A DNA stretch of 64,000 nucleotides from Methanothermococcus sp. SCGC AD-155-E23. GTDB lineage: Archaea > AGJL01 > Methanococci > Methanococcales > Methanococcaceae. The stretch is from NCBI GenBank assembly GCA_019561615.1, contig JAHEQA010000004.1, forward strand, positions 5,231-69,230, in the 5' to 3' direction. Below the pieces are notes generated by a model. The model had not been told where the DNA came from. It saw only the letters and a list, made by a program, of their open reading frames with translations, and made no database searches. Positions 1-64,000 of this stretch are shown here, one piece after another (within the stretch, counting starts at the first letter, position 1; each line of letters begins with the position of its first letter). A program made the translations under genes and the position numbers.

Positions 1-1
1 T

Positions 2-829
2 GTCACTATCAACAAGGCATCCATATCTGCTACACTCCCTGCCGCAACCTCTATCTTAGGGGCTTGCAATCCAAAACATGGTAGATTCAATCCCGATCTT
101 ACAGTATGGGAGCAGATTCATATATCCGAGCCTATTCTGGACAGATTTGACCTGATATTTGCTATAAGTGACTCTGTTGATGAGAAATATGACAGAAATA
201 TGTATAGGCATGTCTCAAGGTTGTACAAGGACTACAAGAAAAGATTACTAGAAAATAGGCCAGTTGAGAAAGTGGTTGAAGTTGACGGGGAAAAGATAAC
301 CATAACTCTTGATCTTCTTTACAAGTATATTCTCTATGCAAGAACCTTTCTACCAGATTTAACAGAGGAGGCAGATGAGGTACTGGAGGAGTTCTACGTC
401 AAACTGAGAAAGGATACGAAGGACGCAGATATTGGAGTCTCGGTGAGGCAGCTAGAAAGCATTATCAAGTTAGCCGGTGCAGTGGCCAAGGCAAAGCTCA
501 AAGACACTATAGATGCCGAGGATGCAAAGGAGGCTATAGATCTCGTGATGTACTGCTATGAAAATATTGCCAAAGATGGAGACACGATAGATTTTGGAAA
601 AGTAGTTGGCCCACCTAGATCAAAAGAGGGTAAGATGTACAAAATCTATGAAGTAATCTGTGATTTGTGCGCTATAAAGGGTAGCGCCGTCCCAAAGGAG
701 GAACTTGTGGAGGAGTGCAAGAAAAGGGGACTGGATATCTCTGAAGAGGAGCTCGACGAATTATTGGAAAAGATGAAGAAGCGAGGAGAGATATACGAAC
801 CTAAGTTTGAGTACTATGCACCTACATAA
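2..829 (+). CDS. mcm: MCM replicative helicase paralogue, 3' part only
   Basis: This is the C-terminal part of a minichromosome maintenance AAA+ helicase; the gene starts before the window. The reading frame is open from base 2 and encodes about 275 residues. Visible are the sensor-1 motif (GACNPKHGRFNP), the arginine-finger region (EPILDRFDLIF), the helical lid and a C-terminal winged helix ending near FEYYAPT. The same elements occur in the full-length MCM at 6.7 kb, which is clearly paralogous but diverged. Methanococcales commonly carry several MCM genes, some on integrated elements. A collapsed transposon lies directly downstream, so an accessory copy is possible; that is inference. The Walker A and B motifs lie outside the window, so activity cannot be judged. 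Confidence 0.9.
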   Translation, partial: VTINKASISATLPAATSILGACNPKHGRFNPDLTVWEQIHISEPILDRFDLIFAISDSVDEKYDRNMYRHVSRLYKDYKKRLLENRPVEKVVEVDGEKITITLDLLYKYILYARTFLPDLTEEADEVLEEFYVKLRKDTKDADIGVSVRQLESIIKLAGAVAKAKLKDTIDAEDAKEAIDLVMYCYENIAKDGDTIDFGKVVGPPRSKEGKMYKIYEVICDLCAIKGSAVPKEELVEECKKRGLDISEEELDELLEKMKKRGEIYEPKFEYYAPT

Positions 830-850
830 AATCTATTTTGTTATAGCGGT

Positions 851-931
851 CCGTTCTGGTTATCCACAAGTAGTGTATAACCTTCCCTCTTATCTGAGAG
901 CTTTCGGGGGAAGAGGAACTCCCCACATCTT
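851..931 (-). ncRNA. Relic omega-RNA-like 3' end of tnpB (copy A)
   Basis: Read on the minus strand this 81-nt stretch starts AAGATGTGGGGAGTTCC and ends AGAACGG. Three hairpins can be drawn: GGGGA/TCCCC, CTCTC/GAGGG with loop AGATAA, and GGTTAT/ATAACC with an inner CAC/GTG. The linkers GAAAG between stems 1 and 2, AAG before stem 3 and AGAACGG after it match a second copy at 15153-15231 while the stem sequences differ, so the fold is conserved by paired changes. TnpB guide RNAs are known to come from the tnpB 3' end and the adjoining transposon end, which fits this position. It is probably non-functional because the tnpB here is broken. Confidence 0.5.
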
Positions 932-1080
932 CAGGAGAATAGCTGTGCCCATTCGGGCTTAAGTCCCCCACATATCGGGCACAGGGAGGGGGTAAAAGCG
1001 GGATTTACAAAAACAGTTTTTATCCCCTTTAATTTAGCCTTGTATTCGATGATAGATTGGAGCTTACGAAAACTCCAGTT
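931..1080 (-). pseudogene. tnpB fragment, C-terminal zinc-finger region
   Basis: On the minus strand 49 codons read NWSFRKLQSIIEYKAK and go on through VFVNP to a CPICG half zinc finger, then a TGA. This is the conserved C-terminal segment of TnpB, the RNA-guided nuclease of IS200/605 and IS607 elements. The second zinc-finger half (RCG) lies in frame beyond the TGA, and the final catalytic aspartate region is absent. The reading frame upstream is broken. The remnant is therefore a pseudogene, with resemblance judged by eye from the family's C-terminal pattern. Confidence 0.65.
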
Positions 1081-1128
1081 GTGTAATCAGTTTAATACTC
1101 TCTCTAGGGGCATTCTTTACCGTCTTAA

Positions 1129-1254
1129 CTAGGTGTTTTTCCTGTGAGAACATATATCATAAAACTTGCCAGCATATAAGGTTACAATGGCTAATAAATC
1201 CTCAACAAGTTCTTTCTCTAGTGTTTTTTCCTTGTCATCGAAGACTGGATCCAT
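1129..1254 (-). pseudogene. IS607-type serine recombinase fragment, C-terminus
   Basis: A 41-codon frame on the minus strand begins MDPVFDDKEKTLEKELVEDL, continues LAIVTLYAGKFYDI and stops at a TAG. IS607-type serine recombinases have this acidic stretch followed by the long helix (E-x-V-E-D-x-L-x-I-V-T-x-x-A-G-K-x-Y). Downstream, in another frame, LVKTVKN resembles the family's natural C-terminus, so an indel probably separates the two. No N-terminal MerR-like helix-turn-helix or catalytic serine segment is recognisable upstream. Nothing suggests it is expressed. Confidence 0.55.
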
Positions 1255-1260
1255 CCCCTG

Positions 1261-1707
1261 TAGGGATTATGAGGGCATGAGAAAAACTACTAACCAAAAT
1301 ACAACTATACCTTCCGTACTCGTTGAAACCCGTCCATTTTTTTATTAATCAGCTATGAGTAGGGGAGACATAAAAAGGGAAGGTGGTACGGATTAAACTA
1401 CTAAGAAAGGTGGATAAACACAAAGTTTGTTAAATACATGGATGTGATTGACAACAATATTGTACCTTCCATCACTAGGTTTTGTTAAACTAACAATATC
1501 CCTTTTCGAAAATACGTCTGATTTCCTTTGATATTCTAATAAATAGTTTTACAATAACCTATATATACCTCTTTTTTAAGATTTTTCCCCACTGTAATTA
1601 CTAACAAAAACCATTTCTCTAGGCAATCAAATACTAGTTTACCCACAACTTATATATACTCTTTTTATATATCTTAGTGTATATATACTAATTGTTTAGG
1701 TGATAAT
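1261..1707. other. AT-rich gap without a recognisable gene
   Basis: No gene is supported here. An open frame at 1166-1348 on the plus strand has no homology I recognise and lies antisense to the recombinase fragment. The rest is AT-rich and likely includes more decayed transposon sequence as far as about 1350, then the upstream region of the small membrane gene. TATA-like stretches occur at about 1557-1566 and 1650-1688 (TATATA repeats). I could not recognise the missing recombinase N-terminus on the minus strand. Confidence 0.5.
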
Positions 1708-1959
1708 TTGCTAGACATTTTAAAACCTTTAAAGAGACTATTTTCTAAAAAAGGAGAACTAAAAGAAAATCTAGTTGGGATAGTCATCATGGTCATAATT
1801 TTGTATATTATTGTGAAAGGGCTAGGTAATATAGTAATTCCTCAAGATTTTCCATTACTAAAACCAAAAAAATACAATCTTAACCCTTGGAGTCATTGTT
1901 GGGATTATAGCTATAGCAATACTCAGTATAAACCTTCGGTCTTAGCGGAGCTCTTTTAA
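1708..1959 (+). pseudogene. Small membrane protein with apparent frameshift
   Basis: The frame opens with a TTG codon preceded by AGGTGA and encodes a basic N-terminus (KRLFSKKGELKEN), then one strongly hydrophobic helix (VGIVIMVIILYIIVKGLG). After a run of seven A residues near 1865-1871 the frame becomes unlike a protein, whereas a +1 shift gives ILTLGVIVGIIAIAILSINL, a convincing second membrane helix, then a stop at 1942-1944. The simplest reading is a two-helix membrane protein with a one-base indel in the A-tract, or a sequencing error. I do not recognise the family. A WD40-like fragment lies just downstream in a different frame, so this may be what is left of a larger locus. Confidence 0.45.
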
Positions 1960-1969
1960 TTAATTCTAA

Positions 1970-2077
1970 TGGTCTTATGTGGAGATATACACCCTAGCTT
2001 TCTCTCAGGATGGGAGGTATTTGGCGGTGGCCAGTGAGAACTCTGATGTGATTAGATTGATGGAAATTAAGAGATAA
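1970..2077 (+). pseudogene. WD40-like C-terminal fragment
   Basis: A 35-codon frame between stop codons includes VEIYTLAFSQDGRYLAVASE and ends in IRLMEIKR before TAA. The pattern of hydrophobic strand, S-x-D-G-R-Y-L-A-V-A-S, short turn, second strand is that of a WD40 or related beta-propeller blade, and a terminal lysine/arginine-rich end is usual for the last blade. There is no start codon or ribosome binding site, and the remaining blades are absent. I read it as the stump of a deleted gene. A chance match to such a short motif cannot be excluded. Confidence 0.45.
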
Positions 2078-2106
2078 TTTTCCCTTTTTTGATTTTATTA
2101 ATAACT

Positions 2107-3360
2107 CTACTCATTACTTATATACCCCTTGACAGCACTTTTCGCTGCAATTGCTGGGGAGGAGAGATATATCTCTGCATTCACACTACCCATTCTACCC
2201 TTGAAATTCCTGTTAGAGGTGGAGAGGCATACCTCACCATCTCCCAGTACACCTTGATGGGCACCTAGACATGGACCACACCCTGGGGGACATATAAGGG
2301 CACCTGCCTTAAGGAATATCTCTATCAATCCTTCCCTTAAAGCCTCCTCAAATATCCTCTTTGAGGCAGGAATAACAATTAGCCTTACATCTCTATGTAC
2401 CCTCTTACCCTTGAGGTACCTTGCAGCTATTCTTAGATCCCCTAACCTCCCGTTGGTACAGGAGCCTATGAACACCTGGTCTATAGGGGTGCCTGCCACC
2501 TCAGATACAGGCTTAACGTTATCTGGGTAGTGGGGACATGCAATTTGCTCCTCCATATCTGTAATATCAATATCTATGGTCTTGTAGTAACTCTCCTCCC
2601 TCTCATCCACAGATATCCTGTTCCTCATAAGGTGGATCAACTCCTTTTCACTGACCTTATCCCTTAGATACTCATAGGTCTTCTCGTCGGCCTCAATTAA
2701 ACCAACCTTGGCCCCCATCTCCACAGCCATGTTAGAGAGCACCACCCTGTCCTCCATACCCATCCTCTTAACAACCTCCCCTCCATACTCTATAGCCATG
2801 TATATAGCTCCCCTTCTTCCCACCTCCTTACAGACCCTTAGTACTATATCCTTGGAGGTGATCCTCTCGTTATACCCCTCAATATTAACCCTTATAGTTT
2901 TCGGCACCTTTATCCAGGTCTTACCGGTGGCAAAGATATAACCCATATCTGTAGCTCCAAAACCTGTTGCAAATGCTCCAAAGGCCCCATGGGTACAGGT
3001 GTGGCTGTCCCCTCCGGCGACCATCATGTTAGGTTTCACATGCCCCCCTTCCATCAACACCTGGTGACATATCCCCTCCCCCTCCCTATAAACATGCCTT
3101 ATCCCCTGCTCCCTTATAAACGCCCTTGTAATCTTATGCATATTTGCAGCCTTTACAGTATTTGCAGGGATGTTGTGGTCAAAGGCGATAACAATCTTCT
3201 CCCTATCCCAGACCCTATCAGCTATCTCCTTAAAGGCCTTTACAGCAAGGGGTGTGGAGCCGTCGTGAGTCATCGCCAGATCTACATCTATCTCTACCGT
3301 ATCTCCCTCGCAGATGTCCTCTCCCAACTTCCTGGACACTATCTTCTCTGCCAACGTCAT
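2107..3360 (-). CDS. hacA: Homoaconitase/isopropylmalate-isomerase type large subunit
   Basis: This is the large subunit of the aconitase-type hydro-lyase family (417 residues), which holds a [4Fe-4S] cluster. The cluster ligands are visible as CTNG in FIGSCTNGRLGDLR and as C-x2-C in PPGCGPCLGAHQGV near the C-terminus; AGGDSHTCTHGAFGAFATG is the conserved active-site stretch. Methanogens carry two such proteins: LeuC for leucine, and HacA, which acts on homocitrate-type 2-oxoacid intermediates in coenzyme B synthesis. The N-terminus MTLAEKIVSRK and the C-terminus VKGYISNE resemble my memory of the homoaconitase paralogue more than LeuC. The small subunit is not in the window. The gene follows sucD with a 9-base gap and is probably co-transcribed. 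Confidence 0.85.
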   Translation of the reverse strand: MTLAEKIVSRKLGEDICEGDTVEIDVDLAMTHDGSTPLAVKAFKEIADRVWDREKIVIAFDHNIPANTVKAANMHKITRAFIREQGIRHVYREGEGICHQVLMEGGHVKPNMMVAGGDSHTCTHGAFGAFATGFGATDMGYIFATGKTWIKVPKTIRVNIEGYNERITSKDIVLRVCKEVGRRGAIYMAIEYGGEVVKRMGMEDRVVLSNMAVEMGAKVGLIEADEKTYEYLRDKVSEKELIHLMRNRISVDEREESYYKTIDIDITDMEEQIACPHYPDNVKPVSEVAGTPIDQVFIGSCTNGRLGDLRIAARYLKGKRVHRDVRLIVIPASKRIFEEALREGLIEIFLKAGALICPPGCGPCLGAHQGVLGDGEVCLSTSNRNFKGRMGSVNAEIYLSSPAIAAKSAVKGYISNE

Positions 3361-3369
3361 ACTATCCCC

Positions 3370-4236
3370 TTACTTTCCTATAACCTCTCGGAGCACCTTG
3401 GGTATCTCGGAGATCCTCCTTACCACGTAGGCACCTGCCTCCCTCAAGGCCTTTATCTTACTCTCTGCAGTACCTACACCCCTCTCAATTATGGCACCTG
3501 CATGACCCATCCTCTTCCCCTCAGGTGCACTGATCCCAGCAATGTAAGCCACTACAGGTTTACTCATCTTTTTTATATACTCACAGGCCACCTCCTCACT
3601 ACTCCCTCCAATCTCCCCTATCATTACCACCGCATCTGTATCTTCATCCCTCTCAAAGAGGGGGAGGACCTCTATAAAGTCTGTGCCTACTACAGGATCC
3701 CCACCTATTCCAACACAGGTGGATTGCCCGTAACCGTTAACTACCAACTCGTTGGCTATCTCGTAGGTTAAGGTACCACTCCTGGACACCATTCCAATGT
3801 GCCCCTCCTTTAAAACCCTAGAGGGAATTATCCCCAACTTACCTACCTTGGGAGAGGCTATACCAGGGGTGTTTGGTCCTATAATTCTTACACCCCTCTT
3901 TCTCCCGTAGTTCACCATGTCCAGTGTATCATGTACAGGTATATGTTCCGTAATAACAACTATAAGCTCTATGCCTCCATCTATAGCCTCATAAACAGCA
4001 TCCTTCGCTGCAGGTGCTGGAACAAAGAGTACAGAGGCATTTGCATCATGCTCCTCCACAGCCTCCCTTACAGTGTCGTAAACAGGTACCCCATGTACCT
4101 CCCATCCACCCTTTCCAGGTGTAACTCCAGCTACAATCTTGGTCCCAAAGTCCAACATCTCCTTGGTATGGAAACGTCCCTGTCTCCCAGTTATTCCCTG
4201 TACAATAGCCCTGGTATTCTCATCCATCAGTATCAC
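3370..4236 (-). CDS. sucD: Succinyl-CoA synthetase alpha subunit
   Basis: The ADP/GDP-forming succinate-CoA ligase alpha subunit (288 residues, full length) joins succinate and CoA in the incomplete reductive citric acid cycle of methanogens. Visible are the N-terminal CoA-binding domain ([15 protein letters not shown]) and, near residue 245, the GHAGAI motif with the phosphorylated histidine of the family. IIGPNTPG and [12 protein letters not shown] are further family signatures. The beta subunit gene is not adjacent, which is usual in methanococci. The gene leads a minus-strand pair with hacA, and the 108 bases to serA hold divergent promoters. Confidence 0.95.
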
Positions 4237-4344
4237 ATTTTCACCTAAAAAAGTATTTTAATCCTAATCCAGGGGGAGAATATTATATAAAGACAGTGAT
4301 AGTTATTGTATAAATTATTTTTTAAAAGCAGGGGGAGAAGGATT

Positions 4345-5919
4345 ATGGTGAAGATACTCATTACAGATGAGATACACGAGGAGGCTGTAGAGATACTGAG
4401 GAAAGTTGGTGATGTGGAGATAGCAACGAACCTAAGTAAGGAGGAGTTGAAGAGGAAGATAGAGGATGTGGATGTTATCGTTGTTAGAAGTGGGACAAAA
4501 TTAACAAGGGATATACTGGAGTATGCAAAGAAATTGAAGATCATTGCAAGGGCAGGTGTTGGTGTAGACAACATCGACGTTGAGTACGCCACCGAGAGAG
4601 GTATTATCGTGGTTAACTCCCCAGATGCCTCCTCCATCTCTGTTGCCGAGTTAACCATGGGTTTAATGTTAGCTGCAGCGAGAAATATACCCCAGGCTAC
4701 AGCCTCCTTAAAGAGGGGAGAGTGGGACAGGAAGTCCTTCAAGGGTATTGAACTCTACGGTAAAACCCTTGGAGTTATTGGACTAGGTAGGATAGGACAG
4801 CAGGTTGTAAAGAGGGCAAAGGCCTTTGGAATGAATATTGTAGGCTACGATCCCTATATACCTGAGGAGGTTGCAAGGGACTTAGGGGTAAAGTTGTTAG
4901 ATGATCTCAACGAACTCTGTAAGGTAAGCGACATTATCACCCTCCATGTACCCCTAACTCCAAAGACTAGACATATCATAGGGAAAGAGCAGATATCCCT
5001 GATGAAGAGGAATGCCATAATTGTAAACTGTGCTAGAGGTGGTTTAATAGATGAGAGGGCCCTCTACGAGGCTCTCAAGGAGGGGAGGATAAGGGCTGCT
5101 GCACTGGATGTCTTCGAGGAGGAGCCCCCAAGGAACAACCCCCTACTTACACTGGACAACGTTATTGGAACACCTCATCAGGGAGCCTCCACTGAGGAGG
5201 CCCAGAAGAGTGCAGGTATCATAGTTGCAGAGCAAATTGTAAAGATACTTAGGGGGGAGCCTGCCGAGAATGTGGTAAACCTCCCTGCAATACCCTCGGA
5301 GAAGATTGGGAAATTAAAACCCTACATGGAACTTGCAGAGAAGTTAGGTCTCATGGCCATACAACTACTTGACAGATCTATAGAGAAGGTGGAGTTGATA
5401 TACAGTGGTGAGATAGCAGGGGAGGATACAGAGATAGTAAAGAGGTCCTTCCTCAAGGGTATGCTATCCCCTATACTCCTTGCAGGGGTTAACCTTGTGA
5501 ATGCACCTAGTGTGGCTAAAAGTAGGAACATAAAGGTTATTGAGGGTACAATATCTGAGAGTGAGTACGGTAACGCCATAAAGGTGTTGGCAGAGGGCAA
5601 CTCAGATAAGGTATCCCTAGTTGGCTCTGTGGTAGAGGGTAAACCTGTTCTTAGAGAGATCGACGGATACAAGGTGGATATAAAGCCTGAGGGTATCATC
5701 TGTATTATCAGGCATATCGATAGACCTGGGATGATAGGTAAGGTGGGGTTGCTCCTGGGAGACCACGGTATAAATATTGCGGGAATGCAGGTAGGTAGGA
5801 AGGAACCTGGAGGGGAGAGTATAATGATCCTCAAGGTAGATCATGTTATACCAGAGGAGGTGTTGGAGAAGTTGAAGAAGTTGGAGAATATAAAGGATGC
5901 CAAGGTAATCCATCTCTAA
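4345..5919 (+). CDS. serA: D-3-phosphoglycerate dehydrogenase
   Basis: The enzyme oxidises 3-phosphoglycerate to 3-phosphohydroxypyruvate with NAD, the first step of serine synthesis. The 524 residues match the long archaeal form. It has an N-terminal catalytic half, a Rossmann domain (GVIGLGRIGQQV), the catalytic His region (TPHQGASTEEAQ), an intervening ASB-type regulatory domain and a C-terminal ACT domain (IICIIRHIDRPGMIGKVG). I chose ATG at 4345 (MVKILITDE) because GGGGGAGAAGG lies just upstream and the family starts there; an earlier in-frame ATG at 4306 would add unrelated residues. Feedback by serine through ACT is known for some relatives and is only inferred here. Confidence 0.95.
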   Translation: MVKILITDEIHEEAVEILRKVGDVEIATNLSKEELKRKIEDVDVIVVRSGTKLTRDILEYAKKLKIIARAGVGVDNIDVEYATERGIIVVNSPDASSISVAELTMGLMLAAARNIPQATASLKRGEWDRKSFKGIELYGKTLGVIGLGRIGQQVVKRAKAFGMNIVGYDPYIPEEVARDLGVKLLDDLNELCKVSDIITLHVPLTPKTRHIIGKEQISLMKRNAIIVNCARGGLIDERALYEALKEGRIRAAALDVFEEEPPRNNPLLTLDNVIGTPHQGASTEEAQKSAGIIVAEQIVKILRGEPAENVVNLPAIPSEKIGKLKPYMELAEKLGLMAIQLLDRSIEKVELIYSGEIAGEDTEIVKRSFLKGMLSPILLAGVNLVNAPSVAKSRNIKVIEGTISESEYGNAIKVLAEGNSDKVSLVGSVVEGKPVLREIDGYKVDIKPEGIICIIRHIDRPGMIGKVGLLLGDHGINIAGMQVGRKEPGGESIMILKVDHVIPEEVLEKLKKLENIKDAKVIHL

Positions 5920-5927
5920 AATAGGGA

Positions 5928-6353
5928 GTGGTGATTCCTATAAATGAAGTTATAGCGGGGATACTTATAGCCATCCTCTACGGTGTAGGTACCTTTTTTG
6001 CAAAGATAGTCTCTGAGAAGGACCCCTTTATCCAGTGGATTGTTGTGAATATCGTAGGTATCCTACTTACCCTCCTTATAGTGATAAAGGATCCCCATAG
6101 ACTGGGGCAGATACAGGGGAAGATACTGGTCTATGCTGTAATATCTGCTGTAATGGTGGTACTTGGAAGCCTACTACTCTACTACGCCCTTAACAGGGGT
6201 AGGGCCTCTATCGTTGTACCCCTCTCCTCCATAGGACCTGCAATTACTACGGTGTTGGCAGTTCTATTCCTTGGAGAGCACCTATCTATAAACCAGATAG
6301 TAGGTATTGTACTTGTGATCCTGGGGGTTATCCTTATATCCCTGAATACTTAG
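5928..6353 (+). CDS. EamA/DMT-type half-size membrane transporter
   Basis: A 141-residue protein with four or five predicted membrane helices and one EamA (drug/metabolite transporter) unit. Full-size DMT transporters have two such units, so this form would work as a dimer. Typical features are a glycine-rich first helix (IAILYGVGTFFAKIV), the central RGRASIVVPLSSIGPAITTVLAVLFLGE segment shown here in two pieces (RGRASIVVPLSS and FLGEHLSINQIVG), and a final hydrophobic helix. The substrate is unknown. Two tandem GTG codons at 5928 and 5931 follow GGGAG; either may start. The gene follows serA by 8 bases and overlaps the convergent gene at 6350 by 4 bases. Confidence 0.8.
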   Translation: MVIPINEVIAGILIAILYGVGTFFAKIVSEKDPFIQWIVVNIVGILLTLLIVIKDPHRLGQIQGKILVYAVISAVMVVLGSLLLYYALNRGRASIVVPLSSIGPAITTVLAVLFLGEHLSINQIVGIVLVILGVILISLNT

Positions 6354-6595
6354 AGACTCTTAAGTAACTTCCTGGCACCCTGAGCTCCAATCTGGAGTTT
6401 TAAGGCGTTAAGTATTTCATAGGCATCCTCTATACTCTCGGCGTTGTTAATAGCCTCCCGAAAACTCTCCCTCTTACTGGGCTCCACCAAATTTATAAGG
6501 TAGTATATTGTAAAAACCAGTTCAACATACTTTGCCTCCTTTTGAACCTGATTTTTTACCTCCTCAACAAATTTTTTTATATTTTCAGATGTCAT
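6350..6595 (-). CDS. Conserved hypothetical small helical protein
   Basis: An 81-residue, mostly alpha-helical, charged protein with no family that I recognise. It starts MTSENIKKFVEEVKNQ, has a hydrophobic helix LVFTIYYLINLV and ends GARKLLKSL. The start at 6595 is preceded by GGTGATAAG on the minus strand, a good ribosome binding site. It is divergent from the full-length MCM gene with only about 75 bases between them, so the promoters overlap, and its 3' end overlaps the EamA gene by 4 bases. There are no cysteine motifs and no signal peptide. Function is unknown; a role tied to MCM would be speculation from position. Confidence 0.65.
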   Translation of the reverse strand: MTSENIKKFVEEVKNQVQKEAKYVELVFTIYYLINLVEPSKRESFREAINNAESIEDAYEILNALKLQIGAQGARKLLKSL

Positions 6596-6672
6596 CTTAT
6601 CACCGTGCTCCCAAACTCTTAACTCTTAATCTTATTGTTGAAAATAATATTTATATTTATAAAGGGATGGCT

Positions 6673-8826
6673 ATGGAGGGCTTTACTCTGGAGTACGACG
6701 AGGAGGAATTTATTGAGAAGTACGGAGACAAGGTAAAGTTATACATGAAACATAAGTTAGCAGAGGAGGATATAAAGAACAACATCTTTGAATTCGATAT
6801 AAGGGATTTCCTAAGGTATTTTCCAGAGGCTGCCGAGATAAACGACATTATTATAGAGTATCCCCTGAAGGTTGAAGACACCCTCTTCTATCTATTTAAA
6901 CAGACCTACAAGGAGGTATTTGGTGAGGAGAGTAAGACAGAGAAGGAGCTGGAGAAGATCCAGATATCTATAAAGAATCCCCTAGGTTGTGAGAAGAAGA
7001 TAGAGGACATAAGTTCTTTCGATATTAACAAACTTATAACCTTTGAGGGGGACATCATATCTGCCACTAAGGTAAGAGCCCTACTTAAGAAGGCCTACTT
7101 CATATGTAAACGTTGTGGGAATACAAAGAAATACACCATATCCGATTACTTTAAAAAAATCCCTAGGATTTTATGTGAGGAGTGTAAGGAGGAGATGGTA
7201 CTAGATCTGGACAGTTCCACCTATGTAAATATTCAGGAGTTGGAGATTCAACAACCTATAGATCTCATGAAGAATCCAGAGGAGCCTCCAAAGAGTATAA
7301 AGGTGTTCCTGGAAAACTCCCGAGGTATATACTCTGGAAGGGTGAAGGTAGTAGGAACTGTAATAAGAAAGAGTACCCGTTCTAACATCCATCTACCAAT
7401 TTTTGAGATATGTGTTAGAAGTAACAGCCTCTCTCCCATTGAAAGTTATCAGAGGATTGAGGTTAGGGACATCCTCAAGGAACCTGAGTTAATAGAGACC
7501 TTAAATGAACTGGGGAAAAAGAAGAACATAGTGGACCTACTGTCCAACTACCTTCTATCCCAGATTAAAGGCTATGAGATGGTAAAGAAGGCCATATTCC
7601 TTCAACAGATAAAGGGGTGTATGAAGTTCCTACCAGATGGTGCTCCTCTAAGGAGGGACAGTCATATACTCCTTATTACAGACCCTGGAATTGGGAAGTC
7701 CACCATGTTAAGGAGAATAGCTAGGCTTCTCCCTCAGAACTCCTACGCCTCAGTTACCACGGCCACAGGTGGAGGGCTTACAGCTACCGTTGTAAGGGAG
7801 AGTACAGATATAGGGGATGGATGGGTGGTGAAGCCTGGGGTCTTTGTAAAGTCCAACGAGGGTACAGCCTGTATAGATGAACTTACAGTGGATAGGGATG
7901 TTATGAAGTACATCCTGGAGGCCATGGAATCCCAGACCATACATGTGAATAAGGGGGGTTTAAATGTAAAACTCCCTGCGAGATGTGCAGTCCTTGCAGC
8001 CTGTAACCCAAAGAGGGGGAGGTTCGATCCTAACTTAGGGGTTGTTGAGCAGATAGATATACCGCCACCTCTTCTCAGTAGATTTGACCTTATATTCCCA
8101 CTTAGGGATATACCAGATAGGAAGAGGGATGAGGAGATAGCAGAGCACATCCTAGATGTCCATGTAGAGACTGCAACTAAGAAGTACTCCATATTGAAGC
8201 CCCTTGAGATAGATGGGATAGTGGTAGATGAGGATCTACTGAAGAGTTATATCATCTATGCCAGGACCTGTGCATACTTCGAGGAGAACCTGGCACTCTT
8301 TATGGAAGAGGAGGAGATAGATGAGAGGGAGATAAAAAATCCCCATCTAACAAACTCTGCAAAGAAGATCATCAAAGACTTCTACCTGGAGATGAGGAAG
8401 TTAGGGGAGGAGGACAACCCAATACCAGTTACGGCGAGACAGTTGGAGGCTATTATAAGGATATCTGAGATGCATGCAAAGGCCAGGTTGTCAAGGAAGG
8501 TTGAGGAGAGGGATGCAAAGGCTGCCATCGAGATTATAAGGGAGTGCTTAAACCAGGTTGCCTACGATCCAGAGACTGGAAAGTACGACATAGACAAGGT
8601 CATGGGGCAACTGCCAAAGTCCAAGTATGAAAAGATGGACAAGATACTGGAGATTATAGCGGAACTCTCTGCACTCTCCAAGGACGGTTTAGCTGCAGAG
8701 GATGACATAATAGAGAGGGCTGCTGAGTTTGGTATCTCTGAGAAGGAGGTAGAGGAACTACTGGAGAAGTTAAAGAGGAATGCAGAGATATACTCACCTA
8801 GGTTTGGATACTACAGGATCACCTAG
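6673..8826 (+). CDS. mcm: MCM replicative helicase, full length
   Basis: An ATP-dependent 3'-5' DNA helicase that unwinds at the replication fork as a hexamer. About 717 residues: an N-terminal domain, a C4 zinc finger near residues 141-180 (CKRCG ... CEECK), the beta-hairpin OB region, then the AAA+ core with Walker A TDPGIGKST near 336-344, Walker B (ACIDEL) near 397-403, sensor 1 (AACNPKRGRF) near 442 and arginine finger (LLSRFD), and a C-terminal winged helix. ATG at 6667 sits directly against AAAGGG; ATG at 6673 has a six-base spacing and is preferred. A TATA-like stretch lies at 6648-6663. A diverged MCM paralogue lies at the left edge of the window. Confidence 0.93.
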   Translation: MEGFTLEYDEEEFIEKYGDKVKLYMKHKLAEEDIKNNIFEFDIRDFLRYFPEAAEINDIIIEYPLKVEDTLFYLFKQTYKEVFGEESKTEKELEKIQISIKNPLGCEKKIEDISSFDINKLITFEGDIISATKVRALLKKAYFICKRCGNTKKYTISDYFKKIPRILCEECKEEMVLDLDSSTYVNIQELEIQQPIDLMKNPEEPPKSIKVFLENSRGIYSGRVKVVGTVIRKSTRSNIHLPIFEICVRSNSLSPIESYQRIEVRDILKEPELIETLNELGKKKNIVDLLSNYLLSQIKGYEMVKKAIFLQQIKGCMKFLPDGAPLRRDSHILLITDPGIGKSTMLRRIARLLPQNSYASVTTATGGGLTATVVRESTDIGDGWVVKPGVFVKSNEGTACIDELTVDRDVMKYILEAMESQTIHVNKGGLNVKLPARCAVLAACNPKRGRFDPNLGVVEQIDIPPPLLSRFDLIFPLRDIPDRKRDEEIAEHILDVHVETATKKYSILKPLEIDGIVVDEDLLKSYIIYARTCAYFEENLALFMEEEEIDEREIKNPHLTNSAKKIIKDFYLEMRKLGEEDNPIPVTARQLEAIIRISEMHAKARLSRKVEERDAKAAIEIIRECLNQVAYDPETGKYDIDKVMGQLPKSKYEKMDKILEIIAELSALSKDGLAAEDDIIERAAEFGISEKEVEELLEKLKRNAEIYSPRFGYYRIT

Positions 8827-8830
8827 GGAT

Positions 8831-8842
8831 AAGTATATAAAG
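8831..8842 (+). promoter_or_regulatory. TATA box of the C/D box sRNA
   Basis: AAGTATATAAAG lies about 23-30 bases before the first base of the sRNA terminal stem, the right distance for an archaeal TATA box and a start at about 8865. It lies directly behind the stop codon of mcm. Confidence 0.5.
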
Positions 8843-8864
8843 ATGGGGAAATATCTATCTAGAT

Positions 8865-8923
8865 GGTGGATGATGATCGGTGGTAGCTTCTGACCTGTGA
8901 TGAATGATGGGCGAACTGACACC
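8865..8923 (+). ncRNA. C/D box sRNA guiding 2'-O-methylation
   Basis: All elements of an archaeal C/D box sRNA are present in order. The terminal stem is GGTG (8865-8868) with CACC (8920-8923); the C box is ATGATGA (8870-8876), D' CTGA (8890-8893), C' GTGATGA (8897-8903) and D CTGA (8916-8919). The two guide segments are 13 nt (8877-8889, TCGGTGGTAGCTT) and 12 nt (8904-8915, ATGATGGGCGAA). By the known rule, the target nucleotide pairing with the fifth guide base before D or D' is methylated. The targets should be complementary rRNA or tRNA stretches (5'-AAGCUACCACC and 5'-UUCGCCCAUC); I could not place them from memory. It sits in the 101-base gap between mcm and a convergent gene. Confidence 0.85.
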
Positions 8924-8927
8924 TTAA

Positions 8928-9185
8928 CTATTTTTTCTTCCTCATAACTGCAGAAAATGCTATGGTTCCAACAGGTCCAGCCACTATTATAAAAAGTGCC
9001 ACTGTTTCTCCAAAGGGTATATGGAACTTCTGGGAGAGTACCACTAGAAAGGTGGCCACTACTATGGCCATTAGGCCCTCCCCAATGAGTACATTGGAGG
9101 TATTCCTGTGGAAGCAGAGTTTCAGGGAGGAGAGTGCTCCAACTATCAGGGAGAACATGGTAAAGTAGAGTATGTACTCCTTCAT
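8928..9185 (-). CDS. Three-helix membrane protein, MrpF/MrpG-like
   Basis: An 85-residue membrane protein with three predicted helices: YILYFTMFSLIVGAL, VLIGEGLMAIVVATFLVVL and VALFIIVAGPVGTIAFSAVM. The size, three-helix layout and closing GPVGTIAFSAVM resemble MrpF/MrpG-type antiporter subunits and the small subunits of energy-converting hydrogenase Ehb; that link is tentative. ATG at 9185 is preferred over TTG at 9191 because GAGGGG lies six bases before the ATG. It follows another small membrane gene by 12 bases, and together with the DUF61 gene they form a minus-strand operon. Residues ligating metals are not seen. Confidence 0.6.
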   Translation of the reverse strand: MKEYILYFTMFSLIVGALSSLKLCFHRNTSNVLIGEGLMAIVVATFLVVLSQKFHIPFGETVALFIIVAGPVGTIAFSAVMRKKK

Positions 9186-9197
9186 TGCCAACCCCTC

Positions 9198-9377
9198 TTA
9201 TTTTATTATACCAAGATACCTTATTGCCCAAAGTATAAAGATCACAGCTCCAAGTACCAATGCAAACCACACCCAGAGGGTTACAAGGTAGTAGAGTTTA
9301 TAGAGTCTCTCCATATTTTTTGGATTGTTCAGCAACCTCTTAAATGGATCTAAGCCCCTGTACCTTCTTTTTTTCAT
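9198..9377 (-). CDS. Small single-helix membrane protein
   Basis: A 59-residue protein with a very basic N-terminus (MKKRRYRGLDPFKRLL), followed by one long hydrophobic helix (LVTLWVWFALVLGAVIFILW) and a short basic tail. The ATG overlaps the stop codon of the upstream DUF61 gene (ATGA), so translation is probably coupled. The next gene, also a small membrane protein, starts 12 bases later. The pair looks like accessory subunits of a membrane complex, possibly Ehb, but nothing in the sequence proves it. The family is not one I can name. Confidence 0.6.
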   Translation of the reverse strand: MKKRRYRGLDPFKRLLNNPKNMERLYKLYYLVTLWVWFALVLGAVIFILWAIRYLGIIK

Positions 9378-9778
9378 TCTATCACAGGTCCTATTTTAAA
9401 GAGATATATGGTGGTAGTGGGAAGGTGCCTCCTCACTATCCTCAACTCAGGTTTATAGATGTAAAGGGTGTCCTCCTCAGTGAAGGGGTTTAACTCCCTT
9501 CCAAGTATTTTGGATATTACCTTTACCTCCTCACGACCGCTGATCCTCACAGTTCCAGATTCCAGGGAGGCGTCCACCTCTAGCACTATAGGTATCTTCA
9601 GATCTAGGCTATCAGATAACTCCTTCAATAGATTTAACTCCCTCTTTTTTATCCTATGTCTCCTTCCATTTATAATAACGTGGGGTTTTTCCTCCTCTAA
9701 CAACTCCCTCAGTGTTTTTCTCCTGAAGTTTACATTTAAGGTACGTAGGAACCTGTATATCTCCCTGTCCATATCCAT
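9374..9778 (-). CDS. UPF0216 / DUF61 family protein
   Basis: A 134-residue soluble protein conserved in archaea, of unknown function. Typical of the family are the N-terminal helix, the ETLRELLEEE-like segment (here RKTLRELLEEEKPHVI), a central basic stretch (INGRRHRIKKRELNLL), and a C-terminal half with RISGREEVKVISKILG followed by YIYKPELRIVRRHLPTTT. It is the first gene of a three-gene minus-strand unit with two small membrane proteins, overlapping the next gene by 4 bases. The start at 9778 is preceded by GGGAGGTGG. The family assignment is by recognition of the pattern. Confidence 0.75.
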   Translation of the reverse strand: MDMDREIYRFLRTLNVNFRRKTLRELLEEEKPHVIINGRRHRIKKRELNLLKELSDSLDLKIPIVLEVDASLESGTVRISGREEVKVISKILGRELNPFTEEDTLYIYKPELRIVRRHLPTTTIYLFKIGPVIE

Positions 9779-9850
9779 CCACCTCCCTTTGATAAAAAAT
9801 TATAAAAAGAGTTCTAAAAATAATTTAAATAAAAGAGCAGGGTGGTGGAA

Positions 9851-10822
9851 ATGCTCAGTGTAAATTTAAAGGCTCTGCCTATAGTGAAGGAGATGATGGA
9901 GAAGAAGGAGGAGTTGAGGATAGAGGTAAAAACTCTTGAGAATGGGGCAAAGGTTATAGACTGTGGGGTAAATGTACCTGGTAGTTTCGAGGCAGGTAAG
10001 GCCTTTACAAAGGTATGTCTAGGTGGGTTGGCAGAGGTAGGTATTGCCCTAGAGGAGGGATTAAGTAACGAAATATCCCTACCCTCTGTAAAGGTAGTTA
10101 CCTCTCATCCCGCAGTATCCACCTTAGGTTCCCAGAAGGCAGGATGGGTTGTAAAGGTTGGTAAGTACTTTGCCATGGGTTCGGGGCCTGCCAGAGCCCT
10201 TGCAAAGATGCCTAAGAGTACCTACGAGGAGATAGATTACGAAGATAACGCCGACGTAGCCATACTCTGTCTAGAGTCCTCGAAACTTCCAGATGAGGAT
10301 GTGGCCCAGTATATAGCTGACAAATGTGGTGTAGAGGTAGAGAATGTCTACCTCCTAGTTGCCCCCACAGCCTCCCTTGTAGGTTCTATCCAGATAAGTG
10401 GTAGGGTTGTTGAGAATGGAACCTACAAGATGTTGGAGGTTCTAAACTTCGATGTGAAGAAGGTTAAGTATGCTGCAGGTATTGCACCTATAGCTCCAAT
10501 CGTTGGAGACGACCTGGTTATGATGGGTGCCACCAACGATATGGTACTCTACGGGGGGAAAACCTACTACTATATAGAGGGTGAGGAGGGGGATGACATA
10601 GAGGAGCTATGTAAGAAGTTACCCTCCTCTGCATCACCTGACTATGGAAAACCCTTCTTAGAGGTATTCAAGGCTGCAAACTACGACTTCTACAAGATAG
10701 ATAAGGGTATATTTGCCCCTGCAGTGGTGACCTTAAACGATATAAGGACTGGAAAGGTAGTAAGCTCTGGAAAGATAGATGTTGAGATAATCAAGAGGTC
10801 CCTGAATTACAAGAGGATCTAA
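9851..10822 (+). CDS. mch: Methenyl-tetrahydromethanopterin cyclohydrolase
   Basis: Mch catalyses the reversible hydrolysis of methenyl-H4MPT to formyl-H4MPT in the C1 pathway from CO2 to methane; it is cytosolic. The 323 residues match the family's usual length. Signatures include [21 protein letters not shown], given here in pieces ([23 protein letters not shown]), the stretch SGPARALA and the C-terminal [17 protein letters not shown] chose ATG at 9851 since GGTGGTGG lies just upstream; a GTG at 9842 would add three residues. An oligo-T run at about 10825-10840 may terminate it. It stands alone between a minus-strand operon and the ACT/hom pair. Confidence 0.96.
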
Positions 10823-10865
10823 TACTTTTTTTATTTTTTAAATACTATTTTCACAAGGTGAAGTT

Positions 10866-11345
10866 ATGATCCTTCTAGATCTAGAGTTAAAGGATTCTCC
10901 TGGGGAGCTTCTAAAGGCTCTAACACCTATATCTGAGATGGGTATAAACATCCACAGTGTTATACACCTTAGGGAGAAGAAAAGTGACGGCAAGGTACCT
11001 GTTAGGATAGTACTTGAGGATCTTGATGAGGAGACCCTTGAGAAGATAGTGGAGAGACTTGAAGAAAGTGGTATAGTAGTTACAAAGGTGAACAACAAGG
11101 TTAGGAAGATGGACATAGATGTGGTGGTCATAGGTCACGTTGTGGACACTGACATAAGGGATACCATAGATAGACTGAATAAATACGGACTAGTTGTGGA
11201 TCTAGATTTAACCATGCCCCATCCCTTTAAGGAGTCCTCTGCAAGGATGAGGATAATAGTGGACAGTAAGAATTTAGAGGACCTATGTAGGGAGATGGAA
11301 AAACTCTCAAAGGAGAAGGATCTTCTATTTATAAAATCCTTTTAA
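10866..11345 (+). CDS. ACT-domain protein, probable amino-acid sensor next to hom
   Basis: A 159-residue protein with an N-terminal ACT domain ([20 protein letters not shown], then [12 protein letters not shown]) and a second alpha/beta half ([17 protein letters not shown]) that looks like a further ligand-binding fold. There is no catalytic domain. It lies 15 bases upstream of homoserine dehydrogenase, which in this organism has no ACT domain of its own, so it may provide amino-acid control in trans; this is inference. AAGGTGA precedes the ATG at 10866. The family is conserved in methanococci as ACT-domain protein of unknown function. Confidence 0.75.
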
Positions 11346-11360
11346 ATCTGCGGGGGGAAC

Positions 11361-12377
11361 ATGAAGGTGATTCTGGTAGGTTTTGGTGTAATTGGAAGAG
11401 GAGTTATTAAGGTGATAAAGAAAAAGAGAGAATATCTCAAAAAGAAGTATGGCATGGACATCAAGGTGGTGGCTATCTGTGACAGCAGTGGTGCAGCCAT
11501 CGATGAGAGGGGTTTAGATCTAGATTTAGCACTGGAGGTTAAGAGGAAGAAGGGAAGGATATGTGAATATCCAGGTAAAGGGGTCACTCTGCCAGTGACA
11601 GAGGTTATAAGATCTGTTGAGGGTGACGTCCTTATAGAGGTGACACCTACAAATCTAGAGGACGGTGAACCTGCTAGAACCTATATCATCGAGGGGTTTA
11701 AAAGTGGAAAACATGTGATAACTGCAAATAAGGGACCCCTTGCCCTCTATTTTCAGGAGTTAATGTCCTACGCCAAGAAATACAAAAGGATATTTAGATA
11801 CGAGGCCTCTGTTGGAGGAGCCATGCCTATTATCAACCTGGCCAGGGAGACCCTCGCTGGAAACGAGATTATAGAGATAAAGGGGATACTCAATGGAACT
11901 ACCAACTATATCTTAACGAAGATGGAGAGGGAGAAGTTAGACTTTGACACTGTACTTAAGGAGGCCCAGGAGTTAGGTATTGCAGAGACAAATCCCTATC
12001 AGGATATAAGTGGTCTTGACACCGCTGCAAAAATAGTGATCCTGGCAAACTCCATTATGAATATGAATGTCACTATAAGGGATGTGAAGATAGAGGGGAT
12101 TAGCAGGATAACTCCAGAGGCACTTACCATGGCAAATAAAGGAGGGTATACCATAAAACTTATTGGAGAGGTGAAGAGGAATAAGTTAGAGGTAGGTCCC
12201 AAGTTAATACCCTTAGACGACCCCCTTAATGTAAAGGGCTCCCTAAATGTTGCCAAGTTATACACAGATCTTGCCAAGGAGGTAATTGTTGTTGGAAGGG
12301 GTGCTGGAAGTATAGAGACCTCCTCTGCAATCTTAAGTGACATTATAAACATCTACCTACAGACTAGTAGGGGATAG
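11361..12377 (+). CDS. hom: Homoserine dehydrogenase
   Basis: It reduces aspartate semialdehyde to homoserine with NAD(P)H on the way to threonine and methionine. The 338 residues correspond to the short form lacking the aspartokinase and ACT modules. The Rossmann motif GFGVIGRGV is at residues 7-15, followed by [10 protein letters not shown] and the family signature [14 protein letters not shown]; the catalytic lysine and aspartates lie in the [16 protein letters not shown] stretch. It is preceded by GGGGGGAAC and forms a unit with the ACT protein upstream and carS, which starts 7 bases after its stop. Confidence 0.94.
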
Positions 12378-12384
12378 ATGTCCT

Positions 12385-12921
12385 ATGGATCTCATCCAAC
12401 TGATCTTTAAATCCCTACTCTATATCCTCCCAGCCTATGTAGCAAATGCTGCAGCCTGTATATTCGGTGGAGGTACCCCAGTGGATCTAGGAAGGAAATT
12501 CTTGGATGGAAGGAGGATACTAGGTAACGGGGTTACCTATAGAGGGTTCTTTTTTGGTCTACTCTTTGGATGTATTACCGCCACCCTTGAAGGTATCCTT
12601 CTAAATCTAGATCTAGTGGGAACTTCCCACTTCTACTACAAGGTTTTTAAATGGTTGTGCCTTGGTTTTCTACTATCCCTAGGTGCCCTCTTTGGAGATA
12701 TGGTTGGTAGTTTTATCAAGAGGAGGCTGGGAATAGAACGGGGAAAACCTGCACCTCTACTAGATCAACTTGACTTTGTCCTCTTTGCCATACTATTTGC
12801 CTATCCCTTTGCACCTATAACCCTGGAGATGGTAGTTATTATACTTGTTATCACACCTTTAATCCATCTCTCAGGTAACATTGTAGCCTATCTACTGGGG
12901 ATAAAGAGTATGTGGTGGTAA
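12385..12921 (+). CDS. carS: CDP-archaeol synthase
   Basis: CarS transfers CMP from CTP to 2,3-di-O-geranylgeranylglycerol phosphate, making the activated lipid for archaeal phospholipids. The 178 residues form about five membrane helices. The conserved cytoplasmic loop GGTPVDLGRKFLDGRRILGN followed by GVTYRG and the second loop GDMVGSFIKRRLGIERGKPA with PLLDQLDF are the CDP-alcohol binding signatures of the DUF46/CarS family. It is a membrane protein. It follows hom by 7 bases, so the two are likely on one transcript, though their pathways are unrelated. Confidence 0.93.
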   Translation: MDLIQLIFKSLLYILPAYVANAAACIFGGGTPVDLGRKFLDGRRILGNGVTYRGFFFGLLFGCITATLEGILLNLDLVGTSHFYYKVFKWLCLGFLLSLGALFGDMVGSFIKRRLGIERGKPAPLLDQLDFVLFAILFAYPFAPITLEMVVIILVITPLIHLSGNIVAYLLGIKSMWW

Positions 12922-12977
12922 CACTCTTTTAATCCAATGTAATTAACTTTTATTTTGGAGTTAATCGATTATAGTAT

Positions 12978-12998
12978 ATTTAATAAAACTTATTAAAT
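12978..12998. repeat. Perfect 9-bp inverted repeat upstream of hdrA
   Basis: ATTTAATAA and TTATTAAAT are exact inverted copies separated by AAC, about 30 bases upstream of the hdrA TATA box. The spacing and symmetry suit a dimeric regulator binding site. It could also be a by-product of AT-rich sequence. Only this one copy was seen in front of hdrA. Confidence 0.35.
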
Positions 12999-13026
12999 AG
13001 GTTAAACAGTATATTTTTATAACAAT

Positions 13027-13036
13027 TTTTATATAA
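13027..13036 (+). promoter_or_regulatory. Putative TATA box of the hdrA-vhu operon
   Basis: TTTTATATAA lies about 38-47 bases before the hdrA ATG at 13074. A start of transcription at about 13057-13062 would give a short leader carrying the strong ribosome binding site GGAGGTGA at 13062-13069. A second TATA-like run lies at 13009-13020. Confidence 0.45.
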
Positions 13037-13073
13037 TATTTTTTTGTAATCCATCGGTCTTGGAGGTGAATAC

Positions 13074-15050
13074 ATGGAAAACCCCAGAGTAGGGGTCTTT
13101 ATCTGCTACTGCGGTACCAACATCAACGGTGTCGTAGATTGTGAGGCGGTGAAGGAGTTTGCCTCAAAACTTGACGGGGTAGTGTATGCAGAGACCTACC
13201 CCTTCTATTGTTCCGATCCTGGACAGAAGTCCATTAAGAATGCAATAAAGGAGTACAACTTAAACAGGATTGTTGTTGCTGCATGTACCCCCAAGATCCA
13301 TGAACCTACCTTTAGAATCTGTATTGCAGAGGCTGGATTGTCTCCATACTACCTGGAGTTTGTAAATATCAGGGAGCATGTCTCCTTCGTTCACCTGGAG
13401 GACAGGGAGGCTGCAACAAAGAAGGCTATGGAGTTAGTTGCAGGGGGTGTTGAGAGGGCTAAGAGGTTGGAGGATGTACCTAAGAAGGTTGTAGAGGTAG
13501 ACAAGTCCTGTCTTATCATTGGAGGAGGTATTGCCGGTATCCAGGCTGCCCTGGACTTAGGGGATCAGGGCTATAAGGTATATCTGGTAGAGAAGGAGGA
13601 GTCCATTGGAGGTAGGATGGCCCAGCTGGCCAAGACATTCCCAACAGATGACTGTGCCCTTTGAATCCTGGCTCCTAAGATGGTTACAGTAGCAAACCAC
13701 CCTAACGTTGAGATCATCACCTACGCCGAGATAAAGGATGTCTCTGGATACATAGGTAACTTTGAGGTAACTATAGAGAAGAAGCCAAGATACGTGGATG
13801 AGTCCAAGTGTACAGGATGTGGTGCCTGTGCCAACGTATGTCCCATCGAGGTACCTAACGAATTTGACTTGGGGTTAGGTACCAGGAAGGCTATATACGT
13901 ACCCTTTGCCCAGGCTGTCCCCCTGGTATACACCATAGACAGGGAGCACTGTATCGACTGTAAGTTATGTGAAAGTGTCTGTGGGCCTGGAGCCATAGAC
14001 TTCAACCAGAAACCAGAGGAGATCAAGTTAAAGGTAGGTACAATAATTGTGGCTACTGGCTTCGACGAGTTCGATGCCTCCCTCAAGGAGGAGTACGGCT
14101 ATGGAGTCTACGACAACGTAATAACTACCTTAGAACTGGAGAGGATGATAAACCCTGCAGGGCCCACAGGAGGACATGTAATAAGACCCAGTGATGGAAA
14201 ACATCCCCACAGGGTAGTATTCATACAGTGTGTAGGTTCCAGGGATCTAAAGGTTGGCAACCCCTACTGTTCAAGGATCTGCTGTATGTTCGCCCTAAAG
14301 AATGCCCAACTGATAAAGATGCACGATCCAGATGCAGAGGTTTACATCTGCTACATGGATATAAGGGCCTTTGGAAAGGGGTATGAGGAGTACTATCAGA
14401 GAGCCCAGGAACAGTTTGGAGTTAAATTCATAAGGGGAAGACCTGCATGTGTCATGGAGGATCCAGAAACCAAGAACCTCCTAGTTCGAGTGGAGGATAC
14501 ATTGATGGGAGAGATAGTGGAGATAGAGTGTGACTTGGTGGTACTCTCTGCAGGGCTTGTACCAAGACCAGAGGCCAAAGATGTAGCAAAGATGCTGGGG
14601 TTGGACATCAGCCCAGATGGATTCTTCAAGGAGCTCCATCCAAAGTTGGCACCAGTTAACACCAAGGTGGACGGTATAGCCATTGCAGGTGTGGCACAGG
14701 GTCCTAAGGACATCCCTGATACAGTGGCCCAGGCAAAGGGTGCAGCAAGTGCAGTGGCAATACCTATGGCCAGGGGTAAATTTGAGATAGAGATGATAAG
14801 GGCAGTGGTAGATGAGGAGGTCTGTGGAGGATGTGAAATCTGTGCCTCTGTCTGCCCATACAACGCCATATCCTACAGGGAAGTTGAGGGGCACCTAGTG
14901 GCAGAGGTAAATGATATAGCATGTAAAGGTTGCGGTTCCTGCTGTGCAGCCTGTCCAAGTGGGGCCCTGCAGTTGAGATACTACAGAGATCATCAGGTAA
15001 TAGCTGTAATAGATGGAATCCTAGATGTCCACAAGATGATAAACCAGTAA
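13074..15050 (+). CDS. hdrA: Heterodisulfide reductase subunit A, selenoprotein
   Basis: HdrA is the FAD- and iron-sulfur flavoprotein that bifurcates electrons from hydrogenase to CoM-S-S-CoB and ferredoxin in the cytosolic Hdr-Vhu complex. The frame is 658 residues long if the TGA at 13662-13664 is read as selenocysteine 197, in PTDDCAL-U-ILAPKM, where other HdrA proteins have Cys. Visible are an N-terminal domain (ICYCGTNI), the FAD motif IIGGGIAGIQAALDLGDQG and four ferredoxin motifs: CTGCGACANVCP, CIDCKLCESVCG, CGGCEICASVCP and CKGCGSCCAACP. The frame continues cleanly beyond the TGA, and a SECIS hairpin follows 60 bases after the stop. SD GGAGGTGA precedes the ATG. First gene of the vhu operon. 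Confidence 0.95.
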
Positions 15051-15110
15051 AGGGGGCAGCCTATTAGCTATCAACGTTAGGGTGGTTTGCTGGAGAGAAA
15101 AAAAGTTTAA

Positions 15111-15143
15111 GGTCCCATCCGAAGGCACTGCCAGGATGGGACC
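15111..15143 (+). promoter_or_regulatory. Archaeal SECIS element of hdrA
   Basis: A perfect hairpin: GGTCCCATCC (15111-15120) pairs with GGATGGGACC (15134-15143). Inside is the conserved internal loop GAA (15121-15123) opposite A (15133), then a GGC/GCC stem with a three-base loop. This is the archaeal SECIS consensus, here in the 3' untranslated region of hdrA, and it directs SelB-dependent decoding of the UGA at codon 197. Confidence 0.93.
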
Positions 15144-15152
15144 AGATGAAAT

Positions 15153-15231
15153 AAGATGTGGGGAGTTCCGTTCCCCCTGAAAGCCCACCAAGATTAAGGT
15201 GGGAAGATCCTCCTTGGGAGGATCAGAACGG
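15153..15231 (+). ncRNA. Structured RNA, omega-RNA-like tnpB end (copy B)
   Basis: A 79-nt stretch, AAGATGTGGGGAGTTCC to AGAACGG, with three hairpins: GGGGA/TCCCC, CCCACC/GGTGGG with loop AAGATTAA (15184-15203), and GATCCTCC/GGAGGATC with a three-base loop (15206-15224). Linkers and order match the minus-strand copy at 851-931, where every stem pairs with different bases. In one frame it reads DVGSSVPPESPPRLRWEDPP, like the tail of TnpB proteins, so it probably came from a transposon right end. Copy B has perfect stems but no tnpB. It lies 10 bases after the hdrA SECIS and 54 bases before vhuD, in the sense of the operon mRNA. Whether it acts now is unknown. Confidence 0.5.
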
Positions 15232-15284
15232 CTATTCTCACTTTTATTATTGTTATCCTCATTATTTTTTTAAAGGTGAAAGGT

Positions 15285-15692
15285 ATGGAGACCCCAGTAA
15301 TAATTGCATTTGCATGTTATCAGTGAGGGTATGGAGCTGCAGATCTAGCTGGAACCAGTAAGATGCAGTACCCTCCATCTGTTAGAATTATAAGGATACC
15401 CTGCACTGGCAGATTTGATATATCTTATGCCCTCAGGGCCTTCCAGAAGGGTGCAGATGGGGTTATGGTTGTAGGGTGAAAACCCCACGAGTGTGTCTAT
15501 GAAAGTGGGAACTTCAGGGCCGAGGAGAGGGTAAAACTTACAAAAGAGATACTGGAGGAGCTGGGGATAGGGGGAGAGAGGATAGAGATATTCCTCATGA
15601 GTGCGGCAGATGCTGCCAAGTTTGTTGAGGCTGTAAATATCATGACTGAGAGGGTTAACAGGTTAGGCCCTAACCCCTTGAAGAGCCAGTGA
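15285..15692 (+). CDS. vhuD: F420-non-reducing hydrogenase iron-sulfur subunit D, selenoprotein
   Basis: VhuD passes electrons from the VhuAG hydrogenase to HdrA through a [2Fe-2S] cluster. It has 135 residues if two in-frame TGA codons are decoded as Sec: Sec14 (15324-15326, in CYQ-U-GYGAADLAG) and Sec65 (15477-15479, in VVG-U-KPHECVYESGN); both replace cysteines of MvhD-type proteins. The rest follows the family (QYPPSVRIIRIPCTGR, ADGVMVVG, RLGPNPLK). AAAGGTGA lies before the ATG. The terminal codon 15690-15692 is also TGA and is followed by GGG TAG, so readthrough would add Sec-Gly. The SECIS lies 24 bases downstream. Standard gene calling would miss it. Confidence 0.9.
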
Positions 15693-15716
15693 GGGTAGAA
15701 GGGTTAAAGGGATGAA

Positions 15717-15747
15717 TTCCGTAGGGAACCGTAAGGGACCTACGGAA
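15717..15747 (+). promoter_or_regulatory. Archaeal SECIS element of vhuD
   Basis: TTCCGTAGG (15717-15725) pairs with CCTACGGAA (15739-15747). The internal loop has GAA (15726-15728) opposite A (15738), and the apical part is CC/GG with loop GTAAG. It fits the archaeal SECIS consensus, with a slightly shorter apical stem than the hdrA and vhuU elements. Confidence 0.88.
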
Positions 15748-15776
15748 GGACCGCCTCCTAAGCAGGAGGTTGTTCC
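15748..15776 (+). other. Second hairpin behind the vhuD SECIS
   Basis: CCTCCT (15754-15759) pairs with AGGAGG (15764-15769) across a four-base loop, with a possible outer GGA/TCC. It directly abuts the SECIS and precedes vhuG. It lacks the GAA/A internal loop, so it is not a second SECIS. It may be a processing or stability structure in the operon mRNA. Confidence 0.4.
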
Positions 15777-15803
15777 CTCTAAATATCTTATCAGGGTGAT
15801 GGA

Positions 15804-16670
15804 ATGGGAGAGAAGGTTAAGTTAGGAATGATTCAACTATGTGGATGTTCCGGCTGTCATATATCCCTCCTAGACCTTCACGACCAACTTCTCAAGGTAC
15901 TTCCACAGGTGGAGATCCTCTTCGCTCCCATAGTGGCAGATATGAAGGAGATTCCAGAGGGTATAGATGTATTCCTGGTGGAGGGAGGTATTAGAAATGA
16001 ACATGAGAAACATCTCTTAGAGGAGATAAGGGAGAAGTCAAAGGTTGTAGTGGCATGGGGGACCTGTGCAGCCTACGGAGGAATACCAGGCTTAGGTAAC
16101 CTCTACCCCACTGAAGAACTCCTTAAAGAGGCATTCTCCACAGGTACTGTAGATAACCCTAGAGAGATACCTGAGGAGGATATCCCAAAACTACTGGATA
16201 GGGTGTATCCAGTATCCCACTTTATCGATGTAGACCTTCTACTACCAGGATGCCCTCCAAAACCTGAACACAACCTAGAGTTGATAGGTGCACTGTTGGA
16301 GGGGAGGGAACCTAAGATATCCAAGAAGATAGTATGTGACCAGTGTTCAAGGAAGAGGGAGGGGACCTATCCTGAGGAGTTTAAGAGGACCTTTGAAGGT
16401 ACTCCAGATAGGGAGAGGTGTCTCTTTGAACAGGGTTATACCTGTGTAGGTATGGCTACAAGGGCTGGATGTGGAGCTGTCTGTCCCTCTGCAAATGTAC
16501 CCTGTAGGGGATGCTATGGGAAGACAGATGCAGTTCTTGATCAGGGGGCTGCAGTGGCAAATGCATATGCCCTTACAGGGGATGCAGCACTGAAACTCCC
16601 TGACAAGTTAGGACTGTTTTACAGGTTCTCCATGGCTGCAGGACTAATACCTAAGAAGATCCACAAGTAA
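15804..16670 (+). CDS. vhuG: F420-non-reducing hydrogenase small subunit
   Basis: The small subunit of the cytosolic [NiFe] hydrogenase Vhu; it holds iron-sulfur clusters that lead electrons from the NiFe site towards VhuD. The 288 residues have the N-terminal cluster motif CGCSGCH (residues 13-19), then WGTCAAYGG, LPGCPP near residue 160, and a cysteine-rich C-terminal half (CDQCSRKREG, TCVGMATRAGCGAVCP, PCRGCYG). No signal peptide is present, as expected for the cytosolic enzyme. GGGTGATGGA precedes the ATG at 15804. It is followed by vhuA after 16 bases. Confidence 0.94.
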   Translation: MGEKVKLGMIQLCGCSGCHISLLDLHDQLLKVLPQVEILFAPIVADMKEIPEGIDVFLVEGGIRNEHEKHLLEEIREKSKVVVAWGTCAAYGGIPGLGNLYPTEELLKEAFSTGTVDNPREIPEEDIPKLLDRVYPVSHFIDVDLLLPGCPPKPEHNLELIGALLEGREPKISKKIVCDQCSRKREGTYPEEFKRTFEGTPDRERCLFEQGYTCVGMATRAGCGAVCPSANVPCRGCYGKTDAVLDQGAAVANAYALTGDAALKLPDKLGLFYRFSMAAGLIPKKIHK

Positions 16671-16686
16671 AAGATGGTGACATACC

Positions 16687-17946
16687 ATGGGTAAGATTAC
16701 TATAGAGCCTCTAAGTCGTCTTGAAGGTCATGGTAAGGTTACTATTGTAGTAGATGATTTTGGAAAACCCCTGGAAGTTAAACTCCATATAACTGCAATA
16801 AGGGGGTTTGAGAAGTTTGTAGTGGGGAGGCCTGCTGAAGAGGTGCCAAGGATAGTTACAAGGATCTGTGGGATATGTCAGACACCTCACCACCTGGCAA
16901 GTGTCAAGGCAGTTGATGCCGCCTGGGATGTTGAGATCCCAGAGGCCGCAAAGAAACTTAGAGAGTTAATGTTACTAGGTAATATGATCCACAGCCACGC
17001 CCTACACTTCTACTACCTGGCAGTGCCAGACTTTGTAATGGGTCTAGATGCAGATCCTAAGGTTAGAAATGTTGTAGGTTTAATGGAAAAATCCCCTGAA
17101 ATGGTTAAAAAGGCCATAGTACTGAGAAAGTTCGGCCAGAGTATAGTGGAAAAAGTTGGAGGTAGGCCTATACATCCAGTTACTGGTATTCCAGGGGGTA
17201 TTGCCAAGACACTAAGTGAAGAGGAGAGGGACGCCTTCTTAAAGGAAATTGACACCATGATAGAGTATGCCAGGGAGAGTGTGGAGTTGATCAAATCCAT
17301 AAACGAGAGTTATATGGACATTGTAAAGTCAGTAGGGGTTATAGATACCTGGTACCTAGGTATTGTGAAGGATGGTAAACACTCCTTCTACGATGGTGTC
17401 TTAAGGTTCCTCTCCCCAGATGGTAGTGAGAAGGTAGAGTTCTCTTTCTCTGAGTACCAGGACTACATAGGGGAGCACAACGTACCACATAGCTATGTAA
17501 AGTACCCCTACTACAAGAAGGTAGGATACCCTGAAGGGATCTACAGGGTTGGTCCCCTGGCGATGATGAACGTATGTGACAGTATCCCTACACCCCTGGC
17601 TGAGGAGGCTAGAAGGGAGTTCTTAGATATGTTTGGAAGTCCAGCAAATCAGTCCCTGGCCTATCACCACGCCAGACTTATAGAGTTACTTGCAGCATGT
17701 GAGAGGACCAAGGAGTTACTGGAAGACAGTGAGATTACATCCACAGATGTTAAGGTGGATGTGGAGCCAAAGGCAGGTGATGGTGTGGGAGTTGTAGAGG
17801 CTCCAAGGGGGGTTCTAATACATCACTACCAGACAGATGATAGGGGAATTGTCACAAAGGCTAACATGATAGTAGCCTCTACACATAACGTACCTGCAAT
17901 GGAGGAGGCCCTTAAACAGGCTGTAGAGGAGATATTTAAAAAGTAA
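16687..17946 (+). CDS. vhuA: F420-non-reducing hydrogenase large subunit, lacking the C-terminal Ni motif
   Basis: The catalytic large subunit of the Vhu [NiFe] hydrogenase (419 residues). The first Ni ligand pair is RICGICQTPHH (Cys61, Cys64), and PLSRLEGHGKVTI is the family N-terminus. The usual C-terminal DPCxxCxxH motif is absent: the protein ends ALKQAVEEIFKK. The missing motif is on the separate selenopeptide VhuU encoded 14 bases downstream, a split known in Methanococcales. Ni binding therefore needs both chains. The gene is in the middle of the vhu operon. Confidence 0.95.
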   Translation: MGKITIEPLSRLEGHGKVTIVVDDFGKPLEVKLHITAIRGFEKFVVGRPAEEVPRIVTRICGICQTPHHLASVKAVDAAWDVEIPEAAKKLRELMLLGNMIHSHALHFYYLAVPDFVMGLDADPKVRNVVGLMEKSPEMVKKAIVLRKFGQSIVEKVGGRPIHPVTGIPGGIAKTLSEEERDAFLKEIDTMIEYARESVELIKSINESYMDIVKSVGVIDTWYLGIVKDGKHSFYDGVLRFLSPDGSEKVEFSFSEYQDYIGEHNVPHSYVKYPYYKKVGYPEGIYRVGPLAMMNVCDSIPTPLAEEARREFLDMFGSPANQSLAYHHARLIELLAACERTKELLEDSEITSTDVKVDVEPKAGDGVGVVEAPRGVLIHHYQTDDRGIVTKANMIVASTHNVPAMEEALKQAVEEIFKK

Positions 17947-17960
17947 TCTAGGTGAGGACT

Positions 17961-18095
17961 ATGGAGAAAGATGAGAAAAAGTTAAACCTATTGGAGGTTG
18001 TCCTGAGAGCCTACGACCCTTGATACTCCTGTGCAGCCCATGTGATAATTAAGAACAGGAGGGGAGATGTGATATTTGAGATAAAGAGGGAGTAG
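17961..18095 (+). CDS. vhuU: Hydrogenase selenopeptide subunit with the second Ni motif
   Basis: A 44-codon gene carrying the C-terminal active-site motif split off from VhuA: AYDP-U-YSCAAH with Sec21 (TGA 18021-18023), Cys24 and His27. Known VhuU precursors are cut behind the histidine by the maturation protease; here VIIKNRRGDVIFEIKRE would be the removed tail, leaving 27 residues. AGGTGA lies before the ATG. The TAG stop overlaps the first bases of the SECIS stem. It is too short for routine gene finding, and its TGA makes it look broken, but the motif, position and SECIS make it certain. Confidence 0.94.
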
Positions 18096-18138
18096 TTTCC
18101 TACATACCGAACCCCTTAAGGGGAGGTTGTAGGAAACT
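18094..18138 (+). promoter_or_regulatory. Archaeal SECIS element of vhuU
   Basis: AGTTTCCTACATACC (18094-18108) pairs with GGTTGTAGGAAACT (18125-18138) with one mismatch. The internal loop has GAA (18109-18111) opposite A (18124), and the top is CCCC/GGGG with loop TTAA. It fits the archaeal SECIS consensus. The stem begins inside the vhuU stop codon. Confidence 0.93.
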
Positions 18139-18176
18139 GTTTTTAAAATCATTATAAAAATCAAAAAGGAGATATC

Positions 18177-19325
18177 ATGGGAGGTATAAAAATCCAGGAG
18201 GATCTCTGCCTAGTATGTAACGCCTGTACTGCCGTCTGTCCCACAGAGGCCATAGAAATAGATCCCTTTAAAACCTGTATGTTATGTATGAGTTGTGTTG
18301 AAGCCTGTCCCACTGGAGCACTTTATCAGTCCAACGACGTTATAGCCTACAACCCCTCTAAGTGTCTAAAGTGTGGAGAGTGTGCAGAGGCATGTCCCAC
18401 TAAGATAAAGAAGGTTGATGACAGATATCCCTATTCCAAGGGACACTGTATCCTATGTAAGAGATGTGTAGAGATATGTCCAATAGAGATCATCTCCATA
18501 CCTGGGGTGATTGAGAAGCCCAAGAAAAAGATCCAGATACCTAAGGAGCCAATAGTAGTTACAGAGGACTGTGTAGGTTGTGAGATCTGTGTCCCTGTAT
18601 GCCCTATAGGGGCTATAAAGATGGAGGGTGGTAGGGCTGTTGTTGACAAGGATAAATGTGTATACTGTTCCATATGTGCCCAAACCTGTCCCTGGAATGC
18701 CATCTACGTAGCTGGTAGGATACCTAAGAAGAGGAAGAAGGAGATATTAAAATTTGAAGTGGATGAGAGTAAATGTATAGGATGTGCACTATGTGTTGAG
18801 GTCTGTCCAGGGGATATGATAAAGTTCAACAGGGAGAGGAATATAGTGGAGGTTCCAAAGGCCTGTCCAGCATGTAAGTTATGTGTAAGGGCCTGTCCCG
18901 TAGATGCCCTAACTCTAGAGGTGAAGTTTGAATCCCCACACCCAATTACAGAGGAGGGCCTGGTAATTATCGAGGAGGATTACAATATACTGGAGAAGTG
19001 TGCCAGGGTATGTCCCACAGATGCTATTGTAGTAGATAAGAAGAGTAAAAGTGTAAGGATGTGTATAGTCTGTGGTGCATGTACTGTGGCATGTCCAACT
19101 GGGGCTTTAAAACTGGGAAAGATAAACCACAGGGGGAAGGAGTACAACAGAATAGAGTACAGTCCCTACCTATGTAGGAAATGTGGTGAATGTGTAAAGG
19201 TATGTCCAATGAAGACCTTAAGGTTGTCAAGGGGTAAGATACCTTTGAAGGGGTACTGTGTAATGTGTCTACTATGTCTCTCCTGTGCAGAGGCTGAAAA
19301 GAAGAAGGTACTGGAGTTAAGGTAA
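18177..19325 (+). CDS. vhuB: Polyferredoxin of the Vhu hydrogenase
   Basis: A 382-residue cytosolic polyferredoxin made of tandem 2[4Fe-4S] ferredoxin units. I count ten full C-x2-C-x2-C-x3-C-P motifs (for example [36 protein letters not shown]) and two imperfect ones near residues 277 (ARVCP, front cysteines partly lost) and 360 ([10 protein letters not shown]). In related organisms the gene closes the hydrogenase operon and the product is an electron store or relay. ATG at 18177 follows GGAGATATC. An oligo-T stretch at about 19328-19335 may terminate the operon. Confidence 0.92.
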
Positions 19326-19365
19326 TACTTTTTTAAATCCCTCTTTTGATAGGAGTTATAAAAAT

Positions 19366-20538
19366 TTAAAATATCCTTACCCCATGGGCACATCTCCTGG
19401 CCCTCTCCCTTGCAACCTCTACACTATCACCGTAGGCCAGTGCAACACCCATCCTCCTTCCAACCCTTGCTAGAGGTTTACCAAATAACCTTAACTTAGT
19501 ATTTGGAACCTTAAGGGCATCCCCTATATCGTACTGGGGAGCCCACTTATCTATTTTAGACTTAATAACATGACTGGCTCCAGCAGGTACAACCATCTCC
19601 ACCTCTACAGGTAATCCCAGGAGAGATCTAAGGTGTATCTCAAATTGACTCATACTCTGGGTTATCATGGTCACCATACCTGTATCGTGGGGTCTTGGAG
19701 AAACCTCGCTGAATATTACCTCATCCCCCCTGACAAAGAGTTCCACCCCGTATATCCCTCTACCTCCTAGCATGGTAACTATCTCGTAGGCTATCCTCTG
19801 GGCCTCCCTTAGGGTTTTCTCCTCCATGGGATGGGGTTGCCAACTCTCATGGTAGTCCCCCTCTATCTGTATATGGCCTATTGGGGGGCAGAACTTTATA
19901 CCCTCCTCGTTTTTTGCCGTTAGTAGTGTTATCTCGTAGTCGAAGTCTATAAACTCCTCAACTATTACCTTGGAACCACTACCCCTTGCAGAAACCCTGG
20001 CACGCCTCCAGGCCTCCTCTATATCTTTTTTATCCCTTATGACACTTTGTCCCTTTCCCGAGGAGGACATAATAGGCTTAACTACACAGGGGGTTCCCAG
20101 CTGATCTACAGCCTCTTTTAACTCCTCTAAGGATTCTGCAAATCTGTAACCTGCAGTTTTTAATCCAAGTTTTTCCGATGCCAACCTACGTATATACTCT
20201 CTATTCATGGTTATCCTTGTTGCATTGGCGTTGGGAACTACCCTGTATCCAAACTCCTCCATCTCTACAAGGACCTCTGTATCTATGGCCTCTATCTCTG
20301 GGATGATGTAGTCTGGAGTCTCCCTCTCTATAATGGCCCTTAAACCCTCCCCATCCCTCATATCCAGTATATAACTTCTATGGGCAACTTGCATTGCAGG
20401 TGCATGCTGATACCTATCTACAACAACACACTCTAGGCCTAACCTCTGGCCCTCTATAACTATCTCCTTTCCCAATTCCCCTCCACCTAGAAGTAGTATC
20501 TTGGTGGCATTTGAGAATAGGGGGGTTCCCACTCTCAC
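19366..20538 (-). CDS. purT: Formate-dependent GAR transformylase
   Basis: PurT uses formate and ATP to formylate glycinamide ribonucleotide, the third step of purine synthesis; methanogens depend on this formate route. It is an ATP-grasp enzyme of about 390 residues: N-terminal [23 protein letters not shown]-binding [17 protein letters not shown], and metal-binding [20 protein letters not shown] with HDTGMVT. The GTG at 20538 is chosen since GGTGAAA lies four bases before it and the product then has the family length; an upstream start would add unrelated residues. It is divergent from the MBL gene across about 70 bases. Confidence 0.93.
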
Positions 20539-20608
20539 ATTTTCACCGTTAGTGTATTTAAGACTTAATAGACTTATAATCATATATAAAACAATCCTGT
20601 GATAGAAA

Positions 20609-21136
20609 ATGTTAAGGCTTATCTACCAGGGTAAATTGCTAAGGGAGGGAAATAGAATATTGGAGGCCTCCTCCTCTGTAACCCTCATTGAAACTGAGAG
20701 ACATAGGATAGTAGTGGACACCTCCTCCCAGGATAAGGGGGATGTTGTATTGAAAGGTTTAGAGAGGTTAGGTCTCTCTCCCAGGGATATAGATGTAGTG
20801 ATAAATACCCACAGCCACTGGGATCATGTGGGAAATAACTACCTCTTTAAAAATGCAGAGTTTATCAACTATGAGAACTACAGGTCCTTTAAGGACAGGG
20901 AGATAGAAATCCTGGAGACACCTGGGCACACCTGGGACAGTATCTCTGTTCTATACGGAGACTATATAGTGGTAGGGGATGCAGCCCCCCTGAAGGATAA
21001 CATAGTAAAGGAAGTTGCACCGGGAATATGTGTTGACAGGGATTTAGCCCTTAAAACCTTAAAGAGGATTAAATCCCTTGGAAAACATATAGTTACCGGC
21101 CATGACGGCATATACTTCCAGGGATCTAAAAAATAG
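20609..21136 (+). CDS. MBL-fold metallo-hydrolase
   Basis: A 175-residue small metallo-beta-lactamase-fold protein. The metal-binding signature is [12 protein letters not shown] (H-x-H-x-D-H), followed by a later metal-ligand histidine in [16 protein letters not shown], an aspartate in [10 protein letters not shown] and a final GHDG. The minimal size is that of archaeal MBL proteins of unknown substrate (thioesterase, phosphodiesterase or lactonase activities occur in the fold). It begins a plus-strand run MBL-tldD-mrp-hpt-rraA with short gaps. Which substrate is used cannot be told. Confidence 0.8.
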
Positions 21137-21142
21137 AGGGTG

Positions 21143-22405
21143 ATGGTATTGGAGGACTACTACCTAGATAGAATAATGGAGATAGGGGAGAGGAGGGGCT
21201 TTCAGGTTGACATCTTTGTATCGAGATCTGAGGATCTAAGCTGTGAGTTAGACGGAGATACTTTAGACTCCTTTCAGGAGGATAGAAGTTTTGGTATTGG
21301 TGTAAGGGTGTTGAAGGATGGTAAGGTGGGATTTGCCTACTCCACAGAGGAGGAGGTGGATGTGATCTACAGGGCTATGGAGAACCTCATCCCTGATAGA
21401 TACACCTCCATCCCAGAACCTAGTAAGGATATGCCAGATCCAAAGGGTATTTTTCACAGGGAGGTTTTAGATATAGGGGAGGAGGATCTCCTGGAGGACC
21501 TTAACACCATGAGGGATATACTTAAAGAGGGAGGTATTACAGTTACTGGAGGTACTGTGGAGAGATCCTACCTGTACAACAGGGTGTTAAACTCCAAGGG
21601 CTTAGATGTTGAGGAGGAATTTACCTACTACTCCGCCTCAATCTCTGGGATAAAGGAGGGTGAAACAGCCTACGACTATCTAACTAGGACCTATAGATTC
21701 AAGGTGGAGGAGTTGGGGGAGTACGTTAAGGATCTCCTCTCCCTACCTCGGGGAGTCAAGGTTCCATACAGTGGTAAGATCCTCCTAACACCTAGGGTGT
21801 TAAACTCCCTCCTAGCCTATACCTTACTACCCTCCTTCAGTGCCGAGAACGTCCAGAGGAATAGATCTGTCTTAAGGGGGAAGGTTGGGGAGCAGGTAAT
21901 GGGAGAGTATATAACTATAGTAGACGATGGTACCTTGGATGGAGGGTTGTACTCCAGTAAGGTAGATGGAGAGGGTGTTCCCCGTAGGAGAACAGTTCTA
22001 GTGGAGAAGGGTGTCTTGAAGGGGTACCTCTACGATATAAAGAGGGCTAATAAAGAGGGGAAGGAATCCACAGGTAATGGAGCTAGGGACTACGACACCT
22101 TACCAACTATCTCCCCCTCCAATGTAATTATAGACCCTGTTGATAAGTTGGAAAATTACAGTGAATACCTCCAGATAAATGGTCTTATTGGATGCCACAC
22201 CTCCAACCCAATAACTGGAGATTTCTCAGTTGAGATCTCAAACAGCTATATAGTTAAGGATGGTGAGAGGATACCTGTGAGGAAGGGGATGTTCTCAGGT
22301 AACATATTCCAGATACTTAGAGATGCCATACCTATGGACGATGTATCCCAGAGGGGAAGGTTGATATCACCCTCTCTCATAATAGAGGGGAGGATAGTGG
22401 TATAA
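21143..22405 (+). CDS. TldD/PmbA family protein (U62-type protease-like)
   Basis: About 420 residues of the TldD/PmbA family, whose best known members form a Zn protease that trims peptide-derived natural products in bacteria. The N-terminal half has the DLSCELDGDTLDSFQEDRSFG strand region (in pieces: SCELDGDTLDS, GIGVRVLKDGKVGFAYST), and the C-terminal half has DDGTLDGGLYSSKVDGEGVP and IGCHTSNPITGDFSVE. ATG at 21143 lies within the ribosome binding site GAGGGTGAT; a TTG at 21149 has better spacing and may be the true start. No partner gene is adjacent. Function in methanogens is unknown. Confidence 0.8.
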   Translation: MVLEDYYLDRIMEIGERRGFQVDIFVSRSEDLSCELDGDTLDSFQEDRSFGIGVRVLKDGKVGFAYSTEEEVDVIYRAMENLIPDRYTSIPEPSKDMPDPKGIFHREVLDIGEEDLLEDLNTMRDILKEGGITVTGGTVERSYLYNRVLNSKGLDVEEEFTYYSASISGIKEGETAYDYLTRTYRFKVEELGEYVKDLLSLPRGVKVPYSGKILLTPRVLNSLLAYTLLPSFSAENVQRNRSVLRGKVGEQVMGEYITIVDDGTLDGGLYSSKVDGEGVPRRRTVLVEKGVLKGYLYDIKRANKEGKESTGNGARDYDTLPTISPSNVIIDPVDKLENYSEYLQINGLIGCHTSNPITGDFSVEISNSYIVKDGERIPVRKGMFSGNIFQILRDAIPMDDVSQRGRLISPSLIIEGRIVV

Positions 22406-22424
22406 CAATAAAGGGGTGATTTTA

Positions 22425-23279
22425 GTGAGATGTGCTGAAAAACATGAAAGCTGTGCATCGAGGGATAGCTGTAGTAGAAGGTTGATAGATATCCAGGATG
22501 CAAAGATAAGAGAGAACATGAGTAGGATAAAACATAAGATAGGGATACTAAGTGGTAAGGGGGGTGTTGGTAAAACCACTGTAACGGTAAATCTAGCTAC
22601 TGCCTTAAACTCCATGGGGAAGAAGGTAGGTATCTTAGATGGGGACATACATGGACCAAATGTCCCTAAGATGCTAGGGGTGGAGGATGCCCGACCCTAT
22701 GTAGATGAGAGGGGTATCCACCCCATCACCACACCTGAGGGAATAAAGGTTGTTTCCATAAGTTACTTCCTACCAGATAGAGATACACCTGTGATCTGGA
22801 GGGGACCTAAGATAAGTGGTGCAATTAGACAGTTCCTAAGTGACGTGGTATGGGGGGAGTTGGACTACCTACTTATAGATACACCTCCAGGAACAGGGGA
22901 TGTTCAACTTACTATAATGCAGTCCATCCCTGATATAGATGGAGTAGTTATAGTTACAACACCTGAGGAGGTTGCACTCCAGGATGCAAGGAGATCTGTG
23001 GCAATGGCCAGGATGTTAAACATCCCTATACTGGGGCTTATTGAGAATATGGCTGGATTTGTATGTCCCTACTGTAACAAGGTGGTAGATATATTTGGAA
23101 GGGGAGGGGGAGAGAGGGCAGCTAAGGAGTTAGGTATAGACTTTTTAGGAAGGATACCCTTAGATGTGAAAGCCAGGGAGGCCTCAGATAGAGGGGTACC
23201 TATGGTACTCCTGGACTGTCCAGCCTCCAAGGAGTTTAAAAAGATAGTTGAAAAGATCATCAAAAAGTTAGAGGGATAA
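22425..23279 (+). CDS. Mrp/NBP35-type iron-sulfur cluster carrier ATPase
   Basis: A deviant Walker P-loop NTPase of the Mrp/ApbC/NBP35 group (284 residues), which carries [4Fe-4S] clusters to target enzymes. The P-loop is GILSGKGGVGKTTVTVNL; the cluster-binding CPYC motif is in FVCPYCNKVVDIFG. An N-terminal cysteine-rich stretch (CAEKHESCASRDSC) resembles the NBP35 N-terminal cluster site. AGGGGTGAT is followed at four bases by GTG 22425, so I prefer that over GTG 22416. Many Fe-S enzymes in this window could be clients. It lies between tldD and hpt in a compact run. Confidence 0.9.
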   Translation: MRCAEKHESCASRDSCSRRLIDIQDAKIRENMSRIKHKIGILSGKGGVGKTTVTVNLATALNSMGKKVGILDGDIHGPNVPKMLGVEDARPYVDERGIHPITTPEGIKVVSISYFLPDRDTPVIWRGPKISGAIRQFLSDVVWGELDYLLIDTPPGTGDVQLTIMQSIPDIDGVVIVTTPEEVALQDARRSVAMARMLNIPILGLIENMAGFVCPYCNKVVDIFGRGGGERAAKELGIDFLGRIPLDVKAREASDRGVPMVLLDCPASKEFKKIVEKIIKKLEG

Positions 23280-23282
23280 GAT

Positions 23283-23840
23283 ATGAAGATGTTGATAGAG
23301 ACCTTAAAGTCCTCCCCAGTTATAAAGAGGGGGGATTACCATTACTTCGTCCATCCCATATCAGATGGTATACCTCAGGTGGATCCCCCTCTACTGAGAG
23401 AGGTGACAACCTCCATCCTAAAGATCTCCAACATTGAAGACGTAGATAAGATCGTTACGGCAGAGGCTATGGGTATACCCCTGGCAACTACCCTCTCCCT
23501 CTATACAGACATACCCTACGTTATAATGAGGAAGAGGAGCTACAACCTAGAGGGGGAGATTCCAGTATACCAGGAGACAGGGTACAGTAAGGGTAACCTC
23601 TATCTCAATGGAATTAAGAGGGGGGATAAGGTTCTAATTGTTGACGACGTAATATCCACTGGAGGCACCATGGTGGCCATGATCAAGGCCTTGGAAAGGG
23701 CTGGAGCAGAGATAAAGGATATTGTATGTGTAATAGAGAGGGGGAGGGGAAGGGAAGAGGTAAAGAAGAAAACTGGATACGATGTTAAAACCCTTGTTAA
23801 AGTGGATGTTGTAGATGGTAAAGTGGTGATTTTAGAATAA
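23283..23840 (+). CDS. hpt: Hypoxanthine/guanine phosphoribosyltransferase
   Basis: It salvages purine bases with PRPP in the cytosol. The 185 residues show the PRPP loop [26 protein letters not shown] near the front, and the archaeal HPRT N-terminus with [20 protein letters not shown] at 23283 has GAGGGAT five bases upstream. It starts 3 bases after mrp ends, so the two are probably co-translated; the next gene starts 8 bases later. Confidence 0.93.
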
Positions 23841-23848
23841 TTATTACC

Positions 23849-24433
23849 ATGATTACCATGATACTGAAGGATATCTCAGTTCCAAACCTCTCTGACGCTG
23901 GAGCAAAGGTACTTAAGGGTATAAAACCACTGGGCAACATCCAGGGTGTAGTATTTGGAGAGGCCTTTACAGTTAAAACATCCTCGGAGGATTGGGGTAC
24001 AGTAGTAAAGGCTATCTCCTATAGTAGGGGGAAGGTTATAGTTGTGGAGTGTGAGGGGGAGGAGTATGCAGTATGGGGGGGACTGGCCTCACTTAATGCC
24101 AAGTTAAAGGGTGTAGTTGCAGTGGTTATAGAGGGCTATGTAAGGGATCTAGAAGATATTAGAAGGATAAGATTTCCAGTGTTCTCAAGGGGTTATACAC
24201 CTAGGGCTGGAGCACCCCTAGATAGGGGAGTTATGGGAGTAACTGTAACCTGTGGTGGCACCACGGTAAACCCTGGAGATATAGTAGTTGGAGACTGTAA
24301 CGGTGTTGTGGTAATAGAGAGGGATAGGTTAGGGGAGGTGTTGGAGAGGGTAAGGGAGATTAAGAGAAAGGAGTCCAAGATAAGGGATAGGATAATGAGG
24401 GGCATGGACCTCAAGGATATCCTTGGACTTTAA
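23849..24433 (+). CDS. RraA/HMG-aldolase-like protein
   Basis: A 194-residue protein of the RraA fold (formerly annotated as demethylmenaquinone methyltransferase-like). The family shows VPNLSDAG near the N-terminus, the RD motif region ([20 protein letters not shown]) and [20 protein letters not shown] with [12 protein letters not shown]. Members include 4-hydroxy-4-methyl-2-oxoglutarate aldolases and RNase E regulators, but methanogens lack RNase E; the archaeal role is not settled. Its 3' end overlaps the convergent moeA by 4 bases. Two ATG codons (23849, 23858) are possible starts and neither has a clear ribosome binding site. Confidence 0.75.
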
Positions 24434-26304
24434 CATCTGTATATTATCTCCCCACAGTTAGGTGGTTTTTTAAAGGGTAGGTCTACCCTCTTCAAGGTTT
24501 CAATAAATCTTCTTACATCCTCATCCTCCAACCTCTCAGATCTAATAAGGAAGTCGTAGTACTCCTCACCTATAGGTATGAACCTTAGGTTGTACCTCCT
24601 GGCAACTGTTTCAATGCCTACCCCTATATCTGCCCTACCTGTGGCAACTGCCCTTGCAACTGCAGAGTGGGTCTTTGCCTCTAGGTTGTAGCCCCTTATC
24701 CTCCCTCTATCTATCCCCCTCTCCTCAAGGAATCTATCAAAGAGTATCCTTGTACCTGAACCCCTGTTTCTATTTATAAATCTATACTTCTCAATGTTTT
24801 TTAAGATGTCCTCCAAGGTTTTCAGGGGGAGGTCCCTTCTAACCATGAAACCCTGTCTCCTTATATACCCCCTGACAAGTACTGCATCTTTAACCCTGTA
24901 CCTCTCTAAGAAGGGTATGTTGTACTGACCATCCTCTCCAAGTAGATGTATCCCTGCAATATCCCCCTCACCTCTCTTTATGGACAACAAACCCCCTATG
25001 GAACCTACGTTGATAACCTTTCCATGTATGTTACCCTCCCTAAGTATAATATCTACACCTATACAGTGGCTACCTACTATACTAAGTCCAAACTTTATAT
25101 CTCCAAAGAGGTGCACCTCAACAGGTTCATCCTCTAGTATCTCCTTCTCCTCCCCTATAACTACATACCCGTCACTGTAGGTCAGGGATGTGATGGCACC
25201 ACTACCCTTGAGAACAGGGTATACAGTATATCCCTCACTACCTCTCACTACAGACACTGGTAGGTACTCCACCCTACCCTTTGCAGAGAGGTATCTAAGT
25301 GGGAAGTGCCCCCTTATACTCCTCCCCTCTCCTCCAAAGAGTACGTTAAACACTGTTAAACAGGAAGTGGGATATCCTGGAAGGCCAAGGATTAACTTAG
25401 GTGTATTATCCTCCCCAGGTACACTACCTATTATCGTGGGCTTCCCAGGTTTTATCTTCAAACCATGGATATGGATCTTCCCTCCAAGTCTCTCTATTAC
25501 CTGGGCAGTTAGATCACCTCTTCCCGCAGAGGTACCACCACTTAGGATCACTATATCGTTGTTATCCTTCAACGCCCTCTTAACAGCCCTTAGGATATCC
25601 TCCTCCCTATCCCTCACAATGCCGTAGAATTTAAAATCCCAGCCCCTCTCCCTTATAGAGGCAGCTAGGGTGTAGGTGTTGACGTCGTATATCTTGTAGC
25701 CTTCCAGGGGTTTCCCAGGATCTATCAACTCATCTCCCGTGGATATCAGTGCAACCCTCAACCTCCTCTTAACCTTTACCCTCCTTCTCCCTATGGCTGC
25801 CAGGGCCCCTATATCCCTTGGGGATAGTAGGGTACCTCTCCTCAGGACAAGTTCTCCAGCCATGATGTCACTACCACAGTACTGTATATTCTCATGAGGT
25901 GCAACTCCCCGGTATACCTTTACAGTGTCTCCCTCCCTCTCTGTATACTCTACCATAACTACTGCGTCACAACCCCTTGGTATAGGCGCCCCAGTTGCTA
26001 TCTCCACAGCCTCTCCCCTTTTAACCTGGATATCTGGAGTGTCACCAGCCCTTATACTTCCAACAACCTTTAGTGTCACTGGATTATCCTCCTGGGCTAG
26101 ATAGGTATCCTCAGACCTTACAGCATAACCGTCCATGAGAGCCCTGTCAAAGGGGGGCACATCTATCTCTGCAACAACATCCTCTGCCAACACCCTGTTC
26201 ACAGCCTCCAAGAGATCTACCTCCTCCCATCCTACACTATCTAGAAATCTATTTACTATCTTCTTCCCCTCCTCAATACTTGAAAGCTTAAGAAACCTCT
26301 TAAT
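24430..26304 (-). CDS. moeA: Molybdopterin molybdotransferase MoeA fused to a binding-protein domain, AUU start
   Basis: MoeA inserts molybdate or tungstate into adenylylated molybdopterin, needed here for formylmethanofuran dehydrogenase and formate dehydrogenase. Seen in order: MoeA domains ([37 protein letters not shown], the MPT-binding [26 protein letters not shown]) and, from about residue 430, a periplasmic-binding-like domain ([31 protein letters not shown]) also found in other archaeal MoeA proteins. The first ATG/GTG/TTG codon (TTG 26211) leaves out the family N-terminus, [20 protein letters not shown], which is open upstream; AGGAGGGAT lies three bases before an ATT at 26304-26302. 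I take ATT as the start, giving 624 residues. Confidence 0.88.
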
Positions 26305-26373
26305 ACTATCCCTCCTAAATTTTTATACTAATTTTTATCAAAATAGCTATAAAAAATCCCCTGAGGTGAAGCT

Positions 26374-27237
26374 ATGAAGGTATATCTTAACGGTAAGTTT
26401 GTAGAGAAGGAGGAGGCCAAGATATCTGTTTACGACCATGGTCTTCTCTATGGGGATGGAGTATTTGAGGGTATAAGGGCATACGATGGAGTTATCTTCA
26501 AGTTAAAGGAACATATAGATAGGCTCTATGACTCTGCAAAATCCATCCTTTTAGAGATACCCCTTTCCAAGGAGGAGATGGAAGAGGTTGTAGTGGAGAC
26601 TGTAAGGGTGAACAAGTTGAGAGATGCCTACATTAGACTGGTGGTTACAAGGGGGATAGGCGATCTAGGGTTAGATCCTCAGAAGTGTAGTAATCCAAGT
26701 GTATTCTGTATAGCGGAGCCTATGAGTCCCCTCCTTGGAGAGAGGGGTATAAGGGTTATAACCTCCTCCATTAGAAGGTTGCCTGTAGATGTTTTAAACC
26801 CTGCTGTAAAATCCCTCAACTATCTAAACAGTATCCTGGCAAAGATTCAGGCAAATTATGCAGGTGTAGATGAGGCCTTCCTCCTGGATACAGAGGGTTA
26901 CGTGGTAGAGGGGACAGGGGATAATATATTCCTGGTTAAAAAAGGTGTTATAAAAACTCCACCTGTATCCTCCAGTATACTTAGAGGTATTACAAGGGAT
27001 ACAGTTATAGAAATAGCCAGGGATTTAGGTTATGAAGTTGTGGAGGACAGGGTTACACTTCACGAGTTATACGTTGCAGACGAGGTATTTATAACAGGTA
27101 CCGCTGCAGAGTTGGTGCCTGTTATAGAGATAGATGGAAGGGTTATCAATGAGGGTAAAATAGGGGAGGTGACAAAGAGGTTGAAAAGGGAGTTTGACAG
27201 GGTAAAGAGGATTTTAGGTAGGAGGGTATACGATTAA
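26374..27237 (+). CDS. ilvE: Branched-chain amino-acid aminotransferase
   Basis: A PLP enzyme (fold type IV) that makes valine, leucine and isoleucine from their 2-oxoacids with glutamate. The 287 residues have YDHGLLYGDGVFEGIRAYDG near the N-terminus, the PLP lysine in NPAVKSLNYLNSILAKIQA, and EGTGDNIFLVKKG plus FITGTAAELVPV in the cofactor phosphate site. GAGGTGAAG lies before ATG 26374. The upstream gap to moeA (about 70 bases) holds divergent promoters. Its 3' end overlaps the convergent small membrane gene by 4 bases. Confidence 0.94.
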   Translation: MKVYLNGKFVEKEEAKISVYDHGLLYGDGVFEGIRAYDGVIFKLKEHIDRLYDSAKSILLEIPLSKEEMEEVVVETVRVNKLRDAYIRLVVTRGIGDLGLDPQKCSNPSVFCIAEPMSPLLGERGIRVITSSIRRLPVDVLNPAVKSLNYLNSILAKIQANYAGVDEAFLLDTEGYVVEGTGDNIFLVKKGVIKTPPVSSSILRGITRDTVIEIARDLGYEVVEDRVTLHELYVADEVFITGTAAELVPVIEIDGRVINEGKIGEVTKRLKREFDRVKRILGRRVYD

Positions 27238-27494
27238 ATCCTCATATAGAAGAGGTAGACCCACAACATCATCAAGATAAGTATTAGGATGGAGAGGATA
27301 GCCAAGGTAGGTGAGTTCCCAATAAGTATGGGAATAGGGCCAATCATGATAATACCTGAAAAAGAAACTTTACCTTCATCCTTCTCTGTCTTATCCTTGT
27401 TTTGAAGTCCATAGGAGATGATTCCAAAGGATACCAGGAAAAAACCGATGATTATAAGAAGTATACCTAGGTGTATAAGGATCAATCTATCCAT
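27234..27494 (-). CDS. Small two-helix membrane protein of the TIGR00304/DUF131 type
   Basis: An 86-residue membrane protein with an N-terminal helix (LILIHLGILLIIIGFFLVSF), a polar loop with charged residues (QNKDKTEKDEGKVSF), the conserved small motif GPIPILIGNSPT and a C-terminal helix (LAILSILILILMMLWVYLF). The loop motif is typical of a family found next to secY or other housekeeping genes in methanogens; function is not known. It lies just downstream of secY in the same direction and could be the last gene of the ribosomal operon. Confidence 0.7.
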   Translation of the reverse strand: MDRLILIHLGILLIIIGFFLVSFGIISYGLQNKDKTEKDEGKVSFSGIIMIGPIPILIGNSPTLAILSILILILMMLWVYLFYMRI

Positions 27495-27525
27495 GATATC
27501 CCTTTTTTAACTTAAAAAATTAGGA

Positions 27526-28854
27526 TTATTTCCTTAAGAATTTTGAAAGTATAGGGTGCAACTGGGTGATCTGCTCCTGGAGGATCTGCTCGTACAACCT
27601 GTACACTATGGAGACTGTAAGTAGTACACCTGTACCTCCTCCAAGGGCACCTGTGAAATCTGCCAAGGCTGCAAGTAATCCTATGAAGGCTGAACTCATT
27701 ACAGTAATAGGCATTATATACCTTTTTAACCTCTGTTCAATAGCCTTTGTACTCTTCCTAAACCCCTTTATAGCCATGTTGAGACTTCCAAGTCTCCTAG
27801 CCATGGATTTTGCATCTAGACCAGAGGTCTCCACCCAGAATATTCCAAAGAGTATACAGAATACAATCATGAGGATGGTATATACTAGGGCATGAATGGG
27901 ATCAGAGAGAACACTTGATAAACCATAGGGGGTTGTAAAGTAGTAGGCTATACCATCTACAGCCCTCCCCTCTACAAAGCGTCCCAGTATTGGGAACCCA
28001 ATCTTCTCCAGGAACATACCCCAGAGTTGAATGTTTGCAAATAGAGCTGCGGTAAATATCACTGGAATGTTGGAGACGTATATGAACTTTATGGGATACT
28101 TACCTACTGCACCTCTTACCCTACCATGGGCAAGGGGTATCTCCACCCTTAGACACTCTGCATACACCACAACCAGGAATACCAGGATAGTACCTATTAT
28201 TGGGAGGATGTACTCCAGGGCCACTCCAAGTGCCCCCTGTATCATGGCGTCTATGAACTTCCAGAAGTAACCCTCTGGTCCAAAGGCACCTACGAAGATG
28301 GTCTGGGATACACCTGCTGCTATAAAGAGACCTATACCTGAACCTATACCGTACCTTGAGACTACCTCGTCTAGATAGATCAGTAGTATTGCACCTATGG
28401 CTAATTGAAGAACTAGTATCAACATCATCAGAGGAGGTAGAGGTCCAAAGGCTCCTGCACCTACAAATAGTGCACCTTCAAAGAAGGAGAGGAATATGGC
28501 AAGTAACTTCTGTAAACCTTGAAATAGGGCCCTGTTTTCAGGGTTGGAGAGGTCTAACTTTATAACTTCTGCTCCAACTAACAACTGCATTATTATTCCT
28601 GCGGTAACAATAGGACCAATACCCAGTGTAATCAAGGTACCTATTTTAGAGGCAGTTACAGTCTGCCAGAATTCAAATACTGGGGGGATCTGAGCCCCTC
28701 CAGTGTACAGGTCTATAGTCCCCATGATAAAGTAGAGGACGAGAACTATCCCAGTCCACTTCAACTTCTCCTTAAAGGGAATCTCTCTCTCAGGTCTTTT
28801 AACCTCTGGGATGTACTCCAAAATAGGCCTTATTTTACGGAGGAGTTCTTCCAA
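27526..28854 (-). CDS. secY: Preprotein translocase subunit SecY
   Basis: The channel-forming subunit of the SecYE-beta translocon in the membrane, 442 residues with about ten helices. The N-terminal IRPILEYIPEVKRPEREIPF, the plug region after helix 1 (DLYTGGAQIPP), and the cytoplasmic loops YGIGSGIGLFIAAGV and PIKFIYVSNIPVIF are family signatures. Translation probably starts at TTG 28854, preceded by GGTGAT. It is last but one in the spc-type operon, following rpl15 by 36 bases, the usual archaeal position. Confidence 0.96.
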   Translation of the reverse strand: MEELLRKIRPILEYIPEVKRPEREIPFKEKLKWTGIVLVLYFIMGTIDLYTGGAQIPPVFEFWQTVTASKIGTLITLGIGPIVTAGIIMQLLVGAEVIKLDLSNPENRALFQGLQKLLAIFLSFFEGALFVGAGAFGPLPPLMMLILVLQLAIGAILLIYLDEVVSRYGIGSGIGLFIAAGVSQTIFVGAFGPEGYFWKFIDAMIQGALGVALEYILPIIGTILVFLVVVYAECLRVEIPLAHGRVRGAVGKYPIKFIYVSNIPVIFTAALFANIQLWGMFLEKIGFPILGRFVEGRAVDGIAYYFTTPYGLSSVLSDPIHALVYTILMIVFCILFGIFWVETSGLDAKSMARRLGSLNMAIKGFRKSTKAIEQRLKRYIMPITVMSSAFIGLLAALADFTGALGGGTGVLLTVSIVYRLYEQILQEQITQLHPILSKFLRK

Positions 28855-28890
28855 GGTATCACCGATAATTAGGGAAGGTTAAAAAAATTA

Positions 28891-29322
28891 TTATAACTCA
28901 ACAGCCTCTCCACCGGCAGCCTCTATTTTTTCTTTTGCCTTCTCTGAAAACTCCAGGGCCTTTATTATCATTGGACAGGATATCTTACCCTTCCCTAGAA
29001 CCTTCTCGTACTTAAGTTCTGTTACATCTACTACGATCTTTCCATCCTCTACCTTAAACTTGTCCCTGTTCTTCTGTACAAGTTCGTCGATCTCTCCCAC
29101 ATTTATGGTCCTTGGCTCCTTAACTAGGGATGGATGTCTTGTAAATCCATACTTTCCAAAGTGATCTGGCTTATACTTTACAATATGTATCCACTTGTGC
29201 TTATGTCCTCCTGCCATCCCTCTACCTCCTCTACTTCCAGCCCCCCTATGTTTCTTATGGGATCCATATCCACAGGTTCTACTACCTCTTATCTTTTTAA
29301 CCTTTCTACGTTTCCTTATCAT
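28891..29322 (-). CDS. rpl15: Ribosomal protein uL15
   Basis: A large-subunit ribosomal protein of 143 residues. The very basic N-terminal tail (IRKRRKVKKIRGSRTCGYGS) with glycine-rich GAGSRGGRGMAGGHKHKW and the C-terminal IKALEFSEKAKEKIEAAGG are typical. It lies between rpl30 and secY in the conserved order. ATG at 29322 is preceded by GAGGTGAT at five bases. Confidence 0.96.
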   Translation of the reverse strand: MIRKRRKVKKIRGSRTCGYGSHKKHRGAGSRGGRGMAGGHKHKWIHIVKYKPDHFGKYGFTRHPSLVKEPRTINVGEIDELVQKNRDKFKVEDGKIVVDVTELKYEKVLGKGKISCPMIIKALEFSEKAKEKIEAAGGEAVEL

Positions 29323-29342
29323 TATTCATCACCTCTTAACTT

Positions 29343-29807
29343 TTACATCATCCTCTCCAGTAGTTTATTTATCTCCTTACCCCTGTATCCCAGGGCACCT
29401 CCCACTGAGAAGGGCTTCTTTATACCAGCCTTGTCATATCCCTTCCTTGGAGGATGAAGTCTAAACACAGGTTTTAGAGGGGTGTTCTTCAGTTGTATCT
29501 CCCCCTTCATGATCTTCTCAGCTAACTCCTCAAGGGACATGCCTGTTAACTCCTTTATCTTCTCCTCACTTACCTTCTCATCTCCAGGTAACCTCCCCCT
29601 CTTTAGGATCAACTTTATCAGGGTATCCTTGTCTATCTCTCCGTAGGTTACATAGTCCTTAACCTTCTCAAGCATACCTTTAAAGGTGTCAGTCTCTGGT
29701 ACTATGACACAGTGGTTTACCTTGTGAAGTCTAAGCATCTTCAAGGTATCCTTAATATCCCTCCTAACACCTACGGTACCCCTAACTCGCACAACTGCAT
29801 AGGCCAT
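29343..29807 (-). CDS. rpl30: Ribosomal protein uL30
   Basis: A large-subunit ribosomal protein, 154 residues, the longer archaeal/eukaryal form. N-terminal [20 protein letters not shown] and HCVIVPE are the family core; the C-terminal [20 protein letters not shown] is archaeal. It lies between rps5 and rpl15. GGTGATAAC lies before ATG 29807. Confidence 0.96.
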
Positions 29808-29816
29808 GTTATCACC

Positions 29817-30485
29817 TTAAAATGTCCTACCCTCTGCAATACCAAGGAGCTTCTTGTGCTCTGGCTGATACCTGATACGGTTCAACTTGTTAAGGGCGTC
29901 AAAGGTAGCCATGGCAAAGTTGTATGTTGTTCTAGTATCTCCAAAGGTCTTTGTCCATACGTCCTTTATACCTGCCAGTCCAAGTACTGTTTTAGCGACG
30001 TCTCCAGCAACAAGTCCTACCCCCCTTGGAGCAGGAAGTATCTCTATTTTAACACTGGAACATCTACCCCTTACAGCGTATGGTATGGAGTGAGGTCTTC
30101 CACAACCACACTCCCAGGATCCACATCCCTTCTTAACTCTAATTATGGATAACTTAGCCTGGGCAATTGCCTTTCTAATTGCAGGTCCAACCTCCTTAGC
30201 CTTCCCCATACCTACTCCAACGTATCCATTTTTATTACCTACAACTACAGTTGCCCTGAATCTGGCCCTCCTACCTGACTTGTGCATCCTCTGGACAAGT
30301 GCAACGTCTATAACCTCCTCTGTTATATCTGGTAGGAGGGCATCCACTATCTCAGGTTCCAGGATAGGTAACCCCTTATCCAGTATGTAGTCTATATCTG
30401 TAATTTCACCTTCCTTAACCATTCTCCCTACCTGGGTTTTAGGCTCCCAGGCATCTAAATTAAACTTCTTTCTCTCCATGCTCAT
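29817..30485 (-). CDS. rps5: Ribosomal protein uS5
   Basis: A small-subunit protein, 222 residues, involved in decoding accuracy. Signatures are the S5 domain [20 protein letters not shown] and [20 protein letters not shown], with [20 protein letters not shown] further on. ATG 30485 has GGTGAT four bases upstream and leads to a 26-base overlap with the end of rpl18; an alternative ATG at 30479 reduces the overlap. Translational coupling with rpl18 is likely. Confidence 0.95.
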
Positions 30486-31089
30486 GGTTATCACCTTCTT
30501 CAAACTCTAATTTTTCTATCTTCTCCTTTATCTCCTCAAAGTGTTCAGGTAGGTTCTCAGGTGGCAATCCATTTTCCAGGTACTTTGAAAACTGTCTCCT
30601 GTACTTCTCCTCATCCTCCTCCTTTAACATCAGGGCATACCTCCTAATGTGCTCCCCCCTTATCCTCTCCTCATCTGGGAGGATACTTTCACCATGGGGT
30701 ATCTCCATACCGGCGTCTAGGGCACCCTTAAGTACTGCGAAAACTGCAGCCCCCTTTGTAGCACCGTGGAGTCCAATATCTAAAACAGCCTCCTTATATC
30801 CCTTCTTAAGGGCCTTCTTACCTATAAGGTAGCCTAGAAGATAGGCTGCAGGGAGGTTTCCACGGTGCCCCTTGTATCCCAACTTCAAGAGTTCCCTTGT
30901 ATGGGCTGAGACCACAACCCTATCCCCCTTCTCGTCGTACTCCACTATCTGAGCTATAAGGTTGTTAAGGGATTTCCTAACCACCAGTCTAGGTTTCTTT
31001 GAAAGTAGAAGTTTTAACCTCCTCCTGTAATCTGTTTTTCCCTCCCTTCTCCTTCTAAAGGGAACCCTGTACTTAGCACCACGTGCCAT
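30460..31089 (-). CDS. rpl18: Ribosomal protein uL18
   Basis: The 5S-rRNA-binding protein of the large subunit, 209 residues. The family core is [40 protein letters not shown] and [17 protein letters not shown]; the C-terminal extension ends with an unusual acidic/His-rich stretch ([11 protein letters not shown]) that overlaps the start of rps5. It lies between rpl19 and rps5. Confidence 0.96.
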
Positions 31090-31104
31090 ATTCCTCCCTC
31101 CTTA

Positions 31105-31569
31105 TCATTTTTCCTCCTTTTCCTTTATCAACAGTTCATGCTCCTCCATATACAACCTAAGGTGGCTTCTACTTCTGAAGGCTCCACCCTTTGCCATCCT
31201 GTACAACATCCTGTAGGTACTTCTATCTATCATACCACTGTCTCTAAGTTCCTTCAACATCCTCCTTAGAGGTCTTATTGTGTTTATCCACTTGGTCTTC
31301 TTAGGAGTTCTAGCACCCTTTGCACCTTTCCTTGAACCAGGTCCTCTCCTCCTACCCTTCTTCTTCTGCTCCTTCAACTTCCTAGCTCTCGCCCTACTTA
31401 TACCCTTCTTCTGTTTCTTAACAATTATACCCTCCTTAATCAACTGTCTAATATCGTCCTTTGTTATAGCCATCTTAACTCTATCTAGGTGCTCAGGATC
31501 TATCCAAACTCTGTCAATACCACAGTCCAGTATATCTGCAGCCATCTTCCTCTGAGTTGATACATCCAT
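31105..31569 (-). CDS. rpl19e: Ribosomal protein eL19
   Basis: An archaeal/eukaryal large-subunit protein, 154 residues, highly basic. Signatures: [20 protein letters not shown], the [20 protein letters not shown] linker and [19 protein letters not shown]. It is between rpl32 and rpl18, the normal archaeal order. Confidence 0.96.
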
Positions 31570-31577
31570 AGTATCAC

Positions 31578-31994
31578 CTACTTGTTGTAGTTAAGTAACT
31601 CCTGGATCTTCTCCTCTGATAGATTCAGTATTCTTATACCTAACTCCTTGGCCCTCTTTACTATCTCGATCCTCTTCCTCTTACTTACTGTAGAGGCTAT
31701 CCTTGCCCCCTGGGTCTTAGGATCTAACTTCTCCAACTCCTTTACGTTGTGAACTAGGATGTCTTCAAGTCCTGAGGGGTGTAACCCCCTAACTGCTGCA
31801 GGAGATCTATAACCTATCTTAACTATGGCAGGTCTACCCTTCAACTGTTTTCTCATACTGCTGTGTAATCCCTTAGGTCTCCTCCAGGAGGTACCTAACC
31901 TCTTATGTCTATGCCACTCCTGCCTCCTGAACTCAGGTCTCCTCTGTTTCATCTTAAATCTCAACCTTAAAAGTCTCTTCTTGTCACTACTCAT
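31578..31994 (-). CDS. rpl32e: Ribosomal protein eL32
   Basis: An archaeal/eukaryal large-subunit protein, 138 residues. Signatures: [40 protein letters not shown] and [20 protein letters not shown]. It lies between rpl6 and rpl19e, 8 and 9 bases apart from its neighbours. Confidence 0.96.
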
Positions 31995-32003
31995 AACATC
32001 ACC

Positions 32004-32552
32004 TTAGATGGTTTTTCCAGCCTTCTCTACGATGTAGATCCCATCTTGGAATACCCTGATATCCCTTCCCTTAACCCTTGTAGCCTGCTCAATGTTTGCC
32101 GCAGTTTGTCCAGTTTTCTCCTTGTCTATTCCCCTTACAATGATGTCCTCACCACTGACCTTAACTGTTACACCCTCTAGGATCTTTGCCCTCCTTGGAT
32201 ACTTCTCACCTAGGAAGTTGTCTATTATTACCTCGTTACCTTTAACTGTAACCTTCATGGGGAAGTGGGAGTACCTTATCTTCAACTTGTACTCAAACCC
32301 CTCTGTTACACCCTTTATCATGTTTTTAATATGGGCTACAAAGGTACCTACTATAGCTGCATGCCTCTTCCTTGGAAAGAGGCTCTCCACAACTACCTTG
32401 TTCCCCTCCTTCTTTATGGTAACGTTAGGGTAGGAGAGCACCCTTCTTAACTCCTTGTCTCCAGATCTCACTATAACCTCGTTACCCTTAATCTCCACAG
32501 ATACATTCTCTGGTATCTCGATCTCCTTCCTGATAACTGCAGCAACTGGCAT
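32004..32552 (-). CDS. rpl6: Ribosomal protein uL6
   Basis: A large-subunit protein near the factor-binding site, 182 residues. Two related domains are visible ([21 protein letters not shown] and [21 protein letters not shown]), with the C-terminal [21 protein letters not shown] typical of the archaeal form. It lies between rps8 and rpl32e. Confidence 0.96.
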
Positions 32553-32595
32553 AGTATCCCCTTTTAAATTTTAATTATTGTGATAAGAAGAGATA

Positions 32596-32988
32596 TTAGT
32601 AGACGTAGGATATCAGTCTACCACCGATACCCTTGGCCTTAGCCTCCTCGTGGGTCATCAAACCCTGAGAGGTACTTACAATTAAGAAACCAAAGCCCTT
32701 TGCAGGGAGGTATCTCTTTTCAAACTTCTCATACTCGTCCTTTTTAACGGCGTATCTTGGCTTGATTGCACCACACTTGTTTATCTGACCTATCAACTCC
32801 ACCTTGTATATACCTCCCCTACCATCCTCTATGTACTCAAAGTTTCCAATGTACCCCTTGTCCTGCATAACCTTCAATACCCTACCTATTAACTTAGAGG
32901 CTGGTTTTATATAGGCTACCTTCTTCCCTACCCTCTCACAGTTGGTAAGGTGGTTTAAGGCATTTGCAAGGGGATCCATTAGACTCAT
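32596..32988 (-). CDS. rps8: Ribosomal protein uS8
   Basis: A small-subunit assembly protein, 130 residues. [20 protein letters not shown] is the archaeal N-terminus and [20 protein letters not shown] the conserved C-terminal part. ATG 32988 follows GGAGGGAGT; an upstream start at 33003 would add MEGGS and lacks support. Confidence 0.96.
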
Positions 32989-33009
32989 ACTCCCTCCCTC
33001 CATCTTTTT

Positions 33010-33153
33010 TTAATCTAACTTCTTAAATCCCAGTTGAGGTGCAACCTCTCTAAAACACTGTCTACACAGGTACAACCCGTACTTTCTAATTAACCCTCTT
33101 ACCTTCCTTCCACATCTCCTACATACCTTCTCAATTTTCTTCTTTTCTTCCAT
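33010..33153 (-). CDS. rps14: Ribosomal protein uS14, zinc-binding form
   Basis: A 47-codon gene between rpl5 and rps8. The protein is the short zinc-binding S14 with the motif C-R-R-C-G-R near residues 11-16 and C-R-Q-C-F near 30-34, and an [20 protein letters not shown] core. ATG 33153 is preceded by GGAGGTGG. It is too short for many gene finders but the operon position and four cysteines make it certain. Confidence 0.95.
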
Positions 33154-33167
33154 GCCTTCCACCTCCT

Positions 33168-33716
33168 TTACTCTTCTTCAACGACGTCGATGTTGAAGGT
33201 TTTCTTTATATACTCGATGGCCTCCTCCTTTGTTACCTGATGTCTCTTTGGAATCTTACTTCTCCCTATCTTTCTCCTCTTAACCCTGTACCCAGGTTTT
33301 TCAAGGGTTACACAGACATCCATTCCAAAGATACCAATCTCAGGATCGTACTTCTGTCCAGGGAAGTCTATATGTTCTGGAATACCAAAGGAGAAGTTAC
33401 CCCTCTCATCAAAGGAGTAGGAGTACAGGGTTTTTCCAGCAGTTTTAAATGCAATAAATGCATTCTTTAAGAACTCCTCGGCCTTCTTACCCCTAAGTGT
33501 AACCTTTACACCTATTGGGAGTTTCTTCCTTATTCCAAAGGCAGGGTTTGTCTGCTTGGCACGGGTTCTAACAGGCTTCTGACCAGTGAGCTCCTCTAGG
33601 ACCTTCTCACCCTTTAACAACCTATCTCCACTTTCCCCTATACCCATATTTACAGTAACCTTCTCAATCCTTGGTTTACACATAGGCTGCTTTTCCCATA
33701 ACTCTGAGTAGGACAT
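33168..33716 (-). CDS. rpl5: Ribosomal protein uL5
   Basis: The 5S-rRNA-binding protein L5, 182 residues. Signatures: [40 protein letters not shown] and [23 protein letters not shown] 33716 has AGGTGA five bases before it; an in-frame GTG three codons earlier is part of that site. It sits between rps4e and rps14. Confidence 0.96.
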
Positions 33717-33728
33717 AACTCTCACCTG

Positions 33729-34478
33729 TTACAGGTTTTTCAATGCAGAGAGGACAGGTTCCTCCTCACCCACTACAAATACGTAGTCTTTAATGGTTTT
33801 AAACTCCTCTCCATCCTTTGTCTCAAGAGTTATAACGTCAGGGTGAAGTTTCCTCTTCTCTATACTTACTATCCTTGCAACATCACCGATGTGCATTCCC
33901 CCTGTAATATAGGCCAACTTACCCTCCTCCAGGGGTATATGGTCCAATAACTTCTGCTCTGGGATGGAGATTATTACTGTATCTCCAGTTTTATAGACGT
34001 CCTCCTCAGCCTTTGTTGGGTCGGAGACCTTTATAATCTGGTTCCTACCGTCGTGGAGGTTTAATTGAATATGACCACCCTTTATCACAGTCTTGTTTTT
34101 AATCTTACACAACTTTATGTCTCTCCTGTCAGTTTCCTTCAAGGTAAGTCTTCCCCTCTTATCAAAGAGTACCAGGAAATCCTCTCCAGTGTCTGGGATG
34201 GAGAGTACATCCATTAATCCAACTGGGAATTTTGGATCCTTCCTAACTACCCCGTCCACAAGTATCTTACCCATCTTGATAATCTTCTTGGCCTCTCTAC
34301 CATTATCTGCATAGCCTAGGAGATCCCTTACTACCAGGAGAAGGGGTAGAGAGTTCTCTATGGAGTGAGGTCCTGGAGAGGGCTTGGTAACGAACTTCTT
34401 AACCTTCCTTGGAAGTTTCCACTGTGCAGGAGCAGCATATCTCTTTAGATGTCTCTTAGGCCCCTTTTTTGATACCAT
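33729..34478 (-). CDS. rps4e: Ribosomal protein eS4
   Basis: An archaeal/eukaryal small-subunit protein, 249 residues, with an N-terminal S4-like RNA-binding domain (GPKRHLKRYAAPAQWKLPRK, then VLVDGVVRKDPKFPVGLMDV) and a central KOW-type domain (GKLAYITGGMHIGDVARIVS). It lies between rpl24 and rpl5, the normal archaeal order. Confidence 0.96.
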   Translation of the reverse strand: MVSKKGPKRHLKRYAAPAQWKLPRKVKKFVTKPSPGPHSIENSLPLLLVVRDLLGYADNGREAKKIIKMGKILVDGVVRKDPKFPVGLMDVLSIPDTGEDFLVLFDKRGRLTLKETDRRDIKLCKIKNKTVIKGGHIQLNLHDGRNQIIKVSDPTKAEEDVYKTGDTVIISIPEQKLLDHIPLEEGKLAYITGGMHIGDVARIVSIEKRKLHPDVITLETKDGEEFKTIKDYVFVVGEEEPVLSALKNL

Positions 34479-34481
34479 CCT

Positions 34482-34859
34482 TTACACCTCATCCTTCTTT
34501 TTCTCTAGGAATTTGAACCTTCTCTCATCAGACTCATCTAACTTTACAATCATTACGTTGGAGGGGTGTATTGGATAGGGCACCTCCTTACCGTCCTGTC
34601 TCTTGATGAAGGCCCCCTCTACATGTATCCTGTAGGACTTGTAGTCCACCTTTAAGACCTTCCCCTCCATGTTTTTAAAATCCCCTCTCATTATCCTAAC
34701 AACGTCCCCCTTTCTTACAGGTAGGGCATTCCTCTTGTACTTCTCCTTCAACTCCTTGGAGAGCATTGCAGACATTATCTGGCGTCTTCTATGGAGGGGT
34801 GCATTGAATAGTGCCTTCCTCTGTTTCCTGGGTTGTTTAGATTTTGTAAGGGCTACCAT
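34482..34859 (-). CDS. rpl24: Ribosomal protein uL24
   Basis: A large-subunit assembly-initiating protein, 125 residues. The N-terminal [20 protein letters not shown] and the KOW motif [20 protein letters not shown] are typical of the archaeal/eukaryal L26-like form. Its stop codon lies 3 bases before the start of rps4e. Confidence 0.96.
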
Positions 34860-34870
34860 TTCCCTTCACC

Positions 34871-35269
34871 TTATACAATTATTCTAGCCAGTCTTGCTAT
34901 ACCTGGCCACCTCTCGGCAGCCTCCTTTGCAACAGGTCCCTTTATCTCTGAACCCTTTGGGTTACCATCTGGGGTAACTATTACTGCAGCGTTATCTTCA
35001 AATTTAACCCTAGTACCATCTGGCCTTCTGTACTCCTTCCTCTGTCTAATGATTATGGCAGGTAGTACCTGCTTCCTCATCTCGGGGGTTCCCTTTTTAA
35101 CTGAGACAACAACCATACTACCTACTCCTGCAGCAGGTAGTCTCCTTGCAACCCCCTTGTAGTTCTTAACTGCAATAATCTCCAACTCCTTTGCTCCAGT
35201 GTTATCAGCACATATAACTCTAGCTCCAGTTGGTAGAGCCCTAGTTATCTTTGAACCAACACCTCTCAT
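34871..35269 (-). CDS. rpl14: Ribosomal protein uL14
   Basis: A large-subunit protein at the subunit interface, 132 residues. Signatures: [20 protein letters not shown], the [20 protein letters not shown] stretch and [20 protein letters not shown]. It lies between rps17 and rpl24. Confidence 0.97.
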
Positions 35270-35278
35270 ACTATCACC

Positions 35279-35608
35279 TTACTTTTCCTCCTCTATTTTT
35301 TCAATAACTACAAAGGACTTGGTTTTACTGATAGGTCTACACTCTGCAATTCTAACCTTATCTCCAACTTTTGCATTGATACATGGAGGGTTGTGGGCAA
35401 TTATCTTCCTCCTCCTCTTTTCATACCTCTCATACTTTGGAATGTACTTAATTATCTCCCTCTCAACTATGACAGTTCTATGTGCCCTGTCACTTACCAC
35501 TACACCTTCAAATATCTGCCCCCTTACAGATATCTTACCGTGGAATGGGCAGTGGGGATCGTCACAGGTCTCCTCTGGATACTTGACATCTATACCTATA
35601 TTTTTCAT
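35279..35608 (-). CDS. rps17: Ribosomal protein uS17
   Basis: A small-subunit 16S-rRNA-binding protein, 109 residues with the archaeal N-terminal extension ([19 protein letters not shown]). The core is [20 protein letters not shown] and [20 protein letters not shown]. It is the first gene after the gap at 35609-35745, which holds its own promoter. GGTGGAGGTAG lies before the ATG. Confidence 0.96.
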
Positions 35609-35689
35609 AGTACTACCTCCACCTCTATGGTTTTAGATCTGAATAAGATAATAGATGGAGAAAAAAAGATGAAAAAGCTTTAAAAAAAT

Positions 35690-35716
35690 AACCTTTGGGA
35701 GAATAATACTAAAAAG
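35690..35716 (-). promoter_or_regulatory. Putative internal promoter before rps17
   Basis: On the minus strand CGAAAC followed by TTTTAAATAC is a good BRE/TATA pair about 110 bases upstream of rps17. The 137-base gap here is the only long one inside the ribosomal cluster, so the operon may be re-initiated here, behind the Rpp29 gene. Confidence 0.4.
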
Positions 35717-35745
35717 TATTTAAAAGTTTCGTCAATAAAACAGTA

Positions 35746-36033
35746 TCAGTAGGGATAGATATTTTTGATCTTCCTCTTTAATCTATCCTCAGGCCTCCCT
35801 ATAAGGAGGCTACCTATAACCTTTACGTACTTGTCCCCTAACCTGAATTTAAATACTGCAACATCTTTAGGTATAACTACTTCCTTGCCGTCACATCTCT
35901 CTATAACCAGGGTGTTCCTAGTCTCATCAACAACTCTACCCTTTATACCTACAAGTGAGGGGTTGGATGCCTCTACAATCTCCACATCCAACCCTATCAA
36001 CTCATGTCTCAGTATATTTTGAGGGGTTATCAT
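35746..36033 (-). CDS. rnp1: Ribonuclease P protein component 1 (Rpp29)
   Basis: A protein subunit of archaeal RNase P (tRNA 5' maturation), 95 residues from ATG 36033. The family pattern is ILRHELIGLDVEIVEASNPS, GIKGRVVDETRNTLVIER and the KDVAVFKFRLGDKYVKVIGS barrel. A longer in-frame start would overlap the aIF1 gene; ATG 36033 begins 7 bases behind its stop. It stands between the aIF1 gene and rps17, the usual archaeal location. Confidence 0.93.
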   Translation of the reverse strand: MITPQNILRHELIGLDVEIVEASNPSLVGIKGRVVDETRNTLVIERCDGKEVVIPKDVAVFKFRLGDKYVKVIGSLLIGRPEDRLKRKIKNIYPY

Positions 36034-36040
36034 AGAGACA

Positions 36041-36349
36041 TCATCTGATCTCAATTGTATCCCTGGAGAAGCCCATCTTCACAAGTGCCTCCTCTACCCT
36101 CTTTCTCTGATCTCCCTGGAGCTCTATGGAGTCCCTCTTTACAGTCCCTCCACATGCACAGAAGTCCTTTAACTTCTTTGCAAGATCCTTTATATCTATG
36201 AGGTCTGTATCTATACCCTCTATAATAGTCATCAACTTTCCAAATCTTCTCTTTGTAACGTAGATCTTTATCTTTTGTTCCTCCTTGGCAATTTCCTCAC
36301 ATACACAGAGTTCCTTAGGTAGCCCACACCTTGGACAGATCTCGGGCAT
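36041..36349 (-). CDS. Translation initiation factor aIF1 (SUI1)
   Basis: It helps select the start codon on the small subunit. About 103 residues: a short N-terminal zinc-type stretch ([16 protein letters not shown], two CxC/CxxC pairs) and the SUI1 domain ([40 protein letters not shown]). ATG 36349 is preferred over the GTG just before it because of its spacing from GAGGTG. It lies between rpl29 and rnp1. Confidence 0.94.
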
Positions 36350-36410
36350 CACTGCACCTCTAATCTCTTAGTGTTTTTTACTCTTATAACTTACATGTGG
36401 TATATAACTT

Positions 36411-36623
36411 TTATTGTTGCTGCTCCCTTCTCTTCTCCCTCATGATGGTGTATATCCTTGCTATGGCCCTTCTTATCTCCCTCATCCTCCCTGGATTTGA
36501 GGGAGCACCACTAATTGCCTTCTGGGTGTACTCCTTAAGAAGTTCCCTCTTCAACTCTGCCAACTTCTCCTTCATCTCAGAGATGCTCATCTCCCTAATC
36601 TCCTGGGGTCTAAGTATTGCCAT
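36411..36623 (-). CDS. rpl29: Ribosomal protein uL29
   Basis: A small helical large-subunit protein near the exit tunnel, 70 residues. The core reads [20 protein letters not shown] and ends [17 protein letters not shown]. It lies between rps3 and the aIF1 gene. Confidence 0.95.
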
Positions 36624-36635
36624 AGACTCACCTCT

Positions 36636-37268
36636 TTACTGTTCTTCAACCTCACCTGTCTCCTCTCTCTTTTCCCCTTCCTCCTTCACAACAACCTCAT
36701 CGGGCAGAATTACATCTGGAGGTACAAGTTTTACAGTTACTCCAATTACCCCTAACTTTAACTTTGCTATCCTATGGGCCTTTCTAACAAGCTCCTCAGA
36801 GGGCTCTCCACAGTGTTTCATGTAACCCTCCATGAACTTCTCAGTTCTAGCCCTCTCCCCAGTTAACTTACCTGATATAATTACTACAACCCCTTTAGCC
36901 CCTGCTCCCATTACCCTCCTAACTGCCGCATGGGCAACCCTCCTAAAGTGCATACCTCTTTCAAGGGCAGAGGCTATCTTCTGGGCGACAATGGCAGGGT
37001 CTAAGTCAGGGTTCTCCACCTGTTTTACCTCTATCTGTGGATTCTCTACACCGAACTCCTTTGCAATTGTTTCTGTCAACTCCTTTACAAGTCTACCCTT
37101 TCTACCGATAACTAGACCAGGTTTTTCGGCGTATACGATAATCCTTGTTCCAATAGGTGTTTTCTTCATCTCCATATGGCTGTATCCTGCCCTAGTTAAC
37201 CTGTTCTTCAGGTATTCGTCTATAAGTGCCTCGTTAACATGCTCCTTAATAAATACCCTCTCTATCAT
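36636..37268 (-). CDS. rps3: Ribosomal protein uS3
   Basis: A small-subunit protein of the mRNA entry channel, 210 residues. The KH domain has [20 protein letters not shown], followed by [20 protein letters not shown]. The C-terminus is acidic ([15 protein letters not shown]), an archaeal feature. It lies between rpl22 and rpl29. Confidence 0.96.
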
Positions 37269-37286
37269 ACCCTTTCACCTTTTAAA

Positions 37287-37748
37287 TTATTGATACTCCT
37301 CCAGTATCACCTGGATATGGACAGTCTCCTGGAACTTAGGAGTAGCCCTACCAAAGGCCCTTGGCATATACCTCTTTATGGTAAAACCCTTATTTGCAGA
37401 GATATGTTTTATCCTAAGCTTATTTACATTCAACCCCTTGTACTCTGCGTTATTCCTTGCATTCTCTAGAACCTTCAATATCTCCCTTGCAGCCTTCTGT
37501 GGATATCTTGCTGCAGTCCAGCCGTACTTACCCTTCTTATGAGGTACATCCTTTCCATGTCTCTTAAAGGGTACAGGCTGTTTCAACTGGATTACCCTCC
37601 TTAGATATCTCATGGCATCATCAAGTTTCATGCCCCTTATCTCCCTACATACCTCTACGGCATGTTTTCTAGATATTCTAAGAGCTCTACCCATGGCCCT
37701 TGCAGTTTTCTCAGGATCTGTCTCAATTTTATACTTCAACTTCCCCAT
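37287..37748 (-). CDS. rpl22: Ribosomal protein uL22
   Basis: A large-subunit tunnel protein, 153 residues. Signatures: MGRALRISRKHAVEVCREIR, PFKRHGKDVPHKKGKYGWTA and ISANKGFTIKRYMPRAFGRA. ATG 37748 gives the usual N-terminus MGKLKYKIE. In most archaea it follows rps19; here it begins the cluster, because rpl3 to rps19 lie 11 kb away. Confidence 0.96.
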   Translation of the reverse strand: MGKLKYKIETDPEKTARAMGRALRISRKHAVEVCREIRGMKLDDAMRYLRRVIQLKQPVPFKRHGKDVPHKKGKYGWTAARYPQKAAREILKVLENARNNAEYKGLNVNKLRIKHISANKGFTIKRYMPRAFGRATPKFQETVHIQVILEEYQ

Positions 37749-37758
37749 ACCCTTCACC

Positions 37759-37983
37759 TTAACCCTTTATAATAGAGATACCTAGCTTTAACATTAACTT
37801 TAAAGCGTTGAGATAAGAGACCCTAACATTACCTATTAGTTTTTTCAAAAGGGGATCAGGTTTCTTACTGCCTATCTCTAAAATAAGACTGTCTTTATGA
37901 CGTACCCTTAGGGTGTATCCCTTTTTCTCGATAAAATCTACGAACTCCCTAATTTCCTTAAACTTCTTTATATATTTTACCAT
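37759..37983 (-). CDS. Small conserved hypothetical protein before rpl22
   Basis: A 74-residue basic protein, MVKYIKKFKEIREFVDFIEK at the front, a beta-type middle (TLRVRHKDSLILEIGSK) and a helical C-terminus (NALKLMLKLGISIIKG). I do not recognise it. It lies 10 bases before rpl22 on the same strand, so it may be co-transcribed with the ribosomal operon. No cysteines or membrane helices are present. Its strong basic charge would suit an RNA-binding role, but that is only a guess. Confidence 0.6.
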   Translation of the reverse strand: MVKYIKKFKEIREFVDFIEKKGYTLRVRHKDSLILEIGSKKPDPLLKKLIGNVRVSYLNALKLMLKLGISIIKG

Positions 37984-38014
37984 GGATATAACCTGAGAAG
38001 TTTATTAAAAATAG

Positions 38015-38284
38015 TCAGGCCAGGGATACCTCTACAACCTCTACACTTTCCACATCCTCTAAACCACTTAATTCCTTCTCAAGAGGTTCAGTTCCCCCCT
38101 CCTTCTCCTCCATCTCCACCAGGACGTAAATGGCATAGAGTCCAAAGGCCAGGGGCTCCTCTAAGATATTGAGACATCTTACTCCCATATTTTCTACAGC
38201 TTCTTTAATCCTCTCCTTTAAACGCTCCCTATCTACCTGAGGGCTTACAGGCATAACCTTTATCTTGGCAATAACCTTAGCCAT
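38015..38284 (-). CDS. ef1b: Elongation factor 1-beta (aEF1B)
   Basis: The guanine nucleotide exchange factor of aEF1A, 89 residues, the short archaeal form. Pattern: KVIAKIKVMPVSPQVDRERL, EPLAFGLYAIYVLVEMEE and LSGLEDVESVEVVEVSLA. The conserved position beside a Zn-ribbon gene and rpl22 matches other methanococci. The Zn-ribbon gene ends 20 bases... upstream on the same strand. Confidence 0.95.
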   Translation of the reverse strand: MAKVIAKIKVMPVSPQVDRERLKERIKEAVENMGVRCLNILEEPLAFGLYAIYVLVEMEEKEGGTEPLEKELSGLEDVESVEVVEVSLA

Positions 38285-38304
38285 ATCTTACACCTTACTA
38301 ATTT

Positions 38305-38469
38305 TTATGGACCTTCAAATCCACAGGCTGGGCACTTGTAGGGGTTGCTTAACTTCCTACACCTTTCACATCTTACTATCTCCACCTTCCCACAGTTTGG
38401 ACATAGGAACCTTGTAGCATGTTCCCTAGGTGCTATCTCTGCATTACAGGAGGTACATACATACTTCAT
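38305..38469 (-). CDS. Zn-ribbon RNA-binding protein (DUF1610 type)
   Basis: A 54-codon gene just upstream of the aEF1B gene. The protein has four CxxC pairs: CTSC, CPNC, CERC and CPAC, forming two zinc ribbons (start [16 protein letters not shown], end [11 protein letters not shown]). This is the archaeal DUF1610-type small zinc-finger family, often encoded next to aEF1B and annotated as a probable RNA-binding translation-associated protein. GGTGATAGA precedes ATG 38469. The gap to aEF1B is about 20 bases. Confidence 0.88.
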
Positions 38470-38504
38470 TCTATCACCATAATCTATTTAAATTTTTAAT
38501 TTTA

Positions 38505-39158
38505 TCAATCTACTCTAATTTTAGTATATATATCTTCCCTTCCCCTGAGGGCATTTACAACTCTCTCTGGGTACCTCCCGTTGACCACTATACACTCTAT
38601 TCCATATCTCATTGAAAGTTTTGGTAGATAGCTATCTACCGAGGTAAAGCCTCTAAGGGATTTTGCACTTATAGTATTTAACAGTTTTCCCCCAGGATAT
38701 CTGTCGTATATACCATCCACATCTGTGGCTATTATCACCCTCTTCAACTTTAGAAGTTTAGCTATATAGAGGGCTATGGAGTCTGAGGTGACCTCCCAGG
38801 AGTGTGGAAGTTCATCTGTGGAGAGTATAACGTTAGATGGTAGCAGTACCACTATGCCACCCTGGAGAAGTGCAGCCTTGGCATCGTAGAGGGTGTCTAC
38901 AGTTCTAATATGGGATACATCGGAGAGGTAAACACCCATCATATCCATGGCCATGAGGGCCATCCTGTGGGATGCCCTGTTACTTAACCTTGCCTCCCTG
39001 TCCAAATCCCTTACAGCCTCTGCAAACATCCCCCCTCCAGGTACAACAACTATCCTGTTATCCTTACCGCTGATAGATTTCAAGGTATTCAATAGAGGTT
39101 TTACATCCTGGGCTAAACTTCCTCCTATCTTTATCAGGTGAAGGTTATCTACCTTCAT
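38505..39158 (-). CDS. mfnE: Methanofuran biosynthesis kinase MfnE
   Basis: An amino-acid-kinase-fold enzyme (217 residues) that phosphorylates the aminomethylfuran phosphate to the diphosphate in methanofuran synthesis. Glycine-rich motifs LIKIGGSLAQDVKP and VVVPGGGMFAEAVRD, then ATDVDGIYDRYPGGKLL are the fold signatures. The location directly before the Zn-ribbon gene, aEF1B gene and rpl22 is the same as I remember for the M. jannaschii gene. A TATA-like run at 39171-39183 could serve this gene and the divergent tRNA-Trp. Confidence 0.85.
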   Translation of the reverse strand: MKVDNLHLIKIGGSLAQDVKPLLNTLKSISGKDNRIVVVPGGGMFAEAVRDLDREARLSNRASHRMALMAMDMMGVYLSDVSHIRTVDTLYDAKAALLQGGIVVLLPSNVILSTDELPHSWEVTSDSIALYIAKLLKLKRVIIATDVDGIYDRYPGGKLLNTISAKSLRGFTSVDSYLPKLSMRYGIECIVVNGRYPERVVNALRGREDIYTKIRVD

Positions 39159-39170
39159 CCTCTCCCCCGA

Positions 39171-39183
39171 AAAATATATATAT
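39171..39183. promoter_or_regulatory. Shared TATA-like region, mfnE and tRNA-Trp
   Basis: AAAAATATATATA lies 13-25 bases before the mfnE start on the minus strand and about 29-41 bases before the tRNA on the plus strand. The symmetric AT repeat could place a promoter in either direction. The 53-base gap leaves little room for two independent promoters. Confidence 0.4.
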
Positions 39184-39211
39184 CACTTAGTACTCTTTTA
39201 GGGATGCCAGT

Positions 39212-39327
39212 GGGGATATGGTGTAGTCTGGTCTATCATCGGGGACTCCAAGTGCCTATATGGGCTTGGACCAACCCCGTGCAGGAGAAATCCCCGGACC
39301 TGGGTTCAAATCCCAGTATCCCCACCA
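39212..39327 (+). tRNA. tRNA-Trp (CCA anticodon) with intron
   Basis: The acceptor stem is GGGGATA (39212-39218) with TATCCCC (39317-39323), then A and an encoded CCA end. The anticodon stem GGGGA pairs with TCCCC, and the loop CTCCAA carries CCA at 39248-39250. An intron of 38 bases (39252-39289) follows position 37, the usual archaeal intron site. The T arm is CTGGGTTCAAATCCCAG. The CCA is encoded. The intron is shorter than the box C/D-containing introns of haloarchaea. Confidence 0.93.
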
Positions 39328-39357
39328 TTTTTTTAATATGAGGATATATCCATGCAT

Positions 39358-40251
39358 CTAAATACATGGAATGAAACATTCACGATCTAACTGGTTGGGG
39401 TCTATCTCCACAACCATCTCCCCATTCTTGAATATCCTAACCACCCCACTTTCAGAGACTGTAATAGCCACGGCACCTGTATGCTTTGAAATAGCTGCGG
39501 CAGCGTAGTGTCTAGCCCCTAGACCTAGAGGTAGATTTAAGGTACAGTGTAGGGGTTCCAGATATCTACCTGCAGATATAACCTCCCCTTTATCACCGAT
39601 TATAAAGGCACCGTCTATACCTGCAAGTTCCTTTATGGTCCCCCTCACCTTTTTATCGAATATTACAGCCTGGTGCCCCTTAAAGGGATTGAGTATAAGT
39701 TGACTGGACATTTTAAGAACCTTTTCACTGTTACCTACCACAAATATGGCTCCCACAGGCTTCCCCTCCTTTCCCTCAAGGGATAACTCCATAGCTATAT
39801 CTAACACCTGATTAACCACCAGTCTCTTAACACCCTCCAGGGAGTTGATAAACCTGTAGAACCTCATGAGGAAATCACTGGAGGCTACATCTATCAGGGA
39901 TATAGTATCTATACTGCCAGGTACCCTGGGGGTTCCCAGTATAGCTACTACAGTATCTCCTTCCTTAACTAGATCCTTCTGAATAAGTTTTATCATAGCC
40001 TGTTTTACCATGGCAGATTTATACCTGTTTCTATACTTGAGAAGTAGGGGTACAATCCCCTTTTCATTTTTTAAGGAGGAGTAGGTGCTCTCATTAGGTG
40101 TAGCTACAACTATCTTTAAATCTCCCTCATTTTTCAGGTACTTTTTAAGTATCCTGTAAGTTCTACCTGTCTCTGTAAATATCAGAAGGACATCCCCCAC
40201 CTCCTGGGCTAGGGAGTAACCATGTTTTACAATAGATTCTGTTTTATCCAT
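39358..40251 (-). CDS. dacZ: Archaeal diadenylate cyclase
   Basis: It makes the second messenger cyclic di-AMP from two ATP. The 297 residues have an N-terminal pyruvate-kinase-like alpha/beta domain (residues 1-125 roughly) and the C-terminal DAC domain with the DGA motif (IDGAFIIGDKGEVI) and the GARH-type motif (LGLGARHYAAAAISK). That layout is the euryarchaeal DacZ form. In other euryarchaea c-di-AMP is tied to osmoregulation and potassium. No obvious partner gene is adjacent; it is divergent from the beta-propeller lipoprotein. Confidence 0.9.
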   Translation of the reverse strand: MDKTESIVKHGYSLAQEVGDVLLIFTETGRTYRILKKYLKNEGDLKIVVATPNESTYSSLKNEKGIVPLLLKYRNRYKSAMVKQAMIKLIQKDLVKEGDTVVAILGTPRVPGSIDTISLIDVASSDFLMRFYRFINSLEGVKRLVVNQVLDIAMELSLEGKEGKPVGAIFVVGNSEKVLKMSSQLILNPFKGHQAVIFDKKVRGTIKELAGIDGAFIIGDKGEVISAGRYLEPLHCTLNLPLGLGARHYAAAAISKHTGAVAITVSESGVVRIFKNGEMVVEIDPNQLDRECFIPCI

Positions 40252-40334
40252 AGGATCACCAACCTTTATAGAGGGAAAGAAAGAATGATTATAATTACTT
40301 CTCTAATTATTGATAACCTTTTAGGAGGGAAAAA

Positions 40335-42203
40335 ATGAAAAAACTACCTCTCATAGTTGTATTTCTTCTCTTCCTCAGTGGTTGTCTTCAAAAGTCAGAG
40401 ATGGATAAGCTAGAGGATTTTAAAGTGGTAATAGCAGATGAGAAAAACTTTAAGGATTTTTTAAATAGGTTGGAAAGTGGAGGTTACACCCCTCTAGATG
40501 TTAAAAAATCCTATACTCCAACTCTGGAGAGTTCCCTCTCCAAGGAGGAGGCTCCCATAGCTATAGAGAGATACTCCAGAACTAACGTCCAGGTTGAGGG
40601 GATAGATGAAGGGGATATTGTAAAAAGTGACGGTAGGTATATCTACTTCTCCCCAGAGGCCGATGTAAAGATAATGTACCATATATATCCACCTCCATGG
40701 AGGAGAAAAACCTATATTGTAGAGGCCTTTCCCCCAGCATCTGCAGGGGTAGTTGGTAACATATCCCATGGAGGTATCCTCTACCTCTCCAATCACACCT
40801 TGGTAGTGATAGAGAGGGATAAAATACTAGGTTATGATGTAAGCTCTCCTAGAGATCCAAGGTTGAAGTGGAAGATAGATATAGATGGTACCTATGTGGA
40901 TTCCAGGTTGTACAGTGGAAAACTCTACCTGGTAGTTAGGAAGAGGGAGATAAAATACCCCCTTCCCTGGATGGATACAGAGATTAAGAATTACTACATC
41001 CCTATCCTACCTTCCACAGTATCCTACAACTTCCAGGACTCCTACATAGTGTCAGCAATAGATCTAGACAGTGGGAATATCTCCAAGGTTGTAGCCCTAC
41101 CAGGTTCCAGGAGTACAGTTGTCTACATGTCAAAGAACAGGATATACCTTGCCTATTATTTAGGCCCAAATATCAAGAGGTTGTACCTTCAATTCCTAGA
41201 GGAGAACCTGGATAAGTACTTCCCAGAGGATGTGAGGGATATACTTAGACATATAATAGACTCGAAGTACTTCAGTGACGATGCAAAGTTCCTGGAGGTA
41301 AAGAGGGTAATAAACAATTACTTAAGAACCTTGGAGGGGGAGGAGGCCCTAAACTTGAGAAATACCTTGGAGAAAGACTTCGAGAAGTACTTAGAGGAGC
41401 ACTGGGAGGAACTTGAAAAAACAGGAATAGTAGGTATAGACATAGACACCTTCCAGGTTAAAAGTGGCAGTGTTCCAGGGAGGCTTGTAAACTCCTACGC
41501 CATGGATGAGTACAGAGGATATCTAAGGGTTGCCACTACAGTAGGAGATTACTGGAGGTACAGGGATAGAAGTACCAACAATATCTACGTCCTTAAAGAC
41601 CTGGAGGTATATGGGAAACTTACAGGGCTTGCCAGGGGGGAGAGGATCTACGGGGTAAGGTTTATGGGGGATGTTGCCTACCTTGTCACCTACAGGGAGA
41701 AGGACCCCCTCTTTGTAATAGATCTAAGTGACCCTAGGAATCCCAAACTCCTTGGAAAGTTGAAGATACCTGGTTACTCCACCTACCTCCATCCCATAGA
41801 TGACAGTAGATTAATTGGGGTAGGTAGGGATGAGAGAGGTAATTTGAAGGTATCCCTCTTCAACGTAGAGAATAAAACTAATCCTATAGAGGTGGATCGA
41901 TTTATACTTCCCAAGTACTGGTCTCCTGTACTTTACAACCCTCACGCCTTTCTATGGGATGAGGAGAACAGGATATTTGTAATTCCAACGGGAGACAGTT
42001 GTTATATATTCAGGATAAAGGGGGATAGGATATCCCTGGAGATGGAAGATGTCCACAGGGGAAATGTTTTAAGATCCCTCTATATTAACCATTACCTCTA
42101 CACCCTCTCAAACAAGGAGATCCATGTAATAGATATGGGGGATTGGAAGGTTGTTAAAAAGGTGATAATACAGGAACCCAGAACGGTTTGGATAAACAAC
42201 TAA
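40335..42203 (+). CDS. Secreted beta-propeller lipoprotein
   Basis: A 622-residue exported protein. The N-terminus has a signal peptide ending in a lipobox (LLFLSGC, Cys17). The C-terminal two thirds form a secreted archaeal beta-propeller domain, with repeats such as GIDEGDIVKSDGRYIYF, LFVIDLSDPRNPKLLGKLKI and YLYTLSNKEIHVIDMG. A helical insert lies around residues 295-360 (EENLDKYFPEDVRDILRHII). It is probably lipid-anchored outside the cell. Family members have no settled function. AGGAGGG lies before the ATG. It faces the convergent IPK gene, with a 4-base overlap. Confidence 0.8.
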   Translation: MKKLPLIVVFLLFLSGCLQKSEMDKLEDFKVVIADEKNFKDFLNRLESGGYTPLDVKKSYTPTLESSLSKEEAPIAIERYSRTNVQVEGIDEGDIVKSDGRYIYFSPEADVKIMYHIYPPPWRRKTYIVEAFPPASAGVVGNISHGGILYLSNHTLVVIERDKILGYDVSSPRDPRLKWKIDIDGTYVDSRLYSGKLYLVVRKREIKYPLPWMDTEIKNYYIPILPSTVSYNFQDSYIVSAIDLDSGNISKVVALPGSRSTVVYMSKNRIYLAYYLGPNIKRLYLQFLEENLDKYFPEDVRDILRHIIDSKYFSDDAKFLEVKRVINNYLRTLEGEEALNLRNTLEKDFEKYLEEHWEELEKTGIVGIDIDTFQVKSGSVPGRLVNSYAMDEYRGYLRVATTVGDYWRYRDRSTNNIYVLKDLEVYGKLTGLARGERIYGVRFMGDVAYLVTYREKDPLFVIDLSDPRNPKLLGKLKIPGYSTYLHPIDDSRLIGVGRDERGNLKVSLFNVENKTNPIEVDRFILPKYWSPVLYNPHAFLWDEENRIFVIPTGDSCYIFRIKGDRISLEMEDVHRGNVLRSLYINHYLYTLSNKEIHVIDMGDWKVVKKVIIQEPRTVWINN

Positions 42204-42970
42204 TTTATTCTCGTCCCAATACTCTCATCCCCTATTAGCCCTCTATAGATGTTGCCCCTCCTACTCCCGTTGAATATAAGTACCTTGACACCCATCTTGT
42301 AGGCCTCCATCACCTTGAGGTACATTCCCCCAGTTACATCCTCCTTTTTAGAGGACTTTAGATATTTCACAACCTCTTTTATGTTTTCTGAGTTGATACT
42401 CCTTATTACCTCACCCTCTCCATCTAGTACCCCATCTACATCTGAGGCGTGGAGACTTATATCTGGTTTTAATCTTTTAGTGAGATAGGGTAGTGCATGA
42501 TCTCCAGAGAATATCCTATAACCCTCTCTCTCAGATATTACAACGTCTCCATGGATTACTGGTACCAACCCCCTTTTTAACATACCCTCTATTACGTAGG
42601 TGTCAAAGTGGATTCCCTCCTCCCTGAAGGCTACAAAGGAGGAGGGCTGGATAGAAACCCCTGGGATACCATAATCCTGAAGGGCATCTATCACCAAGGT
42701 GTTGAACCTCCTCATGGCTTTTTGAATCTCCCAAAAACCCCTCTCCATATTTTCAAATCTTCCCTTTTTCATGTATTTCCTTGCCACAGGGTGGCCAAAG
42801 GAACCTCCTCCGTGGATAAGTATCAGCTTCAACTCCTCCCCCCTCTCTAGGTAGTAGTCCATAGCCCTCCTGATCTCCTCTGCAACCCTCTCTAAGTTGT
42901 CCCACTTTACAGAGAAGGGGATGTCCCTGTTACAGAGTACACTACCTCCAATCTTCAAGATCGCAAACAT
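42200..42970 (-). CDS. Isopentenyl phosphate kinase
   Basis: IPK phosphorylates isopentenyl phosphate to isopentenyl diphosphate in the archaeal mevalonate pathway. It has the amino-acid-kinase fold (256 residues): ILKIGGSVLCNRD, the histidine motif LILIHGGGSFGHPVARKY, VIHGDVVIS, SDVDGVLDG and KEDVTGGMYLKVMEA. The residue after HGGGSFG is the catalytic histidine of the family. It makes precursors for the lipids that CarS uses. The promoter side is divergent from cofA. Confidence 0.92.
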   Translation of the reverse strand: MFAILKIGGSVLCNRDIPFSVKWDNLERVAEEIRRAMDYYLERGEELKLILIHGGGSFGHPVARKYMKKGRFENMERGFWEIQKAMRRFNTLVIDALQDYGIPGVSIQPSSFVAFREEGIHFDTYVIEGMLKRGLVPVIHGDVVISEREGYRIFSGDHALPYLTKRLKPDISLHASDVDGVLDGEGEVIRSINSENIKEVVKYLKSSKKEDVTGGMYLKVMEAYKMGVKVLIFNGSRRGNIYRGLIGDESIGTRIN

Positions 42971-43038
42971 ACTATCCCAATACTTTTTTTATAATCTTCT
43001 TAATAATTAATAATGAGAGTCTTAATTCTGGTGAAACT

Positions 43039-44439
43039 ATGTTTATAAATGGGAAGTGGATACTACGAAAGGATCTAGAGGTTTTCAACCCCTACAACCT
43101 TGAGACCATAGGATACATACCCTCTCTAAGTAGGGAGGAGGTTAGGGAGGCTATCTCCATAGCCCAGGAGTATAAAGATACAATGAAGGAGTTGTCCCCC
43201 TCTAAGCGATACGGTATCCTAATGGATATAGCTAGGGAGATTCAGAGGAGGAAGGAGGAGTTGGCAAGGATTATAACCCTAGATGCAGGGAAGCCTATAA
43301 GGCAGTCTATAATAGAGGTGGATAGATGTATAGGGGTATTTAAACTTGCAGCCTTCTACGCCAAGGAGATGAGGGGGGAGACCATACCTCTAGAGGATGG
43401 GATAATACTGACAAAGAGAGAACCTGTAGGTCTCCTAGGCGCCATAACCCCCTTTAACTTCCCCCTGAATCTGGTGGCACATAAGGTAGCCCCTGCCATT
43501 GCAGTTGGTAACGTTGTAGTGCTTCACCCCTCCCCTAAGGCTCCAATGGCAGCCATTGAACTAACGAAGATTATAGAGAAGGTACTTAAAAAGAGGGAAG
43601 TACCTCTAGGAGTCTTCCACCTCTTAACTGGTAGGGGGGAGATAGTTGGGGATGAGATAGTAAGGAACGAGAATGTAAATATGGTATCCTTCACTGGGAG
43701 TGTGGAGGTTGGGGAGTCTATTACAAGGAACGCTGGATTTAAAAAGATAACGCTGGAGTTGGGAGGTAACAACCCCACCATTGTACTTAAGGACGCCCCT
43801 ATAGATAGGGCTGTTAAGTCTACAGTTAGGGGGAAGTTTCTAAACGCTGGCCAGGTATGTATATCTGTAGGTAAGGTGTTAGTTGAGGAGGAGGTTGCAG
43901 AGAGTTTTATAGAGGGGGTAATTAGGGAGACTAAGAAGTTGAAGGTTGGGGATCCAATGAAGAGGGAGACAGATGTAGGACCCCTTATCACACCTGAAAG
44001 TGCTGAGAGGGTGGAGAATCTTATAAAACAGGCGTTGGAGGAGGGAGGTAAACTTCTCTACGGAGGAAAGAGGGAAGGGAATATAGTCTATCCTACGGTG
44101 ATGGAGGTAGATGCAGACAATATACTCTGTAAGGTAGAGGTATTTGGCCCTGTACTGCCTATAGTTAGGGTGGAGAGTATGGAGGAGGCTGTAGAGATAA
44201 GTAACAACAGCATATACGGGTTACATGCCGGGGTATTTACAAGGGACATAGAGAAGGCCCTTTGGATAGCAGATAAACTGGAGTATGGAGGGGTTATAAT
44301 AAACAACAGTCCAACATTTAGGGTGGACAACATGCCCTTTGGAGGGGTTAAGAGAAGTGGTTTAGGGAGAGAAGGTGTAAAGTACGCCATAGAGGAGATG
44401 AGTGAGATAAAGACTGTTGTAATAAAGTTAGATAGGTGA
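43039..44439 (+). CDS. cofA: Lactaldehyde dehydrogenase of F420 biosynthesis
   Basis: An NAD-dependent aldehyde dehydrogenase (466 residues) that oxidises lactaldehyde to lactate for coenzyme F420 side-chain assembly in methanogens. Catalytic residues are the Glu in KITLELGGNNPTIVLK and the Cys in LNAGQVCISVGKV; TPFNFPLNLVAHKVAPA and SFTGSVEVG are in the NAD fold. Another aldehyde specificity cannot be excluded from sequence alone, though methanococci have only this close ALDH. GGTGAAAC precedes ATG 43039. It ends 4 bases before the next gene. Confidence 0.85.
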   Translation: MFINGKWILRKDLEVFNPYNLETIGYIPSLSREEVREAISIAQEYKDTMKELSPSKRYGILMDIAREIQRRKEELARIITLDAGKPIRQSIIEVDRCIGVFKLAAFYAKEMRGETIPLEDGIILTKREPVGLLGAITPFNFPLNLVAHKVAPAIAVGNVVVLHPSPKAPMAAIELTKIIEKVLKKREVPLGVFHLLTGRGEIVGDEIVRNENVNMVSFTGSVEVGESITRNAGFKKITLELGGNNPTIVLKDAPIDRAVKSTVRGKFLNAGQVCISVGKVLVEEEVAESFIEGVIRETKKLKVGDPMKRETDVGPLITPESAERVENLIKQALEEGGKLLYGGKREGNIVYPTVMEVDADNILCKVEVFGPVLPIVRVESMEEAVEISNNSIYGLHAGVFTRDIEKALWIADKLEYGGVIINNSPTFRVDNMPFGGVKRSGLGREGVKYAIEEMSEIKTVVIKLDR

Positions 44440-44443
44440 AAAT

Positions 44444-46603
44444 ATGAGCTCCAGAAATCTACTTTTAATCTTTATTGTTGGAGTCTCTCTTTTAAGTTGT
44501 CATGCCCTAGATGTAGAGTATAAATGGGCCTCGACAATTCCTGTCAAGTATATACCTCTCTCCTCTATTACAACAGAGGAGGAGTTAAACTACTACCTGA
44601 ACAACAAGGATATAGTTGTCTTCTACATAGACAATGAATTTAATATAAGGAGGGACGAATGGAAGCTCTACAAACTTAACATTACCAGGGTTATTCCAGA
44701 GAGGATCCCTGATTACGGAGAGTACCTCTTCGTAGATCTGGGGAACAGTATAGTACTCTACCCTGAAGGTTTTACAACATCCACTAAAAAGTACGTCTTC
44801 CGTGATGACGATGGAGGATTGATATACTGCCCACCGAAACCTGTAAACAACACCCGCTATGTCCCTAAACATGTCCCCCCAATCTATGTAGAGGTACCAG
44901 GTAGGATTCCTGAATTTGACGGTTATGCTCTAATAGTCAACGGCACCTTTGTCCTCTACCCCAAAAAGTATGTAATTAGAGAGGAAGACGGTTCCTTAGT
45001 TTATCATCCACCTATGAACGCCAGTGGGAACAGAGAGCTTCTAGAGGTTTATGGGTATGTCGTTGAAAGGATTCCAGAGTATTACAACTACACCCTGGTC
45101 TCTACTGAGAGTATTTTTATTCTATACCCCAAGAAGTATATTGTAAGGACTGAAGATGGTACACTTATCTACAACCCACCTGTAGAGGTAAAGGAGGAGG
45201 TACCAGTATATAACATTACTACAAGGGTGATAGATGGAGAGAGAGGTATATTCGAGATCAAACCTAAGAAGATACTTATTACCTCTAACATAGATCCAGA
45301 TAGCAAGGAGATACTGGACTTTGTGGGCTACTACGTCTCCGAGCACAATGGGACCTTTGCCTATATAAATAAGGTACCTCCCAGGTACAGACATACCCTT
45401 GTAACAGCTGTGGCTGTCCAGAGAGCTGTATTGGATGAGAAGGGGGACTATATCATAGAGGTGGCAGGGCGTAAGTTAAAGGTAGACTGGAGGGACGACC
45501 AACTGCTAAATAAGAAGATAAGGCGTCTAAAGGCACTCTCAAAACTACTGAGAATAAATATTACCTATATTTCCACAGGGGATGAACTCCTGGATATCAT
45601 CGAAAATAGTGAGATAGATAGGGAAGAGTTAGAGGAGTTACTTAATACCTACTGGTTTAAAAAGAGGTTGAAGAATATCTACTTCCACACCTATGTAAGT
45701 TCCCTGGATAGAGGATACTACACCAGAGATTTGGATATCCTTTCCATGGGCTACTACCCAAACATATACGTCCACAAGGCACCTGAGACCTTTAAAAATG
45801 ATCCAATAGGTGGTTTCTACCCAGAAACTATATCATATGTAGGAACTGTTAAGATGGGATACTGGGGGAAGGAGTTAAACTCTGAGAACGAGTACTATTA
45901 CCATGTAAAGGATGAACCTGGTGCCGAGGAGGGGATCACATACTGGTACTACCAGGGAAGACCTGTATCTCCAACTATGGACTTTAAGTTAAACGAGGAG
46001 AAGTACAAGTACTTCAATCACTGGTTTGTAAAGAACTACGGTAACACCCTGACTAGAGGAGCAGATGGATTACTACTACCTTCAAGTGATAGGTATCTCC
46101 TAGATGCAGTACTTGGCAGGGACAACAAGGAGATAAATTGGAAGCTAGACATAGAGGGGAAGGTAGAGTACATTGTAATGCCTGGAAAGGGGAAACCTGC
46201 CATAGAGGGAAAAATTACCCTTTTGAAGGTACCTGGGATATTTGAGGACCTATATGGAGTGCCCTATATAAAAGAGTGCTACATTCCTCCAGAGGAGGAG
46301 AGACCTGGAGTATATATAGGGGATATAGTAGGATACAACTACAGTAGGTTGTACTACTGGAAGGATAACTACACCTGGATCTGTTCCTTTAGAGACTACG
46401 CCAGATGGATAAGGAACTACATAGAGAGTGGGATATTTGTAAAGGATGATGGCAGTGTTCAACTAATAACCAGTATCCCTGTAAAGGTAACCATATACAC
46501 AAAAAATGTTACCTATCCTGCAAATGTCTCTGTAGAGGAGTACAGTAAAGATCTAAACAAGGTGGTGCTCTACCTCCCAGGAGGCTCATATCAGGTAAAG
46601 TAA
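44444..46603 (+). CDS. Secreted protein with three N-terminal repeats, unknown
   Basis: A 719-residue exported protein that I do not recognise. A signal peptide (LLLIFIVGVSLLSCHALDVE; the Cys19 could be a lipobox cysteine) is followed by three repeats of about 40 residues at 86-131, 153-190 and 208-246. Each contains R-I-P-(D/E)-(Y/F), a hydrophobic strand ending in (V/I)LYP, then K-K-Y-(V/I), an acidic D-G-(S/T)-L-(I/V)-Y and P-P. The rest is rich in Tyr and Asn-x-Ser/Thr sites, without a C-terminal membrane helix. It may be part of the cell envelope. GGTGAA and its ATG follow directly on cofA, but co-function is not implied. Confidence 0.7.
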   Translation: MSSRNLLLIFIVGVSLLSCHALDVEYKWASTIPVKYIPLSSITTEEELNYYLNNKDIVVFYIDNEFNIRRDEWKLYKLNITRVIPERIPDYGEYLFVDLGNSIVLYPEGFTTSTKKYVFRDDDGGLIYCPPKPVNNTRYVPKHVPPIYVEVPGRIPEFDGYALIVNGTFVLYPKKYVIREEDGSLVYHPPMNASGNRELLEVYGYVVERIPEYYNYTLVSTESIFILYPKKYIVRTEDGTLIYNPPVEVKEEVPVYNITTRVIDGERGIFEIKPKKILITSNIDPDSKEILDFVGYYVSEHNGTFAYINKVPPRYRHTLVTAVAVQRAVLDEKGDYIIEVAGRKLKVDWRDDQLLNKKIRRLKALSKLLRINITYISTGDELLDIIENSEIDREELEELLNTYWFKKRLKNIYFHTYVSSLDRGYYTRDLDILSMGYYPNIYVHKAPETFKNDPIGGFYPETISYVGTVKMGYWGKELNSENEYYYHVKDEPGAEEGITYWYYQGRPVSPTMDFKLNEEKYKYFNHWFVKNYGNTLTRGADGLLLPSSDRYLLDAVLGRDNKEINWKLDIEGKVEYIVMPGKGKPAIEGKITLLKVPGIFEDLYGVPYIKECYIPPEEERPGVYIGDIVGYNYSRLYYWKDNYTWICSFRDYARWIRNYIESGIFVKDDGSVQLITSIPVKVTIYTKNVTYPANVSVEEYSKDLNKVVLYLPGGSYQVK

Positions 46604-46681
46604 TTTTTATCTTTTTTTAAAATTTTTAAATAATAATTTAATAGTTATTTTTAAAGTCTTTATACAGTATCCGGTGATAAC

Positions 46682-47704
46682 ATGGATGTATGGATAGATT
46701 TTACAAATTCACCCCATGTTCACTATTTTTCCCAACTTATAAAGAGGTTTGAGAGGGAGGGAATAGAATACCTTATAACTTACAGGAGATTTAAAAACCT
46801 TGAATCTATTGTTAAACTCTACAACTATAACTCACCCCCTGTACTTGTAGGAGCCCATGGAGAGAGTTTAGAGGAGAAACTTCTAAACTCTGCAGATAGG
46901 ATTATCAAGTTGACAAAGATGATAATGAAGGACAAACCTCAGGTGGCTATTGCAAAACACTCAGTTGAACTTCCAAGGGTGGCCTTTGGTTTAAATATCC
47001 CCTCTATATTTGTGGTGGACAACGAGTATGCAGAGGCCCAGAATAGATTGACCTTACCTATAGTAGATGAGGTCATCTCCCCCCAAGGTACTAACAGGGA
47101 TCTTTTAAGGAGACAGGGGGGTAGAGATTTCTTAACCTTCGAGGGTACCTGTGAGGTGGCACATATAAACTCCAGGTTTAACAACGTACTACCTTTAGAT
47201 AGGGAGATAGTGGAAAGAATAGGGTTAAGTAGGGATCTTCCCCTTATAGTTATGAGGCCCTGTCCAAACTCCTCCTACTGCAACGGTAAGAAGGACATAC
47301 TACCCTTTATCATTAAAGAGTTAAGGAGGATCATGGACTGCAATATCGTGGTATTTCCAAGGAGTAAGAAACAGAGGAGGATGTATTCCCTTCTAGGAGT
47401 TACCATACCTGAGGTCGTAGATACCATATCCCTACTCTACTACGCCGATGCCATGGTGGGAGCAGGAGGTACTATGAATAGGGAGGCTGCAGTTATAGGG
47501 GTACCAACTGTATCCTGTTATCCTGGATGTATCCTCGGTGTAGACAACTACCTGATAGAGAGAGGTAGGATGGTACATCTAGTATCTGTGAAGGAGATTG
47601 TAAGCTACATAGAGGAGAACGTTGGGAAGAGGAGTAACAGTATCCATCTGGAGGATCCTACAGATCTCATGTTTGAAAGGGTATGTGAATACCTGAAGAG
47701 GTAG
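46682..47704 (+). CDS. DUF354 family glycosyltransferase-like protein
   Basis: A 340-residue protein of the archaeal DUF354 family with a GT-B-like fold related to UDP-sugar enzymes. N-terminal VWIDFTNSPHVHYFSQLIKR is the family signature; later GTNRDLLRRQGG, MRPCPNSSYCNGKKD and VGAGGTMNREAAVIGVPTVS, the last typical of the nucleotide-sugar binding half of GT-B folds. No substrate is known. The promoter lies in the 78-base AT-rich gap before it (TTTATACA near 46659). The following UPF0280 gene starts 6 bases later. Confidence 0.8.
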   Translation: MDVWIDFTNSPHVHYFSQLIKRFEREGIEYLITYRRFKNLESIVKLYNYNSPPVLVGAHGESLEEKLLNSADRIIKLTKMIMKDKPQVAIAKHSVELPRVAFGLNIPSIFVVDNEYAEAQNRLTLPIVDEVISPQGTNRDLLRRQGGRDFLTFEGTCEVAHINSRFNNVLPLDREIVERIGLSRDLPLIVMRPCPNSSYCNGKKDILPFIIKELRRIMDCNIVVFPRSKKQRRMYSLLGVTIPEVVDTISLLYYADAMVGAGGTMNREAAVIGVPTVSCYPGCILGVDNYLIERGRMVHLVSVKEIVSYIEENVGKRSNSIHLEDPTDLMFERVCEYLKR

Positions 47705-47710
47705 GAAAGT

Positions 47711-48442
47711 ATGATGTCAAAAAAAATTTCCATTAGAGAGTCCAACATCCTTATAAAGACTGAGAATAGGGTATACATAGAGATAGCCAGGAGTATACTT
47801 CTTCGGGAGAGGTTAATCCTCGAGCACTATATAAGGAGACATCCAGAGTTTTTAACAAGTTACGAACCCCTGGAGGTTGAGGAGGACGCTCCAAGGGTTG
47901 TTAAACTTATGGCGAGATCTGGGTGGAATGCTGACGTTGGTCCTATGGCGGCAGTTGCAGGATCTATCAGTCAGATAATTGTAGAGGAGGTCTCCAAATA
48001 CGGATGTAGAAATATTATCTCCAACAACGGGGGAGATATAGCACTAAGGTCAGAGGGGGATGTTGTTGTTGGATTATACGCTGGTAATTCACCACTCTCT
48101 GATGAGATTGGGTTTAAAATAGATGGAGAGACTGAGGGTTACGGTGTATGTACCTCCTCTGGAACTGTTGGTCACTCTGTAAGTTTTGGAAACGCCGATG
48201 CTGTAGTGGTCTTTGCAGAGGAGAGTAGTATTGCAGATGGAGCTGCCACCAGTATAGGGAACTTTGCAGTTGGTTCTCCAGAGGAGGCTATAAACAAGTG
48301 CCTTGAAAGGGCAGAGTGCATAGAAGGTATTGATGGAGTCTTTGTTGTTGTTGGAGAGTATGCAGGTAAGGTAGGGAGGATCCCCAAGTTAGTTAAAACA
48401 GATAAAAAAGTTACATATGGAGAACTCTTTGAGATGATTTAA
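47711..48442 (+). CDS. UPF0280 family, ApbE-like protein
   Basis: A 243-residue protein of UPF0280. Its fold resembles ApbE FMN-transferases: note GPMAAVAGSISQIIVEEVSK, NNGGDIALRS and CTSSGTVGHSVSFGNADAVV. Known ApbE enzymes attach FMN to proteins; activity of this family is not shown. The ATG at 47711 is followed by a second ATG. Downstream the gene faces rps19 convergently across 16 bases. Confidence 0.8.
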   Translation: MMSKKISIRESNILIKTENRVYIEIARSILLRERLILEHYIRRHPEFLTSYEPLEVEEDAPRVVKLMARSGWNADVGPMAAVAGSISQIIVEEVSKYGCRNIISNNGGDIALRSEGDVVVGLYAGNSPLSDEIGFKIDGETEGYGVCTSSGTVGHSVSFGNADAVVVFAEESSIADGAATSIGNFAVGSPEEAINKCLERAECIEGIDGVFVVVGEYAGKVGRIPKLVKTDKKVTYGELFEMI

Positions 48443-48458
48443 AAAAGTAAAAAAGAGA

Positions 48459-48935
48459 TTATTTAATTGGTACGAACATGGATCCTCTAGTTGCCCCTAC
48501 TCCTGGAGCACCATGTTTAACGATCTGTCTAGTTAGGGCAAACTCTCCCAAGTATCTCCCAATAGCCTCCTCCACTATCTTTACCTCTTTAAACTCCTTC
48601 CCGTTATGTATTCCAATGGTTAGTCCCACCATCTCAGGTATGATTATGAAGTCCCTACAGTGGGTTCTTATTACCTTAGGCTCCTTACCTCTGTTCAACA
48701 ACCTCCTGGCTCTTCTAATCTTCTTCAACAACTTTCTATGCTTTGGGTTGATACCCCTTGCCAAACTTCTCAGTAAACTTCTCCTCTGTCTTGCCGGAAG
48801 AAGTTCTGCAAATTTTTTTAATGGCATCTTCTGAAGCTCCTCTAAAGTATAACCTCTGTATCTAAACTCCCCTCTTCTCCTAAGAGTTTCCTCCTTTTTT
48901 TTTCTAGCCCTTCTTCCTCCAGCCTTTTTAGCCAT
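48459..48935 (-). CDS. rps19: Ribosomal protein uS19
   Basis: A small-subunit head protein, 158 residues with an archaeal N-terminal extension ([20 protein letters not shown]). The core has [40 protein letters not shown] and [20 protein letters not shown]. Last gene of the detached rpl3-rps19 operon; its natural neighbour rpl22 lies 11 kb to the left. Confidence 0.96.
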
Positions 48936-48956
48936 TTTTTCACCTTTTATATTTCT

Positions 48957-49682
48957 TTACTTCCTTCTTCCTGTCCTTCTAGCAGCGATATGTCCAACCT
49001 TTCTTCCTGGAGGTGCATTTCTTGCAGTTGTAGTAGGTCTACCTACGTGCTGGTGTCTACCTCCACCGTAGGGGTGGTCTACAGCGTTCATTGCCACCCC
49101 TCTTACCCTTGGCCATACTACAGCCTTAGCCTTCATGGCGTGGTACTTCTTACCAGCCTTTGTAAAGGGCTTCTCCTTTCTACCTCCCCCTGCAACAACA
49201 CCTATTGTAGCTCTACACATTGGATGTAGTGGCTTTATCTGACCAGAAGGAAGTTTTACCATGGTTTTTTCACTGTCGTGGGCTATTATATAGGCGTAAC
49301 TTCCTCCAGATCTAACTAACTTACCACCGTCCCCAGGTATGGTCTCTATGTTGTATACAGGGATACCCTCAGGTATATGACCTATTGGCAGTACATTTCC
49401 AGGTTTTATCTCTGCCTTTACCCCACACTCTATCCTATCGTTAACCTTCATACCCTCAGGAACTAGCATCAACTTCTCTTCACCGTTTTCAAACTTTACA
49501 GTGGCCACAGGGGCACTTCTTCCAGGGTCATGGAGTATGTCGGTTATCACTCCAACGATCTTATCATTCTTTTCTAAATCGTCAAACTTTCTATACTTAA
49601 CTCTACCTCTCCTCTTGTGGGTAGGTGAGGTATACTTTGGAGTACCTCTACCTCTATTCTGAGATATTAACCTCTTTCCCAT
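48957..49682 (-). CDS. rpl2: Ribosomal protein uL2
   Basis: A core large-subunit protein, 241 residues. N-terminal GKRLISQNRGRGTPKYTSPT, the RNA-binding RPHGGG-like element here as NAVDHPYGGGRHQHVGRPTT and the C-terminal PPGRKVGHIAARRTGRRK are typical. It lies between rpl23 and rps19. Confidence 0.97.
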   Translation of the reverse strand: MGKRLISQNRGRGTPKYTSPTHKRRGRVKYRKFDDLEKNDKIVGVITDILHDPGRSAPVATVKFENGEEKLMLVPEGMKVNDRIECGVKAEIKPGNVLPIGHIPEGIPVYNIETIPGDGGKLVRSGGSYAYIIAHDSEKTMVKLPSGQIKPLHPMCRATIGVVAGGGRKEKPFTKAGKKYHAMKAKAVVWPRVRGVAMNAVDHPYGGGRHQHVGRPTTTARNAPPGRKVGHIAARRTGRRK

Positions 49683-49703
49683 ACTATCACCCTAAAAAAT
49701 TAA

Positions 49704-49964
49704 TTAGTAGATACCTAGGTTAGCTGCAATCTCTCCGGCGTCGTATCCCTCCTTCAATTTAACATAGGCCTTTTTTCTCCCATCAGGTGTAATAAGTACA
49801 TTCACCTTACTTACCTCCACGTTAAAGAGCTCCTCAACAGCCCTCTTAATATCCCTCTTAGTAGCCCTCCTATCTACGTAGAATACCAACTTGTTCTCCT
49901 CCTCGATAAGTCTCATAGCCTTTTCACTTACTACAGGCATCTTGATAACGTCGAAGACATCCAT
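49704..49964 (-). CDS. rpl23: Ribosomal protein uL23
   Basis: A large-subunit protein at the tunnel exit and SRP docking site, 86 residues. Pattern: [20 protein letters not shown] and [20 protein letters not shown], ending [18 protein letters not shown]. It lies between rpl4 and rpl2. Confidence 0.96.
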
Positions 49965-49973
49965 AAGACCACC

Positions 49974-50735
49974 TCAGTGGAACCTCTCCCTTAACTTCTC
50001 TATAGCCCCTTCAGTCCAAAGTGTTAACCTTCCAGCATCTCCTCCAGGTGCTATATGGAGTATTCCTAAACTATCTGCAGTGATTACATCTACACCTGGT
50101 AGATTTCTACAGCCTTTTATAACATCGCAGAGATCACTTACAACTACCAACACACTCTTAGGTTTCCTGTACCTTCTCCCTCTCATCTTACCCTTTCCAG
50201 CCCTGATCTTGATACCCTCCTTAGCCCTCTCAACGTCTTTATCTAGACCTAGACTTTTAAATACCTCAAATACCTCCTTGGTCTTTGAGAGACTTTCAAA
50301 CTCATTCTCTACAACTAGTGGAAGGGAGGGTACGTCATCTATAATATGTCCTCTACTTCTTACCAACTCAGGATTTGCAGAGGCTGCTATGGCACTCATT
50401 AACGCCTTAATCCTCTCCCTCTTATTTATCCTCTCATGGAGTATCTTCTCTACCTTAGGGGGGTGGCACCTCCTACCTCCCACAGCCTGGGGTACAAAGG
50501 CAGCCCTACCCTCCCTAGTCCTTCTCACCCTTGCCATTCCATGCCCCTTACCTATGGACTTTGCAGAGGTCCTTTTACCAGCCATAGGATCTACTCCCTT
50601 TGGTTGCAGCCTTGCAGTAAAGGCTGAGAGAAAGGCCCTCCTTATTAAGTCAGGTCTGTACTCTGTCTCAAATATCCCAGGTAACTCTATCTCCCCCTTC
50701 TCAGAGCCATCTAGTCCATATACCTTAGCTATCAT
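49974..50735 (-). CDS. rpl4: Ribosomal protein uL4
   Basis: A large-subunit tunnel protein, 253 residues. Pattern: [20 protein letters not shown], the loop [20 protein letters not shown] and [20 protein letters not shown]. It follows rpl3 with a 24-base gap and is followed by rpl23 after 9 bases. Confidence 0.96.
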
Positions 50736-50759
50736 TTTAACACCCTAAAAAATTATTAT

Positions 50760-51761
50760 TTAGACACCCTGTTTAGATTCCCTACTTAGGTAGGTTATCT
50801 CAGGTAATCCAAACTTATCCTCTGGGCTCCTTATGGCACTTCTCAGTACTACCAGTCTCTTTGGAGGTCCCTGAACTGAACCTTGGAGGATTACATACTT
50901 GTTTTTAATAACTCCGTAGTGTAAGAATCCTCCCTTAGGAGTTACCTCCTCTCCGTTATCTCCAATCTTCAATATCCTCTTGTTGTACTCTGTCCTTTGA
51001 TGGTACCCCATCTGTCCAGCCATGGGTACAGTCCACATAACCCTCTTGGGAGTCCATGGTCCTATGGAACCTACGTGCCTACCTACCCCCTGTCTCTGGT
51101 GCTTTCCAAACTGTATCTTTACACCCCATCTCTTAACAGGTCCCTGGAAACCTTTACCCTTTGTAACTGCAATTGTATCTACAAATTCACCCTCTGAGAA
51201 TACATCCCTTATAGAGATAGATTTTCCTAGGATCTCCTTGGCGTAGGAGAGTCTCTCGTTGAGGTTTTTACCACCGATTCTTATCTCCAGTATCTCAGGC
51301 TTCTTCTTTGGAAGACATGTATTTTTGGGGTTTGTATGTACTATGGCCCTTACATCCTCTATCTTGTCCACAAGTTTGTCCAACTTATCCACATCGCACT
51401 CCCTGTTCTTTGGAAGGGTTATCTTTCTAGCTAACTCCTTATCCAGGTTATCAGCCCATACCTCAGTTAAGGTCTTTAAACCCCTTGTAGTTTTCTCGTA
51501 AACCCTAATCCCTGCAACGTTAATATCTGGAGCCTCCAAGATAGTTACAGGTGTGAATACCTCCTGTCCAGCATTTGGACTATTGGGGTTGTTCTCCTTA
51601 ATGAGGGCATGTGTAGTACCTGCCTTGTAGACAGGGAAGGCCTGGAGCCTTACCCTCTCCTCATCTGGCCAGGATCTTATCTTTGGGACTGGTCTCTTAG
51701 CCCTCTTCCTAGGACTAAATGCTAGAGACCCTCTACGAGGTCTATTTCTATTCATACCCAT
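50760..51761 (-). CDS. rpl3: Ribosomal protein uL3
   Basis: A large-subunit protein near the peptidyl-transferase centre, 333 residues. Pattern: [29 protein letters not shown]-like [20 protein letters not shown] and [23 protein letters not shown] 51761 has GGAGGT seven bases upstream; an in-frame upstream extension is not supported. First gene of the operon, with a leader of about 90 bases. Confidence 0.96.
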
Positions 51762-51770
51762 AGGTATAAC

Positions 51771-51885
51771 CTCCAAAAATTGTTGATAAATTAATAAAAA
51801 ATTGTCAACAGGTGTTTTTAGAGGTTGCAAAAAAGACGGTGGTGATATCTTTAATGTTTAGGGAATTTTGTTCTATATAAATTTA
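51771..51885 (-). promoter_or_regulatory. Promoter and leader of the rpl3 operon
   Basis: On the minus strand a TATA element (TTTATATA, about 51873-51881) precedes a likely leader of 85-95 bases. The leader holds a potential hairpin TGTTGA...TCAACA around 51779-51811 with an AT-rich loop, close to the ribosome binding site GGAGGT. A regulatory role, for example by a ribosomal protein, is only a possibility. Confidence 0.35.
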
Positions 51886-51961
51886 ACCCATAAAATATTA
51901 ATAGCCTCTGACACCCATAAGAATAGATTTAAGTGTGGTATATAAAACTTTTGGTGAGATA

Positions 51962-52555
51962 ATGGAAAAAATAGACCTAATGGAGTACTTTGAAAAAAAG
52001 GACAGTACCAGGGAGGAGATACTTAAGATCTACAGGGAGATAGTGAGGGACTGTGCCATGAATATCCGCCATGTCCAAAAGATGAAGAGGGATGAGATAT
52101 CCTTTGAGGTGGTGGATAAACTTAGAAAGCTGGAGGAGTTGACAAGTGAGTACTACGACTTTGGGAAGTATCTAAACCTACCTCAGCAGGAGTACGTGGA
52201 GTTCCAGGTGTTCTACAATATAGTATTTGAGAACAGATACCTGGAGTACCACGAATTGGAGGTAGAGGTTAAACCTGAGAATTACATCCTAGGGATCTGT
52301 GATGTAGTGGGGGAGTTGAGAAGGATGGTGTTGGAGTCTATAAAAAATGACGACATTGAGAGTGCCGAGAGATACTACAGGTTCATGGAGAAGATATACG
52401 ACGAGGTGATAAAGTACGACTACTACTATGTAATTGAGGGTCTAAGAAAGAAACAGGATATGTGTAGGGGTATCCTGGAAAGGACCTATGGAGACCTAGT
52501 TACCTTCGTGGAGAATTTGAAGTTGAGGAGGGAACTGGAGAAGGTGAGGAGTTAA
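51962..52555 (+). CDS. Archaeal translin homologue
   Basis: A 197-residue all-helical protein of the translin family, whose eukaryotic members bind single-stranded nucleic acid and form RNase complexes with TRAX. The conserved C-terminal region shows ICDVVGELRRMVLESIKNDD and GLRKKQDMCRGILERTYGDL. The N-terminal half is acidic and helical. ATG 51962 follows GGTGAGAT; an upstream in-frame GTG at 51935 lacks a ribosome binding site. The archaeal function is unknown. Confidence 0.8.
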   Translation: MEKIDLMEYFEKKDSTREEILKIYREIVRDCAMNIRHVQKMKRDEISFEVVDKLRKLEELTSEYYDFGKYLNLPQQEYVEFQVFYNIVFENRYLEYHELEVEVKPENYILGICDVVGELRRMVLESIKNDDIESAERYYRFMEKIYDEVIKYDYYYVIEGLRKKQDMCRGILERTYGDLVTFVENLKLRRELEKVRS

Positions 52556-52613
52556 TATTTTTTTATTGTAATGATACATTTAAATGAATGGATATAAAAG
52601 ATAATAAAAAATA

Positions 52614-52691
52614 TGGTAGGGCAGCGGGGATTTGAACCCCGGACCACTCGGTTATCAGCCGAGCACTCTAACCAGGCTGAGCTACTGCCCT
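52614..52691 (-). tRNA. tRNA-Ile (GAT anticodon)
   Basis: Read on the minus strand: acceptor AGGGCAG with CTGCCCT, discriminator A and an encoded CCA end. The anticodon arm is CTCGG-CTGATAA-CCGAG with GAT, and the T arm is CCGGGGTTCAAATCCCCG. No intron is present. It stands alone between the translin gene and hemA. Confidence 0.95.
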
Positions 52692-52840
52692 ACATCCACT
52701 GGAACTGTGCATGATTTAATAAGTAGAAGTAGTATATAAACTTTTTTATAATTGGTTAATTTAAATATTCAAAATTATCGAAATATAGCTTTTTATTAAG
52801 ATTGGGGTTATCATTTTATTAAAAAGGTAGCGGTGTAAGG

Positions 52841-54016
52841 ATGATACTCTTTAAGGCCGACTACAGAAAGTACTCTGTTCCCCAGCTGGAGAGGTTGAGA
52901 TTTAAGGAGGAGGACTTCTACAGGAGGTACAACCACTGTGTACTACTACAGACCTGTAACAGGGTGGAGGTATACTTCGACCCAGAGGTTGAGAACCTAG
53001 AGGATCTAAAGGAGGACTTCAAAGACTTTGAATTGATAGAGGGGGATGAGGCCATTCTCCACCTACTGAGGTTGGCTTCAGGACTTGAATCCATGATAGT
53101 TGGAGAGGATCAGATACTTGGCCAGATAAAAAAGAGCTACCACACTGCAAAGAGCTATGGAAAAACTACAAGGTATCTAGATACTGTCTTCCTTAAGAGC
53201 ATCCATACAGGACAGAGGGTAAGGTCTGAAACTAAGATTAACAGGGGGAAGGTATCCGTTGCAAGTGCCGCCATAGAACTCCTGGAGAAAACTGTGGGAT
53301 TGGATAATAAAAATATCCTGGTGATAGGTGCTGGGGAGATAGGGACCCTGGTAGGTAAGGTACTCATAGAGAAGAAGATAAGAGCTATATTCGTTGCAAA
53401 CAGAACATACGAGAGGGCTGAGAGACTGGCAAAGAAACTGGGAGGGATGGCTGTACACTTTGACAAATTGAAGGAGGCCCTTAACTTCTGTGATATTATT
53501 ATCTGTGCAACGGCATCACCCCACAAGATCCTGGATAAGGAGATACTCAGGGATGTTAAAGGGGAGAAGATAATTGTAGATATTGCCAATCCAAGGGATG
53601 TAGATGACAACGTGAGGGAGCTTCCAAATGTTAAGCTGTACACCATAGACGACTTAAAACTTGTGGCCCAGGAGAACTTGGAGAGGAGAAAGAGGGAGAT
53701 ACCTGCTGTGGAGAGGATTATAGAGGAGGAGTTCTCCATCCTTAAAAGAAAGCTAGAAAAACTTAACCTTGAACATCTTATCAAGGACTATAGAAGTTAT
53801 ATAGAGGGGATAAGGAAGAGGGAGTTGGAGAAGGCCCTGAAAAAAATAAGATGTGGAAGGGATCCAGAGGAGGTTTTAATTAAGTTTTCAGAGGTGTTTG
53901 CAAAGAGGTTACTCCACGACTTCATAGAGGTTATAGAGAGGGATGGGATAGACAGGGATGTTTTAAGGGATATGGTCACCCTGTTAAAAAAGGGTAGTTA
54001 TAAGGTGAAAAATTGA
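52841..54016 (+). CDS. hemA: Glutamyl-tRNA reductase
   Basis: It reduces glutamyl-tRNA-Glu to glutamate-1-semialdehyde, the first step of tetrapyrrole synthesis (siroheme, F430, cobamides). The 391 residues have the catalytic LLQTCNRVEVYFDP (Cys in TCNR), the region GLESMIVGEDQILGQIKKSY, the NADPH motif VIGAGEIGTLVGKVL and a helical C-terminal dimerisation domain. Its stop overlaps the TTG start of pyrE by 4 bases (TTGA). F430 demand in a methanogen makes this an important gene. Confidence 0.95.
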   Translation: MILFKADYRKYSVPQLERLRFKEEDFYRRYNHCVLLQTCNRVEVYFDPEVENLEDLKEDFKDFELIEGDEAILHLLRLASGLESMIVGEDQILGQIKKSYHTAKSYGKTTRYLDTVFLKSIHTGQRVRSETKINRGKVSVASAAIELLEKTVGLDNKNILVIGAGEIGTLVGKVLIEKKIRAIFVANRTYERAERLAKKLGGMAVHFDKLKEALNFCDIIICATASPHKILDKEILRDVKGEKIIVDIANPRDVDDNVRELPNVKLYTIDDLKLVAQENLERRKREIPAVERIIEEEFSILKRKLEKLNLEHLIKDYRSYIEGIRKRELEKALKKIRCGRDPEEVLIKFSEVFAKRLLHDFIEVIERDGIDRDVLRDMVTLLKKGSYKVKN

Positions 54017-54549
54017 GGGATATAGAGAAGTTAAGGGAGAAGTTGATACACTTCTTAAAGGAGAGTGGATGTATTAAATTTGGGGACTTCCTCCTGTCCT
54101 CTGGAAGGAGGAGCAACTACTACGTAGATATTAAGAGGGCTGTTACAAATCCAGAGATATTAAAGATCATAGCAGAGATGATAGGACACTATATTAAGGG
54201 ACTTGAGGGGAAAATTGGAGGGATTGAGTTAGGTTCTGTACCTATAGCCACTGCAGTATCCCTGGAGACAGGTAGGGAGCTGGTTATAATACGTAAAAAG
54301 CCCAAGGGCTATGGTACTGGAAAGATGGTGGAGGGGGAGTTAAGGGAGGGGGATAGAGTAATCCTCGTGGAAGATGTGACTACAACAGGGGGAAGTGTTA
54401 TAAGGGCTGTAGAGGTGATCAGATCCCTGGGAGGGGTTGTAGATAAGGTGTTTGTAGTGGTGGATAGGGGAGAGGGGGCTAGGGAGAACTTGGGGAGAAT
54501 TGGAGTTGAATTGATACCCCTGGTTACCGTGGATAAGTTGAAGGATTAA
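54013..54549 (+). CDS. pyrE: Orotate phosphoribosyltransferase
   Basis: It makes OMP from orotate and PRPP in pyrimidine synthesis. The 178 residues have the PRPP motif VILVEDVTTTGGSVIRAVEV and the catalytic loop region IRKKPKGYGTGKMVEGEL. Translation seems to start at TTG overlapping the hemA stop, so it is coupled to hemA. Ending at 54549, it is followed 20 bases later by the double zinc-ribbon gene. Confidence 0.94.
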   Translation: MRDIEKLREKLIHFLKESGCIKFGDFLLSSGRRSNYYVDIKRAVTNPEILKIIAEMIGHYIKGLEGKIGGIELGSVPIATAVSLETGRELVIIRKKPKGYGTGKMVEGELREGDRVILVEDVTTTGGSVIRAVEVIRSLGGVVDKVFVVVDRGEGARENLGRIGVELIPLVTVDKLKD

Positions 54550-54569
54550 TAATTCAATGAGGGCTCTCT

Positions 54570-54923
54570 ATGGAACCTTGGATCTTAAAGAAGAGAAGTA
54601 AATGCTACAACTGCGGCCAACTTGTAGACCATATAATAGAGATCTACCCCAATCAGGTCTTTGTCAGGTGCTCCAACTGTAAAATTACCAGGTGCTATGT
54701 TATCAAGACCGTCTACATCGATAGAGGGGATGTAATAGAGGAGGAGAAGGTTAAGAGATACCTTTACGATAACTGGTTGTTGGAGAAGGAGGCTGAATGC
54801 TCCAACTGTAAGAGACATACCTTCCACGATATTCTAATTACAGTGGCAGGTGTATTCATACGATGTAGGAGTTGTAAATTCACAAGGTATTACAGGTTTT
54901 ACGTGATATACAGGGAGGGGTAA
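54570..54923 (+). CDS. Small double zinc-ribbon protein, unknown
   Basis: A 117-residue protein made of two related halves, each with a pair of CxxC motifs: CYNC with CSNC at residues 12-37, and CSNC with CRSC at residues 77-102. Around them the halves share an (F/V)xxVFxRCxxCKxTRxY pattern (FVRCSNCKITRCY, FIRCRSCKFTRYYRFYV). This points to an internal duplication of a zinc ribbon. I do not recognise the family. It follows pyrE by 20 bases and precedes cdc48 with its own promoter region. A nucleic-acid-binding role is a guess. Confidence 0.65.
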   Translation: MEPWILKKRSKCYNCGQLVDHIIEIYPNQVFVRCSNCKITRCYVIKTVYIDRGDVIEEEKVKRYLYDNWLLEKEAECSNCKRHTFHDILITVAGVFIRCRSCKFTRYYRFYVIYREG

Positions 54924-54930
54924 AGATAGT

Positions 54931-55028
54931 TGTGCGTTTTTGCACACAAAAACAAAGTATTTATATAGAAGTTCAAAGGCATAGTTATCACAAAGTAAGT
55001 TATATAAAATCTAAGATTAATAGTCTTA
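54931..55028. promoter_or_regulatory. Promoter region of cdc48 with two inverted repeats
   Basis: TGTGC-GTTTTT-GCACA (54931-54946) lies just behind the zinc-ribbon gene and could be a terminator stem or an operator. TATA-like elements are at 54959-54967 (TATTTATAT) and 55000-55008 (TTATATAAA). A second inverted repeat, TAAGA-TTAATAG-TCTTA, is at 55012-55028 close to the probable transcription start of the second TATA box. Together they suggest a regulated promoter. Confidence 0.45.
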
Positions 55029-55046
55029 TAATGTATTTTTATTTGA

Positions 55047-57254
<2,208 letters not shown>

Positions 57255-57264
57255 TACCTCTTTT

Positions 57265-57948
57265 TTACCCTTCTAACATACTTTTAAACATTTTAAGTCC
57301 ATCTGTGGAACCAAGTATTTTCTCCGAAGCTCTCTCGGGGTGGGGCATCAGTAGAACACAGTTACCCCTCTCGTTGCATACCCCAGCTATGTTATCTATG
57401 GAACCGTTGGGATTTGCATCCTCTGTTATCTCCCCATCTTCGTTACAGTACTTAAATACAATCATCTTTTTCCTGTACATCTCCTGAAGACCATCTTCGT
57501 CTATGTAGAACCTTCCCTCCCTATGGGCTATAGGCATCCTTATAACCTCTCCTTTTTTATACCCCCTTGTAAAGGGTGTTTTGTTGTTCTCCACTCTAAG
57601 GTAGACCCACTTGCATATAAATCTCCAGTTGATATTGTTTGTCATTGCACCCTTTGAAAATCCAGCTTCCAATCCAATCTGGGCACCGTTACATATACCT
57701 AAAACTGGTTTTCCCATATCAATCATCTTTCTCAGTCCCTCTATTACAGGGGTCCTTGCACCTATGGCACCGGCCCTGAGGTAGTCTCCATAGGAGAAAC
57801 CTCCAGGGATAACTGCACCGTCAAATCTACTTAGATCCCTCTCAGTAAACCATACAATCTCTGGATTCCCCCCTGCCAGTTTGATACTACGGGAGACATC
57901 CTCCTCACAGTTGGTACCTAGGAACTTTATCACAGCTATATTCTTCAT
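57265..57948 (-). CDS. purQ: Phosphoribosylformylglycinamidine synthase subunit PurQ
   Basis: The glutaminase subunit of FGAM synthase in purine synthesis, 227 residues. Class I amidotransferase signatures are LGICNGAQIGLEAG with the nucleophilic Cys (near residue 83) and the catalytic His in LMPHPERASE. N-terminal IKFLGTNCEEDVSRSIKLAG and GGFSYGDYLRAG are typical. PurL and PurS are not in the window. It is convergent with cdc48 (10 bases). Confidence 0.95.
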   Translation of the reverse strand: MKNIAVIKFLGTNCEEDVSRSIKLAGGNPEIVWFTERDLSRFDGAVIPGGFSYGDYLRAGAIGARTPVIEGLRKMIDMGKPVLGICNGAQIGLEAGFSKGAMTNNINWRFICKWVYLRVENNKTPFTRGYKKGEVIRMPIAHREGRFYIDEDGLQEMYRKKMIVFKYCNEDGEITEDANPNGSIDNIAGVCNERGNCVLLMPHPERASEKILGSTDGLKMFKSMLEG

Positions 57949-58036
57949 CCTCTCACACCTTTAAGATATTATACCCCTAAATATTATAAGTAGGCTTGAA
58001 ATAAAAATAACTATCACAATTAACGACGGGATAGCT

Positions 58037-60901
58037 ATGGCAGTAGATTTCGTTAAAATCAGTGAGAAGTGGCAGAAGAGATGGGAGAAGGATAAGATAT
58101 TCCAGGTAGATGGAGGAGATCCAGAGGATAAGAACAAGTTTTTTATCACTGCAGCCTTTCCCTACCTTAACGGTGTACTCCACGCTGGACATCTAAGGAC
58201 ATTCACCATACCAGAGGTTGTTGCAAGGTATCAGAGGATGAAGGGTAAGAGGGTACTCTGGACCATGGGATACCATGTAAGTGGAACACCTATACTAGGT
58301 CTGGCAGAGCTAATAAGGAAGAGGGATGAGAGGACACTAAAGGCCTACAGTGAATTGCACAAGATACCCATGGAGGTACTTCTAAAGTTGGATACTCCAG
58401 AGGCTATAGTGGAGTACTTCTCCAAGAGGGCAACTAGAGCCTTTAAGAAGATGGGGTTCTCCTTTGACTGGAGGAGGAACTTTACAACAGACGATGAAAC
58501 CTTTAAGAAATTTGTAGAGTGGCAGTTTCTAAGGTTGAAGGAGAAGGGCTATATAAGAAGAGGTTCCCACCCAGTGAGATACTGTCCAAGTTGTGACAAC
58601 CCAGTGGAGGATCACGACCTCCTAGAGGGGGAGGATGCAACACTTGTCGAGTATATACTTATCAAGTTTAAGGGTAAGATAGAGTTAGATGGGAGGGAGG
58701 AGGAGTGTATAGTACCTATGGCTACCCTTAGACCAGAGACTGTCTTTGGAGTGGTAAATGCCTGGGTAAATCCAGAGGGTAAGTATGTGGTGGCCAAGGT
58801 GTACATGGAGGTTGAGGAGGGTAAATTGGAGTATAGGGGGATATGGATAGTAAGTGAGGAGGCTGCCGAGAAGTTGAGAAATCAGGGTAGAGTTGTAGAG
58901 GTGATTAAGGAGATTAAAGGGGAGGAACTTGTTGGGAAGACTGTTGTAAACCCTGTAAACAACAGGGAGGTGCCAATATACCCTGCTAAATTTGTAGATA
59001 CCTCTGTGGGGACAGGGTTTGTCATGAGTGTCCCTGCCCATGCACCCTACGACTACGTAGCCCTCAGGGACTACTATAGAAGTATAGGGAGGGAGTTAAA
59101 GGAGGAGGATCTCATACCCCTTATAAAGTTGGAGAACTACGGGAAGTACCCTGCAAAGGAGATTGTAGAGAGGATGGGTATAAAGAGCCAGGAGGAGAGG
59201 AAGAAGTTGGAGGAGGCCACATCTAAAATCTACAGAGAGGAGTATCACAAGGGGGTACTTAACGAGAACTGTGGGGAGTACAGTGGTATGCCTGTTAAAG
59301 AGGCTAAGGAGATCATAACAAGGGATCTCCTAGAGAGGGGGATTGGAGAGATACTTTACGAGTTTTCAGAGCCCAATGTTATCTGTAGATGTGGGACTAG
59401 ATGTATTGTGAAGTTAGTTAAGGGTCAGTGGTTTATTACCTACTCAGATGAGAAGTGGAAGAAATTAGCCCATAGATGTGTAGATATGATGGAGTTCATT
59501 CCAGAATCCCTTAGGAAGGAGTTCCACAACAAGATAGACTGGATGAAGGATAAGGCATGTGCCAGGAGGAGGGGACTTGGTACAAGGCTGCCCTTTGACA
59601 GGGAGTGGGTTATAGAGAGTCTATCAGACAGTACCATCTATATGGCCTACTACACCATAGCAAAGACTATAAATATACACAACATTAGGGAGGAGCAACT
59701 ACTACCTCAACTCTTCGACTACATATTCTACGGTAGGGGAGATATAGAGGAGATCTCAAAAATGACTGAGATCCCCAGGGAGCTTATAGAGGAGATGAGG
59801 AGGGAGTTCCTATACTTCTACCCCCTAGACTGGAGGTGCTCCGCCAAGGACCTTATATCCAACCACCTAACCTTTATGATATTCAACCATGTAGCCCTCT
59901 TCCCAGAGGAGTTCTGGCCTAGAGGTATAGTGGTAAATGGATATGTAACTATAGAGGGTGAGAAACTTTCAAAGTCCAAGGGACCTCTACTTCCAATGGA
60001 GGAAGTTGCAGAGAAGTATGGACCAGATGTTGGAAGGTTCTACATCACCACATGTGCAGAGCTCCCCCACGATGCAGATATAAAGTTTAAGGAGATGGAG
60101 AAGGTTAGGGATAATTTGGAGAGATTCTATCACTTTGCCCAGGAGTTGGTGGATGTCTCTTCAGAGGATATTAACTATGAGGATTTAAGTATTATAGACA
60201 GGTGGCTCCTCCACAGACTCCATAAGGCTATAAAACTTGCAGATGAGTCCTACAGTACCTTCCAACTTAGGAAGGTAGGTGTACTCTTCTACCAGTTGAT
60301 CAACGACTTAAAATGGTATAGGAGGAGAGGTGGAGATAACAGGGAGCTGCTGAGGTTGGTGGTAGAGACATGGGCAAAGATCCTGGCTCCAATGACACCT
60401 CACCTCTGTGAGGAGATATGGGAGCTTTTTGGGAAGAAATCCTATATCTCCCTGGAGACCTTCCCAGTGGCAGAGGATAGATATATAGATGATACCCTGG
60501 AGTTGGGAGAGGAGTTTTTAGCCTCCACCATAGAGGATATAAGGAGGATAATTGAGATAGCAAAGATAAAACCTAAAAAGATATACCTTTACACCGCAGA
60601 TCCCTGGAAGTACCAGGTACTTAAAATAATGAATGAGAACAGGGACAAGAGTGCTAAGGAGTTAATATCTATAGTGATGAAGGATCCAGAGCTTAGAAGG
60701 TATGGAAAAGAGGTAGTAAAACTGATAAGGGAACTTATGGAGATGGGTGTGAAACCTGTCATCGATGAAGAGAAGATACTTAGAGATGGTAAGTCCCTAA
60801 TTGAGAGGGAGTTTGGATGTGAGGTTATAATAAATGGTGAGGATAAGGGGAATAAGAAGAGACAGGCTATACCCTACAGGGTGGCTATATATCTGGAATA
60901 A
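58037..60901 (+). CDS. leuS: Leucyl-tRNA synthetase
   Basis: A class Ia synthetase, 954 residues, of the archaeal/eukaryal cytosolic type. The HIGH-type motif is LNGVLHAGHLRTF (HAGH near residue 48) and the KMSKS-type motif EKLSKSKGP; the editing domain CP1 (TLRPETVFGVVNAWVNPEG, FVMSVPAHAPYDY) is complete. The archaeal C-terminal extension ends AIPYRVAIYLE. It faces mptD, with adjacent stop codons. Confidence 0.96.
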   Translation: MAVDFVKISEKWQKRWEKDKIFQVDGGDPEDKNKFFITAAFPYLNGVLHAGHLRTFTIPEVVARYQRMKGKRVLWTMGYHVSGTPILGLAELIRKRDERTLKAYSELHKIPMEVLLKLDTPEAIVEYFSKRATRAFKKMGFSFDWRRNFTTDDETFKKFVEWQFLRLKEKGYIRRGSHPVRYCPSCDNPVEDHDLLEGEDATLVEYILIKFKGKIELDGREEECIVPMATLRPETVFGVVNAWVNPEGKYVVAKVYMEVEEGKLEYRGIWIVSEEAAEKLRNQGRVVEVIKEIKGEELVGKTVVNPVNNREVPIYPAKFVDTSVGTGFVMSVPAHAPYDYVALRDYYRSIGRELKEEDLIPLIKLENYGKYPAKEIVERMGIKSQEERKKLEEATSKIYREEYHKGVLNENCGEYSGMPVKEAKEIITRDLLERGIGEILYEFSEPNVICRCGTRCIVKLVKGQWFITYSDEKWKKLAHRCVDMMEFIPESLRKEFHNKIDWMKDKACARRRGLGTRLPFDREWVIESLSDSTIYMAYYTIAKTINIHNIREEQLLPQLFDYIFYGRGDIEEISKMTEIPRELIEEMRREFLYFYPLDWRCSAKDLISNHLTFMIFNHVALFPEEFWPRGIVVNGYVTIEGEKLSKSKGPLLPMEEVAEKYGPDVGRFYITTCAELPHDADIKFKEMEKVRDNLERFYHFAQELVDVSSEDINYEDLSIIDRWLLHRLHKAIKLADESYSTFQLRKVGVLFYQLINDLKWYRRRGGDNRELLRLVVETWAKILAPMTPHLCEEIWELFGKKSYISLETFPVAEDRYIDDTLELGEEFLASTIEDIRRIIEIAKIKPKKIYLYTADPWKYQVLKIMNENRDKSAKELISIVMKDPELRRYGKEVVKLIRELMEMGVKPVIDEEKILRDGKSLIEREFGCEVIINGEDKGNKKRQAIPYRVAIYLE

Positions 60902-61276
60902 TTATTTCTCCTCTATTTTTTCAACGTACATAAGTGGATAATTTAATTCTTCAATATACTTCAACCTTAGAGAGGCTACTGTGTTCTCCACCTTTACCTT
61001 CAACTTAACATCTAACATCTTCCCCTCCAGGGATATGTACTCATCCTCCTTTAAATCCCCAACTATTTTCACCGATATATCCTGGACACAGGGTTGATTC
61101 CTCATGGATTCCTCTATAGCCCTCTCCAGTATCTCCCTGTTCTTTAAACTTACAGGGGTGCCTACAAATTGATGAAAGAGGGCTCCCAGGGTGATACCCC
61201 CTTCAAATACTGCCCTCTCCCTAGGGGTGAGGTTTTTAAAATAGCTTTTAAATAGCTCTCTCTCCTCCACCCTCAT
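60902..61276 (-). CDS. mptD: Dihydroneopterin aldolase MptD
   Basis: It converts dihydroneopterin to 6-hydroxymethyl-dihydropterin in methanopterin synthesis. The 124 residues match the archaeal family (former DUF381): FKSYFKNLTPRERAVFEGGI, LGALFHQFVGTPVSLKNREI and ESMRNQPCVQDISVKIVGDL. Next gene upstream is metG, the same neighbourhood I remember in other methanococci. ATG 61276 with GAGGAGAG upstream. Confidence 0.85.
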   Translation of the reverse strand: MRVEERELFKSYFKNLTPRERAVFEGGITLGALFHQFVGTPVSLKNREILERAIEESMRNQPCVQDISVKIVGDLKEDEYISLEGKMLDVKLKVKVENTVASLRLKYIEELNYPLMYVEKIEEK

Positions 61277-61292
61277 CAGTATACACCAGAGT

Positions 61293-63242
61293 TTATCTAA
61301 CCTTACTCCCTACAGGTATATCCCTGTCAGGTACTAGGAGTGCTACATTCTCCTCTCCTCCTGCCAGTATCATACCCTGGGACTCTACACCACATAACTT
61401 GGCAGGTTTTATATTACAGAGTACTACTACCTTCTTACCTATAAGTTCCTCTGGGGTGTAGTGACCCTTTATACCTGCAACTATCTGTCTCTTCTCATCT
61501 CCAATGTCCACTATCAACTTTAAAAGCTTCTTTGATTTAGGTATCTCCTCTGCCTCCAGTATCTGACCTATTCTAAGATCTAGTTTTCCAAAGTCTTCAA
61601 TTGTTATCATACTCTCCTCCTTTTTATCTTTAATATTGAGAATCTCCCTCTTAGCCCTTTCTACCTCTTTATCCTCTACTTTTTTAAATACAACCTTTAC
61701 CTTCTTTAACTCCCTACCCCTTACCTCTAGATCCAACTCCTCATTCATGATGTCCAGGATTTCCATACACTTGTTAGGCATGAAGGGGTAGAGAAGGTAC
61801 ACTATGTACTTCACAGCAACACCACAGGTGTAAAGGATCTCCTCAAGTCTCTCCTTCTCCTTAACATTCCAGGGTTCCATCCTTTGGAAGTAGTTGTTAC
61901 CCTCCTGTGCAAGGTGGATAATATCCATAAGTGCCTCCTTGAAGTTAAACTCCATTATGTGTCTATGGTATCTCTCCCTTATCTCCTCACATCTCTCCAT
62001 TAATTTTAAGTCTTCCTCCTTTAACCTCTCCCTCTCTACCTTTACCATCCTCTTGAATTTCCTGTGGGTAAATACAAGTGTCCTGTGAATGAAGTTCCCT
62101 ATAATTGCAATTAACTCAGTGTTTATCCTCTTCTGAAACTCCTCAAAGGAGAAATCACAGTCCTTGTTCAGAGGGGCGTTAATCATGAGGAAGTATCTAA
62201 GGTAATCTGGATGGAAGTACCTGACAAAGTCCTTCACCCATACAACCCATCTCTTACTTGTACTCATCTTTTTCTTCTCCAGGGTTAGATAGCCTCCACT
62301 TATTATGGAGGTTGGAAGGTTGTATTCCCCATGGGCTATTAACATACCTGGCCAGAAGACTGAATGATGAATGACGATATCCTTTCCTATGAAGTGCCAT
62401 ATATTCACATCTTTACCTCTCTCCTTCAACCAGTAATCCTTCCATATATCCCCCAACATCTTTGTAAAGGATATGTATCCAATTGGTGCCTCCAGCCATA
62501 CGTACATAACCTGGCTACTGTCATCTGGTAGTGGAACACCCCACTCCATATCCCTGGAGATGTCCCAGTCATGGAGTTCCTCTATCCATCTGTAGGCCAT
62601 ATTTTTAACGTAATCTGGCATCTTGGAGTTTTTAATGTACTCCCTTAACTCCTTAGCCAGGGCACTTAATTTAAAGAATCTATGTTTAGTCCTCCTTATC
62701 TCCGGGGTACCTTTACAGATTACACAGTAGGGATCTATCAACTTGGTAGGTTCTAGATGCCTTCCACATACCTCACAGTGATCTCCCCTGGCCTCACCTT
62801 TACAGTAGGGGCAGATACCCTCTACATATCTATCTGCTAAGAACTTCTTACAATGGGGACAGTAGAATTGCTCAATCTCCTTCTCGTAGATATAGCCATT
62901 CTCCTTTAATTTTAGATAGAACTCCTGGGCAGTCTTTATATGGATGTCACTGTGGGTCTTCCCAAAACTGTCATACTCAATACTTAAACTATCAAGATCC
63001 CTCTTTATCTCCCTGTGATACCTGTTTACAATCTCCTCGGGACTGACACCCTCCCTCTCTGCTATGATGGTAATTGGAACCCCGTGGTTGTCAGTACCTC
63101 CAACGTGTATGACCTCCTTACCTATCATCTTCAGGTACCTTCTCATAACATCTGCAGGTATGTAGGTACTTCTCACATGTCCTAGATGTAGTGGCCCGTT
63201 GGTATATGCCAGGGCACTTGTAATTAAGTACTTCTCACCCAT
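61293..63242 (-). CDS. metG: Methionyl-tRNA synthetase
   Basis: A class Ia synthetase, 649 residues. HIGH motif [19 protein letters not shown] (HLGH near residue 17), zinc knuckles in [20 protein letters not shown] and [19 protein letters not shown]-type KKKMSTSKR, and a C-terminal OB-fold tRNA-binding domain ([19 protein letters not shown]). It starts inside the end of the pantoate kinase gene (8-base overlap), suggesting coupling. Confidence 0.96.
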
Positions 63243-64000
63243 GATTTCCCTCGTATATTCTACAGGTTATAGGGTTTCTAAGTATAGATAGGACATCCTC
63301 TATCTCCTCCTCTGTACATAGGACAAAGAGGGTGTTTCCAAGCATGGCCTGGGAGGCTCCCCTGGTAAAACTAAGATCCTCACATAGGGAGAGTATCTCC
63401 TCAGATGCCAAACCACTCTCCCTTGCAAATGTATAGGATAGTCTCATGAAGTTCTCCAACGTTGGATCCTTTAATATCTCTTTTAAAAGTCTACTCCCTA
63501 CCCTGTTTATCCTCTCAATCCACCTGGGATCCTCTATAATATCCCTGGTCTCCTTCCTTCCAAGTACCTCGAGGACTATATAGTATCTCTCCCCCTCCCC
63601 TATATTAATTTTCTTTACCTCTGGAGGAAAACCTGGTTTCCTCCTTATGACAAATCCTCCAAAGTACTGGCCTATTACATCTCCAAGGCCAGTTCCACAT
63701 CTCACCTCACTTATATGGGCTACCTTCAACAACTCCAACTCATCCCTCTGGGGATCTACCACCCTCCCTAACTCGTAGGCACATCCCAGGGCACAGGCTC
63801 CAGAGATACCTAAACCACAACCTAGGGGAAGTTGGGACCTATGTATAACGTCGTACCCCTCTACACCTATATTTTTCATAACCTCCCTGGTAGGGCATAG
63901 ATCCATCTCCCTACCGTTGAAGTATATCCTTCCCTTACCTCTTCTCACCTCTGTAATCACCCCCCTATCCACAGTTATCCCTGCCCCAGTTGAACCTGTC
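63235..64000 (-). CDS. Pantoate kinase, 5' part cut by the window end
   Basis: A GHMP-type kinase of the archaeal coenzyme A route (pantoate to 4-phosphopantoate). The frame is open to the window edge, and its first residues there are [20 protein letters not shown], matching the TGSxGAG segment of the family after its missing N-terminus; the start at GTG 63972 is therefore rejected. The ATP-phosphate motif is [15 protein letters not shown], and the C-terminal part reads [15 protein letters not shown]. About 255 residues are present, lacking perhaps 20-25. It overlaps metG by 8 bases. Confidence 0.85.

Follow-up and report, generated by a model that had tools for sequence, protein, structure and literature searches.

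An RNA element between hdrA and vhuD

The window is the whole stretch of DNA analysed here, 64,000 nucleotides of Methanothermococcus sp. SCGC AD-155-E23. At 15153–15231 (+), between hdrA and vhuD, it carries a 79-base element that reads AAGATGTGGGGAGTTCCGTTCCCCCTGAAAGCCCACCAAGATTAAGGTGGGAAGATCCTCCTTGGGAGGATCAGAACGG. The element starts 9 bp past a SECIS-like hairpin that follows hdrA (15111–15143, +; sub-threshold flpD match at 15112–15142 in an Rfam scan) and ends 53 bp ahead of vhuD (15285–15692, +; PF02662 FlpD, E 2e-48), a gene with two in-frame TGA codons. The bases at 15232–15251 (+), in the would-be guide position, are flanking DNA and form the start of the vhuD leader. An initial annotation had marked this 79-nt stretch between the hdrA SECIS and vhuD as a structured RNA, and had both its sequence and its coordinates right. 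Comparisons were made within a set of 36 Methanococcales genomes (G-numbers; loci in them carry L-numbers), to which a wider search at phylum level added none. G000 is the window's own genome, with an assembly 86% complete, and G026 is its sister species, 99% complete. The G026 contig with vhuD matches a MAG bearing the label Methanothermococcus okinawensis SZUA-1534.

The element belongs to a widespread RNA family

When the element was used as a sequence query, 12 of the 36 Methanococcales genomes proved to hold copies. A covariance model (R1) built from 20 of these copies shows that they form a family, whose 55 members are spread over 14 of the 36 genomes, six of them in G000; further copies with paired substitutions, which the initial annotation had proposed to look for by this means, are thus widespread. 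R1 matches 15153–15231 at 85.9 bits (E 2e-21), a score that is not independent since this sequence was among those used to build the model. The second copy, at 851–931 (−), scores 86.2 bits and forms the end of a decayed tnpB, with a zinc-ribbon remnant of that gene directly upstream. The whole of 851–1100 (−) reads as a decayed tnpB, with a zinc-ribbon end containing stops and then the right end. No Rfam family matches the vhuD element at either gathering or relaxed thresholds, and viral contigs gave no match to the scaffold and two exact 18-mer matches to the guide. Elsewhere in the window, the C/D box RNA sR2 (RF01139) lies at 8866–8921, above its gathering score, and a match at 39212–39324 covers 113 nt although the tRNA model has 71 positions, and probably marks a tRNA gene with an intron.

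The fold comprises three stems and a pseudoknot. Stem 1 pairs GGGG (15160–15163, +) with CCCC (15174–15177, +) and is paired in 95% of cells in the 20 copies. CCGTTC (15168–15173, +) is complementary to GAACGG (15226–15231, +), the pseudoknot arm that stands directly before the guide position. Stem 2, the hairpin CCCACC-AAGATTAA-GGTGGG (15184–15203, +), and stem 3, the hairpin GATCCTCC-TTG-GGAGGATC (15206–15224, +), are both covarying helices. The earlier description of the stems stands as far as their pairing goes; it overlooked the 6-bp pseudoknot and the shortness of stem 1. Its comparison with the minus-strand copy at 851–931 is borne out, in that the two copies have linkers in common and pair in stems 2 and 3 despite different sequences there.

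Covariation across the family exceeds that of both shuffled and slid controls. In the 20-copy alignment, standard pairs fill 92.7% of pair cells, and two-sided changes occur at 8 of 24 pairs. Covariation scores 0.259 there, whereas shuffled alignments give 0.123 and slid structures no more than 0.113. The 55-copy alignment, whose fitting to the structure calls for caution, gives corresponding figures of 94.3% standard pairs, two-sided changes at 16 of 18 pairs (all eight pairs of stem 3 among them) and a score of 0.421 versus 0.176 shuffled. The folding energy of the vhuD element is also lower than that of all its shuffles (z = −3.1). A long basal helix between its 5′ part and the vhuD leader, which appears in the minimum-energy fold, was rejected, because the pairing does not surpass that obtained when the flanks are shuffled (p 0.24 and 0.42).

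The pseudoknot is supported by invariance and by its occurrence next to the two full-length tnpB genes described below, rather than by compensatory change: its columns are 85% paired with little variation in the 20-copy alignment. All six pairs form in the vhuD copy and beside both full-length genes. The pseudoknot is broken in the remaining copies of G000; at 851–931 (−), CCTCTT replaces CCGTTC. The vhuD copy is the sole one in G000, and likewise in G026, to have stems, pseudoknot and tail all intact.

Origin in a tnpB transposon

The family RNA overlaps the 3′ end of a full-length tnpB in two genomes, G034 (open frame of 412 codons) and G007 (410 codons; both Pfam Cas12f1-like_TNB), and extends past it. 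This overlap shows that the family derives from the right end of a tnpB element, as the initial annotation had supposed, and supplies the intact genes with the same 3′ end for which it had suggested a search. It also changes how the linker GATGTGGGGAGTTCCGTTCCCCCTGAAAGC is to be read. This linker encodes the TnpB C-terminal residues DVGSSVPPES, and a variant with one extra T encodes DVGSFRSPER instead. Linker conservation consequently has two causes, and linker identity alone is no evidence for an RNA.

Intact elements and short deletion derivatives begin with GGGCTGTTT or a similar sequence and end with AGAACGG. An empty site in G005, corresponding to one copy in G006, fixes both transposon ends. 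AGAACGG is the transposon boundary at the right end, and the vhuD copy has the same end. The empty site, CTTAGGGGGAGG, is compatible with duplication-free insertion at a GG core, the run of G blurring the boundary, and left flanks of elements end in GGG. The two full-length elements (G034 and G007) contain tnpB only, with neither tnpA nor a serine recombinase. Mobilization by the IS607 elements of the order was considered and rejected, since those examined in related genomes have differing ends. The source element was probably a TnpB-only transposon of the IS605/IS607 superfamily.

Nonautonomous elements of ~250 bp, composed of a left end, a scrap of the tnpB 3′ region and an omegaRNA right end, are MITE-like and common in the order. 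They occur at L119, L120, L123, L124 and L129 (G035), at L126, L146, L147, L150 and L152 (G010, G005 and G006) and at L140, L144 and L151 (G022), the last genome being without an intact tnpB.

History of the vhuD copy

The vhuD copy retains less than these elements do. Neither a left end nor tnpB lies beside it, which extends the earlier observation that no tnpB is left at this site. The insertion between the hdrA SECIS and vhuD is present in G000 and G026 only; in G025, G029, G022 and less closely related genomes, vhuD is there but the element is not. A single insertion predating the split of the two species is the simplest account of this lineage-specific presence. The stems of the vhuD copy resemble those of a copy in G028 (L139), a likeness which suggests that L139 marks the source subfamily. 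In many Methanococcales (L072, L073, L069, L067 and L070) a short hairpin of the GGGGCTATGTGGCCC type, with varied stems, directly follows the hdrA SECIS; it is missing from G000, G026, G025 and G029.

A second right-end-only orphan scaffold is common to G022 and G028 (L156:1601–1717, −, and L154:1640–1753, −), where it sits between ribC and a TRAM-like gene, names that were assigned by eye. The same gap in G025 (L125) holds an element of another subfamily with both left and right ends.

Is the vhuD scaffold still a guide RNA?

By analogy with ISDra2, the bases past the transposon end of an intact element would guide TnpB. Searches with two Pfam models and at the protein level turned up no intact tnpB in G000 or G026, and no TldR-type, nuclease-dead TnpB-like gene was found in these two genomes. 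The missing 14% of the G000 assembly could hold tnpB; none was found in the 99% complete G026 either. Possible targets were sought as GG plus the first 14 guide bases in five genomes (G000, G026, G025, G029 and G022). Beyond the element's own locus, G000, G026 and G025 have no match with fewer than three mismatches, and the other matches in G000 and G026 all carry three. Three-mismatch matches somewhat exceed the reversed-pattern control in G000 and are near it in the five genomes together. Single matches with one or two mismatches occur in G029 and G022, both of which are without the element at vhuD. In G026, moreover, an extra C at the guide start shifts the guide register by 1 nt.

Comparison of the bases after AGAACGG with genomic targets, as the initial annotation had recommended, therefore gave no convincing second match in the five genomes. 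For TldR repressors a guide of only 6 nt can be enough (PMC13418256), so the target search does not decide the matter by itself and the missing protein is the stronger argument. In a cell that has no TnpB the scaffold would be unable to act as a guide, and a working guide RNA at the vhuD site is unlikely.

Does selection act on the fold?

Fourfold sites of hdrA, vhuD and vhuG differ between G000 and G026 at 60 of 458 positions (13.1%). Within the element, the same two genomes have no substitution at the 48 paired and pseudoknot positions, and four substitutions plus one indel at the 31 unpaired positions. Under the neutral rate, 0/48 has a p of 0.001, or 0.006 at the lower confidence bound of that rate, and the contrast between paired and unpaired positions gives a Fisher p of 0.02 (0.008 counting the indel); this test involves two species and few changes and was chosen post hoc, after the data had been seen. 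The vhuD leader (15232–15284) has no substitution in 52 positions and one indel, set against 13% at fourfold sites, and its identity may reflect the vhuD leader itself. The orphan pair of G022 and G028 likewise has no paired changes, in contrast to ordinary relic pairs in other comparisons, which change in their stems. The vhuD copy thus has a cleaner fold than a pure relic would be expected to show, and this fold may be weakly constrained.

Interpretation

We consider that 15153–15231 is most probably a relic, an orphan omegaRNA scaffold left as the solo right end of a tnpB transposon; of the options raised by the initial annotation, this is the one that the evidence favours. In an intact element, the tnpB mRNA would fold at its 3′ end into stem 1, two hairpins and the pseudoknot. 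Such an element would have entered the spacer between the hdrA SECIS and vhuD in the common ancestor of the two sister species, and everything but its last ~79 bp, including the left end and tnpB, would have been lost or never have been there. The scaffold is probably transcribed inside the hdrA–vhuD mRNA as a compact structured spacer. Any present effect would be a cis effect on intercistronic processing or stability, and the scaffold may be neutral. At most, the vhuD copy would act as an intercistronic mRNA structure.

That the element has been exapted, its compact fold between SECIS and vhuD being useful in the mRNA for processing, for protection of the hdrA 3′ end or for separation of the vhuD leader, is doubtful, if still the best placed of the alternatives. 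That paired positions are unchanged and unpaired ones evolve at the neutral rate argues for it, as do the matching behaviour of the G022/G028 orphan, the substitution-free leader and the presence of another hairpin just after the hdrA SECIS in many relatives. Against these stand the two-species basis and post hoc choice of the test, the fact that G025 and G029 manage without element or hairpin, and the failure of the extra helix with the leader to better its shuffles. There is only a modest chance that selection on its fold preserved the scaffold beyond the loss of its nuclease, as a cis-acting structure in the mRNA of the main energy operon, with the ribC/TRAM-like site as a second, independent case.

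A domesticated guide RNA, in which the scaffold would load a TnpB-like protein and guide it with the bases after AGAACGG, is far less probable. In its favour, the scaffold with its pseudoknot and the flank on the guide side have stayed intact and conserved; yet this option of the initial annotation finds no support in genomes where no intact TnpB and no convincing second target were found and where the guide register is shifted in the sister species. Scarcely credible is an ordinary short nonautonomous element, with left and right ends and tnpB deleted, that is still mobile: MITE-like copies of ~250 bp are common in the order, but the vhuD copy has no left end, and the SECIS-like hairpin ends only 9 bp upstream.

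Relation to known systems and significance

In layout, the scaffold resembles the omegaRNA (reRNA) of ISDra2 TnpB, in which the tnpB 3′ end likewise provides the scaffold and the RNA scaffold ends at the transposon right end (PMC10097598, PMC8612924). Common to both are stem 1, intervening hairpins and a pseudoknot directly before the guide position (PMC10097598); in ISDra2, the pseudoknot that stacks on stem 1 is made by bases −6 to −2 ahead of the guide (PMC10097598). The vhuD copy differs in that it stands alone, with neither tnpB nor a known effector. IS607-type TnpB uses a RAGATH-18-derived reRNA with pseudoknots downstream of tnpB and a G-rich target-adjacent motif (PMC11061315), a motif compatible with the GGG left flanks of the elements described here. 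Unlike that reRNA, the present family has no Rfam match, and the IS607 serine-recombinase elements examined have other ends. Archaeal omegaRNAs, or sotRNAs, are made from the 3′ ends of transposase genes in IS200/IS605 elements (PMC12558985), whereas the vhuD copy is known from its sequence and adjoins no transposase gene. In TldR systems, omega-like guide RNAs have survived domestication (PMC13418256); with the vhuD scaffold, by contrast, no TldR or other TnpB-like gene was found.

The finding is a sound observation with an ordinary origin and a mildly unusual preservation. It defines a pseudoknotted omegaRNA family in Methanococcales that matches nothing in Rfam and is tied to a TnpB type and to transposon ends. 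Right-end-only scaffolds can remain foldable where no intact tnpB is left and, if selection on the fold proves true, a guide-RNA scaffold would have been reused without its protein.
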